The notes under the pieces are model-generated. The model worked only from the letters and a program-made list of their open reading frames with translations. It did no database searches and had not been told where the DNA came from. Source: Sphingomonas arvum (GTDB taxonomy: Bacteria > Pseudomonadota > Alphaproteobacteria > Sphingomonadales > Sphingomonadaceae). From it: DNA of 64,000 bases. The translations under genes and the position numbers were made by a program. The DNA lies in contig NZ_JAPDOB010000002.1 of NCBI RefSeq assembly GCF_026013565.1, positions 1,054,001 through 1,118,000 on the forward strand, written 5' to 3'. This document shows positions 1 to 64,000 of this stretch, in pieces. Positions within the stretch are counted from its first letter, which is position 1, and each line of letters starts with the position of its first letter.

Positions 1-71
1 ACAAGCGCGAGACCATCAAGGAACGCGACTGGAAGCGTGAGCAGGGGCGTCTGCTCCGCGCCCATGGCTGA
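1..71 (+). CDS. smpB: SsrA-binding protein SmpB, C-terminal end only (gene starts before the window)
   Basis: The first 71 bases, read from base 3, encode a lysine/arginine-rich tail of 22 residues beginning KRETIKERDWKRE and ending RAHG before a TGA. This matches the basic C-terminal tail of SmpB, the protein that binds tmRNA and brings it to stalled ribosomes. The tail is the part that lies in the empty mRNA channel. The downstream DUF2062 gene starts inside its last codons (ATG at 64), so the two are probably co-transcribed. Only the tail is visible, so the call rests on a short match plus gene order. Confidence 0.75.
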   Translation, partial: KRETIKERDWKREQGRLLRAHG

Positions 72-636
72 GCGCGCGTCATTCCTTCACCGACTCGCTG
101 CGAAGGCCACGCCGTCCCGCGAAGAGGTACTGGAAAGCCGTTGGCTCAAGCCATTCGGCCGCCGCATTCGCCATTCCGAACTGTGGCGTTTCACCCGCCG
201 CTCCGTACCGCGGGGCGTGTTCGCGGGCCTGTTCATCGGCATCTTCCTGATGATCCCCGGCCTGCAGATCGTCGGTGCGGCGCTGCTGTGCATGCCGCTG
301 CGCGGCAACGTGCCGATCGCCGCCGCCATGACCTTCCTGTCCAATCCGGCGACCACGCCCTTCTTCCTCGCCGCGTCCATCTACGTCGGCAACCGGTTCG
401 GCTTTCATGCCGACATCGCCACCTTCGACGCGCTGCTGTCGCGGGGTGCAAGCCTGGGTGATTGGATGGCCTGGTTGCTGTCGGACGCCGCGCCGGCCAT
501 GATCACCGGCCTGTTCGTGATCTCCCTGGTCGTGGCGTTCGTCGGCTGGGCCCTGTCGATTGTCGTTTGGCGCTGGTGGGTCGGGGCCAAGTGGCGCAGG
601 CGCACGCGACCTGAATTGTTCCGTCATCACAGTTGA
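64..636 (+). CDS. DUF2062 domain inner-membrane protein
   Basis: A 190-residue protein with a basic N-terminal region and at least three hydrophobic segments: roughly residues 51-80, 90-110 and 140-165. The pattern of small residues around the P-G-L-Q-I-V and N-P-x-T-T-P-F-F motifs is that of the DUF2062 family, whose function is unknown. I chose ATG 64, which overlaps the smpB stop, over the upstream in-frame GTG at 37 that would lie inside smpB. The M13 peptidase gene begins 18 bp downstream, so the three genes look like one transcription unit. Family assignment is fairly secure; a function cannot be given. Confidence 0.82.
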   Translation: MAERASFLHRLAAKATPSREEVLESRWLKPFGRRIRHSELWRFTRRSVPRGVFAGLFIGIFLMIPGLQIVGAALLCMPLRGNVPIAAAMTFLSNPATTPFFLAASIYVGNRFGFHADIATFDALLSRGASLGDWMAWLLSDAAPAMITGLFVISLVVAFVGWALSIVVWRWWVGAKWRRRTRPELFRHHS

Positions 637-654
637 ACTGGAGGCCGTAAGTCC

Positions 655-2739
655 ATGAAGCACATGATGATCCTGCTTGCCGCGAGCACTGCCCTCGCAG
701 CTTGCGCGACCACTCCCTCGGCGCGCGACGAGGCCGCCGCTGCGGCCGAAGCGGCCGCCACTGCCACGCCCGCGGCCACCCCGGCCGAAGCCGCTCGGCC
801 CAAGCCGCGCTTCGGTGAGTTCGGCTTTGATACCGCCGGCATGGACCGCACCGTGCGTCCGGGCGACGACTTCTACGCCTTCGCCAACGGCACCTGGGCC
901 AAGAACACGCCGATCCCCGCCGACAAGCCCGGCTACGGCTCGTTCAACCTGCTTGACGACCTGTCCAAGGAGCGCACCCGCGGCATCATCGAGGAAGCCG
1001 CCAAAGACCCCAACAACAAGATCGGCGCCGCTTACGCCAGCTTCATGAATGAGCAGGCGATCGAGGCCAAGGGCCTGTCGCCCCTGCAGCCCCTGATGAA
1101 CCAGATCAAGGCCCTGAATAGCAAGGCCGCTTATCCCGACCTCGTTGCCCGGACCAGCCGCGTCGGCGTGTTCGGCCCGGTGGTGGGCTTCGTCGGCGTC
1201 GACGACAAGATCAACACGCAATACGCGCTCAGCCTCTACCAGGGCGGCATCGGCCTTCCGGATCGCGACTATTACCTGAAGAACGACGCCCGTTTCGCCG
1301 ACATCCGGGCCAAGTACGTCCAGCACATGACCAACATGTTCCAGCTGGCCGGCGAGCCGAACGCGGCCGCCCGGGCAAAGGCGATCCTCGACTTCGAGAC
1401 CCAAATCGCGCGCGCCCACTGGACCCAGGTCGAGAGCCGCGACGCGACCAAGACCTACAACAAGATGACCCTGGCCGCGCTCAACCGCTCGGCCCCGGGC
1501 TTCGACTTCGCGCGGATGCTCAAGGCCGAAGGGGTCAACGTCGACGAGGCGATCGTCGCCCAGCCGAGCGCCATGACCGGCATCGCCCGGGCGGTGTCGC
1601 GCGCGCCCTTGGGCGTGCTCAAGGACCAGCTGCTGATCCGAGCGCTGGACGGCTACTCCGACTACCTGCCCAAGAAGTTCGACGACGAGAACTTCGCCTT
1701 CTACGGCACCACCCTGTCGGGCACTCCGCAGCAGCAGGCGCGCTGGCGCCGCGCCGTGTCCTTCACCACCGGAGCGCTCAGCGACGACGTCAGCAAGCTC
1801 TATGTCGCCCGCTACTTCCCGCCCGAGACCAAGGCCGCGGCCGACGAACTCGTCAAGAACGTGGTTGAGGCGATGGGCCGGCGGATCGACGGGCTGACCT
1901 GGATGGCCCCGGCGACCAAGACCCGCGCCCGGGCCAAGCTTGCCAACTTCACCACCAAGATCGGCTACCCGACCCAGTGGCGCGACTTCTCCGGGCTGCA
2001 GATCAGCGCCGACGACGTGCTCGGCAACGCCATGCGCTCGGCCGAGTTCGAGACCGCCGACAACCTTAGCAAGCTGGGTGGGCCGGTGCGCAAGTGGGAA
2101 TGGGGCATGACCCCCATGACCATCAATGCCTATGCCAACTTCGGAATGTCGGAGATCGTGTTCCCCGCCGCCATCCTGCAGCCGCCGTTCTTTGACCCGA
2201 ACGCGGATCCGGCGATCAATTACGGCGGCATCGGCGCCGTGATCGGCCATGAGATCAGCCACCACTTCGACGACCAGGGCTCCAAGTATGACGAGACCGG
2301 CCAACTGAAGGACTGGTGGACGCCGCAGGACGTCGCCGCTTTCCAGGCCGCGACCAAGAAGCTCGTGGCCCAGTACGACGCCTACGAGGTCTTCCCTGGC
2401 GCCAACGTTCAGGGCGCGCTGACGCTCGGCGAGAACATTGGCGACCTTGCCGGCCTGACGGTGGCCTACGACGCCTACCATCACGCGCTCAACGGCCAGC
2501 AGGCGCCGGTGATCGACGGCATGACGGGCGACCAGCGCTTCTACCTGGGCTGGGCGCAGGTGTGGCGCTCCAACATCCGCGAGGCGAGCATGCGGCAGCG
2601 GCTGATCACCGATCCGCACTCGCCGACCATCCAGCGCACCTGGGTCGTGCGCAACCTCGATCCCTGGTACGGCGCCTACAACGTGCAGCCGGGCGAGAAG
2701 CTGTATCTGGCGCCGGACCAGCGCGTACGCGTATGGTAG
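655..2739 (+). CDS. M13 family zinc metallopeptidase, lipoprotein
   Basis: A 694-residue neprilysin/PepO-like endopeptidase. The N-terminus is a lipoprotein signal with lipobox LAAC (Cys17), followed by an Ala/Glu/Pro-rich linker to about residue 50, so the enzyme is probably tethered to a membrane facing the periplasm. The zinc site HEISH lies at residues 532-536 and the third-ligand motif ENIGD at 593-597, both standard for M13. The C-terminal tryptophan-ending tail is also typical. A GGAGG lies about 12 bp before the ATG. cckA starts 4 bp after the stop, so they are likely co-transcribed. M13 enzymes cut oligopeptides; the natural substrate here is unknown. Confidence 0.93.
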   Translation: MKHMMILLAASTALAACATTPSARDEAAAAAEAAATATPAATPAEAARPKPRFGEFGFDTAGMDRTVRPGDDFYAFANGTWAKNTPIPADKPGYGSFNLLDDLSKERTRGIIEEAAKDPNNKIGAAYASFMNEQAIEAKGLSPLQPLMNQIKALNSKAAYPDLVARTSRVGVFGPVVGFVGVDDKINTQYALSLYQGGIGLPDRDYYLKNDARFADIRAKYVQHMTNMFQLAGEPNAAARAKAILDFETQIARAHWTQVESRDATKTYNKMTLAALNRSAPGFDFARMLKAEGVNVDEAIVAQPSAMTGIARAVSRAPLGVLKDQLLIRALDGYSDYLPKKFDDENFAFYGTTLSGTPQQQARWRRAVSFTTGALSDDVSKLYVARYFPPETKAAADELVKNVVEAMGRRIDGLTWMAPATKTRARAKLANFTTKIGYPTQWRDFSGLQISADDVLGNAMRSAEFETADNLSKLGGPVRKWEWGMTPMTINAYANFGMSEIVFPAAILQPPFFDPNADPAINYGGIGAVIGHEISHHFDDQGSKYDETGQLKDWWTPQDVAAFQAATKKLVAQYDAYEVFPGANVQGALTLGENIGDLAGLTVAYDAYHHALNGQQAPVIDGMTGDQRFYLGWAQVWRSNIREASMRQRLITDPHSPTIQRTWVVRNLDPWYGAYNVQPGEKLYLAPDQRVRVW

Positions 2740-2743
2740 GCTG

Positions 2744-5122
2744 ATGCTGCACACCAGGCTCGCCGCGCTCGACGCGCAACCGCTCGACAGCGGCGAGTCC
2801 TGGCTCGTCCCCGCGCTGCTCGCCGCCGCCCTGGCCGGCAGCGCGGTCCTGGCGCTCGTCGCCCGGCATCCGCTGGTCGCCGCGGCGCTGCTGCTCAGCA
2901 CCGCGGTCGCCGCTGGCCTGTCCTGGGCCGCGCGGCGCCGCTCCGCCCGGCTGGTGCCGGTCACCGTCAGCACTCCCGATATCGCCCTGGTCGGCTCAGC
3001 GCTCGCGCTGTCGCCGGACCCTGCCGCCCTCACGGACGGCGAAGGCAGCCTCGTCACCGCTAACGAAGCCTATGGGCAGCGCTTCGCCGGTGCCCCGCGG
3101 CCCCTCGACCTCGGCGCGAACGAAGCGGCGCTGGCGGAGCTGGGCTCGGCCCGCGCCCTGGCCTGGCGCGATGGTCAAGGCTCCATCGACGACGTCGCCA
3201 CCCCCAGCGGACCGGCCCGGGTCGAGGTGCAGCGGGTGGGCGCGCTCGGCGACCTGCTGTTGTGGCGCTTCCCCCGGCCGCAGCGCGACTTCCTCGCCGT
3301 GCTCAAGGGGCGGGCGACCGGACCGGAAGGCGAGATCCTCGGCCGCAATGGCGTGCTGTCGGCGGTCACTGGTCCCCACGGGGAGCTGCTGGCCGCCAAC
3401 CGCCTGCTGCGCGAGCGCGCCGGCGTCGCCGACGACTTCGCCGGGCTTACCCTGGGCGAATTGCTGCAGCAGGATGACGATGGGCGCGTGCGGCTGTCGA
3501 CCGAGCTGGAGGCCAATCGTCCGCTTCGTCTGCTGCATATTCCGATCGACGCCGAGCGGTCCGGGCAGGCGGGCCTCAATCTGCTGTTCGACACGCCGGA
3601 GGCGGCCTCGCTCAGCAACGGGGCCAACCTCCAGGCACTGCTCGACATCCTGCCCGTCGGGCTGGCGCTGGTCGACCGGGACCGCCGCTTCCTGACCACC
3701 AACAAGGCGTTTCGTACCGCCGGTGGGCTCGGGGATGGCGGCATCCCCGCCTACCCGGGCGACCTCGTCGTCAAGGAGGACAAGGCGGCGGTCGCCGATA
3801 CCGTTCGGCGCAACACCCGCGGGCCGGCCATGTCCAGCGATCTTGCCGTGCGGCTGGTCCACAATCCGGGCGAGCCGGTCGCGCTGACCATCGCGGGCCT
3901 GCGCGGCCTCGGCGATCCGGTGGTGCTGCTGCTGCTCAAGGACAATAGCGAGGAAGCCAAGCTCAAGCGCCAGATCGCCCAGGCGACCAAGATGCAGGCG
4001 GTGGGCCAGCTCGCCGGCGGCGTCGCGCACGACTTCAACAATATCCTGACCGCCATCATCGGTCATTGCGACCTGATGCTGATGCGGCACACGCCCGGCG
4101 ACAGCGACTATGACGACATCCAGCAGATCAAGTCGAACTCGAACCGAGCCGCCGGCCTGACCCGCCAGCTGCTTGCCTTTTCCCGTCAGCAGACGCTGCG
4201 CCCCCAGGTGCTGCAGCTGCCCGACGTCGTTTCCGAAGTATCGCACCTCCTGAAACGGCTGCTTGGCGAAACGGTCACCCTTCACGTCAAGCATGGCCGC
4301 GACCTTGGCCCTGTGCGGGCGGACCCGGGCCAGCTGGAGCAGGTGATCGTCAACCTCGCCGTGAATGCCCGCGACGCCATGCAGGACACGGGCAACGGCC
4401 AGCTCACCATCCAGACCTATTCGGTGCCCGCCAACCAGGTGGCCGAGCTGGGCAGCGAGATCCTGCCGGTCGCCGATTATGCGGCGCTCAGCATCGCCGA
4501 CACCGGCTGCGGCATTCCGGCCAACGTGCTGGGCAAGATTTTCGAGCCCTTCTTCACCACCAAGGAAGTCGGCAAGGGCACGGGCCTTGGCCTGTCCACC
4601 GTCTACGGCATCGTCAAGCAGTCGGGCGGCTACATCTTCGCCGATTCCAAGGTCGGGCAGGGCACCACCTTCGTCATCTACCTGCCCGTCCATCGCGAGG
4701 AGGCCGGCGCCGAAAAGGCGCCCGCCGCACCCAAGGCGCCTCAGGAGGAGACCTGGGGGAGCGGCACCGTCCTGCTGGTCGAGGACGAGGCCATGGTCCG
4801 CACGGTCGCGGAACGGGCGCTGACCCGCCAGGGCTACACCGTGGTGACCGCCAACAACGGCGAGGAAGCGCTGGAGATCATCGAGCGCGGCGATCCGATC
4901 GACCTGCTGATCAGCGATGTGGTCATGCCCGCCATGGACGGCCCGACCATGGTCCGCCACGCCCGGACCCTGCGCCCGGACGTGCCGGTCCTGTTCATGT
5001 CCGGCTATGCGGAGGAACAACTGCGCAACTCGATCGACATCGACCACGTCGCCTTTCTCCCGAAACCCTTTTCGGTTCAGGAGCTTGCCGAAGCCGCCCG
5101 TAAGGTATTGGCGCAAGAATAA
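2744..5122 (+). CDS. cckA: Hybrid sensor histidine kinase CckA
   Basis: A 792-residue kinase that in alphaproteobacteria feeds the CckA-ChpT-CtrA phosphorelay controlling cell cycle, motility and division. Two hydrophobic segments at about residues 20-65 anchor it. PAS-like regions follow to about 400. The dimerisation/phosphoacceptor helix contains VAHDFNN with His429. The ATPase domain has N-box [10 protein letters not shown] and G-boxes DTGCGIP and [11 protein letters not shown]-terminal receiver holds Asp725 in LISDVVMP. The receiver end ([11 protein letters not shown], then [14 protein letters not shown]) is highly characteristic of CckA. The immediately preceding M13 gene and the following single-domain receiver are the usual sort of sphingomonad neighbours. 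The name is by motif recognition, not a search. Confidence 0.88.
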
Positions 5123-5148
5123 ATTTGCGCCCCGCGGAACTCGCCCGT

Positions 5149-5514
5149 ATGCAGCGGCCGGTGAATACGGGGCGCGCCATACTCGTCGTTGAGGACGAGC
5201 CGCTGATTGCAATGATGCTCGAGGACTTCCTCGAGACACTCGGCCACAGCATCCACGCCAGCTGCGATTCCGTCGGCGACGCGCTCGCCAAGGCGGAAGA
5301 GGGCGGGTTCGACTGCGCCATCCTCGACGTCAACCTGAAGGGCGAGGCCGTTTGGCCGGTGGCCGAGAAGCTTCGGGAAAAGGGCGTGCCGTTCATCATC
5401 GCGACGGGCGGCCATGTCGAGCCGCCGCCGGCCGCGTTCGCGCAGGCGCCGATGCTTGAGAAGCCCTACACCATCGACCGCATCACCCCGGTGCTGGAGC
5501 GCGCGGTCAATTAG
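5149..5514 (+). CDS. Single-domain response regulator (receiver only)
   Basis: About 121 residues comprising one receiver domain: acidic pair in VVEDEP, phosphoacceptor Asp in AILDVNLKG, and a C-terminal Lys in LEKPY. No output domain is present. The segment PFIIATGGH resembles the PFxFATGY motif that defines the FAT GUY group of alphaproteobacterial single-domain regulators, some of which act in the general stress response. I prefer ATG 5149; an in-frame TTG at 5125, three bases after the cckA stop, would add eight residues. It is co-oriented with cckA and could be a phosphate sink or shuttle for it, but that is inference. Confidence 0.85.
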   Translation: MQRPVNTGRAILVVEDEPLIAMMLEDFLETLGHSIHASCDSVGDALAKAEEGGFDCAILDVNLKGEAVWPVAEKLREKGVPFIIATGGHVEPPPAAFAQAPMLEKPYTIDRITPVLERAVN

Positions 5515-5520
5515 TCTGGC

Positions 5521-5964
5521 TCAACCGGCGTCCGCCAGGTTCGCCGGTCCGAAACCATGCGGGATTAGGTCGCCGATCCGGTGCATCTCCACCTGCTGAC
5601 CATCACCGCTGGCGCAGACAATCTCCACCTCGCGGCCGCTTAAGTGTGCGGCCTCCAGGATCGCCTGGCGGCAGCCGCCGCACGGGGTGACCACGCTCCC
5701 CCCGGCCAGCTCACCGTCACCCGCCGCTCCACCGGCAACGACGATCTTGGCCACCTTGCCGAGCCCGAACGCATGCTGCGCCGCCGCAAGGCCGCTCTGC
5801 TCCGCGCAGATGCCGAGGCGATAGCAGGCATTCTCCATGTTCGCGGCGGTGACCACCTCGCCGTCGGTGCTGACGATGGCGCAACCGACATGAAAGCGGG
5901 AGTAGGGCGCATAGGCCTTGAGGGCGGCGGCGCGGGCAAGGGCGATCAATTGTTCGTTGGTCAT
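5521..5964 (-). CDS. cdd: Cytidine deaminase
   Basis: A 147-residue enzyme that deaminates cytidine and deoxycytidine to uridine forms in pyrimidine salvage. The zinc and catalytic motifs are visible: NMENACYRLGICAEQ (Cys ligand plus catalytic Glu) and PCGGCRQ (two Cys ligands). Three cysteine ligands and the short length indicate the homotetrameric class. The tail LIPHGFGP is also standard. CAEQ replaces the more common CAER. It is convergent with the receiver gene (6 bp gap) and divergent from the transporter at 5992 with only 27 bp between start codons, so both promoters must be compact or overlap coding sequence. Confidence 0.93.
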   Translation of the reverse strand: MTNEQLIALARAAALKAYAPYSRFHVGCAIVSTDGEVVTAANMENACYRLGICAEQSGLAAAQHAFGLGKVAKIVVAGGAAGDGELAGGSVVTPCGGCRQAILEAAHLSGREVEIVCASGDGQQVEMHRIGDLIPHGFGPANLADAG

Positions 5965-5991
5965 GAGGGCGCCTTAGCGTAAGCCGCGCCC

Positions 5992-6729
5992 ATGACCGAG
6001 GGGGTAAGAAAGGTCGAGGCGCACGTCCTGCACGGGCGGTCCTTGCGCTGGTACGACCTGACCATGGCGGCGTTCGTCGCCATCCTGTTGCTCAGCAACG
6101 TACTTGGCGCCGGCAAGGTGGCGACCGTGACCCTGCCCTGGCTCGGCGCCTGGCCGTTCGGGGCGGGCATCCTGTTCTTTCCATTGTCCTACGTGATCGG
6201 CGACGTGCTCACCGAGGTGTACGGCTATGCCCGCGCCCGTCGCTGCATCTGGGTCGGGACGGCGGCGCTGCTGTTCATGGCGTTCATGAGCTGGGTGGTG
6301 GTGGCGCTGCCGCCGAGCCCGGAGTGGACCGGCCAGGCCGCCTATGAGCAGGTGTTCGGGCAGGTCCCGCGCATCGTCTTCGCTTCCATCGCCGCCTTCT
6401 GGGCCGGCGAGTTCGTCAACAGCTTCGTGCTGGCGCGCATGAAGGTATGGACCGCGGGCAAGCACCTGTGGATGCGCACGATCGGCAGCACGGTGGCCGG
6501 TCAGGGAATAGACAGCCTGATCTTCTATCCGCTCGCTTTCTGGGGCGCGGCGGGCTTCACGCACGATCTGGTCATCCGGCTGCTCCTGACGCAATGGGCG
6601 CTCAAGGTCGCATGGGAAGCGCTGCTAACGCCCGTCACCTACGTCGTGGTGGGCGGCCTCAAGCGCGCCGAAGGATTGGATGTATATGACGAGTCTACCG
6701 ATTTCACGCCGTTCGCTGCTCGCGTGTAG
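5992..6729 (+). CDS. yhhQ: Queuosine precursor transporter, VUT/YhhQ family
   Basis: A 245-residue inner-membrane protein with about six hydrophobic segments. The conserved run near residue 60 (FPLSYVIGDVLTEVYGY) is the signature of the VUT family, whose E. coli member YhhQ imports the queuosine precursors preQ0/preQ1 used to modify tRNA wobble positions. Near residue 170 a GSTVAGQGIDS motif is also typical. It is divergent from cdd. The 3' end overlaps the next gene by 50 bp in another frame. Substrate follows from the family, not from anything specific here. Confidence 0.88.
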   Translation: MTEGVRKVEAHVLHGRSLRWYDLTMAAFVAILLLSNVLGAGKVATVTLPWLGAWPFGAGILFFPLSYVIGDVLTEVYGYARARRCIWVGTAALLFMAFMSWVVVALPPSPEWTGQAAYEQVFGQVPRIVFASIAAFWAGEFVNSFVLARMKVWTAGKHLWMRTIGSTVAGQGIDSLIFYPLAFWGAAGFTHDLVIRLLLTQWALKVAWEALLTPVTYVVVGGLKRAEGLDVYDESTDFTPFAARV

Positions 6730-8386
6730 CGCCGGGCTCCTGCTCGCCGGTTGCGCCACGACGCCGCAGCCGCGCACGGCCCCCACCGGCTTGGTTGAAG
6801 TGCAGATCCTCGGTCTTAACGACTTCCACGGCAACCTCGAAACCCCGGCCGCCCCGGTCGACATCGCGCGCGGCGATGGCAGCAAGCTCACCACCCGCGC
6901 GGGCGGCGCGGCGGCGCTCGCCGCCACCCTGCAACGCCTGCGCGCCGGGCATCCGAGCGTCACCGTCGCTGCCGGCGACCTGATCGGCGCCAGCCCGCTC
7001 ACCTCCGCCTACTTCCTCGACGAACCGTCCATCCGCGCCCTATCCATGGCCGGCCTGGAGGTCGCGTCCGTCGGCAACCACGAGTTCGACAAGGGCGCCG
7101 CCGAGCTGACCCGGATGCAGCGCGGCGGCTGCGACAAGCACACCAGCCGCGTGCCTTGCCGCCTCGAGCCGTTCGCCGGCGCCGGCTTCACCTACCTCGC
7201 GGCCAATGTGGTTACCGAACGTGGAACGACGCTGTTCCCAGCGACCACCGTTAAGCAGGTCGGCCCGGTCCGCGTCGGCTTCATCGGCATGACGCTCAAG
7301 GAAACGCAGACGCTGGTCACTCCAGCGGGCGTCGCCGGGCTGAGGTTCACCGACGAGGCCGCCACCGCCAACGCGCTGGTGCCGACGCTCAGGGCGCAAG
7401 GAGCGGACGTCATCGTGCTCCTGTTTCATCAGGGCGGGCGCGTGCCCGACGTCTATCGGGAGCACGGCTGCAACGGCTTGTCGGGCGACCTGCTGCCGAT
7501 CCTGGACAAGCTTGACCCGAGTATCTCGATCGTCGTTTCCGGCCACACGCACCAGGCTTATGCCTGCCAGCTGCAGGCCGGCGGCGCCCAGCGGCTGGTC
7601 ACCAGTGCCGGCAAGAACGGCTATCTCGTGACCGACATCCGCCTGACTTACGACCCGAGCGCCAAGCGCCTACTCAAGGCAACAGCCGAAAACGTGCCCG
7701 TTGTCGGCGAAGCGGCCGATCCTGCAATCACCGCGTTGGTGAATCGCTATGCCGCCGCCGCTCGTCCAGCCGCGGAGCGGCCGGTCGGCAAGCTCGCCGG
7801 ACCCGCGCTCAAGGATGCCGAGGATGGCGAGAGCCCGGCCGCGGCGCTGATCGCCGATGCGCAACTCGCCGCCACCCGCCCGGCCGGCCGCGGCGGCGCG
7901 CAGCTTTCCTTCATCAACGCCAGCGGGGTGCGCACCGACCTCAAGCCTCGCGCCGATGGCACGATCACCTACGGCGACATCTTCGCGCTGCAGCCGTTCG
8001 GCAACAACCTGGTGGTGAAGACGCTCACCGGCGCCCAGCTCAAGGCGCTGCTGGAACAGCAGTTCAAGGTCGAGGGCGGCAAGATCCGCGTCGGCAGCCT
8101 GCTGGTCCCCTCCGCCGGCTTTGCCTTCGCCTACGACCTGGCACGACCGGACGGCCAACGCATCACGGCCGCGACGTTGAACGGCCGCCCGATCGATCCG
8201 GCCGCCCGATACCGGGTGACGGTCAACAACTTCCTCGCCAGTGGGGGCGATGGCTTTTCAGTCCTGGCGCAAGGGACCGACGCGTTCGACGCCGGGCTCG
8301 ACCTGGACGCGCTCGAAGCCTGGCTGGCGACCAACCCGCCTCTGCCGAAGGTCGGCCGGGTGCGGACGGCAGCAACCGCTGGCTAG
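6680..8386 (+). CDS. Bifunctional metallophosphatase / 5'-nucleotidase, Tat-type lipoprotein
   Basis: A 568-residue UshA-like enzyme that removes phosphate from nucleotides outside the cytoplasm. The N-terminus has SRRSLL, a twin-arginine motif, followed by a hydrophobic stretch and lipobox LAGC (Cys25), so it probably leaves by Tat and is lipidated. The metallophosphoesterase motifs are LNDFHG (Asp48, His50), GNHEFD (Asn133, His134) and GHTHQ. The C-terminal 5'-nucleotidase domain starts near residue 360 and contains NASGVR and the YGDIFALQPFGN substrate-binding loop. Start ATG 6680 lies inside yhhQ; ATG 6686 is an equally possible start two codons later, with AAGGA upstream. Confidence 0.9.
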   Translation: MYMTSLPISRRSLLACSAGLLLAGCATTPQPRTAPTGLVEVQILGLNDFHGNLETPAAPVDIARGDGSKLTTRAGGAAALAATLQRLRAGHPSVTVAAGDLIGASPLTSAYFLDEPSIRALSMAGLEVASVGNHEFDKGAAELTRMQRGGCDKHTSRVPCRLEPFAGAGFTYLAANVVTERGTTLFPATTVKQVGPVRVGFIGMTLKETQTLVTPAGVAGLRFTDEAATANALVPTLRAQGADVIVLLFHQGGRVPDVYREHGCNGLSGDLLPILDKLDPSISIVVSGHTHQAYACQLQAGGAQRLVTSAGKNGYLVTDIRLTYDPSAKRLLKATAENVPVVGEAADPAITALVNRYAAAARPAAERPVGKLAGPALKDAEDGESPAAALIADAQLAATRPAGRGGAQLSFINASGVRTDLKPRADGTITYGDIFALQPFGNNLVVKTLTGAQLKALLEQQFKVEGGKIRVGSLLVPSAGFAFAYDLARPDGQRITAATLNGRPIDPAARYRVTVNNFLASGGDGFSVLAQGTDAFDAGLDLDALEAWLATNPPLPKVGRVRTAATAG

Positions 8387-8447
8387 CAGCGCCGAGCCTG
8401 CCTAAGGCCTGCACCGCCGGATCCGTTATCACCTGCGGAGTTGCCCC

Positions 8448-8894
8448 ATGCGCGCCCACTTGCTGCCGATCCTCGCCTTGCTGTCCGGCTGTGCCGCGCA
8501 ACCTCCGGTCCGGCAGCCGACGGCGCAGGTGATACCGCCAGCGTTGGCGGTGCTCGCTGCGGCAGACGCCGCCCCGAACGGCGTGCCGGGGCGGTTCGGC
8601 TTCGTCGTTCAGCGGGCCGAGTGGGTCGGACCCCGGCTGTTCCTGAACAGCCAGCCCGACTACCGCGACCAGCGCAATCTCTCCATCAGCATCGACCCGG
8701 CCGCCATCGGCGGCCTCCGCCAGATGTTCGGCGACGATCTGCGCAGTGCGCTCCTGCACAAGCCGATCATCGTCGACGGCGTCGCCCGCCGCATCCAGAT
8801 CGACTTCATCGCCAATGGGCGGCGTACGGACAAATATTATTACCAGACCCACGTGATCGTGACCGACCCGGGTCAGCTGCACGTCGGAGCCTAG
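8448..8894 (+). CDS. Small putative lipoprotein of unknown function
   Basis: A 148-residue protein with a short hydrophobic leader and a lipobox-like LLSGC (Cys15), so probably a lipoprotein. The mature part is neutral and compact, with no domain I recognise. GGAG lies 8 bp before the ATG. The stop codon shares its CTAG tetranucleotide with the stop of the convergent AMP nucleosidase gene. It follows the 5'-nucleotidase by 61 bp on the same strand and may be co-transcribed. I would annotate it only as a hypothetical lipoprotein. Confidence 0.7.
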   Translation: MRAHLLPILALLSGCAAQPPVRQPTAQVIPPALAVLAAADAAPNGVPGRFGFVVQRAEWVGPRLFLNSQPDYRDQRNLSISIDPAAIGGLRQMFGDDLRSALLHKPIIVDGVARRIQIDFIANGRRTDKYYYQTHVIVTDPGQLHVGA

Positions 8895-10348
8895 CGGAAT
8901 GGCGGCTCGTCGAAGCTCCTGAGCTTGCGCGAGTGCAGGGCATCGCCCTCCTCGCGCAGCAGTTCCAGCGTCTGGATGCCGATGCGCAGGTGCTGGCTGA
9001 TCGCCCGCTCGTAGAAGGCATTGGCCTGGCCCGGCAGCTTGAGCTCGCCGTGGAGCGGCTTGTCCGACACGCACAGCAGGGTCCCATAGGGCACGCGGAA
9101 GCGGTAGCCCTGGGCCGCCACGGTCGCCGATTCCATATCGATCGCCACCGCCCGGCTCTGGTTGAAGCGCAGGGCCGACTGGGTGTAGCGCAGCTCCCAG
9201 TTGCGGTCGTCGGTGGTCACCACCGTGCCGGTACGCAGGCGCTTCTTGACGCTGTCCTCCGTCTCGCCCGTGACCCGCAGCGCCGCGTTGAACATCGCGG
9301 TCTGGACCTCGGCGATGGCCGGAATCGGAATCTCGATCGGCAGCACGTCGTCCAGCACATGGTCGTCGCGCAGGTAGGCGTGGGCAAGGACATAGTCGCC
9401 GATCGTCTGGCTGGGGCGCAGGCCGCCGCAATGCCCAATCATCAGCCACGCCTCGGGCCGGAGCACGGCGACATGGTCGCAAATCGTCTTGGCGTTGCTG
9501 GGGCCGACGCCGATGTTGATCAGCGTGATGCCGTCGTCGCCGTTGGGCCCGATCAGGTGATAGGCCGGCATCTGGTAGCGCCGCCAGCTGCCCGACGAGA
9601 TCTCCGCTTCCGCATTCTCCAGCATGCCGCGATCGTAATGGCCGCCCGGCACCGACAGGCCCTGGTAGGGCGTGTCCGTCTGCCGCAGCGCGTCCGCCGC
9701 AAAGCGGACGAACTCATCGACGTAGCGGACGTAGTTGGTGAACAGGACGTAGCGCTGGAAGTGGGCCGGCGGCGTGCCGGTATAGTGCCGCAGCCGGGCC
9801 AGGCTGAAGTCGGTGCGCGGGGCGTCGAACAAGGCGAGCGGCCGCCCGGCATGGCTGGCGAAGTCCCAACTGCCGTCCGCGATCTCGTCGCCGATGTGGA
9901 CCAGCTCGGTGGTCGGGAACCAGCGGCCGAGTTCGGCCGAGGCGATGCCGCCCAGCTGCAGGTCCTCGGACCCGTCGAGCACATAAGGGTAGGGGATCTC
10001 GCTCGCCGAGCGGCCCACCGAGATCTCGACCTGGTAATCGCGCAGCAGGTGCTCGAGCTGGGTCGTCAGATAGTCGCGGAACAGGGCCGGCCGGGCGATC
10101 GAGGCGGTGTAGATGCCGGGCTGGTTGAGCCGGGCGAAGGCGCGGTTCGGAAGCGACGGGGGCGTGTCCGGATCATAGGCGATCCGCAGCTCGGGATAGG
10201 AAAAGCGGCCGGACGCCCGCGCGTTCGGATCGGGCCGGGTACCATCGCGCACATAGGCGCCGATCGCGCGGCGGAGGTTGGCAACGGACTCGTCGTAGAT
10301 GGCGGCGAGCTGGTCGAGGATGCGGGGAATGTCGTCAATGTGGGTCAT
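8891..10348 (-). CDS. amn: AMP nucleosidase
   Basis: A 485-residue cytoplasmic enzyme that splits AMP into adenine and ribose 5-phosphate. The C-terminal half is a nucleoside-phosphorylase fold with INIGVGPSNAKT, MIGHCGGL and AIDMESATVAAQGY, the last being the ribose/base site. The N-terminal half is the extended Amn-specific domain. The open frame continues upstream without a stop, but ATG 10348 fits the family start (MTHIDDIP). It faces the DUF1499 gene with about 100 bp between starts. With the 5'-nucleotidase and cytidine deaminase nearby this stretch holds three nucleotide-salvage enzymes, though on different strands. Confidence 0.92.
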   Translation of the reverse strand: MTHIDDIPRILDQLAAIYDESVANLRRAIGAYVRDGTRPDPNARASGRFSYPELRIAYDPDTPPSLPNRAFARLNQPGIYTASIARPALFRDYLTTQLEHLLRDYQVEISVGRSASEIPYPYVLDGSEDLQLGGIASAELGRWFPTTELVHIGDEIADGSWDFASHAGRPLALFDAPRTDFSLARLRHYTGTPPAHFQRYVLFTNYVRYVDEFVRFAADALRQTDTPYQGLSVPGGHYDRGMLENAEAEISSGSWRRYQMPAYHLIGPNGDDGITLINIGVGPSNAKTICDHVAVLRPEAWLMIGHCGGLRPSQTIGDYVLAHAYLRDDHVLDDVLPIEIPIPAIAEVQTAMFNAALRVTGETEDSVKKRLRTGTVVTTDDRNWELRYTQSALRFNQSRAVAIDMESATVAAQGYRFRVPYGTLLCVSDKPLHGELKLPGQANAFYERAISQHLRIGIQTLELLREEGDALHSRKLRSFDEPPFR

Positions 10349-10451
10349 TGACGGAAAGTCCTTGGGCCAGACCGGCCACCCTGGCAACCCCCGGTTGCGG
10401 CTCGCTTGGCGCTGCGCCACAAGGCCGGCGGGGCATAGCGGGGGGCAAGTG

Positions 10452-11204
10452 ATGGCGCGTAGGCCGAAACGGCGGGGCTCGGGTCTGGCATGGGCGGCGC
10501 TGCTGGAGGCGCTGGCGGCGCTGGCCATGGCTGGCGTCGTTGGCCTGGGCGCGCAGCGAGGGTGGTGGACCTCGCAGGGCGGCGCCGACGCTCTGCCGGC
10601 AATCGCCGTCATCGCTGCTGGAGCGACCCTGCTCGGGCTTTATGCCCGGGTGTTCCGTCGCGACGGGCAGCTGATTGCCGTTGCCGCCTTCCTGCTCGGG
10701 ATCGCGTTGGTCGGGGCCATTGCGCAGGGCTGGTGGCGCGATACGCAGGCGGCGCAGCTGGTCGACGTCACCACGGACCTGGAAACCCCTCCGGCGTTCA
10801 CGCACCTGATGGTACGGCCTGACCGCATTACCGGCGTCCCGGTCCCAAATCGTCCCGGCTACGCCTCCCTGTCGCCCGAGGAGCGGTGGCGGGCGGTGCA
10901 CACCGACGCCTATCCGGCCTTGAAACCGGTCGTGACTCGAGCCTCCCCGGCCAGCGTCGTTGCGCGGGCCCGTCGCGCTGCCGAGGGCGAGGGCTGGCAG
11001 GTGGTTGCCGCCGACCCCGGGCATGGCCATCTCGAACTGACCGCGACGAGCCGTTTTCTCGGCTTCAAGGATGATCTGGTGCTGCGAGCGCAGCCCGTGC
11101 CCGGCGGCAGCCGGGTGGACGTGCGCGGAGTCGCCCGGACCGGCACCAGCGATCACGGCCGGATCGCACGGCTGATCGGGCGCCTGCAGCAAGCCGTTCG
11201 CTAA
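10452..11204 (+). CDS. DUF1499 family membrane protein
   Basis: A 250-residue protein with three hydrophobic segments at about residues 15-35, 45-65 and 75-95, then a soluble C-terminal DUF1499 domain. The ending, DVRGVARTGTSDHGRIARL, has the serine/arginine-rich pattern of that family. The family has no established role. The open frame extends upstream to 10299 but that would overlap the amn start, so I chose ATG 10452. Weak ribosome-binding signal (GGGGGCAAG). Divergent from amn, with 68 bp before the MarR gene. Confidence 0.72.
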   Translation: MARRPKRRGSGLAWAALLEALAALAMAGVVGLGAQRGWWTSQGGADALPAIAVIAAGATLLGLYARVFRRDGQLIAVAAFLLGIALVGAIAQGWWRDTQAAQLVDVTTDLETPPAFTHLMVRPDRITGVPVPNRPGYASLSPEERWRAVHTDAYPALKPVVTRASPASVVARARRAAEGEGWQVVAADPGHGHLELTATSRFLGFKDDLVLRAQPVPGGSRVDVRGVARTGTSDHGRIARLIGRLQQAVR

Positions 11205-11241
11205 GGTTCCGCCGAAACCATCCGCGCGGTCGAGCGTTGAA

Positions 11242-11261
11242 ATACTAAGCACGCTTACTAT
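11242..11261. promoter_or_regulatory. Palindromic operator candidate upstream of the MarR-emrAB operon
   Basis: ATACTAAGC-AC-GCTTACTAT is an inverted repeat with eight of nine positions paired, ending 11 bp before the MarR start codon. Such short AT-richer dyads are the usual binding sites of MarR dimers, which repress their own operon until a ligand is bound. It is clearly AT-richer than its surroundings. The assignment to the adjacent MarR protein is inference from position. Confidence 0.6.
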
Positions 11262-11272
11262 ATGCGGACTCT

Positions 11273-11710
11273 ATGGAACAGCTGGGTTGGGAAATCGGCG
11301 AAACGTCGCACGCGCTGCGCCGCGCCTTCGACCGTAAGGCGGCGGAGCTTGGCGTCACGCGCGCGCAGTGGCGCCTGCTGGCGCATCTCAGCCGCACGCC
11401 CGGTGGCCGACAGGTGGAACTGGCGGAGCGAATGGACATTGAGCCCATCACGCTTTGCCGGATCGTCGATCGGCTGGAGGAAAGCGATTTAGTTGAGCGG
11501 CGGCGTGATCCCGCCGACCGCCGCGCCTGGCAGCTGTACCTGACCGACAAGGCCGGACCGCTCGTAGAGCGGCTGCACGGGCTTGCCGACGAGCTGTCCG
11601 ACGACGCCTTCGCCGGCATCGACGACGCCGAACTCGCCACCGTCCGGACCGCGCTGGCCCGGATCCGCAGCAATCTCCTTTCTGCCCCGAAGGGTAGGGT
11701 GACCGCATGA
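11273..11710 (+). CDS. MarR family transcriptional regulator
   Basis: A 145-residue winged-helix protein. The recognition region, RQVELAERMDIEPITLCRIVDRLEE at about residues 46-70, and the wing with DPADRRAWQLYLTDKA are those of MarR/SlyA regulators. The stop overlaps the emrA start (ATGA), so it heads an operon with EmrA, EmrB and an aldo/keto reductase. The likely role is repression of that operon through the palindrome just upstream, relieved by a toxic small molecule. Ligand unknown. Confidence 0.9.
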   Translation: MEQLGWEIGETSHALRRAFDRKAAELGVTRAQWRLLAHLSRTPGGRQVELAERMDIEPITLCRIVDRLEESDLVERRRDPADRRAWQLYLTDKAGPLVERLHGLADELSDDAFAGIDDAELATVRTALARIRSNLLSAPKGRVTA

Positions 11711-12750
11711 ACAAGATGAACAGTGAGCCGCTGACGGGCGAAGAGGTCCAGGCGACGTCCAAGCCGAAGCGCAACTGGTTGCGGCTGGTGCTGATGCTGA
11801 TCGTGCCGCTGCTGCTGGTCGGCGTCGGCGGCTACTGGTGGCTGAACAGCGGCAAGACGGTGTCGACCGACAATGCCGCGGTGAAGCAGGACATCACCTC
11901 CGTCGGCGGGCAGGTCAGCGGGCCGATCTCCGAAGTGTTCGTGAAGGAAGGCGACCGGGTCAAGCCCGGTCAGTTACTGTTCCGCATCGATCCCGCACCC
12001 TATCGGGTGGCGCTGGCCACGGCCGAGGCGCAGCTTGCGGCGGCCCAGCTGGCCAAGCGGCAGGCGGTGACCCAGGCCGCCGGCACCGGCGCCGACATCA
12101 CCGGCGCGCAGAACCAGCTCGCCATCGCGCAGCGGGCGCTCGGGCGTCAGTCGCAGCTGCTCGGTCGCGGCTTCACGACCCGCGTCAGCTATGACGAGGC
12201 ACTGGCCAACGTGCGCCAGGCCGAAACGGCGCTGGCCGACGCCCGCGCGCGGGCCGCCAACGCCCAGGCAGCGATCGTCTCCACGGGTGAGCAGCCGGGT
12301 GAGGCCGCGGCGCGTGCCGCCATCGCCAGGGCCAAGCTCGACCTGTCCCGCACGGACGTCCGCGCTCCCGCGGCCGGGGTCATCTCCAACGCCGACCGGC
12401 TGCTGGCCGGGCAGCAGGTGGTGCCCGGCGTCGGCATGGTCAGCTTGGTGGGCGGCGAGGCCGCGTGGGTAGAAGCCAACTTCAAGGAAAAGGACCTGGC
12501 GCGCATGGTTCCGGGCCAGCGGGTCGAGATTGAGATCGACGCATATCCGGGCCGGACCTTTACCGGCCGGGTGGAAAGCATCGGCGCCGGCACCGGCAGC
12601 GAGTTCGCCATCCTTCCGGCTCAGAATGCCAATGGTAACTGGGTCAAGGTGACGCAGCGCGTGCCCGTGCGGGTCCGCTTCGATCGCAAGCCCGACAAGC
12701 CGATGATCGCCGGCCTCTCGGCGACCGTCACCGTCGAGCTGAACGACTAA
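11707..12750 (+). CDS. emrA: EmrA/HlyD-type membrane fusion protein
   Basis: A 347-residue periplasmic adaptor of an EmrAB-type efflux pump. One membrane segment lies at about residues 24-46, then the lipoyl-like domain (DNAAVKQDITSVGGQVSG, VKEGDRVKPGQLLFRID), an alpha-hairpin rich in Ala/Gln to about residue 200, and a second half-lipoyl motif DLSRTDVRAPAAGVI. The beta-barrel region contains AWVEANFKEKDL. It links the MFS pump EmrB to an outer-membrane channel, which is not encoded here. Overlaps the MarR gene by 4 bp and precedes emrB by 13 bp. Confidence 0.9.
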   Translation: MNKMNSEPLTGEEVQATSKPKRNWLRLVLMLIVPLLLVGVGGYWWLNSGKTVSTDNAAVKQDITSVGGQVSGPISEVFVKEGDRVKPGQLLFRIDPAPYRVALATAEAQLAAAQLAKRQAVTQAAGTGADITGAQNQLAIAQRALGRQSQLLGRGFTTRVSYDEALANVRQAETALADARARAANAQAAIVSTGEQPGEAAARAAIARAKLDLSRTDVRAPAAGVISNADRLLAGQQVVPGVGMVSLVGGEAAWVEANFKEKDLARMVPGQRVEIEIDAYPGRTFTGRVESIGAGTGSEFAILPAQNANGNWVKVTQRVPVRVRFDRKPDKPMIAGLSATVTVELND

Positions 12751-12763
12751 AGGAAGTCCTGCC

Positions 12764-14311
12764 ATGGCCGGTCCCACGGCCCCCACCACGTCCAACGTGC
12801 TGCCCCCGGGCGAGCGCCTGCTGGTCACGGTCGCCGTCATGCTGGCGGTGCTGATGCAGGTGCTCGACACCACGATCGCCAATGTCGCGCTGCCGCACAT
12901 GCAGGCGAGCCTCGGCGCCACCCAGGACAGCATCAATTGGGTGCTGACCAGCTACATCGTCGCCAGCGCCATCGCGATCCCGATCGCCGGCTGGCTGAGC
13001 GAGCGGATCGGCCGCAAGAAGCTGATGCTGATCGCGGTGATTGGCTTCACGGCGGCCTCGCTGCTGTGCGCGATCGCGACCTCCTTGCCGGAAATGGTCC
13101 TGTTCCGCCTGGCGCAGGGCGTCAGCGGCGCCTTCCTGGTCCCGCTCGCCCAGGCGACCATGTTCGACATCAACCCGCCAGAGAAGCACGGCCAGGCAAT
13201 GGCCCTGTTTGGCGGCGGCATTATGATCGGTCCTATTCTCGGTCCGGTTCTCGGTGGCTGGCTCACCGACAGCTTCGACTGGCGCTGGGTGTTTCTGGTT
13301 AACCTGCCAGTTGGCGTGCTGGCCTGGCTGATGCTGGTCCGGACCATGCCGAAAACCGAGCCATACCGGCGCAAATTCGACCTGCTCGGTTTCTTTCTGA
13401 TCGCGGTGGCGCTTGGCTCGCTTCAGATGTTCCTGGACCGGGGCGAAACCAACGACTGGTTCGAGAGTTGGGAGGTGACGATTGAGGCGGGACTGGCGAT
13501 CGGCTTCTTTTGGATGTTCGTGGTTCACACGCTGACCTCACGCGCGCCGATCTTTGAGCGCTCGATGTTTGCCGACCGCAACTTTGCTACTGGCCTGCTG
13601 TTTATGGCGGTCACCGGCGTGCTGCTGCTGGCCGGCCTCGCTCTGCTGCCCCCGCTGCTGCAGCGGCTTTATGGCTATTCGGTTCTCCAGTCCGGTTTCC
13701 TGACCGCCCCGCGCGGCATTGGAACGCTAATCTCCATGCTCGCGGCCGGCCGGCTGATCGGCAAGATCGACCTGCGCATCCTTATTGCCGCGGGCATCAG
13801 CCTGATGGGCATCAGCCTGTGGATGATGACCGGCTTCGCACTGGACCAGCCGTCCGGACCGGTGGTGTGGAGCGGCCTCGTCCAGGGGCTGGGCCTGGGG
13901 CTCATCTTCGTGCCGATGCAAGCGCTGGCCTTTGCCACTCTGGCACCGCCGCTCAGGACTAATGCCGCCAGCCTCCTCAACTTGTCACGCAATATCGGCG
14001 GTTCGGTCGGCATTGCCGTGGTCGGCTCGCAGCTGGTCCGCAACACCCAGATCGCCCATGCTGACATGGCCGCGCACGTCACCCGCAATGACATCCCGGC
14101 GCTCGATCCGAGCTTGCTGGAGCGGATCGGCCAGCAGGGCGACATCGCGCTGCAGGTCATCAATGCGGAGATCAACCGGCAGGCTCTGTTCATCGCCTAC
14201 CTCGACGACTTCAAGCTGATGATGATCGTTACGTTCGCCGCGCTTCCGCTCATCTTTTTGATGAAGAAAGCTTCGGCACCAGCGGGCGGGCCGCCCGTTC
14301 ACGCCGACTAA
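12764..14311 (+). CDS. emrB: EmrB/QacA family (DHA2) multidrug exporter
   Basis: A 515-residue protein with 14 predicted membrane segments. The DHA2 motif C region (GGGIMIGPILGPVLGGWLTD), motif A (WLSERIGRKK) and the opening MQVLDTTIANVALPHM are clear. It is a proton-driven exporter of hydrophobic compounds working with EmrA. An AAGGAAGTC precedes the ATG. It sits between emrA and the aldo/keto reductase in the MarR operon. Confidence 0.92.
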   Translation: MAGPTAPTTSNVLPPGERLLVTVAVMLAVLMQVLDTTIANVALPHMQASLGATQDSINWVLTSYIVASAIAIPIAGWLSERIGRKKLMLIAVIGFTAASLLCAIATSLPEMVLFRLAQGVSGAFLVPLAQATMFDINPPEKHGQAMALFGGGIMIGPILGPVLGGWLTDSFDWRWVFLVNLPVGVLAWLMLVRTMPKTEPYRRKFDLLGFFLIAVALGSLQMFLDRGETNDWFESWEVTIEAGLAIGFFWMFVVHTLTSRAPIFERSMFADRNFATGLLFMAVTGVLLLAGLALLPPLLQRLYGYSVLQSGFLTAPRGIGTLISMLAAGRLIGKIDLRILIAAGISLMGISLWMMTGFALDQPSGPVVWSGLVQGLGLGLIFVPMQALAFATLAPPLRTNAASLLNLSRNIGGSVGIAVVGSQLVRNTQIAHADMAAHVTRNDIPALDPSLLERIGQQGDIALQVINAEINRQALFIAYLDDFKLMMIVTFAALPLIFLMKKASAPAGGPPVHAD

Positions 14312-14332
14312 GCACTATACCGGAGAAAACCC

Positions 14333-15319
14333 ATGCAGCGCCGCCGCCTTGGCCCTAACGGCCCCGAAGTTTCCGCGATCGGGTTGGGGTGTATGGGGAT
14401 GAGCGAGTTCTATGGCTCCGGTGAAGAGACCGAAAGCATTGCGACCATTCACCTGGCGCTCGAGCGGGGTGTGGATTTGCTCGACACGGCGGACATGTAT
14501 GGCCCGTTCACGAACGAGGAACTGGTCGGCCGCGCGATCGCCGATCGGCGCGACAGCGTGTTCCTGGCCACCAAGTTCGGTAACGTGCGCGGACAGAACG
14601 GCGAGTTCCTGGGCGTGCGCGGCGACCCGGCCTATGTGCGCGAGGCGTGCGAGGCGAGCCTCCAGCGGCTCGGTATCGAGACCATCGACCTCTACTACCA
14701 GCACCGGGTCGACCGGACGGTACCGATCGAGGATACGGTGGGGGAGATGGCACGTCTGAAGGGGGAGGGTAAGATCCGCTTCCTCGGCCTCAGCGAGGCC
14801 TCGCCCGAGACCATCCGTAAGGCGCATGCAGTTCACCCCATCACCGCCCTGCAGACCGAGTTCTCGCTGTGGAGCCGCGACGCGGAGACGGAGGTGCTGC
14901 CGACCGTGCGCGAACTCGGCATTGGCTACGTAGCCTATTCGCCGCTCGGCCGCGGGTTCCTGACCGGGCAGATTACCAAGTCGGAGGATTTCCCGGAGGA
15001 CGACTTCCGCCGCTTCCACCCGCGCTTCATCGGCGAGAACTTCGCCAAGAACATTGCCCTGGTCCACGAGCTGGAGCAGCTTGCAGCGGCCAAGGGCTGC
15101 ACGGCGGCGCAGCTGGCGTTGGCCTGGGTTCTGGCTCAGGGGCAGGACATCGTGCCGATTCCCGGCACCAAGCGCCGCAAGTACCTGGAGCAGAACATCG
15201 CCGCGGCCGACATGACGCTGAGCGAGGAAGAACTGCGTCGCCTGGACGAGATTCTTCCGCCCGGCGCGGCCGCCGGAGAGCGTTACCATGCAACCGGGAT
15301 GGCGACCATCAACGGCTAG
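14333..15319 (+). CDS. Aldo/keto reductase
   Basis: A 328-residue NADPH-dependent oxidoreductase of the AKR superfamily. Visible features are [12 protein letters not shown] at the N-terminus, the catalytic DTADMYG (Asp and Tyr), the Lys in LATKFG, the His in YYQHRVD, and the cofactor-binding [13 protein letters not shown]. It lies 21 bp after emrB, so it is probably part of the MarR operon and could reduce reactive aldehydes or quinones that the pump also handles. That functional link is inference. Confidence 0.9.
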
Positions 15320-15440
15320 CCAAGCCCTTGTCGTTGTTCGCCTAATCCGCCTGGCTGCAAACTTCGGTACTCGGTCGCAACGGCGGCAACGATCCGAGGG
15401 CTAGGACATTGGTCACGTTCCCCCGACAGGAGCCACGGCC

Positions 15441-16343
15441 ATGTTCTTCCGCGTCAAAGAGACTGCCTTTCACTGCGTGCCCGACAGGCCCGACCCGATC
15501 TTCGCGCGCCAGCTGCAGGAGGTGCTGGGCGGCCAGTGGGGCGAGATCAGCGTCATGCTCGGTTACCTATTCCAGGGCTGGAACTGTCGCGCGCCGGGCA
15601 AGTACAAGGACATGATCATGGACATCGGGACCGAGGAGATCGGTCACGTGGAGATGCTCGCTACCTGCATCGCGCGGCTGCTGGAGAAGTCGCCGGTCGA
15701 GACGCAGGAAGGAGCGGCCAAGGACGGGCTGGTCGGCGCGGTGCTTGGCGGCGCCAAGATCCAGGACGTGATCATGGCGGGTATGAACCCGCACCATGCG
15801 ATCGTGTCCGGCGGCGGCGCGACCGCGTCCGACAGCAACGGCAATCACTGGTCAGCCAAGTATATCGTGTCGAGCGGCAACCTGCTGGCCGACTTCCGCT
15901 TCAACGTGGCGGCCGAGAGCCAAGGGCGGCTGCAGGTCGCGCGCCTGTACAACCTGACGGACGATCCGGGCGTCAAGCAGATGCTGTCCTACCTGCTCGC
16001 CCGCGACACCATGCACCAGAACCAGTGGCTCGCCGCCATTCGCGAGTTGGAGGAGGACGGCTTGGAGATGACTCCATGTCCTTCCAACTTCCCGCAGGAA
16101 CTGGAGAATCAGGAGTTCAACTACGCTTTCCTGAACCACTCGGAAGGCAACGAAAGCTCCCAGGGGCGCTGGGCGTCAGGGCCGTCGATGGATGGCAAGG
16201 GCGACATCAAGTACGTCGAGCAGCCGCCCGCGATGGGTCAGGTGCAGGACCTGAGCCAGGTGGATCCTCGGTTGTTCGGAACGCCGAAAGCGGCACTCAC
16301 CGACAAGGAGCGCGGCCTGATGTTCCAGGACGAGCAGCGCTAG
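15441..16343 (+). CDS. Manganese catalase
   Basis: A 300-residue non-haem catalase that dismutates hydrogen peroxide with a dimanganese centre. The five expected ligands are present: Glu35 (QWGEIS), Glu66 and His69 (EEIGH), Glu160 (AAESQG) and His193 (TMHQNQW). Length and the C-terminal Pro/Gly-rich tail fit the family. ACAGGAGCC lies 8 bp before the ATG. It follows the efflux operon by 121 bp and probably has its own promoter. Its stop shares CTAG with the convergent metC-like gene. Confidence 0.94.
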   Translation: MFFRVKETAFHCVPDRPDPIFARQLQEVLGGQWGEISVMLGYLFQGWNCRAPGKYKDMIMDIGTEEIGHVEMLATCIARLLEKSPVETQEGAAKDGLVGAVLGGAKIQDVIMAGMNPHHAIVSGGGATASDSNGNHWSAKYIVSSGNLLADFRFNVAAESQGRLQVARLYNLTDDPGVKQMLSYLLARDTMHQNQWLAAIRELEEDGLEMTPCPSNFPQELENQEFNYAFLNHSEGNESSQGRWASGPSMDGKGDIKYVEQPPAMGQVQDLSQVDPRLFGTPKAALTDKERGLMFQDEQR

Positions 16344-17503
16344 GCGAGCGCCTGGGCGAGGTCGGCAATCAGGTCAGCCGGGTCTTCCAAACCGATGTGC
16401 AGGCGGACGGTTGGCCCCTCTGGGGGCTGACCGACGCTGCGCAGGCCGGTGAGGTCGACCGGGCTGGCGAGGCTCTCGTAACCGCCCCAACTCCAGCCGA
16501 TGCCGAACAAGGTGAGCCGCTCGATAAAGGCGTCGCGCGCCGCCGTGGTGCCGTCGAGGACGATTGCGAACAGGCCGGTGGAACCTGCGAAGTCGCGAGC
16601 AAAATGCTCATGGCCGGGGCACGAGGGCAAGGCTGGGTGCAGCACCCGTTGCACCCGTGGTTGTTCGGCCAGCCAGCGGCCGACTTCCAGCGCGTTTTGC
16701 TCGTGCCGGCGCAGGCGGACGTCCAGGGTACGCAGGCCGCGTAGCGCGAGCCAGGCATCGTCCGGGCTGACCGCGGTGCCCCATTGCCGAACGGCCCGGT
16801 TCAGCGCTTCCCACGCGGCCGGCGAAGCGGTCACAGCGCCGAGCATCACATCCGAATGGCCGCCGATATATTTGGTGCAGGCAGTGATCGAGAGGTCGAC
16901 ACCGCGCGCGATCGCCGGGAAGAACAGGGAGGTCGCACAGCTATTGTCCAGCAGGGTCACGAGGCCAAGCTCCTTCGCGGCCGCGGCAAGGCCGGGCACG
17001 TCCTGGACCTCGAAGGTCAGCGAACCCGGGCTCTCCAGGAACAATGCACGGCTGTGCGGGCCGACCAGGTCGCGCAGCTGTTCCGGGGTGATGAGCGGGT
17101 GGTAGTAACGCGTGGTCACGCCCAGGCGCTTCAACTCGCCCTCGCAGAAGAAGCGGCTGGGTGCATAAGCGCTGTCCACCATCAGCAGCTCGTCGCCGGG
17201 CCCCAGCACGCTGATCAGCGCCATCGCCACCGCCGCCGCGCCGGATGGAAAGAGGCGGGTGCCGGCGGCGCCCGGTTCCAGCGCCGTCAGCGCGTCGCAC
17301 AAGGCCCACTGGGTCGCCGTGCCGTTGCGCCCGTAGCTGTAGCTGCCGTCCCGGGGCGGGTAGGCGCCGCGCAGTTCCGCCAAGTTGTCGAACAGGACGG
17401 TGGAGGTCCGCTCGACCGGCACGTTGACCAGCTTGCCGCGCCACTCGCGCCGCCGGCCGCCGTGCACCAGCCGGGTCAGCGGCCCCAGTTCCTCATCGCT
17501 CAT
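16340..17503 (-). CDS. metC: Cystathionine beta-lyase (PLP enzyme)
   Basis: A 387-residue Cys/Met-metabolism PLP enzyme that cleaves cystathionine to homocysteine, pyruvate and ammonia. The PLP lysine is Lys211 in ACTKYIGGHSD; the aspartate that contacts the PLP ring nitrogen is in LLDNSCATS. The substrate-specific region SYGRNGTATQ and the C-terminal SWGGYESLA favour cystathionine beta-lyase over gamma-synthase. It lies 9 bp downstream of the GGDEF-EAL gene on the same strand. No SAM-type riboswitch precedes it; the spacer is too short. A neighbouring family activity cannot be fully excluded. Confidence 0.85.
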   Translation of the reverse strand: MSDEELGPLTRLVHGGRRREWRGKLVNVPVERTSTVLFDNLAELRGAYPPRDGSYSYGRNGTATQWALCDALTALEPGAAGTRLFPSGAAAVAMALISVLGPGDELLMVDSAYAPSRFFCEGELKRLGVTTRYYHPLITPEQLRDLVGPHSRALFLESPGSLTFEVQDVPGLAAAAKELGLVTLLDNSCATSLFFPAIARGVDLSITACTKYIGGHSDVMLGAVTASPAAWEALNRAVRQWGTAVSPDDAWLALRGLRTLDVRLRRHEQNALEVGRWLAEQPRVQRVLHPALPSCPGHEHFARDFAGSTGLFAIVLDGTTAARDAFIERLTLFGIGWSWGGYESLASPVDLTGLRSVGQPPEGPTVRLHIGLEDPADLIADLAQALA

Positions 17504-17512
17504 GCCGACCGT

Positions 17513-19261
17513 CTAGCGGCGAGGCGCCACCGCCTCAACGCCGCGTCGGCGGCTGCGCCAATAGTCCAGTGCCGCATCGGCCTTAAGCGGGCGGGCGTAG
17601 AAGAAGCCCTGACCCTGGTCGCACCCCAGCGCCGCCAGCGTCGCCGCAAGCTCGCGGGTTTCGATCCCCTCCGCGGTGGTCTTCATCGATAGAGCTTCCG
17701 CCAGGCTCAGGACGGCGCGAACGATGGCGACGCTGTCGGGATCGACCATCAGCGCCGAAACGAAGCTGCGATCAATCTTCAGCACGTCAATAGGCAGGCG
17801 CTGAAGGTAAGCGAGGCTGGAGTAGCCGGTGCCGAAGTCGTCCATCGCTAGGGTGGTGTCGAGGCTCTTGAGCGCGTCGAATACCCGCGTTGCGCGGCCG
17901 GGGTCCTGGACGATGCAGCTTTCCGTCAGCTCCAGGCTCAGCCGCTCGCCGCCGATGTTGGCCGCACGCAAGGCGTCGTCGACGACAGCGGCGACGTCGT
18001 CGCGGGCGACCTGGATGGCGGACAGGTTGACGGCGACACTTATCGGCAGCTTGTGCCCGGCCTGCTCGTCCCACTGCGCCAGGCTGGCGGCGGCACGGTG
18101 CATCGCCCATCGCCCGAGCGACAGGATCAGCCCGCTCTCCTCGGCCACCGGGATGAATTCGTTGGGGCTGATCTCGCCCCGGTCGGGGTGGACCCAGCGG
18201 GCCAGCGCCTCGAACCCGGATACCTCGCCGCTGCGCAGGTCGATGAGCGGCTGGTAGGCGAGGTCCAGTTGGTCGCTGTCGAGGGCGCGGCGAAGCTCGG
18301 TCTCGATGGAGAAACGACGGCGGGCGGCGCTGGCCTGGCTTTGCTCGTACACTTCCGCCCGTCCGCTGGCCTTGGCCTGCTTGCAGGCGAACTGGGCGTT
18401 GCGGAACAGCTCCTCGGCTTCCGACGTACCGGTCATCAGCGCGACCCCGACCGCGCATTCGACCCGGATCTCCAGCTCGGACAGGCGGAACGGGGAGGAG
18501 ACGGTCTCCAAGATGCGATCAGCCGCGCGCATGGCGTCCGCGACTCCTCGGCGCAGTGACACGATGATGCCGAATTCGTTGCCGCCGGTCCGGGCGAGCC
18601 GGTCGCCCGCGCGCAACGCGGAGATCAGCCGGCGCGCGAAGGTGATCAGCAGCTCGTCGCCGGCGAGACTGCCCATGCTTTCGTTGATGCGCGAGAAGCG
18701 GGACAAGTCGACGACCAGCACCGCATGGCCGCCCTTTCCGTCGCCCTTGTCCAGCGCGGCAGCCTCGATCATTTCCGTAAACGCCAGGCGATTGGGCAGC
18801 CCGGTCAGGCTGTCGCGCAGCATCTCCTCGCGCAAGGAGCGCTCCGCCCGCTCTTCCACGGTCCTGTCGATGACGGTCAGCAGCAGCCGGCGGTTGCCGC
18901 TCACCAGCGCGGGAAGCTTCGCCAGGCGGAGCCGATAGTAGCGCGCATCGATGCCGCTGCCGTCCCGGAAGTCGAGCTCATCGGATTTCTGCCCGTCGAA
19001 CCAGCCCTGGAGATGATCGTGCAGCAGGCCCGCTCGCAGGCAGGTTTCCGTCAGTTTGGAAAAACCGGGGACGGTTGATTGCTCAATCGCGGCTTCGAAA
19101 TTCCGGTTGTGCGCGCCCAAGTGCAGAATGCCTGCCGGGTCTTGGCTGATGACCGCCGCGGCAATCGGCAGCGCGTCCAGCAGGGTGCTGTCCTCTGCAA
19201 GATGCTTTGCGGGCCCGAGTTCGGCCGCTGCACGTGGCCGGGGTGAAGCGGCGGTTGCCAT
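17513..19261 (-). CDS. GGDEF-EAL protein: likely cyclic-di-GMP phosphodiesterase with a degenerate cyclase domain
   Basis: A 582-residue cytoplasmic protein. Residues about 25-135 look like a PAS-type sensor. The GGDEF domain follows with DSLTGLPNR, but its active-site motif is GGNEF (residues 226-230), with Asn where cyclases need Asp/Glu. The EAL domain begins near 325 with EAL at 351-353, then NLSAIQ, LELTES, DDFGTGYSS and KIDRSF, all the metal and catalytic motifs expected. The prediction is therefore hydrolysis of c-di-GMP, with the GGDEF part acting perhaps as a GTP sensor. Hydrophilic throughout, so soluble. Confidence 0.9.
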   Translation of the reverse strand: MATAASPRPRAAAELGPAKHLAEDSTLLDALPIAAAVISQDPAGILHLGAHNRNFEAAIEQSTVPGFSKLTETCLRAGLLHDHLQGWFDGQKSDELDFRDGSGIDARYYRLRLAKLPALVSGNRRLLLTVIDRTVEERAERSLREEMLRDSLTGLPNRLAFTEMIEAAALDKGDGKGGHAVLVVDLSRFSRINESMGSLAGDELLITFARRLISALRAGDRLARTGGNEFGIIVSLRRGVADAMRAADRILETVSSPFRLSELEIRVECAVGVALMTGTSEAEELFRNAQFACKQAKASGRAEVYEQSQASAARRRFSIETELRRALDSDQLDLAYQPLIDLRSGEVSGFEALARWVHPDRGEISPNEFIPVAEESGLILSLGRWAMHRAAASLAQWDEQAGHKLPISVAVNLSAIQVARDDVAAVVDDALRAANIGGERLSLELTESCIVQDPGRATRVFDALKSLDTTLAMDDFGTGYSSLAYLQRLPIDVLKIDRSFVSALMVDPDSVAIVRAVLSLAEALSMKTTAEGIETRELAATLAALGCDQGQGFFYARPLKADAALDYWRSRRRGVEAVAPRR

Positions 19262-19364
19262 GATGCGCCTATGCCGCGGCAGGCGTTAATCTTCTATTGC
19301 GGTCCTTGCCGGCGCACAAAGCGGGTTCTCACGCCGTTCATGCGCAAGGTAGAATAGTCGCGCC

Positions 19365-20705
19365 ATGCTTAAGCTCACCCGCCTTGCACTGATCCTTGCC
19401 GCAGCTGCTGCGCCATTCCCGTCCGCCGCAAGCGTGCCGGGCGCCCCGGATGATCCTTATTCGCTGCCTGCCGGCGGTGAGCAGGGGTTGGACATGGCGG
19501 TGGTGGACGCCGATGCCATGCCGCAGGAGCCGGAACAGGCCAGCGATGATGCGGCGGCGGCGATGCCGGCCGAGCAGTGGAGCGGTGCGCCGGTAGATTT
19601 GATGCGTCCCGTGCATCCGCTCTATACCGAGTTGCGGCGCGCGCTGGTCCGTTATCAGCTTGACTGGGGCGGCCTGCCCAAAGTGTTCGTGCCGGATAAC
19701 GGCCCAATGATGGCCCTTGGCACGACCGATCGCCGGGCTTTGCTCCTGCGCCAGCGGCTTGGGCTTGGTGCGCCGGACCCGCTGGCGCCTACGTCGTCGC
19801 CGTTGTTCGACGGAGCCCTGGAACAGCGTTTGAAGAACTTCCAGGCGGCCCATGGCTTGCCCGTGGACGGCAAGGCAGGGGCTGCGACGCTCGCCGCACT
19901 GAACCGCGGCACGGATTATTATCGCCAGCGCATCCTGCTCAACATGGAGCGTGCGCGTCGGCTGCCGGCGCCAGGCACCGCCAATGCCGCCAAGTACATC
20001 CTGGTCGATGCCGCCGCCGCCCGGCTGTGGATGTACGAGGAGGGGCGGCCAGTCGGCTCCATGAAGGTGGTGGTCGGCACGCCGCAGTCGCCAACGCCGA
20101 TGATGGCGGCGCTGATGCGCTACGCCAACGTGAATCCGTTCTGGAACATCCCGCCCGACCTCGTCCAGAAGACGGTGGCACCGAACGTCATCGCCCATGG
20201 GGTCAAGTATCTCGCCGACAAGCGCTACGAGGTGCTCGATACGTGGGAGAGCGACGCCAAGGTGATCAACCCTGCGACGGTTGATTGGAAGGCAGTCGCG
20301 GCGGGTACGCAGGAGCTGCGCGTGCGGCAGCTGCCCGGCGGCGCCAATTTCATGGGCGAGATCAAGTTCATGTTGCCCAACCACTATGGCATCTACCTGC
20401 ACGACACGCCGGCTAAGGCGCTTTTTGGGCAGGACGAGCGGCACCTGTCGAACGGCTGCGTGCGGCTGGAGGATGCGCGGCGGCTGGCGCGGTGGGTGTT
20501 CGGCGACATGCCGCGGGCAAGCTCGCCGGATGCGGAGCAGCGCGTCGACCTCAAGCAGCCGATCCCCGTCTACATCACCTACCTGACCGCCGGGATCACG
20601 CCGGAGGGCAGGCTGGCGTTCGCGAGCGATACCTACGGGCGGGACGGGCAGCTGCTGGCGCGGTTTGATCCGCTTGGCCCGCAACCATCGGGCGGGGGCA
20701 GATGA
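19365..20705 (+). CDS. L,D-transpeptidase, YcbB/LdtD type
   Basis: A 446-residue secreted enzyme that makes 3-3 cross-links in peptidoglycan or anchors proteins to it. A signal peptide covers about residues 1-22. A peptidoglycan-binding domain lies near 148-182 (NFQAAHGLPVDGKAGAATL). The YkuD catalytic domain is at about 208-420, with His346 (YLHDTP) and the nucleophile Cys365 in HLSNGCVRLED. The gene faces the GGDEF-EAL gene. A TAGAAT sequence at 19350-19355 is the only promoter-like element close by. A second enzyme of the same type lies at 24252. Confidence 0.9.
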   Translation: MLKLTRLALILAAAAAPFPSAASVPGAPDDPYSLPAGGEQGLDMAVVDADAMPQEPEQASDDAAAAMPAEQWSGAPVDLMRPVHPLYTELRRALVRYQLDWGGLPKVFVPDNGPMMALGTTDRRALLLRQRLGLGAPDPLAPTSSPLFDGALEQRLKNFQAAHGLPVDGKAGAATLAALNRGTDYYRQRILLNMERARRLPAPGTANAAKYILVDAAAARLWMYEEGRPVGSMKVVVGTPQSPTPMMAALMRYANVNPFWNIPPDLVQKTVAPNVIAHGVKYLADKRYEVLDTWESDAKVINPATVDWKAVAAGTQELRVRQLPGGANFMGEIKFMLPNHYGIYLHDTPAKALFGQDERHLSNGCVRLEDARRLARWVFGDMPRASSPDAEQRVDLKQPIPVYITYLTAGITPEGRLAFASDTYGRDGQLLARFDPLGPQPSGGGR

Positions 20706-20736
20706 CGAACGGGGCTTGCGTCGCTATCTGCGACTT

Positions 20737-21153
20737 GTGACCTCGCTCCCGACCTTGTCCGTCATTTACGACGACTATGAACTGCTCGATGCCGAGGAGC
20801 GCTATCGATTGCTGATCGAGCTCGGCCGCGAGCTAGAGCCCATGCCCGACCCGCTCAAGACCGACGCGACCAAGGTGCGGGGCTGCAGCGCCTCGGTGTG
20901 GGTCTATCCGACACGGCTCGACGACGGGCGGCTCCACTTCCTGGCCGACAGCAATGCGGCGATTACCAAGGGGATTGTGGCGCTGGTGCTGGCGGCCGTT
21001 CAGGACCGCGCGCCCAGGGAGATCGCAGGCACGGACATCGCCGCCGAGCTGGCGCCGTTCGAACTTGGCCGGCAGCTGTCGTCCAATCGCACGCAAGGCA
21101 TTCCCAACATGATCGCGCTGATCCGCGAGACGGCGGAGCGGCTGGCGGCGTGA
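20737..21153 (+). CDS. sufE: SufE family cysteine desulfuration protein
   Basis: About 138 residues. SufE takes sulfur from the desulfurase SufS and stimulates Fe-S cluster assembly. The persulfide-carrying cysteine is in KVRGCSASVW, at about residue 49 of this start. The open frame extends into the transpeptidase gene, but homologues begin near TSLPTLSVIYDDYE, so I chose GTG 20737. The stop overlaps the next start (GTGA at 21150-21153). The rest of the suf operon is not in the window. Confidence 0.88.
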   Translation: MTSLPTLSVIYDDYELLDAEERYRLLIELGRELEPMPDPLKTDATKVRGCSASVWVYPTRLDDGRLHFLADSNAAITKGIVALVLAAVQDRAPREIAGTDIAAELAPFELGRQLSSNRTQGIPNMIALIRETAERLAA

Positions 21154-21575
21154 GCGAGGGCGGGTTCGACACGGAAAGCTTCTTCAAGCTGGCCCGTCGG
21201 GTCGGGCATGGCCGGGCACTCGGCCTTGGCTACCGCGCGCATGGTGACGATTGGGTGGAGCTGGCGCTGCCGTGGCGACCGGAGCTGGTGGTCATGCCCG
21301 AGAGCGGGATCATGGCAACCGGCGCGATCGTGAGTCTGATCGATACCTGCTCGGGCGCGTCGGTGTGGCGCAAGCTGGGCGGCTTCCGCCACATCGTCAC
21401 GGTGGACCTGCGGATCGACTATCTCCGGCCGGCCTTCCGCGAGGAGACGGTGATTGCCCGCTGCGAGTGCTACAAGCTGACCCGCAAGATCGCCTTTGTG
21501 CGCGGGATCGCCCACGGCGGGGACCCGGAGCATGCGGTGGCGCACGCCGCGGCCACGTTCATGATGGTCGACTAG
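21150..21575 (+). CDS. PaaI-family hotdog thioesterase
   Basis: A 141-residue hotdog-fold protein starting at GTG 21150. The central motif MPESGIMATGAIVSLIDTCSGASV corresponds to the helix carrying the catalytic acidic residue in PaaI/4HBT enzymes, and TVDLRIDYLRPA is the adjoining strand. Such enzymes hydrolyse acyl-CoA thioesters; substrate unknown. Overlaps sufE by 4 bp and shares CTAG at its stop with the convergent J-domain gene. Confidence 0.85.
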   Translation: MSEGGFDTESFFKLARRVGHGRALGLGYRAHGDDWVELALPWRPELVVMPESGIMATGAIVSLIDTCSGASVWRKLGGFRHIVTVDLRIDYLRPAFREETVIARCECYKLTRKIAFVRGIAHGGDPEHAVAHAAATFMMVD

Positions 21576-22108
21576 GACGAAGCGGCCCGGCGCTCCTCGG
21601 CCTTGCGCAGGACCTCGTAGGCGGCCTGGATCTTCTGGAAAGCGTCGGCCGCCGCCTTGTCACCCTGCTTCAGGTCGGGGTGGTTCTCCTTTGCCAGGCG
21701 CCGATGGGCGGCCTTGATCTCGTCGAACCCGGCGTCGCTTTCCAGCTCCAGCACGTCCAGTGCCCGCATCTCCTCGCGTGAGCGGGTGCCGTCGCCCGGG
21801 CCGCCCCAGCTCCAATGGGCCGAGCTGCGGAAGCCATTGGCCTGGGCGCGTTCCGCGCGTTCGCGGTCGGCTGCCTCGCCGGTGCCGAGGTTGGCGAAAT
21901 AGTCCCAGTTCTTGTTGTAGTCGGCCGCATGAGCTTCGCAGAAGTACCACCGTTCCGGGCTGTTCGGCGCCTTCGGGGCCGGCCGGTCGCCCGGCAGGTC
22001 GCAGCCCTCGCGGTCGCACAGCCGAACGTTCGCGGCCTCGCGCGACTTGGCGCCATAAGAGCGCCAGCGGGGGAAGCCCCAGTCATCGGATCGGGTCGGA
22101 CGTGCCAT
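21572..22108 (-). CDS. J-domain protein with N-terminal Cys/His cluster
   Basis: A 178-residue protein with a J domain at its C-terminus (about residues 115-172). HPD, needed to stimulate Hsp70 ATPase, is at 143-145. The N-terminal half holds Cys31, Cys36, Cys57 and His60 in a CxxxxC...CxxH arrangement that could bind zinc. J domain at the C-terminus is the reverse of classical DnaJ, so this is a specialised co-chaperone. Its client is unknown. The RNase P RNA gene lies upstream on the same strand. Confidence 0.85.
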   Translation of the reverse strand: MARPTRSDDWGFPRWRSYGAKSREAANVRLCDREGCDLPGDRPAPKAPNSPERWYFCEAHAADYNKNWDYFANLGTGEAADRERAERAQANGFRSSAHWSWGGPGDGTRSREEMRALDVLELESDAGFDEIKAAHRRLAKENHPDLKQGDKAAADAFQKIQAAYEVLRKAEERRAASS

Positions 22109-22148
22109 GGAGATACGCTAACTAGTGACGACTGCCTTCAGATGCGAG

Positions 22149-22532
22149 TGCCAGAGGGCCTGTAAGCCGGGTTCTGTCCACCGCCATGAAGCGGATGGGC
22201 GGCCATTCCTCTAGGCCTGCGATTGCCCGCAGGCTCAAGCAACCAACCCGGGCGGCGAGCCGGAACAGGCCCATGTACCGCCCCTATTCGGTCTTGCACC
22301 CGGTGGGGTTTACCATGCCGGTCCCGTTGCCGGTCCCGCGGTGCGCTCTTGCCGCACCCTTTCGCCCTTGCCTGGCCGAAGCCGTGGCGGTCTGCTTTCT
22401 GTGGCACTGTCCCTGACCCGCTGTCGCCGAAGCTCTGGCGGGCCGCCGGGCGTTACCCGGCACCGTTGTTCCGTGGAGCCCGGACTTTCCTCGGCGAGCC
22501 GAAGCTCGACGCGGCCGCCCGGCCCTCTGGCG
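22149..22532 (-). ncRNA. rnpB: RNase P RNA, bacterial class A
   Basis: Read on the minus strand this region has the universally conserved 5' block GAGGAAAGTCCGGGCTCC (22475-22492), the ACAGNAA-type 3' block within the sequence complementary to 22160-22180, and a perfect 11-bp P1 helix joining 22521-22531 with 22150-22160. Total length about 384 nt is normal. The RNA is the catalytic part of RNase P, which trims tRNA 5' leaders. Exact ends are estimated from P1. It begins about 30 bp after the amidase gene on the same strand, so its promoter may overlap that gene's 3' end. Confidence 0.95.
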
Positions 22533-22563
22533 AGACGGCCCCTAGCCTAGTTCTTGAGCCGCG

Positions 22564-23289
22564 TCACGGCTCCCCCATCGGTCGCGGCAATAGCAGGGCG
22601 AGCAGCTTGGCGCGGCACTCACCGTCCACGATCCCGTCGATCCGGTCGGGGCGGAAACGACGCTGGAAGGCGATGGTGGCCTTTAGCGGGTCGCTGACAT
22701 CATAGCCGAACCGCTCCAGCGCGAGATGGAAGGCGGCATCGGACCAGAAGGGGTCGATCAGGTTGCGGGTCGGGCTGGGCAGGGCGAGGCGGCGCTTGGC
22801 CAGCGCTTCCCACGGGAACAGCTCGCCGGGATCGTCCTTGCGGCAGGGCGCGATATCGGAATGCCCGACGACATTGCCGCGGCCGATGCCGTGCCGGTCC
22901 TTGATTTGCGCCACCAGCGGGATCAGTGCGGCGATCTGCTCGTCCGGGAAGTGGCGATAGCCGAACTCGTGACCGGGATTCACGATCTCGATGCCGATCG
23001 AGGCCGAGTTCACGTCTCGCGTTCCGCGCCAGTAGCTCTTGCCCGCGTGCCAGGCGCGGCGCTCCTCGTCGACCAGGTGGTAGACGGTCCCGTCCTCGTC
23101 GATGCAGTAGTGGGCCGAGACCTTGGCCTCCGGCGAAGTCAGCCGGTCGAGCGCCCCCTGGCAGTCCGGCATGCCGGTATAATGAAGGACGATCATGCTG
23201 ATCGGCTGGGCGCGCTCGTCGTGGTTCGGCGAGGGAAGATGCACGGAGTTCACGGGCAGCAATGGGCCATGCGGCTCCGCTCCGGTCAA
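22564..23289 (-). CDS. N-acetylmuramoyl-L-alanine amidase (Amidase_2, AmiD/AmpD-like)
   Basis: A 241-residue zinc amidase that cleaves the bond between muramic acid and the peptide stem. The fold motifs are VLHYTG (first His ligand), SAHYCIDEDGTVYHLV, SIGIEI and VVGHSDIAPCRKDDPG with the remaining ligands. A C-terminal segment after residue 180 resembles a small peptidoglycan-binding domain. No signal peptide is evident, which favours cytoplasmic cell-wall recycling over secretion, but the start is uncertain. The acyl-CoA thioesterase gene ends 10 bp upstream. Confidence 0.88.
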   Translation of the reverse strand: MTGAEPHGPLLPVNSVHLPSPNHDERAQPISMIVLHYTGMPDCQGALDRLTSPEAKVSAHYCIDEDGTVYHLVDEERRAWHAGKSYWRGTRDVNSASIGIEIVNPGHEFGYRHFPDEQIAALIPLVAQIKDRHGIGRGNVVGHSDIAPCRKDDPGELFPWEALAKRRLALPSPTRNLIDPFWSDAAFHLALERFGYDVSDPLKATIAFQRRFRPDRIDGIVDGECRAKLLALLLPRPMGEP

Positions 23290-23299
23290 GCCATTCTCC

Positions 23300-24091
23300 T
23301 TAAACGAAGATCGTGACCGTCTGGCGGGCGGCGAACAGGCGGCGTCCGCTGTCGTCCCACAGGGTCATTGCCTGGCGCGAATAGCCGTCGCCGGTGTCCT
23401 CCGCCGTCGCCTGCTGCAGGAACCAGGCGTCGGCATCGGCAGGCAGGGCATCGACCTCGATGGTCCAGGTCATGGAGGAGATGATTCCGAACTCGGGAAA
23501 GCTGACCATAGCGGCAGGCGGCAGGGCGTCGGCGAGCGCCAGCACGGCGGTCAGCGGCTCTACGCCCTGCGGGCGAGTGTACCGGGTCCAGCAGGTGAAA
23601 CTGGGCTCTCCGCCGGAGAACGGGCGATTGCCGGCGGCCAGCAGCATCTCGAAATTTCGGGCGAAGCTCGGGCCGGGGCCGCCGGGGAAGAGCGGGCCGC
23701 AGTCCGCCGGCCTGGGAACGCTCGGCGCGTTGGGTGAGCGATGCGCCACGCGGCTGTCGCGCGGTGCGCCGCAGGAGAACAGGCATTCGGCCGCGGCGCC
23801 GGCCTCGCCCGTCACCGAAGTCCGGACGAAGGCGGCCGACCGCCCGCGGCGGATCAGGGTCGGAACGATCTGCAGAGAGCCGGACGCCGGGCCGACAAAG
23901 GCGATCTGAGCCGAGCGGAGCGGCGGCAGGTCGGGCAGGGTGCGGACGGTGGCCGCCCAAGCGAGCGCGGCCGTCATGCCGCCGTAAAGGGTGCGGCCCT
24001 GCGCCCAGCTTTCCGGGGCCGTGCCGGTGAGCCCGGTACCGGCGGGAACGAACGCATCGAGGACCTGGTTGAGCGTCGGACTGTCAGACAT
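23300..24091 (-). CDS. Acyl-CoA thioesterase, TesB-like double hotdog
   Basis: A 263-residue protein with two hotdog modules: the first includes TLYGGMTAALAWAA (about residues 34-47) and the second contains FPEFGIISSMTWTIEV. This is the pattern of the TesB-like thioesterase family that hydrolyses medium- and long-chain acyl-CoAs. It lies immediately upstream of the amidase gene and may be co-transcribed. Physiological substrate unknown. Confidence 0.82.
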   Translation of the reverse strand: MSDSPTLNQVLDAFVPAGTGLTGTAPESWAQGRTLYGGMTAALAWAATVRTLPDLPPLRSAQIAFVGPASGSLQIVPTLIRRGRSAAFVRTSVTGEAGAAAECLFSCGAPRDSRVAHRSPNAPSVPRPADCGPLFPGGPGPSFARNFEMLLAAGNRPFSGGEPSFTCWTRYTRPQGVEPLTAVLALADALPPAAMVSFPEFGIISSMTWTIEVDALPADADAWFLQQATAEDTGDGYSRQAMTLWDDSGRRLFAARQTVTIFV

Positions 24092-24188
24092 GATCGCTTC
24101 CTAGTGCGACATGCGCGCAGGTCCAGCGCCGCGACGTTGCATGCGAGTCACGCCTGCGTGGTTACCGTCCGCAGAAGGCACGGTTCAC

Positions 24189-24216
24189 TTGTCCGACAGG
24201 GCCATCGGCATAGATA
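24189..24216 (+). promoter_or_regulatory. Sigma-70-like promoter candidate for the second L,D-transpeptidase
   Basis: TTGTCC and TAGATA are separated by 16 bp and end 35 bp before the GTG start at 24252. Spacing and sequence are acceptable for a housekeeping promoter, but no start site is known and matches of this quality occur by chance. Confidence 0.35.
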
Positions 24217-24251
24217 AGACCACGATGAACTCGGTTAACGGGGTGTGTTGA

Positions 24252-25601
24252 GTGAACAAGTTCCTGCTTTCGGCCAGCATGGCCAGCCTGATCGCCGTTC
24301 CGAGTGTCGCCGATGCGCGCAGGAAGCCGCAGCCGGCGCCGGCGCCGGCGGTGGTGCGCGTGGCGCCGACCGATCCGGTTGAACTCTACTACTTCTCGCA
24401 CCAGGACGCGCCCATCTGGACCCGTTCGGCGGATAGCCGTGCGGCGCTGCCGGTGCTGGTGGAGCTGCTCCGCCGGTCGCCGGCCGAAGGCTTGGCGAAC
24501 GGGTCGCTGCTGGCCGCTTCGGTCGAGCAGGCCATGCAGTCGGGCAACACGCAGGCGCTCGAGTTCGCGGCCAGCAAGGCGTGGGTGTCGTACGTCCAGC
24601 TCATGAAGAAGGCGCCGGCCGGGATGCTGTTCGGCTACCCGCACCTGGCGCCGCAGGGCAACCGTCCGGACCAGATCCTGCTGACCGCCGCCGCCGCGCC
24701 GAGCCTGGCGCAGCACCTGCAGAAGGTCAGCACGCCTAACGCTTACTATGCGCAGCTGCGCGATGCGTCCTGGAAGGCCATGCAGGCGGCGCCGGGCAGC
24801 GCGCCCGACCCGCGCATTCTGTCGAACCTGGAGCGCGCCCGGGTGCTTCCGGCGGGCGGCCGGTACATCATGGTCAACACTGCCGAAGCGATGCTGACGA
24901 TGTACGACAATGGCCAGCCGGTCGGCAGCATGAAGACGGTTGTCGGCATGACCAAGTTCCCGGACGGCAAGCCGAATTACCTGCCGACTCCAATGATCGC
25001 GAGCATGATCTATTACGTGACGTTCAATCCTTACTGGAACGTCCCGCAGAACCTCATCCTGAAGAACATCGGCCACAAGGCCCGCGACCAGGGCGAGTCC
25101 TACCTGAAGGGCCAGGGTTTCCAGGTGATGAGCGACTGGACCGAGAATGCGACTGTGGTTCCCTACGACCAAGTCGATTGGAAGGCGGTGGCGGCGGGCA
25201 CCAAGATTGTCCGCATCCGCGAACTGCCCGGCGCGATGAATTCCATGGGCCGTTACAAGTTCAACTTCCGCAATGCCGAGGACATCTACCTCCACGACAC
25301 GCCGATGCGGGAATACTTCAAGAAGGACGTCCGCACCCTGTCGAACGGTTGCATTCGCCTGGAGGATGCCAAACGGCTAGCAACCTGGCTGCTCGGCCGT
25401 GAGCCCGTGGCGCCGAATGACCAGCCCGAGCAGCATGTGGCAATTCCTACGGGAGTGCCGGTCTACGTCACATATTTGACGGCCAAGCCGCAGCCGGATG
25501 GGAAGATCGCGTTCCTCGATGACTACTATGGGTGGGATGGCCGCCCCGACCGGCAGCTTTCCGCTGTGCCGAGCTTGAGTGGCGCGCACGTCGCACGGTA
25601 G
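24252..25601 (+). CDS. L,D-transpeptidase, YcbB type (second copy)
   Basis: A 449-residue secreted enzyme related to the one at 19365. Signal peptide about residues 1-22. The YkuD domain in the second half contains YLHDTPMREYF and the nucleophile motif LSNGCIRLEDAK. The N-terminal half lacks the clear peptidoglycan-binding repeat of its paralogue and is rich in Ala/Pro early on. The start is GTG 24252. A terminator follows at 25636-25669. It probably shares the role of 3-3 cross-linking or lipoprotein anchoring. Confidence 0.9.
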   Translation: MNKFLLSASMASLIAVPSVADARRKPQPAPAPAVVRVAPTDPVELYYFSHQDAPIWTRSADSRAALPVLVELLRRSPAEGLANGSLLAASVEQAMQSGNTQALEFAASKAWVSYVQLMKKAPAGMLFGYPHLAPQGNRPDQILLTAAAAPSLAQHLQKVSTPNAYYAQLRDASWKAMQAAPGSAPDPRILSNLERARVLPAGGRYIMVNTAEAMLTMYDNGQPVGSMKTVVGMTKFPDGKPNYLPTPMIASMIYYVTFNPYWNVPQNLILKNIGHKARDQGESYLKGQGFQVMSDWTENATVVPYDQVDWKAVAAGTKIVRIRELPGAMNSMGRYKFNFRNAEDIYLHDTPMREYFKKDVRTLSNGCIRLEDAKRLATWLLGREPVAPNDQPEQHVAIPTGVPVYVTYLTAKPQPDGKIAFLDDYYGWDGRPDRQLSAVPSLSGAHVAR

Positions 25602-25635
25602 TCGCAAGGTTCAATAACTCAAGATAGCGCAAGAG

Positions 25636-25669
25636 GGCCGTCGCGGGAGGACCGCGGCGGCCTTTCTTA
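25636..25669 (+). terminator. Rho-independent terminator after the second L,D-transpeptidase
   Basis: GGCCGTCGCGG (25636-25646) pairs with CCGCGGCGGCC (25652-25662), one G-T pair, five-base loop, followed by TTTCTTAT. Position 35 bp after the stop codon fits termination of that gene. Confidence 0.75.
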
Positions 25670-25697
25670 TGGCCGAAAGGCTCCACCGTTGCGCAAA

Positions 25698-25729
25698 CGA
25701 AAAGCCCACGGGAGCTAGTCCCGTGGGCT
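25698..25729 (-). terminator. Rho-independent terminator for the OmpA-like gene
   Basis: On the minus strand AGCCCACGGGA (25729-25719) pairs perfectly with TCCCGTGGGCT (25713-25703) around a five-base loop and is followed by TTTTC. It lies 126 bp downstream of the OmpA-like stop codon and forms the end of the structured element described separately. Confidence 0.72.
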
Positions 25730-25840
25730 CTTACGTCGGTCCTGTCGATCTCGCAGCTTGAAGCAGCTCGCTCGCAGGCCGTCCGGCGTCGCACTCTTTC
25801 GCGTAAGGCGGAGGTTGCTGGAGCAACCTCCTTCTTACGC
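25703..25840. repeat. Structured intergenic element, copy A
   Basis: From left to right: hairpin with CCACGGGA/TCCCGTGG arms (25703-25729); conserved linker ACGTCGGTCCTGTC ending at 25746; block GCAGGCCgtCCGGC at 25774-25787; and a long hairpin in which GCGTAAG (25801-25807) pairs with CTTACGC (25834-25840) and GGAGGTTG with CAACCTCC inside it. Copy B at 41132-41250 has the same order of elements. It occupies the 3' flank of the OmpA-like gene. It could be a transcribed 3' UTR structure, a small RNA or a dispersed repeat. Confidence 0.6.
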
Positions 25841-25854
25841 TGGAGCGCTATCGC

Positions 25855-26679
25855 TTAGCCGCGCTCGACCGTCGGCGGCGGCGGCGGCGGCGGCGGCGGC
25901 GGGACCGGGCAGGTGTCGGTCGCCAGGATCACCGAGCCGTCCGGGCAGGTCTGCGTCGCCGGGGGCGGCGGCGGAGGCGGCGGCGGGGGCGGCGGGGGCG
26001 GCGGCGGGGGCGGCGGCGGAGCGAAGTTGAAGATCACCGACGCGAGCAGCGAGTGCGAGCGGAAGCGACCATCTACGTCGAACGCCGAGGTGCCCGTGCT
26101 GATGCTGTCCTTGATGTTGCTGGCGTTGAAGAAGCGATACTTCAGGCCGAGGTCGACATTGCTGCTGACCGGAACGCGGACACCCGCAAGGATTTGCCAG
26201 GCAAGGCCGCGGTCGGACACGCTATCGCTGCCGCCCAGCCCCAGGTCGACGGTCGTCTTGACCCGGGCGACACCGATGCCGGCGCCGACAAAGCCGTTCA
26301 GACTATCGTCGTTGCCGAAGTCGAGCAGCGCGTTGCCCATCAGAGACACGGCCCGGCTCTTGCCGTCAGCGTCGACGGCATTCGGGCCAACGAAGTTGCC
26401 GCGATAGGTGTCGTGGTTGGCGCGCTTGTAGCCGAGCTCGGCCTCAAGCCGGACGAGGCCAAGATCGTAGCCACCGACAAGATCGACGTCGTAGCCGGTC
26501 TTGTGGTCAATGGTCAGATAGTTGTCCAGCAAGGCGCCGGTCGAGGTGGTGAAGTCGATGTCCGCGTCCTCGACGAGCATCAGGCCGCCCTCGACGCCGA
26601 CGTACGGCGAACCATCACGAGCCATCGCCGGCGTCGCGAACGCGGCTGCCGCGGCAGCCGCCAGAAGATATTTGCGCAT
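25855..26679 (-). CDS. Outer-membrane beta-barrel protein, OmpA-like N-domain with poly-proline tail
   Basis: A 274-residue secreted protein with a signal peptide cleaved near residue 20 (AMA/RDGSPYVG). Residues about 20-218 alternate like an eight-stranded barrel, ending in SLLASVIFNFA. Then come about 20 prolines, the segment ATQTCPDGSVILATDTCPV with two cysteines, ten more prolines and TVERG. No OmpA C-terminal peptidoglycan-binding domain follows, so it lacks the usual wall anchor. ATG 26679 is chosen over an upstream in-frame codon at 26715 because it gives a proper signal peptide. Confidence 0.82.
   Translation of the reverse strand: MRKYLLAAAAAAAFATPAMARDGSPYVGVEGGLMLVEDADIDFTTSTGALLDNYLTIDHKTGYDVDLVGGYDLGLVRLEAELGYKRANHDTYRGNFVGPNAVDADGKSRAVSLMGNALLDFGNDDSLNGFVGAGIGVARVKTTVDLGLGGSDSVSDRGLAWQILAGVRVPVSSNVDLGLKYRFFNASNIKDSISTGTSAFDVDGRFRSHSLLASVIFNFAPPPPPPPPPPPPPPPPPPPPATQTCPDGSVILATDTCPVPPPPPPPPPPTVERG
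25873..26022. repeat. GGC-rich simple-sequence tracts encoding poly-proline
   Basis: Two GGC/GGG/GGA triplet tracts lie inside the OmpA-like gene and encode about 10 and about 20 prolines on the minus strand. Variable third bases show the tract is kept at protein level and not only a slippage product. Tract length may vary between strains. Confidence 0.8.
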
Positions 26680-26894
26680 GCTTTCCCCTTTTCCCGAGTT
26701 TAATGGCGCCGCCAATATCTAGAGCATCAGCCAAGTTGCCGTCTAGGCGCGGGTGTCACCCGGCGGTGCATTATCGTTGCGTCAAAGACACATTCTCAGG
26801 CCTTGCCGCTGAAAAACGTGCCTTCTCATCATCGCGCAGTCGCTATGGCCTCTGTGGCGCGCCCTGCTAATATCGGGACGGGAAGGAAGGGACC

Positions 26895-27509
26895 GTGTTG
26901 GCTGAACGCTCCGACGAGCCATTGATCGACTGCGTGGGGCTGAGCCCGATACCCTATGTCGTGAGCAACCCTCGGCTGCCCGACAATCCGCTGGTCGTCG
27001 CGAACCCGGCTTTCTGCGAATTGACCGGGTATCGCGAGGATGAAGTGGTCGGGCGTAATTGCCGATTTCTTGCCGGTGACGCGACGGAACCCTGGCTGAC
27101 CGAGCGGCTGCGGCAGGCGGTGCGCGACCGCCGGCCGGCCCTGGTGGACATCCTCAACTACAAGAAGGACGGTTCCCCGTTTCGCAACGCCGTCCTGGTC
27201 ACGCCTCTTTTCGATGATGATGGGGAGTTGCAGTTCTTCCTGGGCAGCCAGGTGGAGCTGCCGGATGAGAGCTCATCGGCCAGTTTCACCGGGCGGCGCG
27301 AGAAAGCGGTCCTGGCGGTCAAGGGTTTGCCGAACCGCCAGCGCCAGGTGCTGGAGCTAATCGCCAAGGGCCTGCTGAACAAGCAGATCGCTTGGGAGCT
27401 GGGGATCAGCGAAAAAACCGTGAAGATGCACCGCGCGCTGCTGATGGAGCGCTTGAACGTGCCCACTTCGGCGGACCTCATCCGCCTGGCCGTCGAAGCA
27501 GGCTTCTAG
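26895..27509 (+). CDS. LOV-HTH blue-light photoreceptor transcription factor (EL222-like)
   Basis: A 204-residue protein with a LOV domain (about residues 15-123) and a LuxR/GerE-type HTH (about 145-204). The flavin-cysteinyl motif is GRNCRFLAG with Cys56; other flavin contacts are [11 protein letters not shown] (Asn89, Asn98) and GSQ (Gln119). The HTH reads [22 protein letters not shown] and [10 protein letters not shown]. Proteins of this layout bind FMN, form a cysteine adduct under blue light, release the HTH and bind DNA. Start GTG 26895 follows GGAAGGAAGGGA. The gene stands alone, divergent from the OmpA-like gene, so targets are not obvious. Confidence 0.9.
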
Positions 27510-27609
27510 AGACCACTACCGGCTCACGGCCGTATCGCGTGGGGCGTCGGCTGCATTACATCGGCGCACTTCCCTGCCGTTGGACCGAGTCCGGCGGTAT
27601 GGCAGTCCG

Positions 27610-28800
27610 CTATCCCTGCTCAGCGGCTGCCTCGAGCGCCTCGCCCACCAGCTGGGCGAGGCGCTCCTTGCCTGGGAAGCCTTCCGCCACCCAGCGCCGC
27701 TCAATCGTCTGCAGAGTGCGGGCGACCGCCGGGCCGGGAACGAGGCCGCGACGGATGAGGTCGCCGCCTCCGACTGGCAATTTGTGCGGGACGAAGTGGC
27801 TCAGGGCGGCGGCGTCCTCCGCCTGGCCGGACAGCAGGAGGCGATCCTCGGCGCCCTCGCGTCCGATCCAGTAAGCGAGCGCTTGCGCGCTGCCATTCAG
27901 CTCCGGGGTGCTCGCAACCGCCAGCCGCTTGCGGGCCTTATTCGACAGCTTGAGCCGGGCGGCGACCCGCTCCGCCACCACCGGATCTGACGGCAGCAAC
28001 GCGGCGAGCCTGCGCAGTGCGTCGGGGCTGATGCCTGCGACTGTTTCCGCCCGGATGAGCGCCGCGAGCCGGTCACAGCGATCGGCCGCAATCTCCGGCA
28101 CGACCGGACGCAGGATGGAGTGCCGCACCATCAGTTCCACTGTCGCCGCAGGGTCGGGAATGGCTAGCAGCTTCAGCAGTTCGTCGGCGATCCGCTCGCG
28201 GGACAATGCCATCAGATCGTTGGCCCTGGCGATGCAGGCCGCCAGACTTCTCGAATCAGGCTCGACGCCCCCGAACCGCGCCTGAAAGCGGAAGAAGCGC
28301 AGAATGCGAAGGTGGTCCTCGGCGATGCGACGCAGCGGCTCGCCGATGAACCGCACCCGCCCGTCCGTAAGATCGCGCTGGCCGTCGAAGTAGTCGATCA
28401 ACCGGCGCTCGGCCGGGTCCCAGTAGAGTGCGTTGATGGTGAAATCACGACGCTCGGCGTCGGATTGCCAATCATCCGTAAAGGCGACAGTCGCGCGGCG
28501 GCCATCCGTGCTGACGTCGGCGCGAAGCGTGGTGATCTCCACTGGTTGCCGGTGGATGACTGCCGTCACCGTGCCATGCTCGATGCCGGTCGGGACCGTC
28601 TTGATGTCGGCTGCCCCGCATCGCCGCATCACTTCGTAGGGAGTAAGCGTGGTGGCGAGATCCACATCTTGAACATCGAGGCCCAGCAGGCGATCGCGAA
28701 CGGCGCCGCCGACGAAGCGGCTGGTGCCGGTCCCCAGCGCCCGCAGCAGCTCGGCAATCCCAGGCCGGGCCGCGAGTTCGTCGAGGGCGCTCAGCTCCAT
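27610..28800 (-). CDS. cca: CCA-adding tRNA nucleotidyltransferase
   Basis: A 396-residue class II nucleotidyltransferase that adds or repairs the CCA end of tRNAs. The catalytic head has GGAVRDRLLG and DVDLAT, the nucleotide-recognition motif is RRDFTINAL, and HLRILRFFRFQARFG begins the neck/body domain. I chose ATG 28800, which overlaps the Nudix stop by 10 bp. Together with the next two upstream genes it forms a tightly overlapped operon DUF1285-Nudix-cca. Confidence 0.92.
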   Translation of the reverse strand: MELSALDELAARPGIAELLRALGTGTSRFVGGAVRDRLLGLDVQDVDLATTLTPYEVMRRCGAADIKTVPTGIEHGTVTAVIHRQPVEITTLRADVSTDGRRATVAFTDDWQSDAERRDFTINALYWDPAERRLIDYFDGQRDLTDGRVRFIGEPLRRIAEDHLRILRFFRFQARFGGVEPDSRSLAACIARANDLMALSRERIADELLKLLAIPDPAATVELMVRHSILRPVVPEIAADRCDRLAALIRAETVAGISPDALRRLAALLPSDPVVAERVAARLKLSNKARKRLAVASTPELNGSAQALAYWIGREGAEDRLLLSGQAEDAAALSHFVPHKLPVGGGDLIRRGLVPGPAVARTLQTIERRWVAEGFPGKERLAQLVGEALEAAAEQG

Positions 28801-29375
28801 CCGAGCCGCCGGGTCAGGTTGACCAGCATGGCGGCGGTGGCGCCCCAGATGCGCCGCCCGCGCCAATCGATCTGATAGTAAGTGCGCATCTGCCCCTGGA
28901 ATTCAGCCTCCACTGCGCGCTGATTGGCGGGATCGAGCACGAAGGCAAGCGGCGCCTCGAACCAGTCCGCGACCTCATGCTCATGTGGGGTAAGGGGTAG
29001 ATCCGGAGCCACTTGTCCAAGCACCGGCGTGACGCAGTAGCCGGTGACCGTCCGGTAGGGATCGGCGACACCCCAGAGCTCCACCTGCGCGGGTGGGAGG
29101 CCGATTTCCTCATGCGCCTCGCGCAGGGCCGCCGCCGTTGCGTCCGCGTCCTCCGCGTCGATCCGGCCACCGGGAAACGCGATCTGCCCCGCATGGGTAC
29201 GCAAGTGCTCTCGCCTGACCGTCAGCAGCAAGCCGGGCTCGGCGCGACGGGTGATCGCGACCAGGACCGCTGCCGGACGCAGTTCGCCGGTGGTTGCTTC
29301 GACCAGGTCCCCGGCCAGCAGATGGGCAGGAGCGGGTGTCGCCAGTGATGCCCGCACTTCGTCGACCAGGGTCAT
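28791..29375 (-). CDS. Nudix hydrolase, CoA pyrophosphatase type
   Basis: A 194-residue Nudix enzyme. The box runs from FPGGRIDAEDADATAAALRE to AHEEIGL, with the longer spacing and the upstream LLTVRREHLRTHAGQIAF motif typical of CoA diphosphatases (NudL group). These release 3',5'-ADP from CoA or acyl-CoA. Start ATG 29375 overlaps the DUF1285 stop (ATGA), preferred over an upstream in-frame start at 29408. Cytoplasmic. Confidence 0.87.
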   Translation of the reverse strand: MTLVDEVRASLATPAPAHLLAGDLVEATTGELRPAAVLVAITRRAEPGLLLTVRREHLRTHAGQIAFPGGRIDAEDADATAAALREAHEEIGLPPAQVELWGVADPYRTVTGYCVTPVLGQVAPDLPLTPHEHEVADWFEAPLAFVLDPANQRAVEAEFQGQMRTYYQIDWRGRRIWGATAAMLVNLTRRLGWS

Positions 29376-29923
29376 GCTTGGAGTGGAAAGAACAGGCCAT
29401 CGCTCCAAACGCCGGGCTGCGCCGGGTCCTCGGCCAGGGCAACTTCGGCCAGCTCGTAATAGACCGGTCGCGCCAGGATGGCATTGAGGCCCGAACGCAC
29501 ATGCACCAGCGGGGCACCGTCTTGCAGACGAAGTTCGTGACCGGGTCCCAGCACCACCGCGTCGCCGCTGTTGATGCCAAAGGCGATGCGGCGCTCGCGC
29601 CCGGCGCCCTCCGTGACCATGGAAGTCGCCACTAACGGCGCCAGTTCGACTTCGATGGACAACTTTTCGCCCGGTGTGACCAGGACGAAGCTGCCGTCCG
29701 GCTCCCGACGCAGGATGCGCGAGAACTGCCGTACCAACGCCTCGCGCCCGATGGGAGCGCCCTGGTGAAACCAGCTGCCGTCTCGAGCGATGCGCATGTC
29801 ACTCGATCCGCAATGACTTGGGTGCCACTGCTCGACGGGCGGGAACCGCCTAGCCGCGATCGCCTCCGCGACTTCCGCAATGCTTCGTCCGGCGACGTCG
29901 ATTGGCACTAGCGTTTCGGGCAT
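29372..29923 (-). CDS. DUF1285 domain protein
   Basis: A 183-residue soluble protein. The motif QWHPSHCGSSDMRIARDGSW near residues 32-51 followed by GSFVLVTPGEKLSIEVE is characteristic of DUF1285, a family without an established biochemical role. It opens the DUF1285-Nudix-cca operon and is divergent from the SDR gene with 83 bp between starts, which must contain both promoters. Confidence 0.8.
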   Translation of the reverse strand: MPETLVPIDVAGRSIAEVAEAIAARRFPPVEQWHPSHCGSSDMRIARDGSWFHQGAPIGREALVRQFSRILRREPDGSFVLVTPGEKLSIEVELAPLVATSMVTEGAGRERRIAFGINSGDAVVLGPGHELRLQDGAPLVHVRSGLNAILARPVYYELAEVALAEDPAQPGVWSDGLFFPLQA

Positions 29924-30006
29924 GACCCCGCATGTAAGCCGCAGCCCGTCAGACGCAACGGCGCGGCGCTTTTGCGCTTCGCCCGCCTGCCCGTTAAGGG
30001 CGCACG

Positions 30007-30744
30007 GTGATGAAACGAACGGCGATCGTGACCGGCGGCGGCAAGCGCGTGGGGCGGGTGTTGGCCGAGCGGCTGCTCGCAGACGGCTGGACGGTGGTGG
30101 CGCATGTCCACCACGAAACGGACGAGGTCCCTGCCGGTGCGATCAGGGCGGTTGCGGATCTCGCCTCACCAGATTGCGCAGAGCCGATCCTGGCTGCTTG
30201 TCCGGCACCCCCGCAGCTGCTGGTCAACAATGGCGCGCGCTTTGCGTCCGACGACCTCGGCGGCTTCAATCCGCAGGAGTTTGCGGCGCACATGGCCGTG
30301 AACGTCCAGGCACCCACACTGCTGACGCGGGCCTTCGCCGCGGCGGGCGGCACGGGCGACCGGCTCATCGTCAACATCCTCGATGCCAAGCTGGCGGCGC
30401 CCAATCCGGATTTCCTCAGCTATACGCTGTCCAAGGCGGCGCTTGCGGCGCTGACCGACGTCTCTGCCCGGGCGTTGGCCGGGCAGGGGATCAGGGTCAA
30501 TGGAATTGCGCCTGCGCTGATGCTGCTGTCGGCGGGACAGACGAAAGGCAACTTCGACCGGGCCCATGGGCTGAACCCGCTTGGACGAGGGGTTACGCCC
30601 GATCACGTCTGGACTGCGCTACGCTTTCTGCTGGACTCGGATGTGACGACCGGCGAGGTGCTCACCATTGATGGCGGCCAGCGCTTCCTCGGCTTGTCGC
30701 GCGACGTTCAATTCCTCGACCTTTCGCCCACTGGAGCGCCATGA
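30007..30744 (+). CDS. SDR oxidoreductase, possible pteridine reductase (FolM-like)
   Basis: A 245-residue short-chain dehydrogenase. The N-terminal nucleotide motif TGGGKRVGR has an arginine pattern seen in pteridine reductases and FolM; NNGA and the catalytic YTLSK (Tyr, Lys) follow. The C-terminus contains TGEVLTIDGGQRF. The stop overlaps the dihydroneopterin aldolase start by 4 bp. That coupling, with the TGGGKRVG motif, suggests reduction of a dihydropterin, but this is inference from family and neighbour. Confidence 0.82.
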   Translation: MMKRTAIVTGGGKRVGRVLAERLLADGWTVVAHVHHETDEVPAGAIRAVADLASPDCAEPILAACPAPPQLLVNNGARFASDDLGGFNPQEFAAHMAVNVQAPTLLTRAFAAAGGTGDRLIVNILDAKLAAPNPDFLSYTLSKAALAALTDVSARALAGQGIRVNGIAPALMLLSAGQTKGNFDRAHGLNPLGRGVTPDHVWTALRFLLDSDVTTGEVLTIDGGQRFLGLSRDVQFLDLSPTGAP

Positions 30745-31169
30745 GCGACGTTGTTCCCTTCAAGCCGCGGCTGGACGGGCTGGTGCCCGAATCACTGGCC
30801 GTGCGCTCGGTCAAGATCCACCTCGACTCGCTGGAGGTGATGGCCGACATTGGCTTTCATGAGTTCGAGATCGGCGCTCCGCAGCGGCTCCTGATCAGCG
30901 TGGAGGTCTGGCTGGAGGACTGCTACCGGCCGACCAACGACGAGGCTGGCAACGCCTGGAACTACGATCATCTGCGGATCGAGGTGGAGCGGATCGCGCG
31001 CTCGCGTCGGTTCAACCTGCAGGAAACGTTATTGGCGGAAATCTACAGCTGGATTGCTGCGCGGGACGGAGTGAAGGGTCTTCGGGTGGCAAGTTGCAAG
31101 CCGGACGTTTACCCCAACGCTCGCGGAGTAGGGGTGGAGATCGCGTCGTTCGCCGGCGTGGCGCCATGA
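30741..31169 (+). CDS. folB: Dihydroneopterin aldolase-family protein (FolB)
   Basis: A 142-residue FolB-fold protein. The family pattern is visible in VMADIGFHEFEIGAPQRLLISVEVWL, then the central YDHLRIEVERIA and the C-terminal KPDVYPNARGVGVEI, where the Lys is the expected catalytic residue. FolB cleaves dihydroneopterin to 6-hydroxymethyl-dihydropterin in folate synthesis. The N-terminus is about 20 residues longer than minimal FolB. It is coupled to the SDR gene by ATGA overlap; folK and folP are not nearby. Confidence 0.83.
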   Translation: MSDVVPFKPRLDGLVPESLAVRSVKIHLDSLEVMADIGFHEFEIGAPQRLLISVEVWLEDCYRPTNDEAGNAWNYDHLRIEVERIARSRRFNLQETLLAEIYSWIAARDGVKGLRVASCKPDVYPNARGVGVEIASFAGVAP

Positions 31170-31358
31170 ACCGACGTCCACATCTGTATCGTCGGTGGAA
31201 CATTATGATTGCGCCGCCATTATGGGGTTATTAAGGAAGCGCGCCGGTTGCCGATGATATGTTGATACGTCGGCAAACCTTACCAGTCGGAATGGCGCAC
31301 GACATCGCCGTTCTGAGTGGCGGGGAGCCGGAGCCCGCTTAAGGAGATTTGCGGCAGA

Positions 31359-32048
31359 ATGTCTTACGCCAATCGCAGGCAGATGAGTGGCAACAGGACA
31401 GTGGCGATCGTAGTCGTCGCTCTGATCCATGTGCTCATCGGGTACGCTCTCATCACGGGTCTGGCGTACAGTGTCGTCAAGAAGGCCGCCGAGGACCTGA
31501 AGACGTTCGACGTCGAGGACGAGCCGCCGCCCCCGCCGGAGGAGCCGCCGCCCCCGCCGGAGCAGCCGCAGGTGGAAACGCCGCCGCCGCCGGTGGTTTC
31601 GCCGCCGCCGCTGGTGCGAACCAACACCCCGCCGCCCCCGGTATCCACGGCTCCCGTAGCCCCGCCGCCGGTGACCACCTACACCGCGACTCCGGCGCCG
31701 CCCGCGCCGCCGGCGCCTCCGCCTCCGCCGCCGCCGCCGCGGCCGGTGATCAGCCAGGCGGCCAAGGCGCGCGGCTCGCTGCCCGGCCTGTTCTCGACGG
31801 ATGACTATCCGCAGGACGCGATCCGCAACGAACAGCAGGGCACGACGTCCGTTTCGCTGACCATCGGCACCGACGGTCGGGTAAGCGGCTGCACGGTGAG
31901 TGGTTCGAGCGGCTCTGCGTCGCTGGACAATGCGACTTGCCGGATCATCCGCTCTCGGGCGCGCTACACGCCGGCCAAGGATCAGAGCGGCAATCCCATC
32001 GCGGGCACGGATAGCGCCCGGATCCGCTGGGTTCTGCCGGAAGAGTAA
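31359..32048 (+). CDS. tonB: Energy transducer TonB
   Basis: A 229-residue protein with a short cytoplasmic N-terminus, one membrane anchor at about residues 12-35, a long proline-rich periplasmic region (about 48-145) and a C-terminal TonB domain with YPQDAIRNEQQG and ending IRWVLPEE. It transmits proton-motive energy from ExbB/ExbD to outer-membrane receptors. ATG 31359 is preceded by TAAGGAGATTTG and is preferred to an in-frame start at 31317. It leads the operon tonB-exbB-exbD-exbD. Confidence 0.92.
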   Translation: MSYANRRQMSGNRTVAIVVVALIHVLIGYALITGLAYSVVKKAAEDLKTFDVEDEPPPPPEEPPPPPEQPQVETPPPPVVSPPPLVRTNTPPPPVSTAPVAPPPVTTYTATPAPPAPPAPPPPPPPPRPVISQAAKARGSLPGLFSTDDYPQDAIRNEQQGTTSVSLTIGTDGRVSGCTVSGSSGSASLDNATCRIIRSRARYTPAKDQSGNPIAGTDSARIRWVLPEE

Positions 32049-32091
32049 GTTTGAAGCCCCTTCCAACGAGTTCTAACCAAGGAAACGCACT

Positions 32092-32970
32092 ATGAACTTC
32101 GTGACTGTGATGGCCGCCGCCGCCGCTGCACCGGCCGGGGACAGCCCGTACGGCATCACCCAGGCCCTGAAGGAGGGCGGGGTCATCTCGATCGCGACCT
32201 TCACCATCCTGGTGGGCATGTCGATCTTCTCCTTCTACATCCTCTTCACCAAGCTGTTCGAGCAGCAGAAGATCATCAGCCAGGGCAAGAAGGTCCGCTC
32301 GGGCTTCTGGAACTCGCCGAATCTCAAGGATGCAGCGACGAAGCTGGACCAGCGCAGCGCTTACCGCGCCATCGTCGACGACGCGCTGGTTGCGCAGGAC
32401 CAGCACGGCAAGCTGACCAACCCGATCGACCAGCATGACTGGATGGCGAACTCGCTGGCCCGTTCGCAGGGCTCGATTGGCGCCCGTCTCGGCGAAGGCC
32501 TGGCCTTCCTCGCGACCGTCGGTTCGACCGCTCCGTTCATCGGTCTGTTCGGTACGGTGGTCGGCATCTACCGCGCCCTGATCAAGATCGGCGCGTCGGG
32601 TCAGGCCTCGATCTCCACGGTCGCGGGTCCGGTCGGTGAGGCGCTGATCATGACCGCGCTCGGCCTGGTCGTCGCGGTTCCGGCCGTGCTCGCTTACAAC
32701 TGGCTGATCCGTCGCAACAAGTCGATCATGGAGGACCTCGCTGCCTTCACGAACGACCTGCACGGCTACATCATGTCGGAAGGCAAGGTTAAGCCGAGCA
32801 TGAACGCGTCGGGCGCCGCTGCCGCGGGTTCGTCCTCGGTCGCTCGGGGGGCGCAGACCCGCTCGGGCACTGCTCCGACCCCGGCCGGCACGCAGCCGCT
32901 GACCACCGGCCAGACCTCGACGGGTCAGCAGGCCGGCGGCACCGGCACGACCACTGTCGACCGCCGCTAA
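32092..32970 (+). CDS. exbB: ExbB (MotA/TolQ/ExbB proton channel family)
   Basis: A 292-residue inner-membrane protein with three membrane segments at about residues 35-60, 140-165 and 180-205. The conserved stretch LAFLATVGSTAPFIGLFGTVVGIY is the family hallmark. Long N-terminal (MAAAAAAPAG) and C-terminal Ser/Thr/Gly-rich tails extend beyond the family core. It forms the proton channel with ExbD. Strong ribosome-binding AAGGAA precedes the ATG. Confidence 0.92.
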   Translation: MNFVTVMAAAAAAPAGDSPYGITQALKEGGVISIATFTILVGMSIFSFYILFTKLFEQQKIISQGKKVRSGFWNSPNLKDAATKLDQRSAYRAIVDDALVAQDQHGKLTNPIDQHDWMANSLARSQGSIGARLGEGLAFLATVGSTAPFIGLFGTVVGIYRALIKIGASGQASISTVAGPVGEALIMTALGLVVAVPAVLAYNWLIRRNKSIMEDLAAFTNDLHGYIMSEGKVKPSMNASGAAAAGSSSVARGAQTRSGTAPTPAGTQPLTTGQTSTGQQAGGTGTTTVDRR

Positions 32971-33042
32971 CAGGGACTGGAAACGGACCGGCGGCGGGGC
33001 GCCGCCGGTCCAACCTCTCAAGCTGAAGAAAGCCGTAACCCG

Positions 33043-33531
33043 ATGGCAATGAGCGTAGGCAAGGAAGAGGGCGACGACGTCCCCATGTCGGACATCAACA
33101 CCACGCCGCTGGTCGACGTGATGCTGGTGCTCCTGATCATCTTCCTGATCGCCGTTCCGGTGGTGGTGCAGACTGTGCCCTTGCAACTGCCCAAGACCGT
33201 CTACGAACCGCGTGAGACCAAGCCGGAGAACGTCGAGCTGACCATCCGCGGCGGCCCTGGCGATACGTGCGAGGTCTACTGGGGCATGCAGCGGGTCAGC
33301 TCCCAGGAGCTGCTCGACCGTTCGGTCAAGAAGCTCGAGGATGCGGTTGCAGCCGCTGGCGGAGCGGAAAACCTGACGGAAGAGACCATGCCCGAAGCGC
33401 ATCTGCGTGGTGACATCAACACGCCGTACAAGTGCATTGGCGGGGCGGTTTTCACCATGCAGCGTGCCGGTTTTGCACGCGTGGGCTTCGTGTCCGAGCC
33501 GCCGGCCGGCGCGACAGTCGCCCGCCTGTAA
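33043..33531 (+). CDS. exbD: ExbD biopolymer transporter, copy 1
   Basis: A 162-residue protein with one membrane segment at about residues 21-45 carrying the proton-active Asp25 in NTTPLVDVMLVLL. The periplasmic domain is longer than in copy 2 and contains two cysteines (Cys76, Cys131) that could form a disulfide. Works with ExbB to energise TonB. Followed 33 bp later by a second exbD. Confidence 0.9.
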   Translation: MAMSVGKEEGDDVPMSDINTTPLVDVMLVLLIIFLIAVPVVVQTVPLQLPKTVYEPRETKPENVELTIRGGPGDTCEVYWGMQRVSSQELLDRSVKKLEDAVAAAGGAENLTEETMPEAHLRGDINTPYKCIGGAVFTMQRAGFARVGFVSEPPAGATVARL

Positions 33532-33564
33532 GCTTCGCAGCGCCAAGAGAAGGATCCGCCAACC

Positions 33565-33993
33565 ATGGCGATGCAGACGACGAGCAACAACACCGACGGC
33601 GAACCGATGATGGAGATGAACACCACTCCGCTCATCGACGTCATGCTGGTGCTGATCATCATGCTGATCATCACCATTCCGCCGCAGACCCATGCCGTTA
33701 AGCTGGACCTGCCGCAGAACAGCAACAGCACGCCGCCGCCGATCGATCCGATCAAGAACAAGATCGTCGTGACGGCCAACGGTTCGACCCTATGGAACGG
33801 GACGCCCGTTAATCTGGTCCAGTTGCGCCAGTACCTAGACCAGACCCAGCAAATGAACCCGGAGCCGGAGCTGCACCTGCAGCCGGAGCCGAACGCCCGC
33901 TACGAGACGGTCGATGAGGTGCTGGTAGTGACCAAGCAGGCGAAGGTCAGCAAGATGGGCTTCGTCGGCAACGAGGCCTACGGCAACTTCTAA
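33565..33993 (+). CDS. exbD: ExbD biopolymer transporter, copy 2
   Basis: A 142-residue ExbD with Asp25 in NTTPLIDVMLVLI and a periplasmic domain without cysteines. It shares the N-terminal motif with copy 1 but diverges elsewhere, so it is not a recent tandem duplicate. The operon ends with a good terminator at 34026-34059. Two different ExbD subunits may make a mixed dimer or serve different receptors. Confidence 0.9.
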   Translation: MAMQTTSNNTDGEPMMEMNTTPLIDVMLVLIIMLIITIPPQTHAVKLDLPQNSNSTPPPIDPIKNKIVVTANGSTLWNGTPVNLVQLRQYLDQTQQMNPEPELHLQPEPNARYETVDEVLVVTKQAKVSKMGFVGNEAYGNF

Positions 33994-34025
33994 CCGTTCG
34001 ATCGGGACCATCCCGATTGCGACTA

Positions 34026-34059
34026 GGGGCGGCGCCACCCGGTGCCGCCCCTTCTTTTT
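34026..34059 (+). terminator. Rho-independent terminator of the tonB operon
   Basis: GGGGCGGC (34026-34033) pairs with GCCGCCCC (34044-34051) and is followed by TTCTTTTT. It lies about 30 bp after the second exbD stop. Confidence 0.82.
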
Positions 34060-34259
34060 GGCTGGCCCCAGCTCAACAGAAGTGCGGTCGTTGCGCGATC
34101 GGTCCTGCACCAAACGAGGAAAGGGATGGCTGCCTCTAAGGTCCCTAGCCCCGCTCGCCGCGTCGTGCGCGATGGACATCACCCCTGATGTGAGATGTCG
34201 CTCCGCAGTAGGTCCAATCGGGTGATCGACGGCCTCATCGGCCACCAGCCTTCATCACC
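34060..34259. other. Intergenic stretch without a supported gene
   Basis: About 200 bp between the tonB-operon terminator and the stop of the CsaA-like gene. It contains only a 20-codon open frame from 34126 with a purine-rich stretch before it, and an imperfect dyad (GGTGAT...ATCACC, 34219-34258) at the end of the minus-strand gene. Neither is strong enough to call. Confidence 0.4.
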
Positions 34260-34607
34260 TTAGAACAGGCGTCCGCCCAAGGGCACCTGCTGGTCGGGAG
34301 CGACTAGCACCACCCTGCCGTCCGCGTCGGGAAAGCCGAGCGTCAGCACCTCGCTCATGAACGGCCCAATCTGACGCGGCGGGAAATTGACCACCGCAGC
34401 CACGAGCCGACCGGGTAGGTCCTCGAGCGTATAACACTCGGCGATCTGCGCAGAGGAACGCCGGGTCCCAATCTCCGGCCCGAAGTCGATGGTGAGCTTG
34501 AATGCCGGCTTGCGCGCCTGAGGGAATGGCTCGGCGGCAACGATGCGGCCGACCCGGATGTCCACGGCCGCGAACTGCTGGAAGGTAATAGCGGGCGAGC
34601 TAGTCAT
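34260..34607 (-). CDS. CsaA-like tRNA-binding domain protein
   Basis: A 115-residue OB-fold protein of the tRNA-binding (EMAP/Trbp111) family. Motifs are FAAVDIRVGRIVAAEPFP, KLTIDFGPEIGTRRSSAQI and the C-terminal SEVLTLGFPD followed by VVLVAPDQ. CsaA is associated with export chaperone activity in Bacillus and with tRNA binding. ATG 34607 overlaps the DUF2243 stop (ATGA), so the two are co-transcribed. Confidence 0.87.
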   Translation of the reverse strand: MTSSPAITFQQFAAVDIRVGRIVAAEPFPQARKPAFKLTIDFGPEIGTRRSSAQIAECYTLEDLPGRLVAAVVNFPPRQIGPFMSEVLTLGFPDADGRVVLVAPDQQVPLGGRLF

Positions 34608-35107
34608 GGCCGACGCATGGCGGAAGCGGCGTGACCAGGAAAGTGCCGTCGTCGTCCCATGACGTGACCGACTCCAATCAGAACGACGCCCGACGCCAGG
34701 AACAGCCAATCCCAAGCGGAGACGCCAAGGGTCTCGAGCACATGATGCAGTTGGAGGATGTGGTGATCGATGACGCCCTCGACCAGGTTGAACCAGCCCC
34801 AGCCCGCAAGCAGGTAGCCCACCAGTGCGAGACCCGATGGTGGAAAATCCCCTCGCTGCTTTAGAGCGTTCCACAGCAGGGCGATGCCGGCGATCGTCGC
34901 AAGCAGGCTGAAGGCATGAAAGAGGCCATCGGCCATCATGTTCGTCTTCATGTTGGCCATCGTGGTCGGGGGCAGCCTGGCGGACAGCATATTATGCCAC
35001 TGCAGGATCTGGTGGAGCAGGATGCCATCGAAAAAGCCGCCCAGGCCGATCCCCAGGACGATGCCTGCCGGTGCAAGCGAGGCCCCGTGAACTTGTGTCC
35101 TTGCCAT
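34604..35107 (-). CDS. DUF2243 membrane protein
   Basis: A 167-residue protein with four membrane segments (about 13-30, 60-80, 90-110, 130-150). Histidine-rich motifs GFFDGILLHQILQWHNM and GVIDHHILQLHHVL are hallmarks of DUF2243, a family of unknown function; the histidines suggest metal or haem binding, but nothing is proven. It lies between an ABC exporter and the CsaA-like gene on the same strand. Confidence 0.82.
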   Translation of the reverse strand: MARTQVHGASLAPAGIVLGIGLGGFFDGILLHQILQWHNMLSARLPPTTMANMKTNMMADGLFHAFSLLATIAGIALLWNALKQRGDFPPSGLALVGYLLAGWGWFNLVEGVIDHHILQLHHVLETLGVSAWDWLFLASGVVLIGVGHVMGRRRHFPGHAASAMRRP

Positions 35108-35169
35108 CGCTGAGCTCCTTGCGGGTGCAGCGCTCCCGAAGGCAGGCGGTTCCTGCGGCGGGCTTCGGC

Positions 35170-36957
35170 CTATGCGGCCTCACCCTGGAACTGGAGCCGA
35201 GCAAGCCGAGCGTAGAGGCCACCAGTGGCAGTAAGTTCCGCGTGGGTGCCCTGTTCGACGATCCGGCCGCCATCCATCACCACGATCCGGTCGGCGGCGC
35301 GAACAGTCGCGAGGCGGTGGGCGATCACGACGGTGGTGCGTGTCTTCATCAGCCGTTCCAAGGCCTGCTGCACGGCGGCCTCGCTCTCGGCATCGAGCGC
35401 GCTGGTGGCCTCGTCCAGCAGCAGCAGTGGGGCGTCGCGGAGCAGGGCACGGGCGATTGCGATACGCTGGCGCTGGCCGCCTGACAGACGGGCGCCGCCC
35501 TCGCCGAGGAAGGTGTCGTAACCATCCGGCAGCGCGCCGAGGAAATCATCGGCGTTCGCGGCCTTCGCGGCAGCCTCGATCTCCGCGTCCGTGGCCTCCC
35601 ACCGACCGTAGCGGAGGTTGTCGCGGGCCGAGGCGGCGAAGATGACCGTTTCTTGAGGAACGAGGGCGATACGGGCGCGAACCGAGGAAGGGTCCGCGTC
35701 ACGCACGTCCACCCCGTCGACCAGCACGCGGCCGCCCTGCGGATCGTAGAAGCGGAGCGCTAGCTGGAACAGGGTCGACTTGCCGGCGCCGGAAGGGCCG
35801 ACCACCGCCACGGTCTCGCCGGGCGAGACGTGCAGGGTAACGCCATGCAGCGCCTTGTCGTCCGGCCGGGTAGGATAGCGGAACTCGACATCGTCGAACG
35901 CCAGGCTTCCGACGGCAGGCTGGGGCAGGGCGGTGGGGCGCTCCGGTGCCCGGATCTCGGCCTGCGCCGATAGAAGCTCGCTGATGCGCCCGGCGGCGCC
36001 CGATCCACGCAGCAGGTCCCCGTACACCTCCGACAAGGCAGCAAAGGCGCCGCCGACCAGTACTCCGGTAAACACGAAGGCCGCAATCTCACCGCCGGTC
36101 ATCCGGCCGGCAGCCACGTCCCGCGCGCCTTCCCAGATGACCAGGACGATCGCGCCGAAAAATAGTGCGATCAGGACCACGGTCATGATGGCGCGCAGGC
36201 GCATGCGGGTCTTGGCGGTGGCAAAGGCGCGCTCGACAGTCGCGGCGAAGCGGTCTTCCTCGCGACGTTCCTGGCCAAAGGCCTGGACGATGCGCATCGC
36301 GCCAAGCACTTCGGAGACGTTTGAGCCGACGTCGGCGATGCGATCCTGGCTGGCGCGCGACAGCGCCCGGACCTTGCGCCCGAACAGGAGGATCGGCCCG
36401 AACAGCAGGGGGATGGCGACCAGCAGCATGCCCGCGAGCTTGGGGCTGAGCGCGAACAGGTAGACGATACCGCCGATGCCGGTCACCACGTTGCGCAGGG
36501 CAACGGAGACGGACGAGCCGACCACCTGTTCGAGGATGGCGGTGTCCGCGGTCAGGCGGGAGGCGATCTCGCTTGGCCGGTTCTCCTCGAAGAAGCGGGG
36601 CGGAAGGGTCAGCAGGTTTTGCTGCACCCGGCGGCGGAGATCGGCAACGGTGCGCTCGCCCAGCCAAGATACGAAGTAGAAGCGGAACCCCGTGGCGAGC
36701 GCCAGGACCAGCACGGTGACCAGCAGCAGCTGGAAGGCTTGGGTGACGGCAACGCCGCTGACCGACCCGCCGGCAAAGCCACGGTCGATTACCTGCTTGA
36801 AGCCATAGGGGATTGCGAGGGTGGCGGCCGAGCTGACGGCGAGCGCCAGCAGGGCACCGACGATCCGCCCGGGATAGCGCCCGGCAACGGCGTAGATGAC
36901 CTTGAGACTGCCGAGATTGCGGCTCTGCTTGTCGGGTGTGTCAGGGGCGCTGGCCAT
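35170..36957 (-). CDS. ABC transporter, fused permease and ATPase (ABCB/MsbA-like exporter)
   Basis: A 595-residue half-transporter. Six membrane segments occupy about residues 25-310. The ATPase domain has Walker A GPSGAGKST, signature LSGGQRQR, Walker B LLLLDEATSALD and an H-loop His in IAHRLATV. It should work as a homodimer exporting a lipid or drug. The substrate cannot be told from sequence. Upstream 150 bp are shared with the divergent phaZ. Confidence 0.9.
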   Translation of the reverse strand: MASAPDTPDKQSRNLGSLKVIYAVAGRYPGRIVGALLALAVSSAATLAIPYGFKQVIDRGFAGGSVSGVAVTQAFQLLLVTVLVLALATGFRFYFVSWLGERTVADLRRRVQQNLLTLPPRFFEENRPSEIASRLTADTAILEQVVGSSVSVALRNVVTGIGGIVYLFALSPKLAGMLLVAIPLLFGPILLFGRKVRALSRASQDRIADVGSNVSEVLGAMRIVQAFGQERREEDRFAATVERAFATAKTRMRLRAIMTVVLIALFFGAIVLVIWEGARDVAAGRMTGGEIAAFVFTGVLVGGAFAALSEVYGDLLRGSGAAGRISELLSAQAEIRAPERPTALPQPAVGSLAFDDVEFRYPTRPDDKALHGVTLHVSPGETVAVVGPSGAGKSTLFQLALRFYDPQGGRVLVDGVDVRDADPSSVRARIALVPQETVIFAASARDNLRYGRWEATDAEIEAAAKAANADDFLGALPDGYDTFLGEGGARLSGGQRQRIAIARALLRDAPLLLLDEATSALDAESEAAVQQALERLMKTRTTVVIAHRLATVRAADRIVVMDGGRIVEQGTHAELTATGGLYARLARLQFQGEAA

Positions 36958-37108
36958 GGCCGGCGGTTAGCAGGGGCAGCCACTGAAACAAAGCTGTTGC
37001 ACCCGCTCCACGTTGGCGGATGTAGTTACGACCGCTTAACGATCGGTCTTGCCGGGCAACCTTTTCGCTCCCACACCGGTTTGCAAGGAAACGGATCGAC
37101 GAGGTCGG

Positions 37109-38341
37109 ATGCTCTACGACGCTTATGAAGTGCAGCGCTCCTGGCTGGCCGGCGCAAGCCAGCTGGCGAACTGGGGATCCACATGGCTCAATAGCCCGGG
37201 CAACCCCCTGCGCTACTCAGGCATGAGCCCGTACATCGCCGCCAGCCTGGACGTGTTCGCCCACGCCTCGGCGCCGCGTGGCAAGCCCGCGTTCGACATC
37301 TTCGACACGACGGTCGCGGGCAAGCTGCTGCCGGTCCGTGAGGAGATCGTGCTGCGCAAGCCGTTCGGGCAGCTGAAGCATTTTGTGAAGGACGGCGGGC
37401 CGGAGGGCCAGCCCAAGCTGCTGATCGTGGCCCCGATGTCGGGGCATTATGCGACGCTGCTGCGCGGGACGGTGGAGCGGATGCTGCCGGGCCACGAGGT
37501 GTTCATCACCGACTGGCAGGACGCCAAGCTGGTGCCGCTGGAGCGCGGACGGTTCGATCTCGACGACTACATCGATTACCTGATCGAGTTCCTGGCCGCG
37601 ATCGGCCCCGGCGCGCACATGCTTGCGGTGTGCCAGCCGTCGGTGCCGGCCTATGCCGCGGTGGCGGTCATGAACGCCGATGCGCATCCGTGCACGCCGG
37701 CCTCGCTGACCATGATGGGCGGCCCGGTCGATACGCGGGAGGCGCCGACGGCCGTCAACTCGCTGGCGACCGAGCGGCCCCATGCCTGGTTCCAGAACAA
37801 CGTCGTCGCGACCGTGCCCGGCATCTACCCCGGGGGCGGGCGCAAGGTGTATCCGGGCTTCCTGCAGCTCGCCGGCTTCATGACCATGAACCTCGGCAGC
37901 CACCTGATGAGCCACTGGGAGATGTTCAAGCATCTGGTGGTGGGCGACGAGGAGAGCGCCGACGCGACCCGCGACTTCTATGACGAATATCGCTCCGTCT
38001 GCGACATGACGGCGGAGTTCTACCTGCAGACGGTGGACGTCGTGTTCCAACGGCACCTGCTGCCGAAGGGCGAAATGACGCACCGTGGGCGCTCCGTCGA
38101 CCCGGCGGCGATCACCCGGACGGCGTTGCTGGCGGTCGAGGGCGAGCGGGATGACATTTCGGGTATCGGCCAGACCAAGGCGGCACTCGATCTGGCGACC
38201 GGCCTGGCTGAGGAGAAGAAACACTACCTCATGGCCAAGGAGGTCGGCCACTATGGCATCTTCAATGGCCGCAAGTGGCGGGAGCGGATCGCGCCCGTGG
38301 TCGAGAAATTCATCGTCGATAACAACAAGCCCTTGAACTGA
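37109..38341 (+). CDS. phaZ: Intracellular polyhydroxyalkanoate depolymerase
   Basis: A 410-residue alpha/beta hydrolase of the PhaZ family that mobilises stored PHB/PHA granules. The N-terminal LYDAYEVQRSW and the nucleophile region AVCQPSVPA with Cys175 match the intracellular depolymerases that use cysteine instead of serine. The C-terminus carries YGIFNGRKWRERI with the catalytic His. ATG 37109 is chosen over 37049 by homologue starts and the GACGAGG before it. No PHA synthase is in the window. Confidence 0.9.
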   Translation: MLYDAYEVQRSWLAGASQLANWGSTWLNSPGNPLRYSGMSPYIAASLDVFAHASAPRGKPAFDIFDTTVAGKLLPVREEIVLRKPFGQLKHFVKDGGPEGQPKLLIVAPMSGHYATLLRGTVERMLPGHEVFITDWQDAKLVPLERGRFDLDDYIDYLIEFLAAIGPGAHMLAVCQPSVPAYAAVAVMNADAHPCTPASLTMMGGPVDTREAPTAVNSLATERPHAWFQNNVVATVPGIYPGGGRKVYPGFLQLAGFMTMNLGSHLMSHWEMFKHLVVGDEESADATRDFYDEYRSVCDMTAEFYLQTVDVVFQRHLLPKGEMTHRGRSVDPAAITRTALLAVEGERDDISGIGQTKAALDLATGLAEEKKHYLMAKEVGHYGIFNGRKWRERIAPVVEKFIVDNNKPLN

Positions 38342-38396
38342 CAGGCGAAAGGGCCATCTCCCGCTTACTGTTCAACAACTGAAAGGAGGTGGTCGA

Positions 38397-38450
38397 ATGT
38401 CTCATTGTCCCAAGTCGGTGAGCGTCGCCTCCAACGAGGTTCACGCCTAA
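38397..38450 (+). CDS. Seventeen-residue small ORF with a near-perfect ribosome-binding site
   Basis: AAAGGAGGTGG sits 5 bp before an ATG that opens a 17-codon frame (MSHCPKSVSVASNEVHA) closed by TAA. The Shine-Dalgarno is the strongest I noticed in the window. It lies 55 bp after phaZ and 30 bp before a Rho-independent terminator. Its stop overlaps the stop of the convergent MFS gene (CTAA). The ORF could be a microprotein, or the region could be a regulatory RNA in which the sequence is a decoy ribosome site. Too short for compositional evidence. Confidence 0.5.
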   Translation: MSHCPKSVSVASNEVHA

Positions 38451-39877
38451 GCGTCGGCGCTTGCCGAACAAGACAATGCGGAAGGCCGCTCGGGTTCGTC
38501 CCGGGCGGCCTTCTTCTTTTCGGCGACCGTGAGCCACCCGGTCAGGCCGGCCGCGATGCTGATCGCGGCGCCTGCGATCAGCGCGACGTGGAAGCTCGCG
38601 ATCAGCCCCTGTCCCTTGCTGGCCAGCACCGCGCCGAGCAGGGCAGTGGCGATCAACCCGCCGGTGCGGGCCACTGCGCTGTTGAGGCCGCTGGCCGTGC
38701 CGCTGTGGCGATCGTCGACGGACGCCAGCACCGTGCTGGTCAGCGGCGCGACCGCAAGCGCCATGCCGAAGGCGAGCAGCGTGACGGCGGGAAACACCGT
38801 GGTCCAATAGTCGGGGCCGCTTTCGATCCGGCGTGCGAGGAGCATGCCGGCGCCAACCACGCAGGGACCGACGGTGAGCGGCAAGCGGCCACCGATCCGC
38901 GCGGCAAGCTTGCCCATCAGCGGCGACGCGGTGGCGATCAGCACGGCCAGCGGCAGCATCGCCAGGCCCGCCTGGAGGGGGGAGAAGCCCTTGGCCTCGA
39001 TCAGCACGTAGGGCAGCAACAGCATGACCGCGCCGAAGGCACCGTAGAGCAGGAAGGTGAGCCCGGTCAGGCCGACGAAGCTTGCGTTGCCGAACATGGC
39101 CAGCGGCATCATGGCCCGGTCGCCCCGCCGCCGCTCGGCCCACAGGAAGGCGGCAAGGCCGAGCAGCCCGCCGAGCAGCATGGCCAGCGACAGCGCGGTG
39201 AAGCGCAATTGCACCGACCATAGCGTGAGGCCCCAGGTGAGGGCGAGCAGTCCCAAGGTGGCGAGGATCGCGCCGGGATAATCGGTCCGGGCAGCGTCCT
39301 TGTTCGAACTTTCCGCGGCGAAGCGGGCGGCGAGCGCCATCGCTCCGCCGGCCAGCGGGAGGTTGAGGTAGAAGATCGACGGCCAGCCGACGTGATCGAC
39401 CAGCCAGCCGCCGATCAGGGGAGCAACCGCCGCCGCCGCCGCACCGGCGGACGCCCAGATGCCGATCGCCCGGCCGCGCGCCTCACCTTCGAACGTGCTA
39501 TTGAGCAGCGCCAGGCTGTTGGGCAGAAGCAGCGCCGCGCCGATCCCCTGCAGGACCCGTCCGGCGACCAGCAGGGCAAAGCCGGGCGCCAGCGCGCACA
39601 GCAGGGAGGCGGCGGCAAACAGCCCGGTGCCGATCAGCAGCAGGCGCCGGCGGCCATAATGGTCGCCCAATGCGCCGCCGAGCAGCAACAACGCCGACAA
39701 GGGCAGCAGATAGGCGTTGACCACCCACTGCACGTCGGTTGCGCCCGCGCCGAAGCTGTCCCGGATCGCGGGCAGGGCGACGTTGAGCACGGAGCCTTCG
39801 ACGAAGCTCAGGCTGGAGGCGAGGATGCAGGCGGCGAGCGTCCAGCGGGGATGGCCGCCGCCGCCGCGGCTGGTCAC
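38447..39877 (-). CDS. MFS exporter, DHA2 family
   Basis: A 476-residue protein with 14 predicted membrane segments. The opening SFVEGSVLNVALPAI, motif A-like GALGDHYGRRRLL and motif C-like APLIGGWLVDHVG identify a DHA2 exporter of small molecules. GTG 39877 overlaps the preceding stop (GTGA) and fits homologues better than an upstream start. The last 25 or so codons run antisense through the terminator of the convergent phaZ unit. Substrate unknown. Confidence 0.87.
   Translation of the reverse strand: MTSRGGGGHPRWTLAACILASSLSFVEGSVLNVALPAIRDSFGAGATDVQWVVNAYLLPLSALLLLGGALGDHYGRRRLLLIGTGLFAAASLLCALAPGFALLVAGRVLQGIGAALLLPNSLALLNSTFEGEARGRAIGIWASAGAAAAAVAPLIGGWLVDHVGWPSIFYLNLPLAGGAMALAARFAAESSNKDAARTDYPGAILATLGLLALTWGLTLWSVQLRFTALSLAMLLGGLLGLAAFLWAERRRGDRAMMPLAMFGNASFVGLTGLTFLLYGAFGAVMLLLPYVLIEAKGFSPLQAGLAMLPLAVLIATASPLMGKLAARIGGRLPLTVGPCVVGAGMLLARRIESGPDYWTTVFPAVTLLAFGMALAVAPLTSTVLASVDDRHSGTASGLNSAVARTGGLIATALLGAVLASKGQGLIASFHVALIAGAAISIAAGLTGWLTVAEKKKAARDEPERPSALSCSASADA
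38481..38520 (+). terminator. Rho-independent terminator after the phaZ/small-ORF region
   Basis: GAAGGCCGC-CGGG arms at 38481-38494 pair with CCCG-GCGGCCTTC at 38500-38513 with one mismatch, followed by TTCTTTT. It lies inside the 3' coding region of the convergent MFS gene. Confidence 0.82.
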
Positions 39878-40143
39878 TCGGCGTCGGCTTGCGCGTCGGC
39901 GATGCTGGCCTCGACCATCTGCATCCATACCTGCGGATCGCCCGCCGCCGCACCCGCCTGGTCGGTCTCGCGGATCGCGTGGAGCACGGCCAGCGCCTGG
40001 TTGCGATGCTCAGGCCAGACCTGGTCGATCTTCTGCCCGGCGGACGGGTCGCTGCCCTCCGCATTGCTGCTGTGCGCCGCGCCGGCGAGAACTCGGGCGA
40101 TGCGTTCAATGAGGCTCGTGTGGCCGCCTTCGGGCATGGTCAT
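39874..40143 (-). CDS. Hypothetical 89-residue protein upstream of the MFS exporter
   Basis: A small hydrophilic protein of 89 residues preceded by CAGGAGAC directly at ATG 40143. It is predicted mainly helical with no known domain. The stop overlaps the MFS GTG start by 4 bp, so the pair is translationally coupled, which supports it being a real gene. Role unknown. Confidence 0.65.
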   Translation of the reverse strand: MTMPEGGHTSLIERIARVLAGAAHSSNAEGSDPSAGQKIDQVWPEHRNQALAVLHAIRETDQAGAAAGDPQVWMQMVEASIADAQADAE

Positions 40144-40186
40144 GTCTCCTGTTTTGGAGACCCAACCCGTCAGGCGGCGGTTGGGT

Positions 40187-41110
40187 TCACGAAGCCGCTG
40201 CGGCCGGGCAGTTCGCCATGCGGCGCAGCGATTGTTCGATCCGCTGCCGAAGTTCCGGGCCTTTCATCTCGGCAAGCTGCTGCAGGTTGATTGAGCGATT
40301 GAGATCGGCCGCGACCCAGGCACCCACCAGATAACCGAAGCGCGGCGGCAGATGCGGCGACAGGCGGCTGAAGGTGAACAGCGCCTTGGCGTCGCGGTCG
40401 CCGTCGAGGCGCTCCACGACCGCACAGACGGCCTCCGTCCGGTGCGCCTCAACCGCCGGCCGGATCGGTTCGGGCACAGTCAGCAGCAGGTCGGCGTCAC
40501 TCGCGCCAGGGTTGAGGGTCGCCGCGACATGGGTTGCCAGCCCTTCCTCCCACAGGCTGCACCAATTGTCCTTGCAGCCGGGGAACCGCTGCGCGTGATA
40601 GATGTGGAATAGTTCGTGCTGCACGAAGGCGCGGGCGTCGCCGTCGCCATGGTATTTGGCGATCATGTCCGCACCGAACATCAGCAGCGGCTTGTCGGAA
40701 CCGGGGAGGGTGCGGGTCGCACCGTCGAACTCGCCAAGGGACACGACCAGGTAGATCTTCTGCCCCGGCGGAAGTGCGCCGACCTTGCGCTCGAAATCGG
40801 TGACGGCTGGGCCGATCATCGCGTTGAAGCGGGCGCGGACCCTGGTTGCGCCGGGGCGGGTGCTAGTGCGGTAGGTGCCGATCTCACGGGCGAGGTGGGC
40901 GCGATATTTGTCGGCTGGCGCCTCGATCCGGCGTGCGTCGTAGAAGCCGGGGAGCAACGTAGCGAAGCGCTGTTGCACGGCGTCGGCCTGCTGCGGCGGG
41001 GGAAGGGACGCGGTCTGGTCGACGACCTTGTCGAACTCGCCGACGAGGTCGACGACCTGCCAGGTTTGTGCGGGCTGGGTCGCGAGGAGGGCGGCGGCGA
41101 GGGCTAGCAT
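40187..41110 (-). CDS. Putative secreted zinc metallopeptidase (HExxH plus downstream Glu)
   Basis: A 307-residue protein with a signal-peptide-like N-terminus. QHELFHIYH gives HExxH at residues 165-169, and WEEGLATHVA about 20 residues later supplies a third ligand Glu, the arrangement of gluzincins such as the DUF2268 group. Two cysteines between (Cys179, Cys184) may form a disulfide. No close family name is certain. It ends 43 bp before the 89-residue gene on the same strand. Confidence 0.68.
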   Translation of the reverse strand: MLALAAALLATQPAQTWQVVDLVGEFDKVVDQTASLPPPQQADAVQQRFATLLPGFYDARRIEAPADKYRAHLAREIGTYRTSTRPGATRVRARFNAMIGPAVTDFERKVGALPPGQKIYLVVSLGEFDGATRTLPGSDKPLLMFGADMIAKYHGDGDARAFVQHELFHIYHAQRFPGCKDNWCSLWEEGLATHVAATLNPGASDADLLLTVPEPIRPAVEAHRTEAVCAVVERLDGDRDAKALFTFSRLSPHLPPRFGYLVGAWVAADLNRSINLQQLAEMKGPELRQRIEQSLRRMANCPAAAAS

Positions 41111-41131
41111 GGTGACATGTTGAGCGAGGCC

Positions 41132-41250
41132 GTCACGGGAGTAAATCCCGTGACGTCGGTCCTGTCCAGCTGTGCTGGCAGGCCAGCCGGCCTTCGCCGT
41201 CTCTCAGCTAAGCCGCCCTCGCTTCGCTCCGTTTGGCTTAGCTTCGGCGG
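41132..41250. repeat. Structured intergenic element, copy B
   Basis: Hairpin GTCACGGGA/TCCCGTGAC (41132-41154), linker GTCGGTCCTGTC (41155-41166), block GCAGGCCagCCGGC (41178-41191), then AGCTAAGCC (41206-41214) pairing with GGCTTAGCT (41235-41243). A competing stem AGCCGCC/GGCGGCT overlaps it. Order and linker match copy A at 25703-25840, and both copies are downstream of minus-strand genes (here thiolase). Unlike copy A, the first hairpin has no T-run after it. Confidence 0.58.
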
Positions 41251-42438
41251 CTACAGGACTTCAAACAATCCCGCGGCGCCCATGCCGCCGCCGACGCACA
41301 TGGTGACCACGACGTGCTTGGCGCCGCGGCGCTTGCCTTCGAGCAGGGCGTGGCCGGTCAGGCGGGCACCGCTCATGCCATACGGGTGGCCGATGGAGAT
41401 GGCGCCGCCGTTGACGTTGAGCAGCTCGTCAGGGATGCCGAGCTTGTCCTGGCAGTAGAGCACCTGGACGGCGAAGGCCTCGTTCAGCTCCCACAGACCG
41501 ATGTCCTCGACCTTGAGGCCGAAGCGGTTCAGCAGCTTGGGCACGGCGAAAACGGGACCGATGCCCATCTCGTCCGGCTCGGTGCCGGCGACCGCCATGC
41601 CGAGGTAACGGCCGAGCGGCTCCAGGCCCTTCTTCTCGGCGAGGCTCGCGTCCATGACGACGCAGGCCGAGGCACCATCCGACAGCTGGCTGGCGTTGCC
41701 GGCGGTGATCAGCTGTTCCGGGCCCATGACGGGCTGCAGCTTGGCCAGGTCCTCGAGCGTGGTCTGGGGACGGTTGCCCTCGTCCTTGGCGAGCGTGACC
41801 TCCTGCATGCTGGTCTCGCCGGTCTCCTTGTTCTTGACCGCCATGCGGGCGGTGACCTCGACGATCTCGTCGGCGAACACGCCGTTCGCTTGCGCGGCGG
41901 CGGTGCGCTGCTGGCTCTTGAGCGCATACTCGTCACAGCGCTCTCGGCTGATGCCGTAGCGCTTGCCGACGACCTCGGCGGTCTGGATCATCGGCATGTA
42001 GATGCCGTTGTGCATGGAGAGCAGCTCGGGGTCGGGGCCGACCCGCATCTCGGGGGTCTGGACGAGGCTGATGCTCTCGACGCCGCCGGCAACGCACACG
42101 TCCATGCGGTCGACGATGACCTGCTTGGCGGCAGTGGCGATCGCCATCAGGCCCGACGCGCACTGGCGGTCGATCGACATGCCGGCGACACCGACGCCCA
42201 GGCCGGCGCGGAGCGCGGCGGTGCGGCCGATGGTGGTCTGCACGCCCTGCTGGAGGGCGGCGCCCATGACGCAATCCTCGATCTCCTGCGGCTCGACCTT
42301 GGCGCGTTCGACCGCGGCGCGGATGGCGTGCGCGGCGAGGGTGGGAGAGGGCGTAGCGTTGAACGCGCCGCGGTAGGCGCGGCCGATCGGGGTGCGGGCG
42401 GTGGAGACGATAACGGCGTCGCGGGCGGCGGTGGGCAT
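41251..42438 (-). CDS. Thiolase (acetyl-CoA acyltransferase)
   Basis: A 395-residue thiolase. The acylated cysteine is Cys93 in DRQCASGL; the other catalytic motifs are [11 protein letters not shown] (His) and [10 protein letters not shown] (second Cys). It either degrades 3-ketoacyl-CoA in beta-oxidation or condenses acetyl-CoA; PHA precursor supply is possible given phaZ 3 kb away. A MaoC-like hydratase gene lies 30 bp upstream on the same strand, which favours a fatty-acid or PHA context. Confidence 0.92.
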
Positions 42439-42468
42439 GGTGGCTCCTTAGGTGCTCAGGTGGCGGAC

Positions 42469-42924
42469 TTAGGCGAAGACCTGGCCGATCCAGGTGGCGG
42501 ACAGCGCGGGCTTGTCCTCCCCCTCGATCTCCACGGTCACGTCATGGGCGAACTGGTACTGGCCCGGGCGCTTCTCTTCGAAGCTGACGAGCGTGAACCG
42601 GCCGCGGACTTTGCTGCCGGCGCGGACCGGGGCAAGGAAGCGAACGCGGTCGAAGCCATAATTGACGCCCATCTTGGTCGTCTCGGGCACCAGCATGACG
42701 TCGGCAGCCATCCGGCTCAGAAGCGACAGCGACAGAAAGCCGTGGGCGATCGTCCCGCCGAACGGCGTCTGCTTCGCCAGCGCCTCATCCACGTGGATGA
42801 ACTGGTGGTCCTCGGTGGCGTCGGCAAAGACGTTGATGCGGTCCTGGCCGACGGTGATCCAGTCGGACACGCCGAGCTCCTGGCCGACCTTGCTCTTGAT
42901 CTGGTCAATGGGTGCGATTGGCAT
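42469..42924 (-). CDS. MaoC-like hotdog dehydratase
   Basis: A 151-residue hotdog protein with the hydratase-2 motif: WITVGQDRINVFADATEDHQFIHVD holds the catalytic Asp and His, followed by TIAHGFLSLSLL. Such enzymes hydrate enoyl-CoA to (R)-3-hydroxyacyl-CoA. Co-oriented with the thiolase 30 bp downstream, suggesting an operon. Either fatty-acid breakdown or PHA precursor formation would fit. Confidence 0.88.
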   Translation of the reverse strand: MPIAPIDQIKSKVGQELGVSDWITVGQDRINVFADATEDHQFIHVDEALAKQTPFGGTIAHGFLSLSLLSRMAADVMLVPETTKMGVNYGFDRVRFLAPVRAGSKVRGRFTLVSFEEKRPGQYQFAHDVTVEIEGEDKPALSATWIGQVFA

Positions 42925-43077
42925 GGGTTTTCTCTAGCGACTGGAGTGGCGCCTGCAAGCGCCAGCGTGGGTCCACGTAGACACGCGAGGCGGCTCGGTG
43001 CCCACGATGCCGCTCGCCGCGCGTCAATTGACGCTGCGTCCAGCGGCGTCCACCGTGCGGCCGAACGGGGGCTAGCG

Positions 43078-43680
43078 ATGACCAATATGGATAAGGGCTG
43101 GCGTGGCCTGGGCCGGCTCTTCTTGCTTGCTACGGCGCTCACGCCCGTGACGATCCTCCTCCATGAGTTCGGTCATTTTGCGGTGGCCGTGCAATCAGGC
43201 CGGCCGGTCCAGCTCCACCTAACTTCGGTTACGGGTGGCGCTTCTGTCACGGACCCGGCGTGGCTGCAGGCCGCTCAGGCGGGCTCCGGACCGCTAGTAA
43301 CCTTGATCCTGACCGGTGTCGGCTTGGCTGAACTGAGGCGCGGAGGTCATTTGTGGGGGCTGGCGCTCGCCGGTGCAGCAGTCAGCCGCCTCTTCACTGA
43401 CCTTGCCTACCTCTGCGTGCGCTTGCTCCTGTTCGCACTCGGCAAGCCGTTTGGCGGCACTCCAAGCTTCGACGAGTTCGATTTTGCGAGGATCGTCAAA
43501 CTGAACGACATCCTCGTTTCGGCCATCGCGTCCTCCGTCCTAATGCTGACGATCTGGCTGATGTGGCGGTGGACCGATCGCGCGCGACGAGCGGTTCGCC
43601 TGGCGGAGGTCCTCCTGGGGGTTGGGGCCGCCTACGTTCCCATGATGCTGTTTGGATCCGTGACGATCCTCAGCGTCTGA
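43078..43680 (+). CDS. M50-like integral membrane protein with HExGH motif
   Basis: A 200-residue protein with about five hydrophobic segments. Near the N-terminus, in the second half of the first segment, ILLHEFGHFA gives HExxH at residues 29-33, as in site-2 proteases of family M50. The second M50 motif with an aspartate ligand is not evident, so it may be a degenerate or diverged member. The start at ATG 43078 follows GGGGGCTAGCG. Not recognised beyond this. The gene is flanked by convergent mscS-type and divergent maoC genes. Confidence 0.65.
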   Translation: MTNMDKGWRGLGRLFLLATALTPVTILLHEFGHFAVAVQSGRPVQLHLTSVTGGASVTDPAWLQAAQAGSGPLVTLILTGVGLAELRRGGHLWGLALAGAAVSRLFTDLAYLCVRLLLFALGKPFGGTPSFDEFDFARIVKLNDILVSAIASSVLMLTIWLMWRWTDRARRAVRLAEVLLGVGAAYVPMMLFGSVTILSV

Positions 43681-43715
43681 GTGCCTCCTCGGCTCGGCAC
43701 TGCGTTTCCAGCCAT

Positions 43716-44813
43716 TCAGCCGTTCCGGTCTGCGGCGATTGCATACGGCATCACCAGCTTGCCGTCCGGCGCGGCGGTGAAGGTGGTCTGGGTCGGGTAG
43801 GCGAACTCGATGCCCTCGTCGGCGAAGCGGCGGAGAAGGTCGATCACGATTGCCTGGCGCTTGGCAAACAGAGCTTCGGCGTCGAGGCCCTCGTGCACGA
43901 AGATGAGATCGTGATCGAGGCTGGACGCGCCAAAGCCGGTCAGGACGCAGCGGATCAGGCGACAGCCGGGCTGAGCTTCCACGACGGCGCGGACAATCGT
44001 CGCCACTCCTTCCAGCTTGTCGGGCGCAGTCTGGTAGACCAAGCCGAAGCGCAGCGTCTCCTGCCGGTCGTCGCCGGCCGCGAGGTTGCGGACCTCGCGT
44101 TCCAGCAGCTTGGTATTGGCCATGATCACCTGCTCGCCCGTCAGGCTCCGGAGGCGAGTGGTCTTGAGGCCGATCCGCTCCACCGTGCCAGTGGTGGTGT
44201 CGAAGCGAATGGTGTCACCGCGGCGGAACGGGCGGTCGAACAGGATCGACAGGGCGGCGAACAGGTCGGAAAAGATGCCTTGAGCAGCGAGGCCGATGGC
44301 GATGCCGCCGATGCCCAGACCGGCGATCAGGCCGGTGACGTTGACGCCGAGGTTGTCGAGGATGACCACCAGCGCAATGCCGAACAGGGCGACGCTGACC
44401 AGGACGCGGATGACGCCGATCGCGTTGCCGATGGCCGTTTCGCCGGGCTTCTCACCGACCTGTTGGCCGATCACGCCGAGGATCAGCTCGCGACCCCAGA
44501 CCGCCCCTTGCAAGGCGGCAGCGACGGTGAAGAAGATGTCGAACAGCCGCTCGATCCGGGCCGGCGGCTGGGCGTAGTTGACGACGATGTTCAGCGCTGC
44601 GGCGGCCATGAACAGCACACCCGTCTTGGCCAGCACGCGGCCAATTACCGCCTTCCAGGTCAGGCAGGTCGGATCGGAGCGGACGATCCGTTCCCCGGCA
44701 TAGCGCAGAATCAGCATCAGGCCGACCAGCCCAAGCGCGACCAGGCTGCCGACTACCAGCGCGTCGAGGTTGAGCAGCAGCCAGTCGAGGAGGCGGGTGA
44801 GTTTCGTGGGCAT
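43716..44813 (-). CDS. MscS-type mechanosensitive channel
   Basis: A 365-residue protein with N-terminal membrane segments, then the pore helix region LGVNVTGLIAGLGIGGIAIGLAAQGIFSDLFA, the hallmark of MscS channels that open under osmotic down-shock. The cytoplasmic cage follows, with FRRGDTIRF and GTVERIGLKTTRLRS. Start ATG 44813 is chosen; a TTG at 44852 with GGAG upstream would add 13 residues. It lies 50 bp after the topoisomerase gene on the same strand. Confidence 0.9.
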   Translation of the reverse strand: MPTKLTRLLDWLLLNLDALVVGSLVALGLVGLMLILRYAGERIVRSDPTCLTWKAVIGRVLAKTGVLFMAAAALNIVVNYAQPPARIERLFDIFFTVAAALQGAVWGRELILGVIGQQVGEKPGETAIGNAIGVIRVLVSVALFGIALVVILDNLGVNVTGLIAGLGIGGIAIGLAAQGIFSDLFAALSILFDRPFRRGDTIRFDTTTGTVERIGLKTTRLRSLTGEQVIMANTKLLEREVRNLAAGDDRQETLRFGLVYQTAPDKLEGVATIVRAVVEAQPGCRLIRCVLTGFGASSLDHDLIFVHEGLDAEALFAKRQAIVIDLLRRFADEGIEFAYPTQTTFTAAPDGKLVMPYAIAADRNG

Positions 44814-44863
44814 GTTGGCGATGAGATGGCGGGGGAGGGGAGAAACGGTCAAGCCCGCTCCGT

Positions 44864-45994
44864 TCAGACCACCGCCAGCTTGCCCGCTTCGACCTTGTCC
44901 GCCACTGCGTCGACCTGTTCCGGTCCGACTTCGGCAGCCTGAACCGCCGCTTCGACGACCGCAGGCACGATCGGCGCTGCCGCCTTCGTCCGTCGCCGCT
45001 TGCGCTTACCCTTCAGCAGAAAGTCGAGCAGCCCGACTTCTTCGCTGGACAGGTACTTTCGGGCGCGGGGGCGCTGGAAGTCGCCGAGCGGCTGCTTCGG
45101 GTCGTCGCGCGCAGCCTCGATCAGCTTGGGGTGGACGTAGCTCTTGCGGCTGATTGCCGGCGTGTTGCCCAATGCCTCGGCCACCGGTTCCAGCACGGTT
45201 TTGAGGCTGATCTTGCGCCGATCCTCCTCCTGCGATTCCAGCATCTGTTCGAACGCGATCACGCTGGCGCCCCAAGTGCGGAAGTTCTTGGCAGTGAAAT
45301 CCCCGCCGGTCGCCTCGCGGATGTAATCGTTCACGTCGGCCGAGCTGATCGGGCAGGCCTCGCCATTCTCGTCCACGTACTGGAACAGGTTTTGGCCGGG
45401 CAGCTCCTGACATTTTGATACGATCCGCTTCAGCCGGCTATCGCCGATCGGCAGTTCATGGGTGATGCCGTGCTTGCCCTTGAACTTGACCATGAGCTTG
45501 GTGCCGACCTTGCGGACGTGGCGGTTGCGCAGGGTCGTGGCACCGAAGCTCTTGTTGTCCTTGGCATATTGCTCGTTGCCCACCCGGATGAAGTTGGTGT
45601 CGAGCAGCTGCACGACGGCAGCCAGGACGGCCTCGCGGCTAGACGCTTTCTTCTTCAGGTCCGATTCGACCTTGCGGCGCAGCTTGGGCAGGGCGGCGCC
45701 GAACTCCAGCGTGCCGCTGTACTTCTTCTTATCCTGCCGGGCGCGGTAGTCGTCGTGGTATCGATACTGCTTGCGGCCCTTGGCATCGCGGCCGGTCGCC
45801 TGGATGTGGCCGTTCGGGTACGGGCAGTACCAGGCGTCGGTGTAGGCGGGCGGAAGCGCGATCTTGTTGAGGCGGTCGATCTCCTCCCGATCGGTGATGC
45901 GGTTACCGTCCGGATCGAAATAGCCCCACTTGCCCTTGATGAGCTGCCGCGTGATGCCGGGCTGATCGTCGCTGCAGTGCCGAAGCTGGGCCAT
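44864..45994 (-). CDS. DNA topoisomerase IB
   Basis: A 376-residue bacterial type IB topoisomerase of the poxvirus-like group. The catalytic residues are visible: Arg137 (IRVGNEQYAK), Lys in the KLMVKFKGK beta-hairpin, Arg239 (NFRTWGAS) and the nucleophile Tyr286 in SRKSYVHP. The C-terminus adds a Lys/Arg-rich tail. It relaxes supercoils through a 3'-phosphotyrosine. ATG 45994 is chosen; a long upstream open frame is antisense to the PfpI gene. Divergent from that gene by 36 bp. Confidence 0.92.
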   Translation of the reverse strand: MAQLRHCSDDQPGITRQLIKGKWGYFDPDGNRITDREEIDRLNKIALPPAYTDAWYCPYPNGHIQATGRDAKGRKQYRYHDDYRARQDKKKYSGTLEFGAALPKLRRKVESDLKKKASSREAVLAAVVQLLDTNFIRVGNEQYAKDNKSFGATTLRNRHVRKVGTKLMVKFKGKHGITHELPIGDSRLKRIVSKCQELPGQNLFQYVDENGEACPISSADVNDYIREATGGDFTAKNFRTWGASVIAFEQMLESQEEDRRKISLKTVLEPVAEALGNTPAISRKSYVHPKLIEAARDDPKQPLGDFQRPRARKYLSSEEVGLLDFLLKGKRKRRRTKAAAPIVPAVVEAAVQAAEVGPEQVDAVADKVEAGKLAVV

Positions 45995-46030
45995 TGCATG
46001 CTTGACGCGCCGTGGTGCAGGGCGGTTCCC

Positions 46031-46555
46031 GTGACGAAACGAATCCTCATTATGGCCAGCGATGGCTTCGAGCAGGATGAATTGTTCGTGCCACTGGAGG
46101 TTCTGCGCGGACAGGGGTGCGAAGTGGCGGTGGCGGCGCCGTCGCTTAGCCCCATTCAAGCGACGGTGCTGGACCATCCGGGGCGAACAATCCGGCCCGA
46201 CCTGATGATCGGCCAAGCGCGCGCGGAAGAGTGGGATGCACTGCTGATCCCCGGCGGGCTGATCAATCCCGATCATTTGCGGACCCGGCAAGACGCGGTG
46301 GCATTGGTGCGCGCGTTTGCGGAAACGGGCAAGGTGCTGGGCGCCATCTGCCATGGGCCGTGGCTGCTGGTGGAGGCAAACCTGCTCCGCGGGCGGCGGG
46401 CAACGGGCTGGCGCTCGATCCGCACCGACCTGCGCAACGCGGGTGCCCAGGTAGTGGACGAGGCGGTGGTGAGCGATGGGACGATCGTAACAGCCGTTGG
46501 TCCACGGGATGCGGCGGCATTCGCGCTGGCGCTGCTGCAGGCAACCGACCGCTAA
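46031..46555 (+). CDS. PfpI/DJ-1 family protein
   Basis: A 174-residue protein starting at GTG 46031. The fold signature is RILIMASDGFEQDELFVPLEVL, the acidic partner lies in the same helix, and the nucleophile Cys107 is in GAICHGPW. Members act as glyoxalase/deglycase-like or stress proteins. It is divergent from topoisomerase IB; both are DNA or protein damage related genes, but joint regulation is only a guess. Confidence 0.88.
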   Translation: MTKRILIMASDGFEQDELFVPLEVLRGQGCEVAVAAPSLSPIQATVLDHPGRTIRPDLMIGQARAEEWDALLIPGGLINPDHLRTRQDAVALVRAFAETGKVLGAICHGPWLLVEANLLRGRRATGWRSIRTDLRNAGAQVVDEAVVSDGTIVTAVGPRDAAAFALALLQATDR

Positions 46556-46579
46556 CCATTGCCAAGCTACAGTTGGCCG

Positions 46580-46999
46580 ATGAACGACGACGGCGAGAGC
46601 GGCACAGGATTGGTCGAGTTTGCGGTAACGGCGCTGGTCGGTTCCGCCGCAGCGTGGAGCGCGGCCCAGGTCGAGTCTGCCTGGGTGGCAGCGGCCGCCG
46701 CGCTAGCGGGCGTGCTGCTGGCCCTGGCGGGCTTCGGCTTGGCGGCACGCGGACGGCGCCGCTTCCGTTTGCCTAGCTTTGCAGTTCCGTCCTTTCCCCC
46801 CGCCGACCCGATCCGAGATCCAGGAGTAGTGGTTCCGCTGCGCCGCACGCCGCGCTTGCCTACGCCCGGCGAATTGGACCAACGTATCCGCGCGCACCTT
46901 GATGGGCGTCAGCAGACGGCGGAGGTCATCCCCTTGAAGGTGGACGCCTCCGCCGCGCTGCATGACGCGTTGATTGGGCTCAGGGACGCGCGCCGCTAG
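46580..46999 (+). CDS. Hypothetical membrane protein, 139 residues
   Basis: Starts at ATG 46580, 24 bp after the PfpI stop. Two hydrophobic segments lie at about residues 10-28 and 34-55, followed by an Arg/Pro-rich soluble region. No domain recognised. Its stop shares a CTAG with the convergent 111-residue gene. The upstream in-frame ATG at 46559 would extend it by seven residues but lies on the PfpI stop. Confidence 0.6.
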   Translation: MNDDGESGTGLVEFAVTALVGSAAAWSAAQVESAWVAAAAALAGVLLALAGFGLAARGRRRFRLPSFAVPSFPPADPIRDPGVVVPLRRTPRLPTPGELDQRIRAHLDGRQQTAEVIPLKVDASAALHDALIGLRDARR

Positions 47000-47331
47000 T
47001 CCTTCAGCGTCAGCGCCTCCAAGGATACCACCACCGAACCGTCTGCTCCCTCGGGCGAGAGATCTGCAACGGTGAGTTCGGCGACGAACATGCCCCGGCC
47101 TACGTCGAGTTCCGCATCCTCCAGGCCTTTGCTCCAGCGGCGGGCCAGTGCAGGTGCATCCGGCCCGAGTAGCCGAAAGCTTGCCTGGTGACGCTCACCA
47201 ACGAAGGTGAGCGACTGCCAATCGACGCTGGTCCAGGAACTAAGCAATATCCTATTGCGATCGTTTCCTAACCGTTCCAATAATGAACGCATCAGTGCAC
47301 CAGCCGACCTGCTGAGGAGTGAGCGGGTCAT
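46996..47331 (-). CDS. Hypothetical 111-residue protein downstream of the HTH-like gene
   Basis: A small soluble protein without a recognised domain. It overlaps the HTH-like gene by 4 bp (ATGA), so it is probably translated from the same mRNA. Pattern of alternating hydrophobics around residues 36-90 suggests a beta-rich fold. Possibly a partner of the small HTH protein; no function can be assigned. Confidence 0.6.
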   Translation of the reverse strand: MTRSLLSRSAGALMRSLLERLGNDRNRILLSSWTSVDWQSLTFVGERHQASFRLLGPDAPALARRWSKGLEDAELDVGRGMFVAELTVADLSPEGADGSVVVSLEALTLKD

Positions 47332-47549
47332 CGGGTCTGCTCCAGGAAGGCACGGACGCGCGCGACCGTGCGGCTGCGAGGTTCTCTCCCATTGCGGAGA
47401 TCGAACACAAAGCGAGGGTCCTGCATTGCTTCGCGGCCGAACCGTGCGGCACTGAAGTTGTTGGATCGCAGGAAATTTTCAACATCACGCAATAGATACA
47501 CAGCAGGTCCCCCCGGACGCTTACAACGACTCGGCACGTGAACAGTCAC
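47328..47549 (-). CDS. Small HTH-like protein opposite the S24 repressor
   Basis: A 73-residue basic protein from GTG 47549. The region LRDVENFLRSNNFSAARFG, then DPRFVFDLRNGREPRSRT, has the spacing of a Cro/CI-type helix-turn-helix, but I cannot name the family. AGGAA precedes the start by about 9 bp. It diverges from the S24 repressor across 49 bp with overlapping palindromes, an arrangement like a phage cro-cI switch. DNA binding is inference. Confidence 0.6.
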   Translation of the reverse strand: MTVHVPSRCKRPGGPAVYLLRDVENFLRSNNFSAARFGREAMQDPRFVFDLRNGREPRSRTVARVRAFLEQTR

Positions 47550-47555
47550 AATCGA

Positions 47556-47580
47556 TTTCCTACTTGTCTAGGAAATTTCC
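47556..47580. promoter_or_regulatory. Overlapping operator palindromes between the HTH-like and S24 genes
   Basis: TTTCCTA (47556-47562) and TAGGAAA (47569-47575) are perfect inverted repeats with a six-base spacer; GGAAATTTCC (47571-47580) is a second perfect palindrome sharing half a site. Both lie in the only AT-rich part of the short divergent spacer and would overlap both promoters. Confidence 0.6.
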
Positions 47581-47598
47581 TGCGGATAGAAGAAACAA

Positions 47599-48243
47599 AT
47601 GTCGAATGAAGTGCGTGTGCAATTGGAACGTCTGTGCCTCGAGCGGGGGGAGGACTTCGCCGGCCTATCCCGCATGATCGGCAGGAATCCCGCCTATATT
47701 CAGCAGTTCATCCGTCGCGGCGTGCCCCGCCGGCTAGGGGAGGAAGAGCGGCGGCGGCTGGCAAGATATTTCTCGGTCCCGGAGGCGACGCTGGGCGGTC
47801 CGGAGGAGGAAGAGGATTTCGTCGGCATGGTCCGCGTGCCCGCGCTGCCGGTGCGCGCGTCGGCCGGACCCGGCGCTTTTGCCGACAATGAACGGCAGCG
47901 CGCCTTTTTCGCATTCGAGGAGCGGTGGCTCAAGAAACTGACCAGCGCCTCTTCGGAAGAGCTGAACCTGATTGTGGTCGAGGGCGACTCGATGGCGCCG
48001 ACGCTGGCGGACGGCGATGACATCCTGGTGGACCGGAGCGACGCCAAGGCGCGCCTTCGTGACGGCATTTACGTGCTTCGGGCGGAGGAGGCGCTGCTGG
48101 TGAAGCGGCTGGCGCTGCACCCGATCACCCGCCGGGTAACAGTGCAGTCGGACAATCCGGCATACTCCGATTGGCCCGACTGCGATCCCAAGGAGATCGA
48201 CGTTATCGGGCGGGTGATCTGGAGCGCCCGCCGAGTTACCTGA
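47599..48243 (+). CDS. S24-family (CI/LexA-like) repressor
   Basis: A 214-residue protein with an N-terminal DNA-binding region (about residues 5-65, including LSRMIGRNPAYIQQFIRRG) and a C-terminal S24 peptidase domain. The Ser/Lys dyad is Ser131 (EGDSMAPTLADGDD) and Lys169 (LLVKRL). An Ala-Gly pair at 89-90 (RASAGPG) sits where LexA and CI are cleaved. It probably represses itself and the divergent HTH-like gene through the intervening palindromes, with release by RecA-stimulated self-cleavage as one possibility. The 3' end abuts a convergent small gene. Confidence 0.85.
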   Translation: MSNEVRVQLERLCLERGEDFAGLSRMIGRNPAYIQQFIRRGVPRRLGEEERRRLARYFSVPEATLGGPEEEEDFVGMVRVPALPVRASAGPGAFADNERQRAFFAFEERWLKKLTSASSEELNLIVVEGDSMAPTLADGDDILVDRSDAKARLRDGIYVLRAEEALLVKRLALHPITRRVTVQSDNPAYSDWPDCDPKEIDVIGRVIWSARRVT

Positions 48244-48417
48244 TCAATGCCGTTGCCGGCGGTCGAACAGGTAGAAGCCGACCGCCAGGATGATCCCGGC
48301 GATCGCGCCGTAAATCAGGCCGGGACCGGTCAGACCCTTGTTCAGCCCGACCACCAGGCCGACCAGGATGGCAAGGAACAGCAGGCAGCCGCCTGCCTGG
48401 GGTGAACGACTATTCAT
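48244..48417 (-). CDS. Small membrane protein, 57 residues
   Basis: An ORF from ATG 48417 to TGA encodes 57 residues with two hydrophobic segments: CLLFLAILVGLVVGL (about 11-25) and a second around LIYGAIAGIILAVGFYLF (34-51), ending in the basic DRRQRH. GCGGAGC lies directly before the ATG. The stop codon abuts the S24 stop as TGATCA. Two-helix small membrane proteins of this type are common; function unknown. Confidence 0.68.
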   Translation of the reverse strand: MNSRSPQAGGCLLFLAILVGLVVGLNKGLTGPGLIYGAIAGIILAVGFYLFDRRQRH

Positions 48418-48512
48418 GCTCCGCCTGTGGCAGAACTGCGGACCATGGTGAAGAGCGGCTTAAGTAAGCCCGGTAGCAGGCCTGGTAACCGGTCCCGCCC
48501 TAACGCTGGAGC

Positions 48513-48722
48513 ATGCAGCAGCTCTTCATCGCCACCCGCACCGCCGTTGCCGACGCTCACGAATTGATCAACCGCTTCGGCGAGGATGCCGGCTTTGAGG
48601 CTGCTTTACGGGCCGAACGCAGCCGCCATGCGGACAATGTGCTCGGCTACTGCCACTGGCGCCAGATCGAACGCCTGATCGTCAGCCTGGCCGATACGGA
48701 CATTTGCGGAACGGTCCACTAA
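48513..48722 (+). CDS. Hypothetical 69-residue protein
   Basis: From ATG 48513, a short mostly helical protein containing DAHELINRFGEDAGFEAALRAE and HWRQIERLI. A weak GGAGC precedes the start. No domain recognised. It stands 49 bp before tamA on the same strand and may share its transcript. Confidence 0.55.
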   Translation: MQQLFIATRTAVADAHELINRFGEDAGFEAALRAERSRHADNVLGYCHWRQIERLIVSLADTDICGTVH

Positions 48723-48771
48723 GGGCGGTTCGCACTGGCAGGCGCCCACGGCACCCGGTAGAGCTTGCCGC

Positions 48772-50733
48772 ATGGGCAGGCGGGGAGCGGATTGGGCCGT
48801 CGTGGCGGCAGGGCTGGCGGTGGCGGCGCCGGCCGCTGCCCAGACGGTTCCGCCTCCCACGGTTCCCGAACCCGCGGAGATCGACCCGAACGCGCCGCTC
48901 GCCCCGTTGCCGGACCTTGGCGTCGACTGGCCGGAGCTCCTCCCGCCGCCGCGCGGCGAAACTCCCGCAGGGGACGCCGCGGCGCCGAGCGTTTCATCAG
49001 CCGACATTGCCGCCGAGCGCCGTTATGCGCTGCTTGTAACCGGGCTCGACGGCCCCGGACAGACCGAGCTGCTGAGGCGCTTCCGCCAGAGCTCGGTGCT
49101 CGAGGCAGATCGCAAAAAGGCCGCCAACGCCGCGCAGCTTGACCGGCGGGCGCGCGCCGATGCCGACCTGCTCGAAGAACTGCTTCGCGCCGCCGGCCAT
49201 TTTGATGCCGCGGTTAAGCCGTCTGTGGCCGAAGCGGGCGATACCGCGCGGATCACGCTCGCCGCGACACCCGGGCCGTTGTACCGCTTCGCCTCGGTCG
49301 ACCTGCCCGGCTTGGAGCAGGCTGGCGAGGATGCGGCTTCCTTGCGGAAGGCCTTCGCCGTTCAACCCGGCGGCCCAGCGGATGCGCAGGCGGTGACCGA
49401 TGCGGGGCTGGCCCTCAAGGTCGCTCTGGGACAACAGGGCTTCGCCTTGGCTGACGTCGGTAGTCAGGAGGTCGTCATCGATCATGCGGCCCGGACGGCA
49501 CGGCTCACACTGCCGGTAGCCACCGGGCCTTTTCAGCGTATCGGCACCATCCGCGTTGCGGGCGAGCCGCGCTTCGGCGCCGCCCATGTCGCGACCATCG
49601 CCCGTTTCCGTGCCGGCGACCGCTATCGCCAGAGCCGTATCGACGACCTCCGCCGGGCGCTGATCGCCACCGGCCTGGTGGGCAGCGCGGACGTGCGGGT
49701 CGTGCCCGCGGCCGACCGCCGCACCGTGGACCTGGACGTCAGGCTGGAGCCGGCGCCGGCCCGGACAATCGCTGGCGAGCTCGGCTACGGCACCGGCGAG
49801 GGCGTCCGGGCGGAGGCAAATTGGCAGCACCGCAACCTCATCAACCCGGAAGGCGCGCTGACCCTTCGCGCCGTGCTCGGGACCCAGGAACAGCTCGCCG
49901 GCGCCGTGCTGCGGTTCAACAACTGGCGCGCGCGCGACCGCGTGCTGACCGTGCTCGGCAACGTCAGCCACGTCGACCGTGATGCCTACGATGCGCGGAC
50001 GATCCAGGTCGGCGCGACCGTGGAGCGCCAGTCGACTTTCCTGTGGCGGAAGACCTGGACCTGGAGCCTGGGTTCCGAGCTCCTCGCCTCCGACGAGCGG
50101 GACGTCGTCGCCGCGACCGGCTTGCCGCGGCGTCGCACCTTCCTGATCGGCGCCGTCCCAGCGACACTTAACTACGACCGCAGCAACGACCTACTCGATC
50201 CGACGCGCGGGTTCCGGCTCGGCGGCCGCTTCAGCCCCGAGGTCAGCTTGCAGGGGAGCGTGTTCGGCTACGGCCGCGCGCAGTTCGACGCGAGTGCCTA
50301 TCGGCCCTTCAGTGAGCGGGTGGTGGTCGCCGGCCGGGTTCGCGCCGGCACCATCCTGGGCGCGAGCCGCGATCGGATCGCGCCGTCGCGACGTTTCTTC
50401 GCCGGCGGCGGCGGGTCGGTGCGGGGCTATGGCTACCAGCGGCTCGGGCCGCGCGACGTCAACGGCGATCCAATCGGCGGTCGCAGTCTGGCCGAGTTCA
50501 GCCTCGAGACCCGCGTTCGTTTCGGCACTTTCGGCGTTGTACCATTCCTTGATGGCGGAACCCTGTCGACGGGCACCCTGCCGCGCCTTCGCCAGTGGCA
50601 GTTCGGCGCCGGGCTTGGCCTGCGTTATTATTCCAGCTTTGGTCCGATCCGGATAGATGTCGGTACGCCGCTCAATCGTCGGAGCGGCGACGGGCGGATC
50701 GCCGTCACCGTGAGCCTCGGGCAGGCCTTCTGA
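48772..50733 (+). CDS. tamA: TamA, outer-membrane translocation and assembly protein (Omp85 family)
   Basis: A 653-residue protein with a signal peptide (about 1-23), a proline-rich stretch to about residue 65, three POTRA-like modules to about residue 310, then a 16-strand barrel. The Omp85 L6-loop motif VRGYGYQ is present after FFAGGGGS, and the C-terminus ends in a barrel strand with terminal Phe. TamA in the outer membrane works with TamB in the inner membrane in autotransporter assembly and lipid transport. tamB starts 1 bp after its stop. Confidence 0.92.
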   Translation: MGRRGADWAVVAAGLAVAAPAAAQTVPPPTVPEPAEIDPNAPLAPLPDLGVDWPELLPPPRGETPAGDAAAPSVSSADIAAERRYALLVTGLDGPGQTELLRRFRQSSVLEADRKKAANAAQLDRRARADADLLEELLRAAGHFDAAVKPSVAEAGDTARITLAATPGPLYRFASVDLPGLEQAGEDAASLRKAFAVQPGGPADAQAVTDAGLALKVALGQQGFALADVGSQEVVIDHAARTARLTLPVATGPFQRIGTIRVAGEPRFGAAHVATIARFRAGDRYRQSRIDDLRRALIATGLVGSADVRVVPAADRRTVDLDVRLEPAPARTIAGELGYGTGEGVRAEANWQHRNLINPEGALTLRAVLGTQEQLAGAVLRFNNWRARDRVLTVLGNVSHVDRDAYDARTIQVGATVERQSTFLWRKTWTWSLGSELLASDERDVVAATGLPRRRTFLIGAVPATLNYDRSNDLLDPTRGFRLGGRFSPEVSLQGSVFGYGRAQFDASAYRPFSERVVVAGRVRAGTILGASRDRIAPSRRFFAGGGGSVRGYGYQRLGPRDVNGDPIGGRSLAEFSLETRVRFGTFGVVPFLDGGTLSTGTLPRLRQWQFGAGLGLRYYSSFGPIRIDVGTPLNRRSGDGRIAVTVSLGQAF

Positions 50734-50734
50734 C

Positions 50735-53700
50735 GTGAGTGAGGCGGTTCTCGACGCCGCGACGCCCGACGCCGGAGAGCACAAGGCCGCCATCCAAGTA
50801 CGGCGCCGGTCCTGGTGGCAGCGGCTGCTAGTCGAATTTGCCGCGCTGCTGATCGTTATCGCCCTGTTGCTTGCTGTCGGCCTCGCCTTCCTCGACAGCG
50901 CGCCCGGCCACCGGTGGATTGCGGACCGTGTAGCAGGGCTGGAGACCAAGACGGGCCTGCGGGTCCGCATCGGCAGGATCGATGGATCGGTGTTCGGCGT
51001 CGCGCGGCTGCGGAATGTGGCGGTTTCAGATACGCGCGGCGTGTTCTTCACCAGCCCGGAAATCCTCGTTGAGTGGGCGCCTGGCGCCTGGCTCTACAAC
51101 AGCCTGCATGTTGATCGTTTGGAGGCGAGCCGGGTGACGCTCGGTCGGCTGCCGGTGACAAGACCAGGCGGCGGCGGGCCATTGCTGCCCCGGTTCGACG
51201 TGCATGTGGGGCGCCTAAGGATCGCTCGGCTGGAGCTGCTCCGGCCCGTGACCGGCCAGCCACGCACCGGCCAGGTCGACGGCAGCGCCACGATCCGCGC
51301 CGGGCGGGCGATGGTCGCACTTGAGGCCCGGCTGAGCGGCGGCGGCGACCGGCTGGCGGTGACCCTGGATGCGGAGCCTCATCGCGACCGCTTCGACCTG
51401 GGCGTGCAGCTGGAGGCGCCCGCCGATGGCCTCGTACCCGCGCTGCTCGGCCTCAAGCGTCCGCTGGGACTGCGCATCGGCGGCGACGGCCGCTGGTCGC
51501 AATGGGCCGGCGTGGCCGAGATGGACATTGCGGGGCGCGAAGCCGCGCGGCTGAGGCTGACCGCAGCCAGCGGCCTCTACCGCTTGGCCGGGCAGCTGAC
51601 CCCCGGACCCTTGCTGACCGGGCGGCTGCAGCGACTGGCGGCGCCGCGCGTCGCGGTACGCGGCGAGGGGCGGCTGGTCGAGCAGGTGCTGGACGGACGG
51701 CTGACCTTCGCTTCCGCCAGTTTGCGCGCAGTGGCGCGCGGCGCCGTTGACTTGGCCGAGGGCGAGTATCGGCAGGTCAGTGTCGGTATCGACCTGCTTC
51801 GGCCGCAGACCCTGTTCGACAACATGCGTGGCCGGGGCGTGCGCATGGTATGGACCCTAAATGGAGCCTTCCGTCGCGCAACCTATGCCTATCGCCTGAC
51901 GTCGCCCGAGCTGTCGTTCGACACTACCGGCTTTGTCGACGTACGAGCGGAGGGCAGGGGGCGGCTCACCCCGTGGCCCATGCGCGTCCCGCTGCGCCTC
52001 TCGGCTCGGCGCATCATCGGCGTCGGCGAGGATGCAGGCGCGATCCTGGCGAATGCACGATTGGAGGGCATGCTGACCCTGACCCCGCACTTCGTGCGCG
52101 GCGACAAGCTTCGCCTGACAAGCGACAAACTACAAGCAGACCTGTCGGTGCTGATCGATCTCGCCACTGGCCGGTTCGACCTGCTCCTAAGCGGCGGCCT
52201 GACCCGTTACTTCATTCCGGGCCTCGGGATCGTGGACGTCACCAGCCAGTTGCACGTGGAGCCCGGACCCGGCGGCAAGGGCAGCCGCGTGGTTGGCTCC
52301 GGCGGGGCGCAGGTGCGACGGCTGGACAACGCCTTTTTTCGCAGCCTGGCCGGTGGTTTGCCGCGGATCGAGGCCCGGCTGGGGCGCGGTCCCGACCGCA
52401 TCCTTCATTTCGTAGACTTGCAGCTGTTCTCGCCTGGCCTGCGGCTGAGCGGGCGCGGCTACCGACGGATAGACGGAAGCTTCGTGGTCGAGGCGAGCGG
52501 ACGCCAGGAGACCTACGGGCCCGTCCGGTTGACCCTGGAAGGACCGATCGCCCGCCCTCGCGTCGAGCTGCTGCTGGCAAGGCCCAACGAGTCGCTCGGC
52601 TTGCGCGACGTGCGACTGTCGCTGGTGCCGAGCGCAGCCGGCTTCGATTACCGCGCCGCCGGTCAGTCCCGCCTCGGCCCCTTCACCACCCGCGGCGCGC
52701 TGCTGCTACCGCCGGGCGGTCGCACAACCGTCGCCATCGCGGCCCTGGATGTAGCCGGCAGCCATGCGACGGGTCAGCTGCGGGCCGATCCGGGCGGCTT
52801 TACCGGCCAGCTGACCCTCGGCGGTGGAGGACTGAGCGGCGAACTCACGTTTGCGCCGCAAGGTGACGACCAGCGCATCGAGGCGCATCTGGCCGCGAAC
52901 GGCCTCCGGGCGGACGGCCCGCCCTCGCTGGCGGTTGCGGTCGGTCGGCTGGACGGCGTGATCGTGCTCGGGGACGGCCGGACGAGCGTCGGCGGGACGG
53001 TCGCCGCGCGTGGGCTGGAGACGGCCGGCGTGAGCCTCGCCCGGCTGACCGCCAGTGCGCAGCTGGTGAACGGCAGTGGCCAGGTCCGCGCGGCGCTCGC
53101 CGGCCGGCCCGGCAGCGCAGTCGAGTTCGTTACGCTGGCCGATATCACTCCCGATCGCATCGTCGCTCGCGGCAACGGGTCGATCGAGGGTCGGCCGCTG
53201 CAATTGGTCAGCCCGGCCGTGATTACCGCCGAAGCGGGTGGATGGCGGGTCGCGCCGACCGCATTGCGCTTCGCGGGGGGCACGGCAACGGTTGGCGGCC
53301 GCACTGGCGCCGATCCTCAGCTGACGGCCCAGCTCGCTGGGATGCCGCTGGGCGTGCTCGACATCATCTCACCCCAGCTGGACCTCGGCGGCTTCGCTAC
53401 CGGGCAACTGACTTACGCCTGGAACCGGGGTCGCCCCACCGGCCGGGTGGACCTGCGGGTCCGCAATCTTACGCGGGCCGGCCTGGTGCTCGCCAGCAAG
53501 CCGATCGACGTGGGGCTGGCTGCCGTACTCAATGGCGATCAGGCGGGTGCGCGCGCGGTGGCGGCCAGTGATGGGCGCACCATCAGCCGGGCCCAGGCCC
53601 GCTTCGCGCCGCTCGGCGGCGGACCGGTCGTGGCCGAGCTGCTGAATGCGCCCTTGTTCGCGCAACTGCGTTACGCTGGTCCCGCCGATACGCTGTGGCG

Positions 53701-54931
53701 GCTGGCGGGAACCGAGCTGTTCGACCTGTCGGGCCCGGTGGCGATCGGCGCCGACATCCGCGGCCGCCTGCTCGACCCTCAGATCCGTGGCGGGCTGCGG
53801 ACCACGGGTGCGCGGCTGGAAAGCGCGGTGACCGGCACCGTCATCACCGACCTGACCTCCATCGGCGCCTTCAATGGCTCCCGCTTGCTGCTTCAGCAGC
53901 TTCAGGGACGGACGCCAGGAGGTGGCAGCATTTCAGGCAGCGGCACGGTTGATCTCAGCTGGGGCAGTCCGGCACTCGACCTCCGGTTCCAGGCGGCCGC
54001 AGCGCGGCTGCTCGCCCGCGACGACATCGCTGCCGAGGTCACAGGTCCGATCACCATCCGCTCCGTAGGCAATGGCGGGACGATAAGCGGCGACCTGCGG
54101 CTCGACCGCGGCCGTTTCACGCTCGGGCGGGCCAGCGCGGCCGCCAGTGTTCCAAGGCTAGAGGTCCGCCACGTGGGCCTTGAAGACGACGAGGTGATAG
54201 AAGAAGCCGACCTCAAACCCTGGCGCCTGGACGTGGCGGTAAGGGGAGGCGAACTGGGCGTGCAGGGCCTCGGCATCGACAGCCGCTGGACCACCGATGT
54301 CAGGGTTGGAGGCACCGCCGATGCGCCACGCTTCACCGGCAGCGCCAGCCTGGTCCGGGGAGAGTATGATTTCGCTGGCCGCAGCTTCCGCCTCAGTCGC
54401 GGCATAATCCGGTTTCGAGGCGAGACCCCGCCGAACCCGCAGCTCGACATCGCGGCCGAGGCGCAGGTGCAGGGGCTGGACGCCAGCGTGCTGGTCCGCG
54501 GCACCGGGCTGAAGCCGGAGATCAGCTTCGCGTCCACGCCGCAGCTGCCGCAGGACGAACTGCTGTCCCGGCTGTTGTTCGGAACGTCCATCGCTAATCT
54601 GTCTGCACCCGAAGCGCTGCAGCTGGCCGCCGCCGTTGCTGGGCTGCGGGAGGGCCGCAGCGGCAGCCTTGATCCGATCAACGCTGTTCGCCGCGCGGCC
54701 GGGCTGGATCGCCTGCGCATCCTGCCGGCCGACATTGGCACCGGGCAGAAGACATCAATTAGCGCGGGCAAGTATCTGACTCGCAAGCTGTTCGTAGAAG
54801 TGATTACCGACGCGCAAGGGTACAGCGCTACCCGTGTCGAGTACGAGATGACCCGATGGCTTTCCCTGCTGTCCAGCATCTCGACGATCGGCCGCACCAG
54901 TGCCAACGTGCGTGTCAGCAAGGATTACTGA
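50735..54931 (+). CDS. tamB: TamB, AsmA-like inner-membrane bridge protein (DUF490)
   Basis: A 1398-residue protein with a single N-terminal membrane anchor (about residues 30-52), a very long repetitive beta-rich periplasmic body, and the C-terminal TamB/DUF490 domain from about residue 1050, where GEYDFAGRSFRLSRGIIRF and PQLPQDELLSRLLFG are conserved. It spans the periplasm and forms a hydrophobic groove for lipid transport. The start is GTG 50735, two bases after tamA, so tightly coupled. Confidence 0.93.
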   Translation: MSEAVLDAATPDAGEHKAAIQVRRRSWWQRLLVEFAALLIVIALLLAVGLAFLDSAPGHRWIADRVAGLETKTGLRVRIGRIDGSVFGVARLRNVAVSDTRGVFFTSPEILVEWAPGAWLYNSLHVDRLEASRVTLGRLPVTRPGGGGPLLPRFDVHVGRLRIARLELLRPVTGQPRTGQVDGSATIRAGRAMVALEARLSGGGDRLAVTLDAEPHRDRFDLGVQLEAPADGLVPALLGLKRPLGLRIGGDGRWSQWAGVAEMDIAGREAARLRLTAASGLYRLAGQLTPGPLLTGRLQRLAAPRVAVRGEGRLVEQVLDGRLTFASASLRAVARGAVDLAEGEYRQVSVGIDLLRPQTLFDNMRGRGVRMVWTLNGAFRRATYAYRLTSPELSFDTTGFVDVRAEGRGRLTPWPMRVPLRLSARRIIGVGEDAGAILANARLEGMLTLTPHFVRGDKLRLTSDKLQADLSVLIDLATGRFDLLLSGGLTRYFIPGLGIVDVTSQLHVEPGPGGKGSRVVGSGGAQVRRLDNAFFRSLAGGLPRIEARLGRGPDRILHFVDLQLFSPGLRLSGRGYRRIDGSFVVEASGRQETYGPVRLTLEGPIARPRVELLLARPNESLGLRDVRLSLVPSAAGFDYRAAGQSRLGPFTTRGALLLPPGGRTTVAIAALDVAGSHATGQLRADPGGFTGQLTLGGGGLSGELTFAPQGDDQRIEAHLAANGLRADGPPSLAVAVGRLDGVIVLGDGRTSVGGTVAARGLETAGVSLARLTASAQLVNGSGQVRAALAGRPGSAVEFVTLADITPDRIVARGNGSIEGRPLQLVSPAVITAEAGGWRVAPTALRFAGGTATVGGRTGADPQLTAQLAGMPLGVLDIISPQLDLGGFATGQLTYAWNRGRPTGRVDLRVRNLTRAGLVLASKPIDVGLAAVLNGDQAGARAVAASDGRTISRAQARFAPLGGGPVVAELLNAPLFAQLRYAGPADTLWRLAGTELFDLSGPVAIGADIRGRLLDPQIRGGLRTTGARLESAVTGTVITDLTSIGAFNGSRLLLQQLQGRTPGGGSISGSGTVDLSWGSPALDLRFQAAAARLLARDDIAAEVTGPITIRSVGNGGTISGDLRLDRGRFTLGRASAAASVPRLEVRHVGLEDDEVIEEADLKPWRLDVAVRGGELGVQGLGIDSRWTTDVRVGGTADAPRFTGSASLVRGEYDFAGRSFRLSRGIIRFRGETPPNPQLDIAAEAQVQGLDASVLVRGTGLKPEISFASTPQLPQDELLSRLLFGTSIANLSAPEALQLAAAVAGLREGRSGSLDPINAVRRAAGLDRLRILPADIGTGQKTSISAGKYLTRKLFVEVITDAQGYSATRVEYEMTRWLSLLSSISTIGRTSANVRVSKDY

Positions 54932-54938
54932 AGGGGGC

Positions 54939-56360
54939 ATGGTGAGAAACTGGAACTTCCGAAAGGCCGTGGTCAGCCGAGCCGACCTGCCGGAACACCA
55001 TCGGCTGGCGCAAACTCTCTCGTGGCCGCACCTCGTGGCTCTGGGAGTGGGCGCGATCGTCGGCACCGGCATCCTGACGCTGATCGGGGTCGGCGCCGGG
55101 AAAGCGGGGCCGGCCGTAATCCTGAGCTTCGCGATCGCCGGCGTGATCTGTGCATGCGCGGCCTTGGCCTATGCCGAAGTCGCGACCATGATCCCGGCGT
55201 CGGGCAGCGCCTACACCTACAGCTATGTGGTATTCGGCGAACTGCTCGCGTGGATGATCGGAGTCGCCCTGATCCTCGAGTACAGCTTGGTGGTGAGCGC
55301 GGTGGCTGTGGGCTGGTCCGGCTATGCGGCCGGCTTCCTCGAGCGCATCGGCTTCGCCTTGCCCCACGCGCTTATCCAGGGACCGGAGCTCGGCGGGATC
55401 GTCAACCTGCCGGCGATGTTCATCATTTGGGTCGTTGCCGGGCTGCTGATCGCGGGTACCCGCGAGAGCGCAACGCTGAACGCGGTTCTGGTCCTGGTGA
55501 AGCTGGCGGCGCTGGCCTTGTTCATAGCGGTAGCGCTCCCGGTGTTCGACAGCGCCAACTTCACGCCGTTCATGCCCAACGGCTTCCCGCGCAGTGGGGC
55601 CGCCGGCAGCGAAGTCGGGGTGATGGCGGCGGCGGCAATCATTTTCTTCGCCTTCTACGGCTTCGACGCGATCGCAACCGCGGCCGAAGAGGCCCGTAAC
55701 CCTGGCCGCGACCTTGCCATCGGGATCGTCGGATCGATGGTGCTGTGTGTCGCTATCTACATGCTGGTGGCCGCGGCCGCGATCGGGGCGGTGCCAGTGC
55801 AGAGTTTCGCCCGCAGCGCCGAGCCACTTGCGCTAGTGCTCAGCGAGATCGGCCAGCCTTGGGCGGCGCGGCTGCTCGGCGCGTCGGCGGTGATCGCCCT
55901 GCCGACCGTCATTCTGGCCTTCTTCTACGGCCAGAGCCGGATATTCTTCACCGTTGCGCGCGACGGCCTGCTGCCGCCAGTGCTGGCCCGCGTGTCCAGC
56001 CGGGGCACGCCAGTACGCATAACCTTGTTCACCGCCGCGGTGGTCTCGGTTGTTGCCGGCATTTTCCCTCTCGACGAGATCGCCGCTCTGGCCAACGCGG
56101 GTACGTTGGCTGCCTTCATCGCCGTGTGCGCGGCCATGCTGGTGCTGCGTCGCCGAGAGCCACACGCCGAGCGTTTGTTCCGCGCGCCGCTGCCGTGGCT
56201 CGTCGGGCTGGGCGGCATCGCCGGCTGCCTCTACCTGTTCTACAGCCTGCCGCTGAAGACGCAGCTGTTCTTCCTCGTCGCGCAGGCGATCGGCGTCGCG
56301 CTCTACTGGCTTTACGGGCACGGAGCAGCGGCGCGGGCGCGGGCTGCGGGCGCGGCCTGA
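54939..56360 (+). CDS. APC-family amino acid permease
   Basis: A 473-residue protein with 12 predicted membrane segments. The APC motif VGAIVGTGILTLIG near residue 40 and FAFYGFDAIATAAEEARNP near 240 are those of cationic amino-acid type transporters. AAGGGGGC precedes ATG 54939, which is 7 bp after tamB. The open frame before it belongs to tamB. Substrate cannot be fixed from sequence. Confidence 0.9.
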   Translation: MVRNWNFRKAVVSRADLPEHHRLAQTLSWPHLVALGVGAIVGTGILTLIGVGAGKAGPAVILSFAIAGVICACAALAYAEVATMIPASGSAYTYSYVVFGELLAWMIGVALILEYSLVVSAVAVGWSGYAAGFLERIGFALPHALIQGPELGGIVNLPAMFIIWVVAGLLIAGTRESATLNAVLVLVKLAALALFIAVALPVFDSANFTPFMPNGFPRSGAAGSEVGVMAAAAIIFFAFYGFDAIATAAEEARNPGRDLAIGIVGSMVLCVAIYMLVAAAAIGAVPVQSFARSAEPLALVLSEIGQPWAARLLGASAVIALPTVILAFFYGQSRIFFTVARDGLLPPVLARVSSRGTPVRITLFTAAVVSVVAGIFPLDEIAALANAGTLAAFIAVCAAMLVLRRREPHAERLFRAPLPWLVGLGGIAGCLYLFYSLPLKTQLFFLVAQAIGVALYWLYGHGAAARARAAGAA

Positions 56361-56370
56361 CGCGCTCGGG

Positions 56371-57312
56371 TCAGCGGCGGAGTGTCTTGTTCAGTTCTTT
56401 AAGGGTCAGTCGGCCCCATTCGGCAGCCCAAGGCGAGTTGTCGGAGCCTTCGTCCCGCAGATAATCGGGCTTGGCCCAGCGGCTGGGCGCCACCTGCGGC
56501 TTGACCGCGGCAAGACGGGACAGATTGAAGGGCTGCCGGAACGCCAGGCCGTATTGGTCGCCATGGGCCCAACTGACCACCGCGAACAGGGCCTCGGCTT
56601 GGTCGATGTCAAGGTAGAGCTCGGCCCCGACGGGAAAACTGGTGCCGCTTTCCACCAGTGCTCCGGTGGACGAGATGTTGCGCAGCCGCACCGGATGACG
56701 GTCGTGCTGGAACAGCACCTCGCCGCTCCAGATCAGCGGATGGCGAGGCTCGCGGCGCCTGCTCTGCGGCGCGGACGTCAGCTCGGCCTCGAGTGCTTCC
56801 ACGGTGCTTTCCGCCTGGGCGATTGTGTCCTCAACCACATCGGCGAAGCTGCGCGACAGGACTTCGCGGAGCAGCGCGGCGCGGGTGTCGTCGTCGGCCT
56901 CGATCCGGGTCTCGTGCGCGAATTCCAGTCCCATGCGGCTGCCACGGATCCAGCGGACGGCGCATTCCACCCGGCCTGACCGGTCGCTGCCGGCCAGGTC
57001 CAGGTCGACCCGGTCCCACAATTCAGGTTTGAACGCGCCGTCGATCATGGCGCCGCCGCCCGACAGGTTGACGAGCTTGACCTGGTACTTGCCTCGGCCG
57101 TGCCGCGCGGTGACCGGCGCCTCGCTGCCCAGGCGGTGGCGGTCGGCGAAACGGTGATTGGCGATGCGCGATGCTGCGCGTGGTACGGCGACCCGCTCCA
57201 GGCTCTCCTCGCCGCACTGAGGCGTGGTGGGCTGGCGGGGCGTCTTCGCCTTCAGTAGCCCAGCGTTCGCCGGGGTGGTCCCGCCTAGGACTCGTGAGCG
57301 AAAATCGTTCAT
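56371..57312 (-). CDS. Double PilZ domain protein
   Basis: A 313-residue soluble protein. The first PilZ-like module (about 60-150) contains VKLVNLSGGGAMIDG; the second (about 185-270) begins RRREPRHP and has RLRNISSTGALVES. RxxxR plus (D/N)xSxxG are the c-di-GMP binding motifs, clearest in the second module. It may sense c-di-GMP; the GGDEF-EAL protein at 17.5-19.3 kb is the nearest enzyme of that pathway. It lies 62 bp downstream of glnA, separated by a strong hairpin. Confidence 0.85.
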   Translation of the reverse strand: MNDFRSRVLGGTTPANAGLLKAKTPRQPTTPQCGEESLERVAVPRAASRIANHRFADRHRLGSEAPVTARHGRGKYQVKLVNLSGGGAMIDGAFKPELWDRVDLDLAGSDRSGRVECAVRWIRGSRMGLEFAHETRIEADDDTRAALLREVLSRSFADVVEDTIAQAESTVEALEAELTSAPQSRRREPRHPLIWSGEVLFQHDRHPVRLRNISSTGALVESGTSFPVGAELYLDIDQAEALFAVVSWAHGDQYGLAFRQPFNLSRLAAVKPQVAPSRWAKPDYLRDEGSDNSPWAAEWGRLTLKELNKTLRR

Positions 57313-57319
57313 TCCAGTG

Positions 57320-57359
57320 CCCCGCGCGCCGTGTGGGCGACCACCTTAGGCGCGCGGGG
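57320..57359 (-). promoter_or_regulatory. Long hairpin between glnA and the PilZ gene
   Basis: CCCCGCGCGCC (57320-57330) pairs perfectly with GGCGCGCGGGG (57349-57359); inside, GTGG and CCAC (57333-57344) pair around GCGA. It falls just after glnA and ends 7 bp before the PilZ start codon. There is no T-run, so it may be a transcript stabiliser, a Rho-dependent boundary or a block on the PilZ ribosome site rather than a plain terminator. Confidence 0.6.
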
Positions 57360-57374
57360 TTAACAGGGCGTTCC

Positions 57375-58793
57375 TTACATCGAGTAATACATGTCGAACT
57401 CGACGGGGCTCGGCGTGGTCTCCCAGCGCATCACCTCTTCCCACTTGATCTCGATGTAGGCGTCGATCTGGTCGGAAGTGAACACGTCGCCGCGCAGCAG
57501 GAAGTCGCGGTCCGCCGCCAGCGCCGACAGCGCTTCGCGCAGCGAGCCGCAGACAGTCGGCACGTTGACCAGCTCGGCGGCCGGCAGGTCATAGAGGTTC
57601 TTGTCCATCGCCTCGCCCGGATGGATGCGGTTCTGGATGCCGTCGAGGCCAGCCATCAGGATGGCGGCGTAGGCGAGGTAGGGGTTGGCCATCGCGTCCG
57701 GGAAGCGGAATTCGACCCGCTTCGACTTCTCGCCAGCGCCGTAAGGAATGCGGCAGGAGGCCGAGCGGTTGCGGCTGGAATAGGCCAGCAGCACCGGCGC
57801 TTCGAAGCCTGGCACCAGCCGCTTGTAGCTGTTGGTGGTCGGGTTGGTGAAGGCGTTCAGCGCCCGGGCGTGCTTGATCACGCCGCCGATGAAATGGAGC
57901 GCGAGGTCGCTGAGGCCCGCGTATCCGTTGCCGGCGAACAGCGGCTTGCCTCCGTTCCAGATCGAAAAGTGGGTGTGCATGCCCGAGCCGTTATCCTTGG
58001 CGATCGGCTTGGGCATGAAGGTCGCGGTCTTGCCGTAGGCGTGCGCGACCTGATGCACGACATACTTGTACACCTGCATGCGGTCGGCGGTCTCGACCAG
58101 GCTACCGTAGGTCAGTCCCAACTCATGCTGCGCGGCGGCAACCTCATGGTGGTGCTTGTCGCACGGCAGCCCCATCTCAAGCATGGTGGAGACCATCTCG
58201 GCGCGGATGTCGACGGCGCTGTCGACCGGCGCGACCGGGAAGTAGCCACCCTTGGCACGCGGTCGGTGAGCGAGGTTGCCGCCCTCATATTCCCGACCGG
58301 TGTTGGTCGGCAGCTCGATGTCGTCGAGCTTGAAGTAGCTGGTGTTGTAGCCGTCCTCGAAACGGACGTCGTCGAACATGAAGAACTCGGCTTCCGGACC
58401 GACGAAGACCGTGTCGCCGATGCCGGTCGCCTTGAGATAGGCTTCGGCGCGGGTCGCGGTGGAGCGGGGGTCGCGGGCATAGAGCTCGCCGGTGGCCGGC
58501 TCGACCACGTTGCACACCAGGATCATCATCGGCGTGGCGCTGAACGGATCGACATAGGCCGCGCCGAGGTCCGGCTTCAGGATCATGTCGCTTTCATTGA
58601 TCGCCTTCCACCCGGCGATGGACGAGCCGTCGAACATGAAGCCGTCGTCCAGCATGTCCTCATCGACCGCGCCCGCGGCCATGGTGAGGTGCTGCCACTT
58701 GCCCTTGGGATCGGTGAACCGGAGGTCGATCCACTCGATCTCCTCGTCTTCCAGGCGCTTCATGATGTCGGACGCGGTCACTTTGTCGGCCAT
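57375..58793 (-). CDS. glnA: Glutamine synthetase type I
   Basis: A 472-residue GSI enzyme condensing glutamate and ammonia with ATP. Motifs include FDGSSIAGW, EAEFFMFDD, the KPIAKDNGSGMHTHFS ATP/substrate region and the adenylylation site DKNLYDLP with Tyr401, so it should be controlled by GlnE. ATG 58793 is preferred to the upstream in-frame codon at 58832. A small NTF2-like gene lies 114 bp upstream on the same strand, then an HTH gene, then glnB. Confidence 0.94.
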   Translation of the reverse strand: MADKVTASDIMKRLEDEEIEWIDLRFTDPKGKWQHLTMAAGAVDEDMLDDGFMFDGSSIAGWKAINESDMILKPDLGAAYVDPFSATPMMILVCNVVEPATGELYARDPRSTATRAEAYLKATGIGDTVFVGPEAEFFMFDDVRFEDGYNTSYFKLDDIELPTNTGREYEGGNLAHRPRAKGGYFPVAPVDSAVDIRAEMVSTMLEMGLPCDKHHHEVAAAQHELGLTYGSLVETADRMQVYKYVVHQVAHAYGKTATFMPKPIAKDNGSGMHTHFSIWNGGKPLFAGNGYAGLSDLALHFIGGVIKHARALNAFTNPTTNSYKRLVPGFEAPVLLAYSSRNRSASCRIPYGAGEKSKRVEFRFPDAMANPYLAYAAILMAGLDGIQNRIHPGEAMDKNLYDLPAAELVNVPTVCGSLREALSALAADRDFLLRGDVFTSDQIDAYIEIKWEEVMRWETTPSPVEFDMYYSM

Positions 58794-58907
58794 GATGATC
58801 CTCAAGCAGTCGTTGATTTCGGATGGCCGCAAGGGATTCCAGCGGCATCGCCCGAGGTCGAGTCAGCCGTGAACACTTCACGTGGATAGGCCGGCGGTTC
58901 CTGCCGG

Positions 58908-59336
58908 CTATTTCCAGAGCTGGAGTGCCTTGATGGCCACCGGAAAGCGCGAGTCCGGTTCGATCCTCGACAAGTGGCGATCGGCCAGTCGCCAGGAGCG
59001 GCGGAGGCGGCCCTTGCGCCAGATGTCCGTGACCCACCAGGTGCCGGACCAATCCTGTCCGTCCAGCCTAGCCTCGAGCTCCAGTTGGGTGGCGAACACT
59101 GCCGTGCCGTCGAGATCGCGCGAGTAGATGGTGCCGAAGCGGTAGGCGGAGCAGCGAAACCGGCTGGTCGCTCCGTCGAGCCAACTTCTGGAATCAAGCA
59201 ACACGCTGGGCCGTGCACCGATCACCAGTCGGAAGTTGCGGGAGGTCAGACGCTTCAGCGCCTTGCCGTCCCCCTCCATCCAGGCGCGCATGAAACTGTG
59301 CTCAAGAGTCTCGATCTGCGCGGCCAAGCTGGTCAT
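58908..59336 (-). CDS. NTF2/SnoaL-like (DUF4440-type) protein
   Basis: A 142-residue protein of the cystatin-like alpha+beta cone fold: an N-terminal helix EHSFMRAWMEGDGKALKRL followed by strands RNFRLVIGA and the C-terminal TWWVTDIWRKGRLRRSWRLADRH. Such proteins have varied or no catalytic activity. It sits between the HTH gene and glnA. The protein resembles the one at 62663 only in fold. Confidence 0.75.
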   Translation of the reverse strand: MTSLAAQIETLEHSFMRAWMEGDGKALKRLTSRNFRLVIGARPSVLLDSRSWLDGATSRFRCSAYRFGTIYSRDLDGTAVFATQLELEARLDGQDWSGTWWVTDIWRKGRLRRSWRLADRHLSRIEPDSRFPVAIKALQLWK

Positions 59337-59387
59337 TCCGGCTGCCTAGCAAGGTCATGGAGGGGCGCAAGGGCAGAGCCACAGGGC

Positions 59388-59600
59388 TCAGAAGACGCGA
59401 CGTTGCGCCTGCAGGAGCATGCGCAGCAGCATCGCGACCGGGCGCGGAACGCCGACCTTGCCTTCCAACCACAGCGATACGGCCGAGCGGCTGACCCCGA
59501 TCGCTTCGGCCAGTTCGGCCTGCGTGCGATAACCGAGCGCCCGCATGTGGGTGCGCAGCTCGTCAGGGCTCATGGAGGCAAGGCGTGGGTCCTGGGCCAT
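59388..59600 (-). CDS. Small XRE-type HTH protein next to glnB
   Basis: A 70-residue DNA-binding protein from ATG 59600. Residues about 28-55, GYRTQAELAEAIGVSRSAVSLWLEGK, are a clean XRE helix-turn-helix. It starts 13 bp after glnB and is followed by the NTF2-like gene. It could regulate its neighbours, but no operator is evident. The longer open frame upstream runs into glnB and was rejected. Confidence 0.82.
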   Translation of the reverse strand: MAQDPRLASMSPDELRTHMRALGYRTQAELAEAIGVSRSAVSLWLEGKVGVPRPVAMLLRMLLQAQRRVF

Positions 59601-59613
59601 CTGGCGGGTACGC

Positions 59614-60761
<1,148 letters not shown>

Positions 60762-60765
60762 CCCG

Positions 60766-61593
60766 TCAGGCGTACGGCCGGTCTAGGCCAGCAGGGCTCA
60801 GCGTAAAGATCTCGCAGCCGTCCTCGGTGATGCCGATTGAATGCTCGAACTGTGCCGACAACTGACGGTCGCGAGTGACCGCCGTCCAGCCGTCGTCGAG
60901 GATCTTGGCGTCCGGCCGGCCGATGTTGATCATCGGCTCTACGGTGAAGATCATGCCGGGACGCAGCTGGGGGCCGGTGCCGGCGCGTCCGGCGTGGACC
61001 ACTTCGGGGCTGTCGTGGAACAGCCGGCCGACGCCGTGGCCGCAGAAGTCGCGGACTACGGAGTAGCGGTGCTTTTCGGCATGGCGCTGGATGGCGGCGC
61101 TGATATCCCCCAAGCGGTTGCCGGGGCGGGCCTGCTCCAAGCCGATCATCAGGCACTCGTAGGCGGTGTCGACCAGCCGGCGCGCCTTCACGCCGACGTC
61201 GCCGACCAGGTACATGCGGCTGCTATCGCCATGCCAGCCGTCGACGATCGGGGTCACGTCGATGTTGACGATGTCACCGTCCTTGAGCGCCTTGTCGGCC
61301 GGAATGCCGTGGCAGATCACGTGGTTGATCGAGGTGCAGCAGCTGTGCGTGTAGCCGCGGTAGCCGAGCGTCGCGGGCGTTGCGCCCGCCCTGCGCATCT
61401 CGGAGAATACGAAATCGTCGATCGCCTGGGTGGTTACGCCCGGCTTCACTAGCTCCGCCAGACCATCAAGGATCTCGGCCGCCAGCCGGCCGGCGCGACG
61501 CATGCCCTCGAAGGCCTCGGGACCGTGCAACTTTATTACGCCGTTCTTGGCTTCGACCTGATCGTCGGCAGCGACGGTGATGTACTGGGTCAT
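60766..61593 (-). CDS. map: Methionine aminopeptidase, type I
   Basis: A 275-residue enzyme removing the initiator methionine. The dimetal ligands are in NIDVTPIVDGWHGDSS (two Asp), CGHGVGRLFHD (His), the Glu in FTVEPMIN, and the Glu in QFEHSIGI. The N-terminal extension to residue 20 is short. ATG 61593 is chosen over 61602. It is convergent with the LicC-like gene (4 bp gap) and divergent from the CinA-like gene. Confidence 0.93.
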   Translation of the reverse strand: MTQYITVAADDQVEAKNGVIKLHGPEAFEGMRRAGRLAAEILDGLAELVKPGVTTQAIDDFVFSEMRRAGATPATLGYRGYTHSCCTSINHVICHGIPADKALKDGDIVNIDVTPIVDGWHGDSSRMYLVGDVGVKARRLVDTAYECLMIGLEQARPGNRLGDISAAIQRHAEKHRYSVVRDFCGHGVGRLFHDSPEVVHAGRAGTGPQLRPGMIFTVEPMINIGRPDAKILDDGWTAVTRDRQLSAQFEHSIGITEDGCEIFTLSPAGLDRPYA

Positions 61594-61639
61594 TCGGCCC
61601 ATATAGTCGCCGCTTCCCAAAAAGGTTAGCCCCGCCCGC

Positions 61640-62401
61640 ATGAACTCCGAGTCACGCACCTGGACCGCCGCCCTGCTGATCATAGGCGACGAGATCCTGT
61701 CCGGCCGCACCCAGGACAAGAATGTCGCCCAGATCGCCAGCTGGCTGAACGTGCAGGGTATCCGGCTGACGGAGGTGCGGGTGGTGCCCGACGTCGAGGA
61801 GCGAATCGTCGCGGCCGTGAACGACCTGCGGGGTGCTAGCGACTACCTCTTCACCACCGGCGGGATCGGTCCGACGCATGACGACATCACGGTGGATGCG
61901 ATCGCCGTGGCCATCGGCGTGCCGGTGGTCGTTCACCCGGACGCCCGCGCTGCCCTGGAGCGATATTACGAGACCCGCGGCGGGCTGAATGACGCGCGGC
62001 TGCGGATGGCACGCGTGCCCGAGGGCGCCGAGCTGATCGCCAACCCGGTCAGCGGCGCGCCCGGCATCCGGCTTGGCAGCATCTTCATTCTCGCCGGAGT
62101 GCCGCACATCACCGCCGGCATGCTTGCGGGGCTCACCGGGCAGATCGAGGGCGGGCGACCGATCGTCAGCGTCACGGTCGGGGCCATGGCTCCGGAGAGC
62201 GAGGTGGCCGATCTACTGCGGGAGACCGAGCGGGCGAACGCCGGCGTCAGCATCGGCAGCTATCCCTTCTTCCGCGAAGGGCGGGTCGGGGCCAATTTCG
62301 TGGTTCGCGCGGAAGACGCCGATCTGGCGCAGCAGACCGCCGACCTGCTCGCCGCCAGCCTGGAAAGCGCTGGCTACCCGGCCGTGCCCGGCGGTATCTG
62401 A
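61640..62401 (+). CDS. CinA-like molybdopterin-binding domain protein
   Basis: A 253-residue protein with the MoCF/CinA fold: ALLIIGDEILSGRTQDKN at the N-terminus, TTGGIGPTHDDIT in the middle and GAPGIRLGSIFILAGVP later. It matches the CinA N-terminal (COG1058) group without the C-terminal nicotinamide-amidohydrolase domain. Those domains hydrolyse ADP-ribose or related compounds. It overlaps the convergent 99-residue gene by 28 bp. Confidence 0.88.
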   Translation: MNSESRTWTAALLIIGDEILSGRTQDKNVAQIASWLNVQGIRLTEVRVVPDVEERIVAAVNDLRGASDYLFTTGGIGPTHDDITVDAIAVAIGVPVVVHPDARAALERYYETRGGLNDARLRMARVPEGAELIANPVSGAPGIRLGSIFILAGVPHITAGMLAGLTGQIEGGRPIVSVTVGAMAPESEVADLLRETERANAGVSIGSYPFFREGRVGANFVVRAEDADLAQQTADLLAASLESAGYPAVPGGI

Positions 62402-62673
62402 AGGCTTTCGAACCAGCCGGCGTAGGGCGTGTTGTGGGCGAGGTGGCGGTTCCAGTCGGGAGTGCCGTCCGTCCACCACGGCTCGCCGCGTTCGCCCAGC
62501 GCCCGCTTCGTCCGCTCCACCTCCGTCCGATCGCGGGTCCGCCGCGCCGTCATCAGCTCACGGACGAGTTTGTCCCGCTCCTCTGGCGCTAGCTGCGGGT
62601 TGCTGCACCGCCACAGCCGACCGCGAACTACGAAGTAGCGACCATCCGGGGTCGTCGGATACTCAGCCGGCAT
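62374..62673 (-). CDS. Hypothetical 99-residue protein
   Basis: A small hydrophilic protein with YPTTPDGRYFVVRGRLWRCSNP at its N-terminus and a basic middle region. No known domain. It overlaps the NTF2-like gene upstream by 11 bp and the CinA-like gene downstream by 28 bp, so both ends are shared. The overlap with the upstream gene suggests translational coupling. Function unknown. Confidence 0.62.
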   Translation of the reverse strand: MPAEYPTTPDGRYFVVRGRLWRCSNPQLAPEERDKLVRELMTARRTRDRTEVERTKRALGERGEPWWTDGTPDWNRHLAHNTPYAGWFESLQIPPGTAG

Positions 62674-63031
62674 CCACCGCCATCTTCGGCGGCACCACCT
62701 GGCTGTGCTGTACCACCGTCCAGTCGTCGTGCCCGCGGCGCATCATGGTCGAACTGGCGTAACAACGGTAGGTCTCGTCACCCCGCTTGGCCTCGACCTG
62801 ATAGCCGATCACGATCAGCCCTTCCTCGGGCCGCGAGACCTTCTGGTCAGAGAAACGCACTTCCTCCCACACCGGCGTGTTCTTCACTGCGGCCTTGGCG
62901 GCATCGCGCGAGAAGATGAACGGCTCGGCCGGAAGTGCCATCACCACGTTCTCGTCGACCAGGGTCTCGTAGACCTCGTCGCCGCCGTGCCAGAGCTTCT
63001 CTTCCATCTGCCAGATGCGAGCGTCTTCCAT
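62663..63031 (-). CDS. NTF2/SnoaL-like small protein
   Basis: A 122-residue protein starting MEDARIWQMEEKLWHGGDEVY, typical of a DUF4440/SnoaL-like cone fold, with a strand-rich C-terminus. GAGGAGAGAC lies directly before ATG 63031, which I chose over the much longer upstream frame. It is co-transcribed with the 99-residue gene. Catalytic residues cannot be identified. Confidence 0.75.
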   Translation of the reverse strand: MEDARIWQMEEKLWHGGDEVYETLVDENVVMALPAEPFIFSRDAAKAAVKNTPVWEEVRFSDQKVSRPEEGLIVIGYQVEAKRGDETYRCYASSTMMRRGHDDWTVVQHSQVVPPKMAVDAG

Positions 63032-63270
63032 GTCCGTCTCTCCTCGGTTCGTTGCAATGGACAACGGAGCGAGCGGCGGTGGGTTGCCTTCCTCGCTGGC
63101 GGGCAGGGCGACGCGGGCACCGGCAGGCAGCCCAACGGACGACATGAGGACGCCTGTAAGTGAGCGGAGCCGGCAATGCGGCTTACGCGGAGCGGGCGCC
63201 GCCTTGCCCCCTCGCTGACCCTTCTGGCTGGAACTTGCCGACACTCAACAGCGCCAGCCAAGTACCAACT
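63032..63270. other. Intergenic stretch without a supported gene
   Basis: About 240 bp between the NTF2-like start and the stop of the flippase gene, both on the minus strand. It must hold the promoter of the NTF2-like pair and any flippase terminator. I see no convincing ORF, hairpin with T-run or repeat. Confidence 0.4.
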
Positions 63271-64000
63271 TTAGGTCGGCTGGCCGCCTATAATCCTGAG
63301 CCGTCCGGCACTCAGGAAATCGCGAAGAATCGATATTCCCTCGCGCACGAACGTACGACTGCTCTCATTCACCAACATGCAGAGCAAAGTGACGGCGTAA
63401 GCTGCGGTCCCCGCCGCAACGAGGAATGGAAGCGTGCCGGGTGTGTCGAAGGCACTTTGGAGCCAGACGAGTCCTGCGCCACAAATTCCGGTGGCCAGCA
63501 GGAAGGGAGCGAGAGCGAGAGACGCTTCGCGCAGCGAGACAGGACCCGTGCGGGTCGTGTACCACAGCATCGCTGGCGAGCGGACAAGTTCGCTGATGGC
63601 GAATGCGGCCGCGACACCCACTGCCCCCCATTTCAAGCCGATCACGAATGCGACAGAGGTGTAGAGGCTGGACACAACGCTGGACAGCATGGCTTCGCGA
63701 GAGCGACCCTGACTGACGAAGATCATGTTTAGCGGGCCGATCACCAGCTGCCCGAGTGAGGCGATTGCGAGCCATGAAAAGATGGGCGCGGCGCTTAGCC
63801 ATTGTGAGCCGAGGACAAAGACCACGATCTGCGGAGCCGCAAATGCAAGCAGAAGCGTGCCCGGCACTGTAATGAAGAGCGACAGCTGGTAGCCCAGGAT
63901 GAACAACCTGCGATGGCGCTCGGGCTCGCTCCTGCTTTGGCTCAGCATAGGCACGAGCAAGCGGAACAAAGGCATGTGGACGAACAGGGTAGGCAGAAGC
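63271..64000 (-). CDS. Polysaccharide/lipopolysaccharide flippase (Wzx/MurJ-like superfamily), C-terminal part
   Basis: At least 242 residues, open to the window edge. Several long hydrophobic segments with the pattern of O-antigen flippases (LSLFITVPGTLLLAFAAPQIVVFVLG, then WGAVGVAAAFAISELVRSPAM). Such proteins move undecaprenyl-linked or lipid-linked oligosaccharides across the inner membrane. The N-terminal half is outside the window, so subfamily is uncertain. Confidence 0.78.
   Translation of the reverse strand, partial: LLPTLFVHMPLFRLLVPMLSQSRSEPERHRRLFILGYQLSLFITVPGTLLLAFAAPQIVVFVLGSQWLSAAPIFSWLAIASLGQLVIGPLNMIFVSQGRSREAMLSSVVSSLYTSVAFVIGLKWGAVGVAAAFAISELVRSPAMLWYTTRTGPVSLREASLALAPFLLATGICGAGLVWLQSAFDTPGTLPFLVAAGTAAYAVTLLCMLVNESSRTFVREGISILRDFLSAGRLRIIGGQPT

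Follow-up and report, generated by a model that had tools for sequence, protein, structure and literature searches.

A dispersed, covarying three-hairpin element behind genes of Sphingomonadaceae and its possible role at RNA 3′ ends

Introduction

What kind of element recurs, with paired base changes, behind unrelated genes of Sphingomonas arvum, and what might it do there? The stretch of DNA analysed here, referred to as the window, spans 64,000 nucleotides of the 2.75-Mb genome of this species (G000; window = C2:1054001-1118000) and contains two similar hairpin-rich intergenic segments, designated copies A and B. A sequence-only reading, made from the letters without database searches, had placed them at 25703-25840 and 41132-41250, had taken the changes on both sides of one stem as a sign of selection on structure, and had suggested a small RNA, a 3′-UTR element, or a dispersed palindromic repeat belonging to no named family.

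Two copies in the window

Copies A and B are present where they had been reported, with the same order of blocks, and both lie in the 3′ flank of minus-strand genes, encoding an OmpA-like barrel protein and a thiolase, respectively; their real extents differ somewhat from those first given (Table 1). The outer stems, GCGTAAG/CTTACGC in A and AGCTAAG/CTTAGCT in B, are indeed changed on both sides, and the linker ACGTCGGTCCTGTC is identical in the two copies. This linker and the block GCAGGCCnnCCGGC, both of which had been recognised, are not single-stranded but pair together into a middle hairpin. The meaningful strand is the minus strand, so that the long hairpin comes first, beginning at the stop codon, and the CACGGG hairpin comes last. 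Copy A begins directly past the stop codon of its OmpA-like host (25855-25857), and copy B lies directly 3′ of the thiolase stop (41251-41253); in the genomes G056 and G057, the element is also found behind a homologous thiolase gene. The two copies are not each other's closest relatives (from A, B is found only at E 0.34), and a blastn search with copy B recovers further copies in its own genome, down to E 7.5e-12.

Several neighbouring features were also recorded. A plus-strand L,D-transpeptidase gene ending at 25601 has a GC-rich hairpin of its own, GGCCGTCGCGGG...CCGCGGCGGCCTTTCTT, with a T-run (window 25600-25700), which opposes copy A over the convergent spacer. Long GGC/GGCGGC runs at 25870-26030 encode a series of prolines close to the C-terminal end of the OmpA-like protein, and the 307-aa ORF downstream of copy B has no Pfam match. 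A class A RNase P RNA gene lies on the minus strand at 22147-22530; its 3′ flank shows no element by eye and no match to the first covariance model (R1, described below), although the element does follow RNase P RNA in another genome (L377).

Table 1. Positions of copies A and B, their hairpins, and adjacent genes in the window
Feature	Position	Strand	Basis or remark
Copy A, whole element	25699..25854 (about)	-	cmsearch match G000:C2:1079699-1079811 = window 25699-25811; P1 carries it to the stop codon
Copy A, P1 hairpin with variable apical stem	25786..25854	-	Sequence; folding from the stop to P2; P1a/P1b covariation among 51 family copies with anchors
Copy A, P2 hairpin, CGGACGGCCTGC ... 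GACAGGACCGACG, bulged A	25734..25785	-	Covariation in family alignments
Copy A, P3 hairpin, AGCCCACGGG/CCCGTGGGCT, then TTTT	25700..25729	-	Sequence
Host of copy A, OmpA-like outer membrane beta-barrel protein with proline-rich C-terminus	25855..26715	-	Pfam PF13505, E 1.3e-13
Copy B, whole element	41128..41250 (about)	-	cmsearch match G000:C2:1095126-1095215 = window 41126-41215; P1 reaches the stop
Copy B, P1 hairpin, internal loop CCGA / GAGAGA	41190..41250	-	Sequence; family covariation
Copy B, P2 hairpin	41154..41189	-	Sequence; family covariation
Copy B, P3 hairpin, TCACGGG-ATTTACT-CCCGTGA	41133..41153	-	CGGCC next, at 41128-41132
Host of copy B, thiolase	41251..42438	-	Pfam PF00108/PF02803
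Same-strand ORF downstream of copy B, 307 aa	40187..41110	-	Start codon ~17 nt past copy B

Architecture and covariation

On the transcribed strand of the preceding gene, three hairpins follow one another in the order P1 (just past the gene), P2, and P3. In P1, an internal loop (CCGA / GA(A)GAGA) separates the outer from the inner stem, and the tip is variable. This hairpin begins at the stop codon or up to about ten bases from it; its first predicted paired base is at +1 in 88 of 152 copies, a soft figure because GC-rich sequence folds readily. P2 takes the form CGG..GGCCTGC/GACAGGACCGACG with a bulged A; across the family it reads CG-GG-C(A)-CUG, A residues being bulged and the loop varying widely in length. 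P3 is CACGGG-ATTTACT-CCCGTG, with the family pattern (T/G)CACG(GG)ATTYACT(CC)CGTG. Past P3 comes CGGC, the composition becoming unremarkable about ten bases further on, and short GCC(G)...(C)GGC ends are visible on the element. The GNA triloop is very stable in DNA hairpins, and P1 tips are of the GNA type in 41 of 92 predicted triloops, a count made with no control; the idea that they hint at selection on single-stranded DNA was considered, and nothing is built on it here.

For 14 copies from the window's own genome, RNAalifold finds P2 unaided, with double changes in 7 of 12 pairs, and the addition of P3 by hand brings this to 10 of 18 pairs. None of 500 shuffled alignments matches the observed pairing percentage, the number of double-change pairs, or the covariation score, and 4 of 500 match the number of further pair types. 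In an alignment of 100 copies from multiple genera, which is biased towards the model because it was fitted to it, 97.3% of the P2 and P3 cells are paired and 16 of 18 pairs carry double changes. Double-change cells number 340, compared with 110.5 on average after shuffling and no more than 56 in the slid controls. P1 was assessed with motif anchors and without a complement search; from 121 eligible copies, 67 without an anchor and 3 duplicates were removed, leaving 51 distinct copies. In register, the inner stem is paired in 37-46 of these 51 at five of six positions and in 14 at the sixth, compared with 7-20 when shifted by one. For the outer stem, whose offset was not fixed beforehand and in which two motif lengths are mixed, the best offset gives pairing in 32-39 of 51 at four positions, and three other offsets give 13-34, 6-23, and 4-27. 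The element is a structured one whose compensatory changes exceed those of shuffled and slid controls, and the selection on structure proposed from the outer stem of A and B is borne out by paired changes in many copies. An additional outer helix closing P2 and P3 is not claimed: its two inner pairs hold (67-69 of 70) without telling variation, and the three beyond them, paired in 29-55 of 70, covary little.

Family size and distribution

The linker pattern, together with blastn searches using A and B, yielded further intergenic copies in G000, and the 14 that were aligned served to build the covariance model R1. The copies belong to a structured family of ~125-155 nt. In G000, R1 matches 29 places at E <= 1 and 21 at E <= 5.4e-5, the latter including all 14 training copies, and several of the weaker places are reverse-strand readings of known copies; in the window, A and B are the sole matches. 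Within the genus, R1 finds the element in at least 57 of 61 genomes at E <= 0.01, with at least 0-32 matches per genome and at least 32 in each of two genomes (G054 and G057). Across the family, at least 31 of 199 genomes and at least 16 of 91 sampled genera carry it (E <= 1e-4, 21 candidates scored per genome). In the order, a second model, R2, built on 100 copies from many genera, matches at least 8 of 79 genomes; these 8 are all among the 22 genomes of the own family, with none among the candidates scored in the 57 genomes of other families; in the class, it matches at least 2 of 144 genomes, both from the own family. As 21-70 candidates were scored per genome, the copy numbers for genus, family, order, and class are all lower bounds. 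The fetched copies are the best-scoring among the matches listed and lean towards the model, and for seven genomes (G057, G048, G049, G053, G054, G252, and G205) part of the copies were fetched. A 14-mer contig scan gave at least three sphingomonad loci among the matches listed (L034, L091, and L142), of which L034 and L142 scored with the model. In the sampled genomes, the distribution is limited to Sphingomonadaceae.

The search proposed by the sequence-only reading, a covariance model run against sphingomonad genomes, has returned many covarying copies, the reverse of the lack of further copies or of paired changes that would have spoken against it, and its view that the element belongs to no named family also holds for Rfam. 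A release 15 scan of the whole window gave RNase P RNA alone above the gathering threshold and nothing at the element, and permissive scans of A and B gave only matches far below gathering scores. Chance similarity of the copies was rejected on the basis of the blastn match at E 7.5e-12, the shuffles, the covariance-model matches, and the covariation among 100 copies. A literature search, including the available text of PMC4741004, PMC12306157, and PMC7566282, found no description of the element, and the main text of one of these, an analysis of REP sequences, contains in its available form no word beginning 'Sphingomon' (PMC12306157).

Genomic position and hosts

In the final tally of 178 copies, from which identical sequences and 13 hits too near a locus end had been dropped, 138 lie within 75 nt past the end of a co-oriented ORF, 13 behind a tRNA, one behind RNase P RNA, and one behind SRP RNA; the other 25 are without a recognised co-oriented host and count against a module acting at 3′ ends. 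A first tally with a simple gene caller placed 70 of 86 copies behind a co-oriented gene and 16 otherwise, the downstream neighbour of the 70 being co-directional in 36, convergent in 33, and not called in 1. Gene calls in the host and neighbour tallies follow a GC-skew heuristic, and several cases of missing or antisense hosts proved to be tRNA, RNase P RNA, or SRP RNA. Between genes of the same direction, the element is found in sense orientation 36 times and in antisense 6 times, a strand bias that indirectly supports its transcription as RNA.

On the sense side, the model start is most often 30-50 nt from the stop codon (80 of 132), where P1 fits. After 20 hits too near a locus end had been dropped, an ORF end was found within 75 nt on the sense side of 132 of 171 copies and on the antisense mirror side of 65 of 171; 26 of these 65 antisense gene ends are 0-10 nt from the model end, an excess to be expected if a convergent gene stops immediately behind the element. 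The occupied mirror side indicates that short convergent spacers account for part of the adjacency, which counts against a 3′-end module. In a scan of 37 loci, ARAGORN identified tRNA-Trp, -Pro, -Met, -Gly, -Thr, and -Asn genes near copies, and an Rfam scan of 20 loci located an RNase P RNA end 30 nt before the model start (L377) and an SRP RNA end 19 nt before it (L387). A few copies beside tRNAs are antisense (L343 and L376) and count against a 3′-end module.

Hosts in G000 include groEL, lepA, infB, sdhB, ychF, acetoacetyl-CoA reductase, and an aldehyde dehydrogenase. Homologous hosts carry the element in other genomes (groEL, lepA, infB, ychF, thiolase, acetoacetyl-CoA-reductase-like genes, and others), and groEL, lepA, infB, thiolase, acetoacetyl-CoA-reductase-like genes, and tRNA-Trp recur as hosts across species, some of them across genera; sdhB was not found as a host in other genomes among the copies fetched. 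In the infB-rbfA gap of G000, the copy is without P3 and extends to the rbfA start, whereas the infB copy of G054 has P3. Inverted element pairs lie close together at several loci (L361, between neighbouring tRNAs, L368, L364, L224, L266, L331, and others), and at L391 (G026) the element is situated between two identical tRNA-Trp genes. At three loci of G244 (L277, L279, and L283), a second common repeat, AATGTCCGCTTTCGACCCA..., comes right after the element, so that two repeat families adjoin.

Sense orientation, adjacency to a functional RNA end, and the presence of non-coding hosts together suggest a role at the RNA 3′ end. The explanation that we favour, tentatively, is that the element is a dispersed 3′-end RNA module that would protect or process the 3′ end of the upstream RNA. 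It would form the transcribed beginning of the 3′ trailer on host RNAs of several kinds (mRNA, tRNA, RNase P RNA, or SRP RNA) and fold into P1-P2-P3, with the P1 internal loop CCGA / GA(A)GAGA, the P2 bulges, and the P3 loop ATTYACT as probable recognition features. The fold may then set the upstream RNA 3′ end or shield it from 3′-to-5′ exonucleases, or direct cleavage there, while transcription into the next gene would not be fully blocked. Copies come and go as whole units, and the structure is retained at the sites. Among the identities suggested at the outset, a combination of 3′-end element and dispersed repeat is favoured over a free-standing small RNA.

Turnover and possible selfish spread

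The main rival, possible though on balance unlikely in our estimation, is a selfish non-autonomous mobile element that inserts in sense just past gene 3′ ends, its fold serving its own copying with no benefit to the host. Two sites bear on this explanation. Behind tRNA-Trp, a model match lies directly after the tRNA in 14 of 30 genus loci, some of the matches being weak, and the remaining loci are empty or hold remnants by eye; the copy of G000 is decayed (L400, 26.4 bits). Occupied and empty sites differ by 128 nt (L394 vs L396) or by about 140 nt (L245 vs L396). Behind lepA, the element is present in 8 of 30 loci (L424, L426, L435, L437, L439, L442, L444, and L448), in one of which (L442) it follows a partial second lepA tail. 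At both sites, the element is intact, decayed, or absent depending on the species, the absent or decayed state being judged by eye where the model is silent. The occupied/empty pairs and the decayed copies behind tRNA-Trp, that of G000 included, speak for selfish spread, as does a copy number of at least 0-32 within one genus. Two copies in the same genome but at different genes (L324 and L327) are alike end to end, with identity in 112 of 124 aligned columns, and the same genome holds the nearest relative of a copy in 39 of 123 cases, compared with 9.2 expected, which likewise fits selfish spread and counts against a 3′-end module. Of 72 directed comparisons between genomes, 16 have orthologous copies as mutual best matches (5.8 expected); taken with the same-genome neighbours, this points to both inheritance and spread or homogenisation. 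The patchy presence, from 8 of 30 at lepA and 14 of 30 at tRNA-Trp to at least 0-32 per genome, suggests that no host depends on the element and also counts against a 3′-end module.

Other observations argue against a selfish origin. At the junction of L394 and L396, the one host site compared closely, there is at most a repeated CA and no clear target-site duplication. Copy B has no blastn match in 72,556 plasmid and 50,697 phage records, a DNA-level search with one query copy that diverged copies would escape, and no Y1 transposase was found in 58 of the 61 genus genomes. The peak of stop-codon distances is sharper than mere tolerance of insertion suggests. Furthermore, lepA same-site copies keep their pairing through double changes: six of them (G000, G048, G029, G017, G045, and G244) were folded jointly, L442, L444, and L448 as well as L260 and L261 from other genera being left out, and 16 of 39 predicted pairs show double changes in at least one copy, a count made with no control. 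A GTG/CAC version of P2 is common to four of the six (G000, G048, G029, and G017), which indicates common descent at the lepA site; the same-site paired changes could partly stem from the exchange of one copy for another, which is possible for the copies outside these four. In two genomes (L442 and L444), part of the lepA C-terminus is duplicated close to lepA, and another hairpin-like repeat, GGTTCCGGCG...CGTTGGAA, is found behind lepA at L433, L440, and L446, three times in tandem at L433.

A more speculative scenario, which we consider doubtful, is that an RNA module is installed as a precise sense unit at the 3′ ends of any transcript, possibly via an RNA intermediate or the transcription machinery, and is then selected as a 3′-end tag for a dedicated factor.

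Transcription termination as an alternative

Placement right behind genes and stable RNAs, as well as the existence of inverted element pairs, would also be expected of a family-specific terminator or terminator-like 3′-end signal with P3 as the terminating hairpin, an explanation that we regard as improbable. In copy A, P3 is followed by TTTT, so that this copy may be an intrinsic terminator as well. Among 191 copies, hits with less than 40 nt of downstream sequence having been dropped, TTTT follows within 20 nt past P3 in only 11, and at least five T in 8 nt in 18. Convergent downstream neighbours are hardly enriched, being found for 33 of 69 hosts compared with 24 of 58 gene ends of the window, a small excess at most; for all gene ends of the fetched loci, hosts included, the count is 104 of 194. 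In 16 of the 36 co-directional cases, the next same-strand start, by crude gene starts, follows at a distance of 0-60 nt, which also tells against a terminator. Behind tRNA-Trp, a hairpin resembling an intrinsic terminator, with a T-run, was seen by eye further downstream both at loci with the element (L245, L394, L395, L401, and L404) and at loci without it (L396, L398, and L405); given this separate putative terminator, the element seems to lie in the trailer rather than to be the terminator itself. In the available text of a Term-seq study of Z. mobilis, about one third of termination sites correspond to predicted intrinsic terminators with U-tracts (PMC7566282). A plain intrinsic terminator was rejected as unsupported, with a U-tract absent in most copies and a separate hairpin at tRNA-Trp, copy A being the exception. 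Termination as such appears weakly supported by these sequences, which favours a stability or processing module and leaves selfish persistence as its main rival.

Relation to known elements

A slightly less probable explanation than the terminator is that the element is a source of 3′-UTR-derived small RNAs, or a sponge or binding site for one regulatory RNA or protein that would link the hosts as a regulon. The motifs conserved in the P1 internal loop and the P3 loop, as well as one fold on many unrelated hosts, are consistent with such a role, whereas hosts that include tRNAs, RNase P RNA, and SRP RNA and an occurrence that is patchy among species are not.

The REP/BIME sequences of enterobacteria are similar in being dispersed extragenic hairpins at gene 3′ ends, some of them inside operons. 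REPs are tied to mRNA 3′ stability, the topic named in the title of a 1988 review cited in PMC12306157, and consist of a single short palindrome with a conserved 5′ tetranucleotide beside it. In contrast, the present element is longer (about 125-155 nt), has three distinct hairpins with conserved internal loops, lies mostly in sense orientation with its start at the stop codon or tRNA end, and is no single palindrome. The dispersal implied by the term dispersed palindromic repeat is confirmed, whereas the plain palindrome gives way to three separate hairpins, of which P1 has a conserved internal loop and P2 has bulges. That it is a REP/BIME-type palindrome moved by a RAYT transposase is extremely unlikely despite its dispersed, extragenic, hairpin-forming nature near gene ends: the ~130 nt three-hairpin architecture and prevailing orientation differ, and Y1_Tnp (PF01797) was detected in only 3 of 61 genus genomes (G005, G034, and G054) and in neither G000 nor G057 with its at least 32 matches, so that RAYT-driven movement is rejected for most genomes, G054 (at least 32 matches) having one Y1_Tnp match.

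ERIC and RUP are MITE-like small dispersed repeats, and the element resembles them in being short, non-coding, present or absent as a unit, and variable in copy number among relatives. It differs in having at most a repeated CA (one site compared) and in that no partner transposase was found, Y1 being the sole type searched, as well as in its prevailing sense orientation and in same-site copies that differ by compensatory changes. Intrinsic terminators share with it a GC-rich hairpin directly downstream of genes, but the element is mostly without a U-tract and has sequence motifs and bulges common to unrelated genes. The attC sites of integrons lie directly behind a stop codon and fold into an imperfect stem that has extra-helical bases and a terminal loop of variable sequence or size. 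The likeness to attC is one of anatomy only (imperfect stem, extra-helical bases, and variable loop past the stop codon), since the element occurs chromosome-wide behind core genes and tRNAs, with no cassette array noticed. Its nearest kinds are REP-like 3′ elements and MITE-like repeats, from which it is set apart by its three-hairpin fold, its orientation, and its use behind tRNAs and ribozymes.

Biological implications

Whichever explanation holds, the element represents a large covarying RNA-like family, unmatched here by any Rfam release 15 model. If selfish, it would be unusual in its landing at the ends of genes, for the most part in a single orientation, with no transposase recognised here. 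If the module instead sets or protects RNA 3′ ends, one fold would serve both mRNAs and stable RNAs throughout a bacterial family, and its presence or absence between close species would constitute a natural experiment on the function of 3′ trailers.
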